NCBI GenBank assembly: GCA_030634675.1 | Contig: DAOWAH010000016.1 | Coordinates: 1-15,349, forward strand | Length of the DNA stretch: 15,349 bases | Direction: 5' to 3' | Source of the DNA: Fidelibacterota bacterium | GTDB taxonomy: Bacteria; Marinisomatota; Marinisomatia; Marinisomatales; TCS56 | Shown here: piece after piece, positions 1 to 15,349 of the stretch | How the letters are laid out: each line of letters starts with the position of its first letter | Position numbering within the stretch: the stretch's first letter is position 1 | Translations under genes and position numbers: made by a program | Notes under the pieces: model-generated | The model's database searches: none | Told to the model about the DNA's origin: nothing | The model's input: only the letters and a program-made list of their open reading frames with translations

Positions 1-874
1 CGTGAGGTTCCTCAAGAGCACGGTCAATGGCACCGATTGAGTCTTTCGCGGCGAGTAGGTGAATTCCTTTGGCGTGTCGCGCTATGGCACTGTTGGTAAT
101 TATACACCGATCAAAGGCTAAAAGGACATACTCTACCGAAGATGTATCGGTAATCAACAAATCAGCTACCGCCATATATTTAATAATATTTAAGTCGTCA
201 CAAATAATAAAATGAGTACTACGTAATTTTTCATACTGTTGCTGCACGACCTTATTCATGAGGGGGTGGAATTTTATCAGCCATTGGAAGCGATTCTTTA
301 ATCCCCTGATTGTCTGGAATAAGTCCGGTGCAGAGGTGTATTTGGGTGGAAATGTCGGGGCATAGAGAATAACAGGTTGGTTGGGCTCTAAACCATATTC
401 TCTTTTTAATTTTCTTTTATCGGTATCTGAAATATTAACCAGCGGACCGATTGGGTCCAATTTGGGCCAACCTGTTTCCTCAACCATAAAATGACCGTAA
501 CGTTGCGCCAGTTTCTTAAACCGGGTTGTTATACCCGGACCGGGAGTACAGTATAGGTCAAAAAAACCGGTAATACGATAGAATCCTTTGGGTTCATCAT
601 CAATACCATGAAAAATTTGAACTTTTATTCCCGGCCAAAAATGCGGGACAATATTCCCGGGTAAAAGGATTGCATCCGGGTTGTATTTAATGACCTCTGC
701 TGAAGTAAATAATTGTGGTCCGGGCGGCTGATGCTGCTTGGCGGAACTTGCAGTATACCAGTATACCGAACCAGCATTGAGCGCCTTAACAGTGTCTTGG
801 ACAGGTTCAAGAATTGGAAAAGAGTAGGTCTTTGTTACAAAAAATAAATATTTCAGGGAGCGCTTTTTATTCAT
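1..874 (-). CDS. CDP-glycerol glycerophosphotransferase-like (TagB/TagF family), 3' end cut by window
   Basis: The frame is open for 291 residues from an ATG at 874 to the left edge, so the C-terminus is missing. The family (teichoic acid TagB/TagF/TarL type, GT-B fold) transfers a phospho-alcohol from a CDP- or CMP-activated donor to a hydroxyl. Visible motifs are QIFHGI (residues 86-91, matching the family HG element), TPGPGIT (110-116), TGWPKLD (134-140, the G-[YW]-P-x-x-D element), LYAPTF (170-175), KFHPLMN (201-207, with the conserved HP) and ITDTSSVEYV (231-240, the family S/T-D-x-S-S element near the nucleotide site). I see no membrane segment in the part present. It starts 37 bases after the reductase stop and has no clear Shine-Dalgarno site, so it is probably translated from the same transcript. 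In this operon the likely donor is a CMP-activated phosphonate rather than CDP-glycerol, which is inference. Family assignment is firm and the substrate is not. Confidence 0.82.
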   Translation of the reverse strand, partial: MNKKRSLKYLFFVTKTYSFPILEPVQDTVKALNAGSVYWYTASSAKQHQPPGPQLFTSAEVIKYNPDAILLPGNIVPHFWPGIKVQIFHGIDDEPKGFYRITGFFDLYCTPGPGITTRFKKLAQRYGHFMVEETGWPKLDPIGPLVNISDTDKRKLKREYGLEPNQPVILYAPTFPPKYTSAPDLFQTIRGLKNRFQWLIKFHPLMNKVVQQQYEKLRSTHFIICDDLNIIKYMAVADLLITDTSSVEYVLLAFDRCIITNSAIARHAKGIHLLAAKDSIGAIDRALEEPH

Positions 875-911
875 CAAATAAATAACTTATGTCAAACAAT
901 CGATTGGCTGT

Positions 912-2018
912 TTAAGAATACATTTCATGCAGTATCCCGGAAACATCATCTTTGGTCAGGTCGATAATATTATTATCCATGCGACCCTTGGTAAATGAGA
1001 GGTCCGTTAGTTCACTGATTTGTTTCAAGTTGATTCCCCAATCTCGCAGGTTGAATTGTACCAAACCACCGGGGATTGCAGCAATTAAATCTTTCAAAGC
1101 AGAATTGTTTTTTAAATTGAGATTGGTTCGGATTTGCCGAAGTTGATCTTCGATGGCATCTTGATTAATCGCAATCAAGGGCAGCAACGGCATAGAGGCT
1201 GCAATTCCATGGGGAATATTGAAAAGTGAGGTGAGTGGATAACTGATCGAATGGGCAGCAGCGGTTTTTGTGTTTGAAAAGGCTAATCCGGCAATATTTG
1301 AAGCCGTTAATAATTTCCTGCGGATTTGAATATCACCAAAATCTTGTTTTAAACCATCGATATTCTCCAAGAGTAGACAGATGGCCTGAATGGCATATTG
1401 AGTGGATTGAGGATTTGCGTTTTTATTCCAGATAGCTTCGAAGCCATGACTCAATGCATCTAATGTAGTAGATAGGGAAATATCATGCGGTAAGCTTAAC
1501 GTGAGGGAGCCGTCGAGAATTGCGATATCCGGATATAATTCCGGGTGCATGAGGGAATATTTCTTTTTATTCTGCCGGTTCCAGATCGTTGCCCACATAG
1601 TCACTTCACTTGATGTTCCGTGGGTCGTGGGTATGAAGATAGAAGGAATCCGGTGGGGGAAAGGTTCCTTGAAAGAAAGTAAATCCTTAAGACTGAATAG
1701 TCCTGTTCCCAGAGCCGCCATAACGGCTTTGGCCGTATCCATAACCGAGCCACCACCGATAGCAAGAATACTATCAAAAGACCGATTGCGTCCGAATTCA
1801 ATTGCCTGCTGGCAACTGTCGAAAGAAGGATTGTTTTCGACGGCAGTGAAAATGGTATCAGATTTAAAAATTTCATCTAATTTAAGGCGCTTGACATTTT
1901 CTATATAGGTGATAATAAGGGTATGGTCGAAACCGAATGTTTCCCGGGATTCATGCCAGGCATCAATCCAATTCAGGCTTTCAATCACTTTTACCGGATT
2001 AAAATATTCTGTCGTCAT
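912..2018 (-). CDS. Phosphonoacetaldehyde reductase-like iron-containing alcohol dehydrogenase
   Basis: This 368-residue group III (Fe-type) alcohol dehydrogenase is complete. The nucleotide-binding loop is GGGSVMDTAK (88-97), followed by the TTHGTSSEVT stretch (131-140). The four metal ligands are D187, H191 (in DALSHGFEA), H256 (AAAHSISY) and H270 (NIPHG). The predicted reaction is NAD(P)H reduction of phosphonoacetaldehyde to 2-hydroxyethylphosphonate, as done by PhpC, FomC and DhpG in phosphinothricin, fosfomycin and related pathways. The assignment rests on the resemblance of the SNTKTAAAHSISYPLT stretch to that subgroup and on the decarboxylase immediately upstream, whose product is this substrate. 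The ATG at 2018 lies 42 bases after the decarboxylase stop. An AAGG sits directly against the start codon, too close to be a good ribosome site. Another small aldehyde substrate is possible but less likely in this setting. Confidence 0.88.
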   Translation of the reverse strand: MTTEYFNPVKVIESLNWIDAWHESRETFGFDHTLIITYIENVKRLKLDEIFKSDTIFTAVENNPSFDSCQQAIEFGRNRSFDSILAIGGGSVMDTAKAVMAALGTGLFSLKDLLSFKEPFPHRIPSIFIPTTHGTSSEVTMWATIWNRQNKKKYSLMHPELYPDIAILDGSLTLSLPHDISLSTTLDALSHGFEAIWNKNANPQSTQYAIQAICLLLENIDGLKQDFGDIQIRRKLLTASNIAGLAFSNTKTAAAHSISYPLTSLFNIPHGIAASMPLLPLIAINQDAIEDQLRQIRTNLNLKNNSALKDLIAAIPGGLVQFNLRDWGINLKQISELTDLSFTKGRMDNNIIDLTKDDVSGILHEMYS

Positions 2019-2060
2019 CCTTAAATTAATGTGTTACTTATACCGTTAATTTCTAAGGCA

Positions 2061-3197
2061 TTATTTATTATTTGATAAATATTTCATAAAATCTTTTTTA
2101 TTATCCACGGGGGTTATTGTTGGCCGTCCCAGATCTTCGCGTGATCCCGGTTTTACCAATAAATCAAGAAAAGCTGGACCAGCAGCCTGAATGAATCGCT
2201 TGAGGTGAGTGATTAATTGATCTTTATTATTGCACGATAAAACCGTTTTATAACCGTTTGATCGAACCAAACCGGGAATATCTATATTTTCAGCGGCAGT
2301 TTTTTGTCCGCCGACAGATTCATGCACTCGGTTGTTAATCAATATATGATAAAAATTATTCGGTTGCAGTTTCCCAATGGTTGCCAGACTACCCATATGC
2401 ATTATTAGCGCTCCATCACCATCGATACAAAATATTTTGCGATTCGGTTGAGCGAGAGCAATTCCCAAAGCGATTGAAGAACAATGTCCCATAGATCCGA
2501 CCGTTAAAAAATCTTGATGATGGGATTCATTGCCGGCAGCGCGTATTTCAAAGATTTCCCGCGATGTTTTTCCGGTTGTTGAAACGATTACACTGCTATC
2601 CGGCAATTTATCCAGGATTATTTTCAGAGATTCTTCACGTGTAAGCAAGTTTTCTTCGGTGCTGGCAGCGGATTTACCGTATTTACTAAATGTTCCTTTT
2701 TTTACCAAAATAACAAATGGTTTTTTCCCATTTTTAGCTTGCGTGATCACCGAGTTTAATTTGGTTTCCAAATTCGCTTCAGTCTGGGAAATAGTTGTAT
2801 AAGGTAAATCCAAGGCAGTTACTAGTTTTTCCTGAATCAGCCCTTGTTTTGTATGTTGCGGTTCGTCATGAACGCCAGGTTCTCCACGCCATCCGATTAC
2901 AACCAACATCGGGATCGAATATACTTCCGGGTCGCAGAGTGATATTAACGGATTGACGGCATTCCCAAGACCGGAATTTTGCATGTATACCAGGGGTAAT
3001 TTTCCTGTCCCGAGATGATACCCAGCCGCCAGGGCAATCGCATTTCCTTCATTTGCGGTAATCACATGGTTTTGGGCAGGTACATTATCGTCAAGGCATA
3101 AACAGAATTCCTTCAAAAGCGAATCAGGGACACCTGTAAAAAAATCGATGCCGTTGTTAGTTAATAAGTTAAAAAAATCAATTGGCGCAATACTCAT
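2061..3197 (-). CDS. Phosphonopyruvate decarboxylase (TPP-dependent)
   Basis: The enzyme decarboxylates phosphonopyruvate to phosphonoacetaldehyde, the irreversible step that pulls the unfavourable PEP mutase reaction forward. It is 378 residues from the ATG at 3197, the usual length for single-chain Ppd, with both halves of the TPP fold present. Residue numbers here count from the TTG one codon upstream. The N-terminal half has GVPDSLL (23-29), NEGNAI with the cofactor-activating glutamate (E51), and GWRGEPGVHDEPQH (103-116), typical of the phosphonopyruvate/sulfopyruvate decarboxylase family. The C-terminal half has VGSMGH (234-239) and the TPP/Mg motif GDG (261-263) closed by NN (289-290). 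I chose ATG 3197 because GAGG lies 7 bases upstream; it overlaps the mutase stop by one base (TGATG), so the two are translationally coupled. A sulfopyruvate decarboxylase role is ruled out in practice by the PEP mutase next door. Confidence 0.93.
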   Translation of the reverse strand: MSIAPIDFFNLLTNNGIDFFTGVPDSLLKEFCLCLDDNVPAQNHVITANEGNAIALAAGYHLGTGKLPLVYMQNSGLGNAVNPLISLCDPEVYSIPMLVVIGWRGEPGVHDEPQHTKQGLIQEKLVTALDLPYTTISQTEANLETKLNSVITQAKNGKKPFVILVKKGTFSKYGKSAASTEENLLTREESLKIILDKLPDSSVIVSTTGKTSREIFEIRAAGNESHHQDFLTVGSMGHCSSIALGIALAQPNRKIFCIDGDGALIMHMGSLATIGKLQPNNFYHILINNRVHESVGGQKTAAENIDIPGLVRSNGYKTVLSCNNKDQLITHLKRFIQAAGPAFLDLLVKPGSREDLGRPTITPVDNKKDFMKYLSNNK

Positions 3198-4498
3198 CAA
3201 TAATCCTCAGGGATAAGCGTCAATATTTCCTTAATTGGCATACAATATTTCTCTGATGCTTCTTTGCAGCGGCCGGAATGGAGAATTGATTCCGCGGTTT
3301 TGACCATTGAAGGGTAAGCACTTCGGATCAAGTGATTTCCATAAATGACTATATTGACTCCCAGTTTAGCTAATTCCCGTTCAGTGAAATGGGAATAGGT
3401 GGATGGTACAACAACCAGGGGCAGGGCAGCTTCAAATGACCTGAATTTATTACAGAATTCAACGATCTCTTGACCATCCTTTTCCTTGCTGTGAATCATT
3501 ATACCATCGGCGCCGGCAGCAATATAAGCTTTGGCTCGCATGATAGCATTGTTCATGCCATTTTTCAGGATCAAACTCTCAATCCGGGCGATGATTAAAA
3601 AATCGGAAGTCACCAGTGCCCTTTTGCCAGTCGCAATTTTCTCGGAGAAATGTTGTATTGTGTCCTGCTCCTGGAGGACTGCTGTTCCAAATAATGAATT
3701 GCGTTTAGTACCGATTTTATCCTCAATAATGATCGCTGAGACCCCCATTCGCTCCAGGGTCCTGACCCTGAATTTGAAATGTTCTTGATCTCCGCCGGTA
3801 TCGCCATCGACGATAATCGGTTTGGTCGTGACCTCCAGGATTTCATCGATAGTTTGGAAACGGGTCGAAAAATCTACCACCTCGGTGTCTGGTTTCCCTT
3901 TAGTCGTTGATACCGTCAGGCTGCTCAACCAAATTGCGTCGAATTCCTTGACACCTTCATTATGAATAATTTTAGTCTTCTCAACAATAAGACCTGTTAT
4001 CCCGTTATGGGCTTCCAGGACACGCACAATCGGTTTTACATCGAGCAGGCGCCTAAATATTTTTTGGCGTTTACTGGGGGTTGTGCCCTTTTCTGTTACC
4101 GCTTTGATCAATTGTGTTGAAGAAATTCCAGCCGTATATGTTGGTTCGATTAATTCCCCACCCCATTCTTTCAGAGCAGCAATAACTTTTCGGCGTGTTT
4201 CTCTCTGTATTCCGGTTTTCCAATCATCCCCATGCACAACATAATCGGGTTTGATCTTACGAAGATTGGGAACATAATCTAATGATTCCTGGGGGACGAC
4301 TTCATCCACGCTTCTGATATTTTCCACAATCGTTTTACGCTGATTATACGGCATTAAAGGAAGTCGTTTATAACTGGCAATTGCTGCATCGGTTAGTACA
4401 CCAACAATCACGTAGCCTAATTTCTTGGCTTCATTGATAATATTTAAATGTCCAAAATGAAATAAATCAGCTGACATCCCCACATAAACTTTTTTCAC
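3197..4498 (-). CDS. Fused cytidylyltransferase-phosphoenolpyruvate mutase
   Basis: This 433-residue protein has two domains. Residues 1-135 are a glycerol-3-phosphate/ethanolamine-phosphate-type cytidylyltransferase, with HFGH (14-17, the HxGH nucleotide site), KRLP (44-47), SVDEVV (63-68) and GISSTQLIK (124-132, the ISTT-type motif). Residues 150-410 are a PEP mutase barrel, with WLSSL (190-194), DGDTG (231-235, Mg site), the diagnostic EDK-x5-NS signature (259-268), ARIES (304-308), ADGIMIHSK (330-338) and VVVPSTYS (362-369). The EDK-x5-NS motif separates true mutases from isocitrate-lyase relatives. The mutase converts PEP to phosphonopyruvate, creating the C-P bond. The transferase domain should make a CMP-phosphonate from CTP, so the first and last soluble steps of the pathway sit on one chain. 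Such fusions are known among phosphonate producers. The start is GTG at 4498 with GGAG (4506-4509) 7 bases upstream. It is the first gene of the operon. The transferase substrate (HEP is likeliest) is inferred. Confidence 0.95.
3205..3208 (-). promoter_or_regulatory. Ribosome binding site of the phosphonopyruvate decarboxylase
   Basis: GAGG on the minus strand lies 7 bases before the ATG at 3197 and inside the last codons of the upstream mutase gene. It favours ATG 3197 over the TTG at 3200, which would be only 4 bases away, and shows that the two reading frames are coupled. Confidence 0.6.
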
Positions 4499-4902
4499 TT
4501 TACTACTCCGTTATTTGCACATAATCTGGAACTGAAATTATTTTTCCTTTCCAGGTTACAATGGATTATTGTTAGGTGTTTTTTTGTCAGATATCGTGGT
4601 AAAAATTTACACCGTAATCGTAACACTTTTATAGCATCTTCCATCATTATTCTGAGATTCTGTAACATAGAGAAAGTTCTTGACGAAGAGATAAAATTTC
4701 TCTTAATGTTTACCTGGCACAGCGATTTCAAGGTTTGGATTCCATGATAAGTGCAGATTCTCTTTTTTGCCCGTGTTATCCAGCAAAATACTATTCTCCA
4801 ACCAGTATCAAATGCCTTTCTTCTTATGTGGTTCTTTGGTATATCGAAAATATTCTTTTTTCAGTCGTCATTGAATTATAAGAATGGTTTATAATCTATG
4901 CG
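4499..4902. other. AT-rich intergenic region, probable leader of the phosphonate operon
   Basis: These 404 bases separate the exporter stop from the mutase start and hold no convincing gene. The only sizeable frame on the minus strand needs a TTG start and has a low-complexity, family-less product. I see a 12-base perfect palindrome (GTAAA-AA-TTTAC) at 4599-4610, about 100 bases upstream of the mutase start, which could be an operator. There is also an all-AT hairpin at 4875-4895, with stems ATTATAA and TTATAAT and a 7-base loop, just after the exporter stop. It has no following T run on the transcribed strand, so it is a poor terminator. I could not identify a convincing -35/-10 pair. Confidence 0.4.
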
Positions 4903-6738
4903 CTAGGATCCAAATTGTGCCGAATACAATTGTTTGTATAATCCATCTTTTTTAATTAGCTCGTCGTGGACACCGGATTCTGTAATTTTACCTCGATCAA
5001 CGACAATTATTTTATCGGCATTTTGAACGGTCGATAAACGGTGTGCTATCACCAGAACTGTACGATCTTTCATCAACATTTCAATAGCTTTTTGCACCTT
5101 ATGCTCTGATTCGGTATCCAGTGATGAAGTCGCTTCATCCAATATTAATATTGGTGGATTTTTCAATACCGCCCTGGCGATGGCTAATCTTTGTTGTTGA
5201 CCACCGGATAGTTTTACGCCTTTTTCACCAACGATTGTATTGAATCCATCCGATTGTCTTTCGATAAACTCCAGGGCATTGGCGATAGTCGCCGCCTCTC
5301 GTATCTTAGCTATTGGTATATCCGGTAAACCATAGGCAATATTGGCTTCAATGGTATCATTGAACAGAAAAGTTTCCTGGGTTACAATCCCCATCAGATT
5401 GCGTAAAGATTTTAGAGATAGGTTCCTTAGATCGCGACCATCTAAAGTAATTGATCCAGCAGTAACGTCATAAAAACGCGGAATGAGATCGGCGATTGTA
5501 GATTTCCCAGCACCACTAGGTCCTACCAGTGCCAGCACTTGACCTTTTTTAATTGTGAAACTGATATCTTCCAGTACTCGATCATCATCTTCTTGGTAGC
5601 GGAAAAAAACATTATGAAATTTGATGTCTGACTTAAAATCTGTCTTCTCAATTGCTTGCTTGACCTCACTGATAATAGGCTCTGTATCAAGCACCTTAAA
5701 TACCCGCTCGGCCGAGGCGATTCCGACTTGAAGATCAATATTCACATTGGTTAAAGTTTTTATAGGTGTAAGTAAAGAGAACATCAAAATCACAAATCGA
5801 ATGAAATCCTCAGCTGTAATACCCTGCTGGTTAAATACTTCCAGACCACCAAACCAAAGGATTGTTACACCAATAATAACACCTAAAGTTTCGGTAATTG
5901 GTGTCGACAGGTGACGCAGGCGAGCGCGGCGCAACAATAGATTGAAAAATTTATTGGTTTCGCGCTTAAAGCGCCTTACCTCATATTTCTCCATGGCAAA
6001 GGCTTTGACAATTCGTATGGAAGAAAAGGTTTCGTAAATAATATTCATTATCCCGGCGATTTTAACCGCTGTTCGACGCGATTTGCGGCGAATACTGCGG
6101 CCGACCAGAAAAATAGTAGTGCCGGCCAGGGGGATGACTAATAACGCAATCAAAGACAGTTTCCAGCTTATGACAAACAATAAACATAGTAAAAATAATA
6201 TATTTATTGGCTCAACTATCAATTTTTGAAAACCTGTTCCAAAAGCCCTGCGCATATAAGAAACATCGTTAATAATGATTGAGGCCAGGACACCGGAGCG
6301 CCGTTGGTTGAAATACGACAACGACATAGAATGGTAATGTTCATAAAGCTGCTCACGTAATTGTGTGATCAGCTTGTATTGAATGAACGAAATCAGAATA
6401 TTCTTGATGTACAGGAATATATTTTTAAGAACAAATACAATAAAGATCGTGAGACATAAAACTTTTAATGTTTCGATTGGTGTCTTACGGATGATTAGCT
6501 GATTGGTCCAGATTTTTAGGTGATCATTAGTGCTTAAATTAGTTGCAGTTAATAAATCATTATTTTGTTTGACCAGATCATTGAAATCCGATAAAATGTT
6601 ATTTACCAGCGACGCGGTTAACCATAATGATGCGCCATTTAGCGTCACATAAATAAATGCCGCTAACATTGATATTGACAGATAGGGCCAATATTGAAAT
6701 ACAAAACTCGCCAGTCGCGTGTAGATAGATTTAGTCAT
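4903..6738 (-). CDS. MsbA-like ABC exporter (fused membrane and ATPase domains)
   Basis: This 611-residue half-transporter works as a homodimer in the inner membrane. Residues 1-340 are the type IV exporter membrane domain. Hydrophobic segments run at about 15-45, 90-120, 175-215 and 280-325, and there is an unusually long polar stretch (about 46-90) between the first two. Residues 370-611 are the ATPase: Walker A GPSGAGKST (406-414), Q-loop Q454, signature LSGGQ (510-514), Walker B LILDE (531-535) and H-loop H566 (AHRLST). The family flips lipid A, other lipid-linked glycans, drugs or peptides, and sequence alone does not choose between them. The resemblance to MsbA and the nearby phosphonate operon on the same strand make export of an envelope lipid or glycan plausible, but the 404-base gap means it need not share a transcript. 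The ATG at 6738 has no visible Shine-Dalgarno site. Confidence 0.9.
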   Translation of the reverse strand: MTKSIYTRLASFVFQYWPYLSISMLAAFIYVTLNGASLWLTASLVNNILSDFNDLVKQNNDLLTATNLSTNDHLKIWTNQLIIRKTPIETLKVLCLTIFIVFVLKNIFLYIKNILISFIQYKLITQLREQLYEHYHSMSLSYFNQRRSGVLASIIINDVSYMRRAFGTGFQKLIVEPINILFLLCLLFVISWKLSLIALLVIPLAGTTIFLVGRSIRRKSRRTAVKIAGIMNIIYETFSSIRIVKAFAMEKYEVRRFKRETNKFFNLLLRRARLRHLSTPITETLGVIIGVTILWFGGLEVFNQQGITAEDFIRFVILMFSLLTPIKTLTNVNIDLQVGIASAERVFKVLDTEPIISEVKQAIEKTDFKSDIKFHNVFFRYQEDDDRVLEDISFTIKKGQVLALVGPSGAGKSTIADLIPRFYDVTAGSITLDGRDLRNLSLKSLRNLMGIVTQETFLFNDTIEANIAYGLPDIPIAKIREAATIANALEFIERQSDGFNTIVGEKGVKLSGGQQQRLAIARAVLKNPPILILDEATSSLDTESEHKVQKAIEMLMKDRTVLVIAHRLSTVQNADKIIVVDRGKITESGVHDELIKKDGLYKQLYSAQFGS

Positions 6739-6863
6739 AAATTTTGAGGTCTTTTTTCAGTGGATATGAAACATTACAAAGATAAATTTACATTACCCAA
6801 CCCTGAATATCCCAATTTTCCATTAATTTAAAAATAAGCGACTATAAACATACAGGAGCTGCG
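6739..6863. promoter_or_regulatory. Divergent promoter region between exporter and porin
   Basis: The exporter and porin genes are transcribed away from each other from this 125-base AT-rich gap, so promoters for both must lie here or in the coding ends. On the minus strand TATCTTTG at 6777-6784 matches the TAnnTTTG -7 consensus of Bacteroidota promoters, 38 bases before the exporter start, but I see no matching TTTG at the expected upstream distance. The porin has a good AGGAG (6854-6858) 5 bases before its ATG. Confidence 0.3.
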
Positions 6864-7883
6864 ATGAATAATTTTATGAGGGATTGTATCACATTTTGCA
6901 TTTCAATCCTGGTTATTTCGATTCTATCCGCCCAGCCAGAGTTCCAGTTCTCATTACAATCCTGGGGTTCCTACACCAGTTATGATTACCCTGATGATTC
7001 AACCACCACCCAGTCGGGTTTTGGTATTCGGCGAGCCCGTTTGCGTGGTAAAATGGTACGGGAAAATACAGCAGCATTTATTCAGTACGAAGTGGTTAGT
7101 TCGACGGTTTTAGATGTCAGTTTAGACTATAAGCTGAGTGATAATTTGATGGTTAGAATGGGCCGGTTTGTCGGACCAGGTTCTCAGGCTGGTAGTCGCA
7201 CGGGTCATACTTCCATCGATTTAATTGAGCGTTCTATTGTTGGACGCAATTGGGGTACTGCCATCGGACGGTCTGACAGCCGCACTATCGGTCTGGCCTT
7301 AATTGGGAAACAGAATAACTTCGGTTATGAGATCATGGTTAGTAATGGCAGTAATAGTGTCAATTTGAAACCCTATAACTCAAAATCTTCCGAATCAAGA
7401 ACTGATACCGGACTACTACCACAGATTGATGTAATGGGTCATGTAAAATTCATGAATACCATCAAAACCGGAATTCATTATGGTCTGGCAAATAAAGATC
7501 GCGTAAATAAATCATCATTAACGGGCTTTGTGTATTTTAAGCCTCATGAATACAATGCTGGTAATATGCGTTTTAAGTTTGATTTTGCTAAGGTAGATGA
7601 TCTTGAAGGCGATATTGCATTGATGGGTTATAGTGCCTTGGGTGTCTATAAAGCTTCCCGGCATATCGAAATTGGGAGTCGCATCGAAACCTGGGATAAG
7701 AACATGGATGCGGGTGATGGAGCAGTTACAAATTTTACGATTGGTATCAATTACTCTATGGATCCAGATAATTGGGTTGATACAATGTTTAAGATCGATT
7801 TTACCTTTAAAGGAGCCGAGGGAAATAATAAAATTCCCGATCCGGTCATGATGCATATTTTATGGCAGATGTATCTGCATTAA
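6864..7883 (+). CDS. Outer-membrane porin, OprO/OprP-like
   Basis: This 339-residue secreted beta-barrel protein has a signal peptide at about 1-23 (hydrophobic core ITFCISILVISIL, cleavage after SA before Q24). GFGIRRARLRGK (52-63) is characteristic of the phosphate-selective porin O/P family. The rest shows alternating polar/hydrophobic short strands ending with a hydrophobic stretch, consistent with a barrel, although it is shorter than the roughly 400 residues of typical OprP. A diffusion channel for anions in the outer membrane is the likely role. The name does not prove phosphate selectivity, because this family is broad in FCB bacteria. The start is supported by AGGAG 5 bases upstream. 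It is followed 96 bases later by an anion symporter on the same strand, so the two may together bring a small anion across both membranes. Confidence 0.72.
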   Translation: MNNFMRDCITFCISILVISILSAQPEFQFSLQSWGSYTSYDYPDDSTTTQSGFGIRRARLRGKMVRENTAAFIQYEVVSSTVLDVSLDYKLSDNLMVRMGRFVGPGSQAGSRTGHTSIDLIERSIVGRNWGTAIGRSDSRTIGLALIGKQNNFGYEIMVSNGSNSVNLKPYNSKSSESRTDTGLLPQIDVMGHVKFMNTIKTGIHYGLANKDRVNKSSLTGFVYFKPHEYNAGNMRFKFDFAKVDDLEGDIALMGYSALGVYKASRHIEIGSRIETWDKNMDAGDGAVTNFTIGINYSMDPDNWVDTMFKIDFTFKGAEGNNKIPDPVMMHILWQMYLH

Positions 7884-7979
7884 ACTGAGACATCAATAAG
7901 AAAATCAACTGTCAAGAATCGGGTTATCGGAGAATTCAATATCAAGATAAATCTTAACCGAGAGCGCAATCTGAAACAG

Positions 7980-9470
7980 ATGGTAGGGCTGATTGCCGGA
8001 CCCGCTATTGCACTGATTATGCTACTGTTTCTAGATCTGGATCCTCAGAATCCCCTGGTAACTAGGACTGCAGCAGTTGCTGCCTTGATGGCAATCTGGT
8101 GGATTACGGAGGCAATCCCGATTCCAGCTACCGCTTTGCTGCCGGTAGCACTATTCCCGTTGCTGGGAATTATGACAGGGAAAACGGTAGCGGCTACCTA
8201 CTTCAACCACGTCATTTTTCTTTTTATTGGTGGTTTTATTATGGCGCTGGCCATGCAAAAGTGGAATCTGCATCGACGGATAGCACTAAGAATAATTCTT
8301 ATAATAGGGGCCAGTCCCAGGCGCATCCTGCTGGGATTCATGTTGGCCACCGCCTTTCTGTCAATGTGGATTTCCAATACGGCGACAACAATGATGATGG
8401 TACCAATCGCACTGGCGGTTATTATCAAATTGAGAGAATCATCTGGCAACAAAATGTCGCGTTTCTCGGCGGGACTTCTGATCGGGATCGCCTATGCTGC
8501 TTCGATTGGCGGGATCGCCACATTGATCGGCACACCACCCAATCTGTCATTCACGAGGATATTCTCGATATACTTCCCCAATGCTCCTGAAATTACTTTC
8601 GCCAACTGGTTTATGTTCGGACTGCCCTGCAGCATTATTTTTCTTTTTATTTCATGGATTATTATGACATCGATTTTTATGCCCAGGCAGCAAATTAATA
8701 CAATCAACATTGACTTATTCAGGAAAGAATACCGGCACTTAGGCCGAATCACTTATGAAGAGAAAGTGGTGCTGCTGTTGTTTGTTAGCCTGGCCTTCTT
8801 GTGGCTTTTCAGAAGCGACATTAATATTGGTCGATTTATAATTCCCGGTTGGTCAACGATTCTTCCGGTGCCGGCCTATGTAGATGATGGTACTGTTGCT
8901 GTTGTGATGGCTCTGTTGTTATTTATGATACCTGCGAAATCGAAAGAAAACGGCCGACTCATGGATTGGGATACAGCGGTAAAATTACATTGGGGAATTG
9001 TATTGCTCTTTGGTGGCGGCTTTGCTCTCGCCAGCGGATTTAAAGAATCGGGGCTTTCCGTCTGGGTGGCCGAACAGTTAACTGGGCTGGCTGATGTAAC
9101 CCCGGTTGTGCTAGTAGCGTCAGTGTGTACCATGCTGACATTTCTCACTGAATTGACATCCAATACTGCCACCACCGAAATGATCCTGCCATTGTTGGGA
9201 TCACTGGCTGTAGCGATTAAAGTCAATCCGTTGTTACTGATGATTCCTGCCACACTCTCGGCTTCGTGTGCCTTCATGTTGCCGGTAGCCACCCCGCCCA
9301 ATGCCATTGTATTTGGCAGTGGCGAAGTGAAAATGGGTGATATGATACAGGTAGGATTCGCGATGAACCTGGTTGGAATCGTTCTTATTACAATATTTAT
9401 CTATGTGTTGGGAATTACCGTTTTTAATATTGATTTAGGCCAACTGCCTGATTGGGCCGTGAATATGTAA
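7980..9470 (+). CDS. DASS/SLC13-family anion:sodium symporter
   Basis: This 496-residue inner-membrane protein of the divalent-anion:Na+ symporter family has about 11 hydrophobic segments. WWITEAIPIPATALLP (40-55) is a family hallmark. The two substrate/sodium-binding SNT motifs are at 132-134 and 394-396, each followed by ATT, with the paired loops GTPPN (184-188) and ATPPN (437-441). Family substrates are C4 dicarboxylates, citrate, sulfate or related anions; the exact one cannot be read from the sequence. The start is uncertain. ATG 7980 has no usable ribosome site (GAGAG is 15 bases away), and the frame is open upstream as far as the porin stop. A GGAG at 7929-7932 sits 8 bases before an ATC codon at 7941, which would add 13 residues. 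It lies directly downstream of the porin on the same strand and probably on the same transcript. Confidence 0.9.
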   Translation: MVGLIAGPAIALIMLLFLDLDPQNPLVTRTAAVAALMAIWWITEAIPIPATALLPVALFPLLGIMTGKTVAATYFNHVIFLFIGGFIMALAMQKWNLHRRIALRIILIIGASPRRILLGFMLATAFLSMWISNTATTMMMVPIALAVIIKLRESSGNKMSRFSAGLLIGIAYAASIGGIATLIGTPPNLSFTRIFSIYFPNAPEITFANWFMFGLPCSIIFLFISWIIMTSIFMPRQQINTINIDLFRKEYRHLGRITYEEKVVLLLFVSLAFLWLFRSDINIGRFIIPGWSTILPVPAYVDDGTVAVVMALLLFMIPAKSKENGRLMDWDTAVKLHWGIVLLFGGGFALASGFKESGLSVWVAEQLTGLADVTPVVLVASVCTMLTFLTELTSNTATTEMILPLLGSLAVAIKVNPLLLMIPATLSASCAFMLPVATPPNAIVFGSGEVKMGDMIQVGFAMNLVGIVLITIFIYVLGITVFNIDLGQLPDWAVNM

Positions 9471-9554
9471 AACCTGAATATCAATCAGGAGGATGTGCCC
9501 TATAAAATAATTCGTTAAATAGTAATCCGATTAGCAACATGGTAAAGATAGGAT

Positions 9555-9977
9555 TCATTTCGCAAGTATCATTTTCTGGTGGGGAATACCGGCTTCGTAA
9601 AAAATATCACCAACCGATTTAAAATTGAATTTCAGATAAAAATCGATCACGGATGTTTGGGAATTGAGATAAACCGGCTGATCCCGGTCAATTTGTTGTA
9701 AAACAAATCTCAACAAGGCAGCGCCAATCCCAGTTCCACGGTGGTTTTTTAAAACCGCGAACCGTTCCAGTTTGATACCTTCATTGGTAGAACGCCAACG
9801 GGCGGTGCCCACCGGTTGCCCGTCAATGGTGGACAGAATGTAGGTGGCGTCATCCTCAAACTCATCGATTTCAATTGTTTCCGGAACCTGTTGCTCTTCA
9901 ATAAATACGACCTGCCGAATAGCCAGGGCTTTATCCATTTCACTTGGAGTTGTAATAATTTTAATGGTGATTGGCAC
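9555..9977 (-). CDS. GNAT-family N-acetyltransferase, YjcF/ElaA-like
   Basis: This acetyl-CoA-dependent acetyltransferase is 140 residues from GTG 9977; an upstream TTG at 10031 would add 18. Residue numbers here count from the TTG. The family pattern is clear: AIRQVVFIEEQQVPETIEIDEF (37-58) matches the N-terminal region of YjcF and ElaA proteins. VGTARWR (74-80) and LERFAVL (88-94) form the core strands. HRGTGIGAAL (97-106) carries the R-x-x-G-x-G/A acetyl-CoA pyrophosphate loop. FYLKFNFKSVG (131-141) and EAGIPHQKM (146-154) are the usual C-terminal elements. I prefer GTG 9977 because it gives the standard family length; neither start has a Shine-Dalgarno site. The acceptor substrate is unknown for most of this subfamily. 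It is divergent from the GroES-like gene and convergent with the anion symporter. Confidence 0.85.
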   Translation of the reverse strand: MPITIKIITTPSEMDKALAIRQVVFIEEQQVPETIEIDEFEDDATYILSTIDGQPVGTARWRSTNEGIKLERFAVLKNHRGTGIGAALLRFVLQQIDRDQPVYLNSQTSVIDFYLKFNFKSVGDIFYEAGIPHQKMILAK

Positions 9978-10059
9978 GGCCGAAATTCGGTCAGGGAAGC
10001 GGTAAAAACCAATCGGTAGTGCGGATTGCAAAATCTAGTGACATAATTTAATTTCTGTT

Positions 10060-10440
10060 ATGCGTCTCAAGAATAAACAGATCATTGTTGTTGGTGACCG
10101 AGTGCTTATCCGGCCGGATGAAGGCGAACGAAAGTCCGCTGCCGGGCTTTACCTGCCACCTAGTGTGTTAGAGACACAGGAAATCCGTGGTGGTATTATC
10201 GTGGAAGTTGGGCCGGAAATTCCGGTTAGCAATCCGGATGATTTGGGTAAAGAACCCTGGCAGCAGCAGGGACAGAAAGAAATTAAATATATTCCCACCC
10301 AAGCTGTATTGGGTGATTATGCTTTATTTTTAAATAAGGCCGCTATTGAAGTAAAATTCGAACAGACCAACTACCTGATCGTACCCCAATCAGCCATCAT
10401 GGTTTTAATCCGGGATGATTTGAGCAGCCTATCCCAGTAA
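10060..10440 (+). CDS. Stand-alone GroES-like (Cpn10 fold) co-chaperonin
   Basis: This 126-residue protein has a Cpn10 fold. GDRVLIRPDEGERKSAAG (12-29) matches the first strand and the mobile loop of GroES, and LYLPPSVLE (30-38) continues it. GDYALFLNKAAIEVKF (85-100) matches the second conserved strand pair. TNYLIVPQSAIMVLI (103-117) corresponds to the C-terminal strand, where GroES normally ends. Between residues 52 and 80 there is a polar insertion (rich in P, Q, D and K) relative to the roughly 95-residue canonical GroES, and there is a short serine-rich C-terminal tail. No groEL lies beside it, unlike the usual groES-groEL operon. It could be a second co-chaperonin for GroEL, or a Cpn10-fold protein with another job. 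The ATG has no visible Shine-Dalgarno site and is 82 bases from the divergent acetyltransferase start. Confidence 0.82.
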   Translation: MRLKNKQIIVVGDRVLIRPDEGERKSAAGLYLPPSVLETQEIRGGIIVEVGPEIPVSNPDDLGKEPWQQQGQKEIKYIPTQAVLGDYALFLNKAAIEVKFEQTNYLIVPQSAIMVLIRDDLSSLSQ

Positions 10441-10485
10441 TTGAATCTTTTCGTAATCAATAGCTAACTAGCCTTTAATTCCTGT

Positions 10486-11292
10486 TTATCTTTTATGTTT
10501 CATCTGGTTCTTGACGTAATTAAGCGCTTCTTCAGCTTCCTTACGGACGATATAAGCCCGATCCCATTCAAAGTTTTCATCAACGCCCAGGATTAGTTGG
10601 CATAAAGCATTAAGCTTTTTATTTTCATCAGAAGTCAGATGTCCGTACTTAGCGAGTTTCCCGAAACTACGCACTGCCTTAGCTCGTATTCCTGCATTTG
10701 GGTCACCTAGATTCTGAGTTAGTCGTTCAATTAGAGCCAGCCGTTGTTCTTCGGAAAGATCTGAACGTGGAATTGATTCAACCAGTTTTCCGATCGCCCG
10801 CGTAGCCGTATCCCGCAGTTCGGGATCCGGGGACTGGGCGGCTTCGATAATCAGGGGTAGCGCTTGTACGATTTTATGGGATTTGATTTTTCCCATAGCA
10901 TATAAGATGAAAGCTTGGCTGGTAGGTTTATCAGTAGTATCAAATTCATTTATCAATGGTTCGATCGCGTCGGCGCCGATTCGCCCTAAGGCGTGACTAA
11001 TGGCCAATTGGACTTTAAGATCACCGGCATCCAGATTCTCTACCAAAATTGGTATGATCCATTTACCAAACCCAACTACCAGATTAATTGCCTCATCTAT
11101 GACCGGCACCAGATCGGGTCGATCTAAGGGATCAATATAGAAAATTGCAGTTACCATTTCAAAAAGTGGTCGGGCTTCATTCGTACCTTCCCGGGCAATT
11201 TCTTCCCGCACTAATTTGAGTCCTCGTCGTACGTTTTTCGGTTTTGAACTCGCCAGAAGGTTTTTTATCATCTTATATGAATTATCTGACAC
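10486..11292 (-). CDS. HEAT-repeat protein
   Basis: This 268-residue soluble protein is built of paired helices. HEAT/PBS-lyase-like repeats are readable in the middle, for example VQLAISHALGRIGADAIEPL (94-113), AFILYAMGKIK (127-137), LRDTATRAIGKL (158-169) and IRAKAVRSFGKL (202-213), each with the usual A-x-x-A-[LI]-G-[KR]-[IL] core. There is no signal peptide, membrane segment or catalytic motif, so it is probably a cytoplasmic scaffold or protein-binding factor of unknown partner. The start is a GTG supported by AGGAG (11298-11302) 5 bases upstream. It follows the acid phosphatase gene on the same strand after 55 bases and may be co-transcribed with it. Its family is too broad to give a function. 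Confidence 0.75.
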   Translation of the reverse strand: MSDNSYKMIKNLLASSKPKNVRRGLKLVREEIAREGTNEARPLFEMVTAIFYIDPLDRPDLVPVIDEAINLVVGFGKWIIPILVENLDAGDLKVQLAISHALGRIGADAIEPLINEFDTTDKPTSQAFILYAMGKIKSHKIVQALPLIIEAAQSPDPELRDTATRAIGKLVESIPRSDLSEEQRLALIERLTQNLGDPNAGIRAKAVRSFGKLAKYGHLTSDENKKLNALCQLILGVDENFEWDRAYIVRKEAEEALNYVKNQMKHKR

Positions 11293-11347
11293 GCTGTCTC
11301 CTAACTTTTTCCTTTCTGTTCAGGTTGATTCGCTGCATGTCGGTAAC

Positions 11348-12061
11348 CTAATTCGGTCCGTTTTCGCTGGGTGGACCATCCCAGATAAGGGGATAAATCG
11401 GTTCACCGAACACACCTATGTATCCACGGTAAAATTTTTGTAGATCGGCTGTGGTGAAAGGCGCCTTTTTCGTGGTGCCTTCGGTTGTATCACCAAAATA
11501 ATTCTTGCCATACTGGTCAACAGAGGATTGATGGCGCACCACTCGCACCGGCTGCACTCGGGCTTTAATGGCTGCTACGATGTCGGTGTCGGAATCGCCG
11601 TAAAAAATATCGAGTCTTAGTTTGTCTATTCGATGGTGTTTGGTGGTATAGCGGTAATCGCCCACATTTTCCTTCGGTTCGAAAAACAGATTTTTATCCT
11701 TGGTAACCTGAAAGCCCAGTTGCTCGGTTAAAAACACCGCTACGCTGTCCCCATTGATACCGGGGCGAGCCGTAATAAAATATACCCCGTGGCCGTGGGC
11801 GCGATAAAAATGGATCAATTCAGCTATGGGCGCAATCAGGAGTGAATATTGACGATCATGGATATTCACCCAACCAAAATCGATCGGATTGCGTTTATCA
11901 GGAGGTAGATTTTCAAAAATAGCGCGGCTGAACAAGACCGTATCATCGATATCGAACCCAACCCGTAATTGCCCCGGATCACTGCTGTTAGTCACGAGCC
12001 AGATTACCAGCACAGTCAGTAGTGCGATAACGATTATCCCGAGTGGGCGTCTTAATTTCAT
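11348..12061 (-). CDS. Class B (AphA-type) HAD acid phosphatase, membrane-anchored or secreted
   Basis: This 237-residue phosphatase has the nucleophile motif VGFDIDDTVLFS (34-45, D37 and D39), the motif II region YFITARP (94-100), a candidate motif III lysine at 141 and the metal motif GDSDTDI (155-161). FDIDDTVLF and GDSDxDI are shared with enterobacterial AphA, a periplasmic non-specific phosphatase and phosphotransferase of similar length. Residues 7-23 are a strongly hydrophobic segment after KLRRP. It is either a signal peptide or an N-terminal anchor, and I see no clear cleavage site. Residues after about 180 do not look like AphA and form a polar tail. The start is ATG 12061 with AAGGA (12071-12075) 9 bases before it. 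It diverges from hemW across 55 bases and precedes the HEAT-repeat gene. It probably releases phosphate from organic phosphates outside the inner membrane. Confidence 0.82.
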   Translation of the reverse strand: MKLRRPLGIIVIALLTVLVIWLVTNSSDPGQLRVGFDIDDTVLFSRAIFENLPPDKRNPIDFGWVNIHDRQYSLLIAPIAELIHFYRAHGHGVYFITARPGINGDSVAVFLTEQLGFQVTKDKNLFFEPKENVGDYRYTTKHHRIDKLRLDIFYGDSDTDIVAAIKARVQPVRVVRHQSSVDQYGKNYFGDTTEGTTKKAPFTTADLQKFYRGYIGVFGEPIYPLIWDGPPSENGPN

Positions 12062-12116
12062 GCGATCAATTCCTTCTTTTAAGCGGAATTTAAGTCAAAG
12101 ATTCGTATCATTTGGA

Positions 12117-13250
12117 ATGATTAAAGCAGGGATTTATATCCATTTCCCTTTCTGCCGGGCCAAATGCATTTATTGTGATTTTTATTCGGTTGCCCAGCAA
12201 GAGCAGTTGATCCCCCGCTTTATCGAGGCTCTGCTCAACGAAATTAAACACTGGCCGCCTGATATTTCTGATTGGCAATTCGATACGATCTTCTTTGGTG
12301 GCGGCACCCCCAGCTTGCTCACCCCCCAACAACTGGAACGAATTTTATTGGCTCTAGGCGAGCGATTCGATCTGTCGGCTATGCGGGAATTGACGATCGA
12401 AGCCAACCCGGAAACCGTGGATCAGGATAAACTACGTGCTTGGCGCAAGTTGGGTATCAACCGTCTGTCGCTGGGGATCCAATCATTTAATGATGATAAT
12501 CTGCGTTTTCTCGGTCGGACTCACTCTGCAGCCTATGGCCGTGCCGCGATTATCTCTGCTCAGAGCGCTGGTTTCGAAAACATCAGTTGCGATCTGATCT
12601 ACGGCCTACCCGGCCAGGATTGGGAAAAATGGTGCTGTGACCTGCAAATTGCCTTGGAGTTCGAACCAGCGCATCTGTCTTGTTACGCGCTTACTGTGGA
12701 GAAGGGCACCCATCTGCACGATCTGGTGGAATCAGAGAGCGTTTTATTACCGTCCGATGAGGAGGGAGCAGAATTATTCCGGCGGACCGGTGAATTTCTA
12801 ACCGGAAACGGTTATCCCCGTTATGAAATTTCCAATTTTGCCCGTCCGGGAAAAGAATGCCGACATAACCAGCATTACTGGTGGATTGAACCATATCTCG
12901 GATTTGGTCCCTCAGCCCATGGGTTCGATGGTAGACGGCGCTGGTGGAATTGTTCGGATTTGAATCAATATCTGGAACGGATCGAATCCGATCAATCCGT
13001 AATTCAAGCTACCGAAGTATTAACTGTCCATGAGCATACCAATGAACGAATTGGTTTCGGTTTGCGGATGTCTGAAGGCTTTACGTTGGCTGATATTCCC
13101 GAACAATTCCGACTATCAGTCCTAAACCAACTAAACCGCTGCCTGGGAAAATGGTCCGGTCAGTTGATTCGGGAAGGTGAACGAGTGCGTTTGACGGAAG
13201 CCGGGATGGTTTTTGCCGATTCAATTACAGTCGACCTACTACTGTTTTAA
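12117..13250 (+). CDS. hemW: Radical SAM haem chaperone HemW
   Basis: The protein has 377 residues from ATG 12117. The radical SAM cluster motif is C13-x3-C17-x2-C20 followed by DF. This is the HemW form, not HemN, which has a further cysteine. The SAM-binding FFGGGTPSLL lies at 59-68 and EANPETV at 95-101. The HemW region continues with EISNFARPG (237-245), RHNQHYW (249-255) and GFGPSAHGF (262-270), followed by the HemN_C domain to the end. HemW is a haem-binding chaperone that delivers haem to haemoproteins; it was formerly annotated as oxygen-independent coproporphyrinogen III oxidase. The frame extends 76 residues further upstream, but that part runs through the phosphatase gene on the other strand and has no family similarity. 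I therefore start at the methionine just before KAGIYIHFPF, the usual N-terminus. Its Shine-Dalgarno site is poor. Confidence 0.93.
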   Translation: MIKAGIYIHFPFCRAKCIYCDFYSVAQQEQLIPRFIEALLNEIKHWPPDISDWQFDTIFFGGGTPSLLTPQQLERILLALGERFDLSAMRELTIEANPETVDQDKLRAWRKLGINRLSLGIQSFNDDNLRFLGRTHSAAYGRAAIISAQSAGFENISCDLIYGLPGQDWEKWCCDLQIALEFEPAHLSCYALTVEKGTHLHDLVESESVLLPSDEEGAELFRRTGEFLTGNGYPRYEISNFARPGKECRHNQHYWWIEPYLGFGPSAHGFDGRRRWWNCSDLNQYLERIESDQSVIQATEVLTVHEHTNERIGFGLRMSEGFTLADIPEQFRLSVLNQLNRCLGKWSGQLIREGERVRLTEAGMVFADSITVDLLLF

Positions 13251-13369
13251 AACCGAATTTTATTTATTCCTTGCTGTTCAATTATATAACTTATCTATAA
13301 GAATTATGCTAATATTCATTCCAAGTAGTTGAAATGGTACTTTAACGCTATGAGCCTTGTCGTCCGAAA

Positions 13370-15049
13370 ATGAAAAGATTGAGTTTACTGGGCTTGATCT
13401 GCGGTGCTATTCTGCTAGGGAATATAAACCTGAATCAGGATCGTTTATTGCCGGGACTACGATCCGGTGATTTGTACAAGACCTGGGTCTATTTTACGGA
13501 TAAGGGTCAATCAGTTGACTCAGCTCAGGAAGAGGCGAAATTAACTGCCCGATCCGTACAGCGGCGCCAGAAAACATTGCACCATCGATTCATCGGATAC
13601 CGCGACCGGCCCGTTTCAGCAGATTATCTGCGCGCTGTTCGTTTGACTGGTGCCCGGATTCAGGTAAAGAGCCGCTGGTTCAATGCCGTATCAGTCTTGG
13701 CCAGTTGGGATCAGCTCGGCCTGATAAGCAGATTGGAATGTGTAGAACGCATCGAACCGGTAATGCAGGCTAAGCGCAAACCGCCGGATCAATTTGAAAT
13801 AGTGCCGGATATGTCCCAAACCAGGCGATTTACCGGATTGGATTACGGTGCAGCTTGGGTGCAAATCGAGCAAATCAACGCGCAGGTTGCCCATGATAAT
13901 GGCTATGCTGGGCAAGGAGTTCTGATCTTGATGCTGGATACCGGTTTTAACCGGGTTCATAGTGTGTTTGACTCTCTTAAGGTGGTGGCCGAGCGTGATT
14001 TTATCAATAATGATAGTAATACAGGTGCCGATTCGACCGATTCCTTGGTCGCCGAATATTATCATGGAACCGAATGTCTCTCAATAATTGGTGGCTATGC
14101 CCCCGGAGAATATATCGGCCCGGCTTACAAAGCCAGTTACCTGTTGGCTAAAACTGAAAAGACCTATAGTGAAAGCCCGATTGAGGAAGATCTGTTTGTG
14201 GCTGGATTGGAGTGGGGTGATTCACTGGGAATGGATATTGCTTCCAGTTCATTGGGTTATAATGATTGGTATGAATATTCCGATATGGATGGTAATACGG
14301 CAATGGTTACGCGCGCTATTGATTATGCTGTCTCAGTAGGGGTGGTATGTGTTACTTCAGCGGGTAACGAAGCCAATGTTGCATGGCGTTATATTATCGC
14401 ACCAGCCGATGCCGATTCAGTGATTTCGGTCGGAGCGGTTAACAGCAATGGATTTATAGCCTCATTCAGCTCCCGGGGACCTACATTTGATGGACGTCTT
14501 AAACCAGAGGTCTGTGCCTTGGGACTGGGAACAGCCATGGCTAATCCCGGGGGTGCCGGATATTTCAATTCGAATGGTACATCCTTTTCAGCGCCGCTGG
14601 TAAGTGGGGCAGCCGCGATTATCTTAAGTGCGCATCCGGATTGGACGCCGATGATGGTGCGGGAAGCTTTAATGATGACCGCTAGCCAAGCAGATGCCCC
14701 GGATACGATCTATGGGTATGGAATCATCAATACCTGGGGGGCTTTGAATTATCTAGGCTTTGGACCTGCCAATGGTGATTTACCGGAATCGATAGCTTTA
14801 GGTCCCGCTTTCCCCAATCCCTTTAATTTGGTTACCAGGATGATGATAGCCACCCGACATTACGGTGAAGTCAAGCTGGATATATTCAATCTGTATGGGC
14901 AATTCATCGAAACTGCTTTCCAGGGTGATGCCTATCCCGGTAAGCGCTTTGTCACCTGGCAGCCCGGTAATCAGCCTTCAGGAGTTTATTTTGCACGGCT
15001 AAAACAGGGCGATCAAACGGCAACCCGGAAATTAATTTTAATTAAATAA
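13370..15049 (+). CDS. Secreted S8 subtilisin-like protease with C-terminal sorting domain
   Basis: This 559-residue protease has a signal peptide at about 1-18 (LSLLGLICGAILLG). A propeptide-like region (about 35-135) contains a dibasic-rich stretch, RSVQRRQK. The S8 domain has catalytic D190 (LMLDTGF), H232 (YYHGTECLS), oxyanion N333 (TSAGNE) and nucleophile S405 (NGTSFSAP), so all four are present and it should be active. Residues 475-559 form a C-terminal sorting domain starting with AFPNPFN (480-486) and ending SGVYFARLKQGD...TRKLILIK. This is typical of type IX secretion cargo or related surface-attached proteins in FCB bacteria. It likely degrades protein outside the cell or on its surface. 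The propeptide and the HGTECLS form resemble subtilases of FCB candidate phyla more than classical HGTHVAG enzymes. The ATG at 13370 has no Shine-Dalgarno site. The 119-base upstream gap is AT-rich and probably holds its promoter. Confidence 0.9.
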   Translation: MKRLSLLGLICGAILLGNINLNQDRLLPGLRSGDLYKTWVYFTDKGQSVDSAQEEAKLTARSVQRRQKTLHHRFIGYRDRPVSADYLRAVRLTGARIQVKSRWFNAVSVLASWDQLGLISRLECVERIEPVMQAKRKPPDQFEIVPDMSQTRRFTGLDYGAAWVQIEQINAQVAHDNGYAGQGVLILMLDTGFNRVHSVFDSLKVVAERDFINNDSNTGADSTDSLVAEYYHGTECLSIIGGYAPGEYIGPAYKASYLLAKTEKTYSESPIEEDLFVAGLEWGDSLGMDIASSSLGYNDWYEYSDMDGNTAMVTRAIDYAVSVGVVCVTSAGNEANVAWRYIIAPADADSVISVGAVNSNGFIASFSSRGPTFDGRLKPEVCALGLGTAMANPGGAGYFNSNGTSFSAPLVSGAAAIILSAHPDWTPMMVREALMMTASQADAPDTIYGYGIINTWGALNYLGFGPANGDLPESIALGPAFPNPFNLVTRMMIATRHYGEVKLDIFNLYGQFIETAFQGDAYPGKRFVTWQPGNQPSGVYFARLKQGDQTATRKLILIK

Positions 15050-15083
15050 AGTCCAATCTTTTTAATATAATACTTGCCTTATT

Positions 15084-15113
15084 TGACCGGTTATTCCAAA
15101 TTGTTACTGGTCA
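15084..15113 (+). repeat. Inverted repeat upstream of the lipoprotein-like gene
   Basis: TGACCGGT (15084-15091) and ACTGGTCA (15106-15113) form an 8-pair stem with one G-T pair and a 14-base loop. No T run follows, so it is not a good intrinsic terminator for the protease gene. It ends 11 bases before the ATG at 15125, so it could be a regulatory stem or a protein-binding site. Confidence 0.35.
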
Positions 15114-15124
15114 CTGTATGTAAA

Positions 15125-15349
15125 ATGCTTAATCAACTACCTAAAAGTCTTATCCTAGTCCTGATTGTCTTTTTTTTGTTTAGGTTGTGACAGGGTGATA
15201 CCACCTTCGTAGCACCTGAAGTTCCTCTGGATGTATTCAGTGGTGTCGAATCAATCCTGTTGGTCTGGGCGGTACCGGAAACGGTCACGGTTCAATCAAC
15301 AACAATCTTTCGTGCTTTGAATCCGGATTCAGGATTTGATTCGATATCA
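15125..15349 (+). pseudogene. Lipoprotein-like gene start, interrupted by TGA; cut by window end
   Basis: From ATG 15125 the frame reads a signal peptide (MLNQLPKSLILVLIVFF) and then meets TGA at 15188-15190. The same frame is open again from 15191 to the window end (53 codons, starting QGDTTFVAPEVPLDVFSG), and no ATG or GTG start lies after the stop. The stop lies next to a run of eight T (15170-15177). With one T fewer, the next codons would read CLGCD, a standard lipobox (LGC), but that frame soon stops at TAG. One lost base near the T run and one gained base just after the TGT would restore a lipoprotein precursor. The downstream part (SILLVWAVPE...STTIFRAL) resembles the start of a fibronectin type III-like fold. 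It is either a real pseudogene or a sequencing error, and the gene continues outside the window. Confidence 0.45.

Follow-up and report, generated by a model that had tools for sequence, protein, structure and literature searches.

A Neomarinimicrobiota operon predicted to make CMP-2-hydroxyethylphosphonate, with PF04464 transferases as candidates for surface phosphonate tailoring

The window (the whole stretch of DNA that was analysed, 15,349 nucleotides) opens with four minus-strand genes, encoding a fusion of a cytidylyltransferase with a phosphoenolpyruvate (PEP) mutase (Ppm), a phosphonopyruvate decarboxylase (Ppd), an iron-containing alcohol dehydrogenase (Fe-ADH) and a PF04464 transferase (transferase 1). 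All four lie where a first-pass annotation had placed them, and the tight operon that it described is confirmed, the fusion and Ppd genes overlapping by 4 bases and the following gaps being 42 and 37 bases. The closest named relatives are Neomarinimicrobiota, the bearer being a marine bacterium of an uncultured phylum. Of 80 loci retrieved by means of the transferase, 14 show the identical gene order; a fifteenth locus, L011, begins inside Ppd, and the fusion of L005 is open only from within its first domain. Measured against L001 and L002, Ppd, Fe-ADH and the transferase (first 240 columns) have dN/dS ratios of 0.09-0.18; the fusion gene gave no ratio because its synonymous sites are saturated.

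Table 1 Features of the operon and of the region upstream, with positions in the window.
Feature	Position	Strand	Basis or predicted role
Cytidylyltransferase (PF01467) and phosphoenolpyruvate mutase (PF13714) fusion	3197..4498	-	TIGR02320, EDKxxxxxNS and HFGH motifs, 5x3d likeness; PEP to phosphonopyruvate; predicted role HEP + CTP to CMP-HEP
Phosphonopyruvate decarboxylase (Ppd)	2061..3200	-	TIGR03297; phosphonopyruvate to phosphonoacetaldehyde
Iron-containing alcohol dehydrogenase (Fe-ADH), predicted phosphonoacetaldehyde reductase (to HEP)	912..2018	-	PF00465 above cut-off; TIGR03405 best but below cut-off
PF04464 transferase 1, candidate CMP-HEP transferase, gene cut by window edge	2..877	-	Likely start ATG 874-872
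LicD-family relic, short collinear fragments broken by stops	4515..4876	-	tblastn against intact LicD of relatives
MsbA-like exporter (ABC family), predicted lipid A-core flippase, upstream of operon	4903..6738	-	TIGR02203 best NCBIfam model

The fusion matches the Pfam profiles PF01467 (65.4 bits) and PF13714 (193.9 bits) and exceeds the cut-off of TIGR02320 (PEP mutase; 381.6 against 319.55 bits), with EDKxxxxxNS at residue 259 and HxGH (HFGH) at residue 14. Ppd exceeds the TIGR03297 cut-off (480.2 against 312.5 bits). Fe-ADH scores 112 bits with PF00465, above the cut-off, and falls below that of TIGR03405 (PsrA; 245.9 against 423.7 bits), although this is its best NCBIfam model. The best PDB match of the first domain of the fusion is 5x3d (63% identity, E 7.4e-53), which we take to be the CMP-HEP-forming cytidylyltransferase domain of Fom1 (HEP, 2-hydroxyethylphosphonate). 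Other features of the Fom1 type are also present, namely a PF01467 domain N-terminal to Ppm, the HxGH and ISST motifs and residues shared with Fom1. When 23 cytidylyltransferase domains linked to Fe-ADH are aligned with 4 linked to an aminotransferase (L005, with its broken first domain, being left out), 23 columns tell the two groups apart; at these columns Fom1 has the majority residue of the Fe-ADH type in 13, that of the aminotransferase type in 2 and neither in 8.

In the phylum, the fusion adjoins Fe-ADH in 22 of 25 loci (the window counted, L091 excluded as it has no Ppm half) and a 2-aminoethylphosphonate (AEP)-type aminotransferase in none of the 25. Three loci with a PF12804-type Ppm show the reverse, having the AEP-type aminotransferase and not Fe-ADH. 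Because of the identity to 5x3d, the Fe-ADH neighbour and the absence of that aminotransferase beside the fusion, CMP-HEP is well supported as the predicted activated product. The route from PEP through phosphonopyruvate, phosphonoacetaldehyde and HEP to CMP-HEP, and the choice of HEP as head group, both proposed in the first-pass annotation, are thus supported by families, residues and gene neighbourhood. The PF01467-Ppm fusion was rejected as a proof of HEP in its own right, its partner being an aminotransferase in 4 of 6 Bacteroidota loci, and looking for the fusion in the phylum to which L063 belongs gave 0 of 40, which is uninformative either way.

Transferase 1 of the window scores 56.6 bits with PF04464 (cut-off 22.1). 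In its relatives and in those of a second PF04464 protein found beside it in other loci (transferase 2), two histidines are invariant (51/51 and 31/31, respectively), and both transferases carry an HG motif. Of the window histidines, one is aligned with TagF His584, while the HG motif is the basis for assigning the second. The window protein does not have a glutamate that is invariant in the 51 relatives, and has unusual residues at its cut end. Both PF04464 proteins model like TagF, the best structural match of the predicted structures, which were made for the ortholog P0003 and for the L002 transferase 2 in place of the window fragment. Both are short, at about 350-370 residues. With the TarB, TarF and TarL models (NF041711-NF041713), transferase 1 of L008 scored 35.6, 27.3 and 29.8 bits against cut-offs of 500, 550 and 1000, and the NCBIfam scan gave no match for the window fragment or for the L002 transferase 2. 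In a tree of the transferases, built quickly and with long-branch warnings, and in which the Ppm labels need 12 changes over both clades together, a single subclade holds transferase 1 of the Ppm loci; of its 18 rows, 14 are Ppm-labelled, one is L011 and three lack Ppm. Other PF04464 subfamilies occur in the HEP clusters L083, L084 and, at only 29.4 bits, Bacteroidota L124. By alignment and modelled fold, the PF04464 transferases are good candidates for the CMP-HEP transfer step, in line with the TagB/TagF-type user of CMP-HEP envisaged in the first-pass annotation.

Upstream of the operon, the MsbA-like exporter scores below the TIGR02203 cut-off (530.9 against 602 bits), though this is its best NCBIfam model, and L002 has a 94% identical msbA ortholog in the equivalent position. 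Among the 14 genomes in which transferase 1 and the fusion are linked, all 14 have LpxC, 12 have a single msbA match with an E value no higher than 1e-80, and in 10 msbA lies on the contig of the fusion. Between msbA and the operon lies the LicD relic, detected by tblastn at 38.9 bits with the intact LicD proteins of relatives, where 500 dinucleotide shuffles reached at most 25.8. The same slot holds an intact LicD in L007-L010, L012, L014 and L015. Across the 245 genomes, 13 have a LicD at least 45% identical to that of L008; the fusion is complete in 10 of these and runs off the end of its contig in one more (G161). Nine of the 14 linked genomes carry such a LicD. As a required partner LicD was rejected for the window locus, where it is a relic.

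The left flank was read from relatives. In 13 of 14 relative loci a second PF04464 gene stands beside transferase 1, and the genes after it are unrelated and mostly of housekeeping type; Pfam, NCBIfam and PDB sequences gave no match for three families of the flank. Among the window genes and the flank genes of L002 and L028 that were scanned, none was recognised as a methylphosphonate synthase, a Fom3-like methylase or an epoxidase. Apart from the three unmatched families, the readable part of the flank gives no sign of the antibiotic or methylphosphonate genes that the first-pass annotation had named as counter-evidence.

Among 245 genomes of the phylum, transferase 1 is present in 51, the fusion in 23 and both in 16, linked within 8 kb in 14. 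Counting nucleotidyltransferase rows down to about E 1e-40 and Ppm rows down to E 1e-140, and not counting as Ppm those of G191, G212, G161, G005 and the three genomes with a PF12804-type Ppm, transferase 1 is linked to Ppm in 14 of the 51, to another nucleotidyltransferase in 22, to neither in 15 and to both in none. With weak rows included, G028 joins the set with a linked nucleotidyltransferase and the overlap with Ppm stays at 0/14. Donor genes swap around transferase 1, and we propose that other forms of the cassette use other CDP-activated head groups. Transferase 1 was rejected as a phosphonate-only enzyme, since 37 of the 51 genomes have it without a linked Ppm. Transferase 2 was likewise rejected as a strict Ppm marker: in draft genomes, relatives at 46-64% identity occur in G006, G070, G041, G128 and G130, in which Ppm was not found, and G191 has one (54%) with only a cytidylyltransferase piece. 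The msbA gene, the LicD of relatives, the unusual end residues of the transferase and the pairing of transferase 1 with other donor modules had not been part of the first-pass annotation.

Understood as an operon with which a Neomarinimicrobiota bacterium tailors its surface with phosphonate, the locus would work as follows, a reading from sequence to which we give a probability of roughly one half (about 0.53). The PEP mutase would convert PEP to phosphonopyruvate, the decarboxylase would yield phosphonoacetaldehyde, Fe-ADH would reduce this to HEP, and the Fom1-like domain of the fusion, judged by families and residues, would form CMP-HEP. Using the mechanism of TagF, one or both PF04464 transferases may then transfer HEP from CMP-HEP to a surface glycolipid hydroxyl; the resulting phosphonate monoester would retain a free hydroxyl. 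The likeliest acceptor, and so the likeliest destiny of the operon product, is lipid A-core, because the operon lies near the single msbA ortholog in LpxC-bearing genomes. The product is predicted, with moderate confidence, to carry one HEP unit or a few rather than a long polymer, and the transferases would be part of a donor-swapping cassette. A wider version is unlikely as a whole: that PF04464 proteins are the missing CMP-phosphonate transferases, that a donor-swappable cassette behind msbA puts HEP, or in other forms a different head group such as inositol phosphate, on lipid A-core, and that short C-P oligomers may grow from HEP where LicD is intact and acts on it.

LicD might instead be the HEP transferase, the two PF04464 proteins building the acceptor with another CDP-alcohol and the window lineage having the LicD job done elsewhere or lost. 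The co-occurrence of LicD with the linked fusion speaks for this, as do the sharing of transferase 1 with non-phosphonate variants and, in the genome of L002 (G001), a distant 32% LicD upstream of msbA, which leaves room for LicD elsewhere. Yet the window copy of LicD is broken and that of L002 is down to 72 residues, although dN/dS is low for Ppd, Fe-ADH and the body of the transferase, no LicD was recognised in the slot of L005 and L028, and the genome of L003 has one at only 31% identity on the opposite strand. We regard this alternative as rather unlikely; with LicD broken in the window, the PF04464 transferase is left as the CMP-HEP user in cis. Polymerisation of HEP by the PF04464 proteins to poly(hydroxyethylphosphonate), a C-P analogue of teichoic acid, had been offered as speculation in the first-pass annotation and finds no support here. 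HEP does retain a hydroxyl, the tandem pair with its HG motifs recalls TagB plus TagF, and PF04464 and LicD proteins act in the oligo-glycerol-phosphate linker of Actinobacillus capsules (PMC11666461). However, L094 and L098, two loci of the AEP type, also have clade 2 transferases, and such a chain is impossible there because AEP has no hydroxyl to extend, an argument that is only moderate because they lie 6 and 12 kb from Ppm on the same contig. Together with the short transferases, the TarL score of L008 and the unmatched transferase 2 of L002, this makes a polymer improbable.

CMP-HEP could also be an intermediate on the way to a small molecule or to methylphosphonate, in a pathway whose genes lie elsewhere, with the proximity of PF04464 incidental to msbA. 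Fom1 itself serves fosfomycin synthesis (PMC6697681), the HEP module and transferase 1 are on different contigs in G038 and G201, and the three unmatched flank families could conceal a pathway gene. Against this, the enzymes expected of such a pathway were not recognised in the scanned L002 and L028 flank genes, the order is kept in 14 loci and PF04464 recurs in L083, L084 and L124, so that we hold it to be very improbable. Activation of glycerol-3-phosphate or phosphoethanolamine, with the transferase making ordinary phosphate esters, is scarcely credible. PF04464 relatives elsewhere in bacteria pair with TagD-like enzymes and the fusion does score 57.8 bits with TIGR01518, but the cut-off is 165.4, the domain is fused to PEP mutase and is close to 5x3d (183.1 bits, against 47.4 with the glycerol-phosphate cytidylyltransferase 1coz). 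The preference for glycerol-3-phosphate that the first-pass annotation had set against its own proposal is therefore not what the sequence suggests.

The steps after Ppm in phosphonyl tailoring were called enigmatic by Rice et al. (PMC6697681). In the part of that 2019 text available, the terms glycerophospho-, CDP-glycerol and TagF were not found. A search of the open-access literature returned nothing combining phosphonate, pepM and glycerophosphotransferase, and no PF04464 phosphonate transferase appeared by title or abstract among the matches listed. In the open-access literature searched, the terms CMP-HEP and CMP-AEP occurred only in Rice 2019, and CMP-2-aminoethylphosphonate in 7 other papers as well. 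The compact, conserved operon, with its Fom1-type maker of CMP-HEP and two TagF-fold transferases, names candidates for this still missing step of phosphonate biology. The natural swaps of donor modules around transferase 1 provide built-in controls for the transfer step, and the operon proposes a bound form in which the phylum may make HEP.

The fusion resembles Fom1 in domain order, in the identity of its first domain to 5x3d (the Fom1 domain), in Fom1-like residues and in its Ppd and Fe-ADH neighbours. It differs in that no methylase or epoxidase was recognised nearby, PF04464 transferases come next and the setting is one of envelope synthesis. Fom1 of the fosfomycin pathway makes CMP-HEP (PMC6697681). 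The Pnt pathways described by Rice et al. 2019 likewise involve a CMP-activated phosphonate for cell-surface tailoring and a nucleotidyltransferase-Ppm fusion, but the two characterised PntC are PF12804 proteins that use AEP, whereas the window has PF01467 and predicted HEP (PMC6697681). With TagB, TagF, TarL and the Gram-negative CpsA/TagF-like capsule enzymes (PF04464; PMC5974469, PMC11666461) the transferases share TagF as best structural match, the kept histidines, a short TagB/CpsA-like size and a double-membrane bacterium; the difference lies in the predicted CMP-phosphonate donor and in scores far under the TarB, TarF and TarL cut-offs. As in the phosphonate clusters of Prochlorococcus SB and SAR11, PEP mutase is tied to surface glycan genes, which are those for PglC, Wzx and O-oligosaccharyltransferase there (PMC8931226) and msbA and PF04464 here.

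The left end of the window carries a minus-strand operon whose four genes are real and lie in the order claimed by the first-pass annotation: a cytidylyltransferase (PF01467)-PEP mutase (Ppm) fusion, a phosphonopyruvate decarboxylase (Ppd), an iron alcohol dehydrogenase (Fe-ADH) and a TagB/TagF-type PF04464 transferase (transferase 1). The fusion and Ppd genes overlap by 4 bases, and the following gaps are of 42 and 37 bases. The closest named proteins and loci are from the Marinimicrobia/Neomarinimicrobiota, and the MsbA-like exporter encoded upstream is 94% identical to its counterpart at the same place in the relative L002. A scan with the transferase alignment gave 80 loci, of which 14 have the fusion-Ppd-Fe-ADH-transferase order and a fifteenth starts inside Ppd. 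The left flank was read from relatives: a second PF04464 gene (transferase 2) comes next in 13 of the 14 (L018 reaches its contig end first; the gene is cut in L001 and L014). In the linked genomes (14 with the fusion and transferase 1 within 8 kb), transferase 2 shares 62-91% identity with its L002 counterpart. Beyond it are genes for malic enzyme, DUF1015, citrate synthase, peptidases, hydrogenase, MreB/MreC/PBP/RodA, biotin ligase and family F24; F24 and another family common to several loci, F20, have no match in Pfam, NCBIfam or PDB sequences.

Coordinates of features in the window and in relatives' loci
Locus	Positions	Feature	Remark
Window	2-180	Transferase 1 end, several conserved-site substitutions (DTSSVEYV for DTSSVAYE), frame intact	Contig-end artefact or decay
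Window	4515-4876	LicD relic, short collinear fragments only	38.9 bits; maximum over 500 shuffles 25.8
Window	6864-9470	Weak porin-like gene (PF07396 narrowly under cut-off), then DASS anion symporter	46% relative of porin-like protein adjoins HEP module in L090
Window	13370-15049	Subtilisin-like protease carrying a T9SS type A sorting domain	
L019 (G005:C10)	12138-14381	Alternative nucleotidyltransferase, C-terminal Ppm stump, Fe-ADH, no Ppd	
L027	6472-9922	Fe-ADH and half-length LicD-like gene, no Ppm	Adjoins nucleotidyltransferase, sulfotransferase gene
L028	4982-6121	F20	Before fusion
L028	12306-13403	F24	After transferase 2
L087	9388-10716	Sulfatase-fold gene between fusion and Fe-ADH	HEP cluster
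L091	1120-2292	Cytidylyltransferase domain in one frame with AI-2E transporter domain	Chimera or misassembly
L126-L129	~4.5-7.1 kb	~800-residue protein adjoining aminotransferase, 4/4 Bacteroidota AEP-type loci	No Pfam match (L126)

We consider that the operon makes CMP-activated 2-hydroxyethylphosphonate (CMP-HEP), with a probability of about 0.85. The cytidylyltransferase domain of the fusion is 63% identical to PDB 5x3d, which we take to be the Fom1 domain. According to Rice et al. (PMC6697681), Fom1 forms CMP-HEP. The alternative head group is 2-aminoethylphosphonate (AEP), and the absence of an AEP-type transaminase beside the fusion, first read from the window, extends to the phylum loci examined: among 25 Neomarinimicrobiota loci, window counted and L091 excluded, Fe-ADH adjoins the fusion in 22 and a class V aminotransferase in none. 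The remaining three are L081 and L088, where the contig ends, and L089, whose copy is truncated. DegT-type sugar aminotransferases occur near the fusion in L085 and L086, and a loose genome-wide search gave aminotransferase matches of 26-28% in five linked genomes out of 14, all on contigs other than the operon's. The three PF12804-type Ppm fusion loci have a class V aminotransferase and no Fe-ADH. Sulfatase-fold enzymes, one of which is encoded in L087, include phosphoethanolamine transferases.

Fusions with both partner types occur in the Bacteroidota, the phylum of L075 (Winogradskyella), in six of 395 genomes sampled (Fe-ADH is the partner in two, an aminotransferase in four), which made a residue test possible. 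Twenty-three alignment columns tell 23 Fe-ADH-linked domains from four aminotransferase-linked domains, the latter a small set of close sequences; across these columns 5x3d agrees with the Fe-ADH-type majority in 13, with the aminotransferase type in two and with neither in eight. The split is not taxonomy alone, since the two Fe-ADH-type Bacteroidota domains group with the window set.

The PF04464 proteins probably use CMP-HEP. Members of other subfamilies occur in further HEP clusters, namely L083, which also carries genes for polysaccharide synthesis, a Wzz-like protein and export, as well as L084 and the Bacteroidota locus L124 (29.4 bits); the profile search found none in six other HEP loci. 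Of 245 genomes of the phylum, 51 carry transferase 1 and 23 the fusion; 16 carry both, and in 14 the two are linked (co-occurrence, Fisher 1.2e-7, kinship uncorrected). Another nucleotidyltransferase is linked to transferase 1 in 22 of the 51 genomes, but never in the 14 where Ppm is linked (Fisher 7e-5, kinship uncorrected), and 15 have neither. This protein is profile kin of sugar-1-phosphate and inositol-1-phosphate nucleotidyltransferases, under every cut-off shown; L013, L019, L024 and L025 also encode the myo-inositol-1-phosphate synthase family. Among eight loci inspected from Gammaproteobacteria and Calditrichaceae, seven have a TagD-like protein as neighbour, the Calditrichaceae protein above the TIGR01518 cut-off and the six others under it. 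The L019 donor module is perhaps caught mid-replacement. Together with L019, these varied neighbours (Ppm, other nucleotidyltransferase, TagD-like) suggest that the CDP-activated head group supplied by the enzymes around transferase 1 differs from locus to locus.

As acceptor we tentatively favour lipid A-core, because of the LpxC, MsbA and acyltransferase gene context: LpxC is above cut-off in all 14 linked genomes, a single MsbA match reaches E 1e-80 or better in 12 (G084 has two, one of them a piece; G042 has none), in 10 an MsbA match lies on the fusion contig within 10 kb, and L084 has a lipid A acyltransferase gene close to msbA. A LicD gene at least 45% identical to that of L008 is found in nine of the 14, and seven loci have an intact LicD in the slot separating msbA from the fusion, where the window keeps only its relic; L002 retains 72 codons of it, plus a distant LicD upstream of msbA.

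The suggestion that a poly(hydroxyethylphosphonate) is built finds no support, and such a polymer is unlikely to be the product. L094 and L098, for which CMP-AEP is predicted, have transferases of clade 2, the transferase 2 side of the tree, on their contigs, and this speaks moderately against a chain because AEP has no hydroxyl for the next unit. Their distance from Ppm (6 and 12 kb, on the opposite strand in L094) makes the link looser than in the HEP loci, and transferase 1 was not found in these two genomes, so its role could differ. In size, the PF04464 transferases (350-370 residues) match priming enzymes and not TagF.
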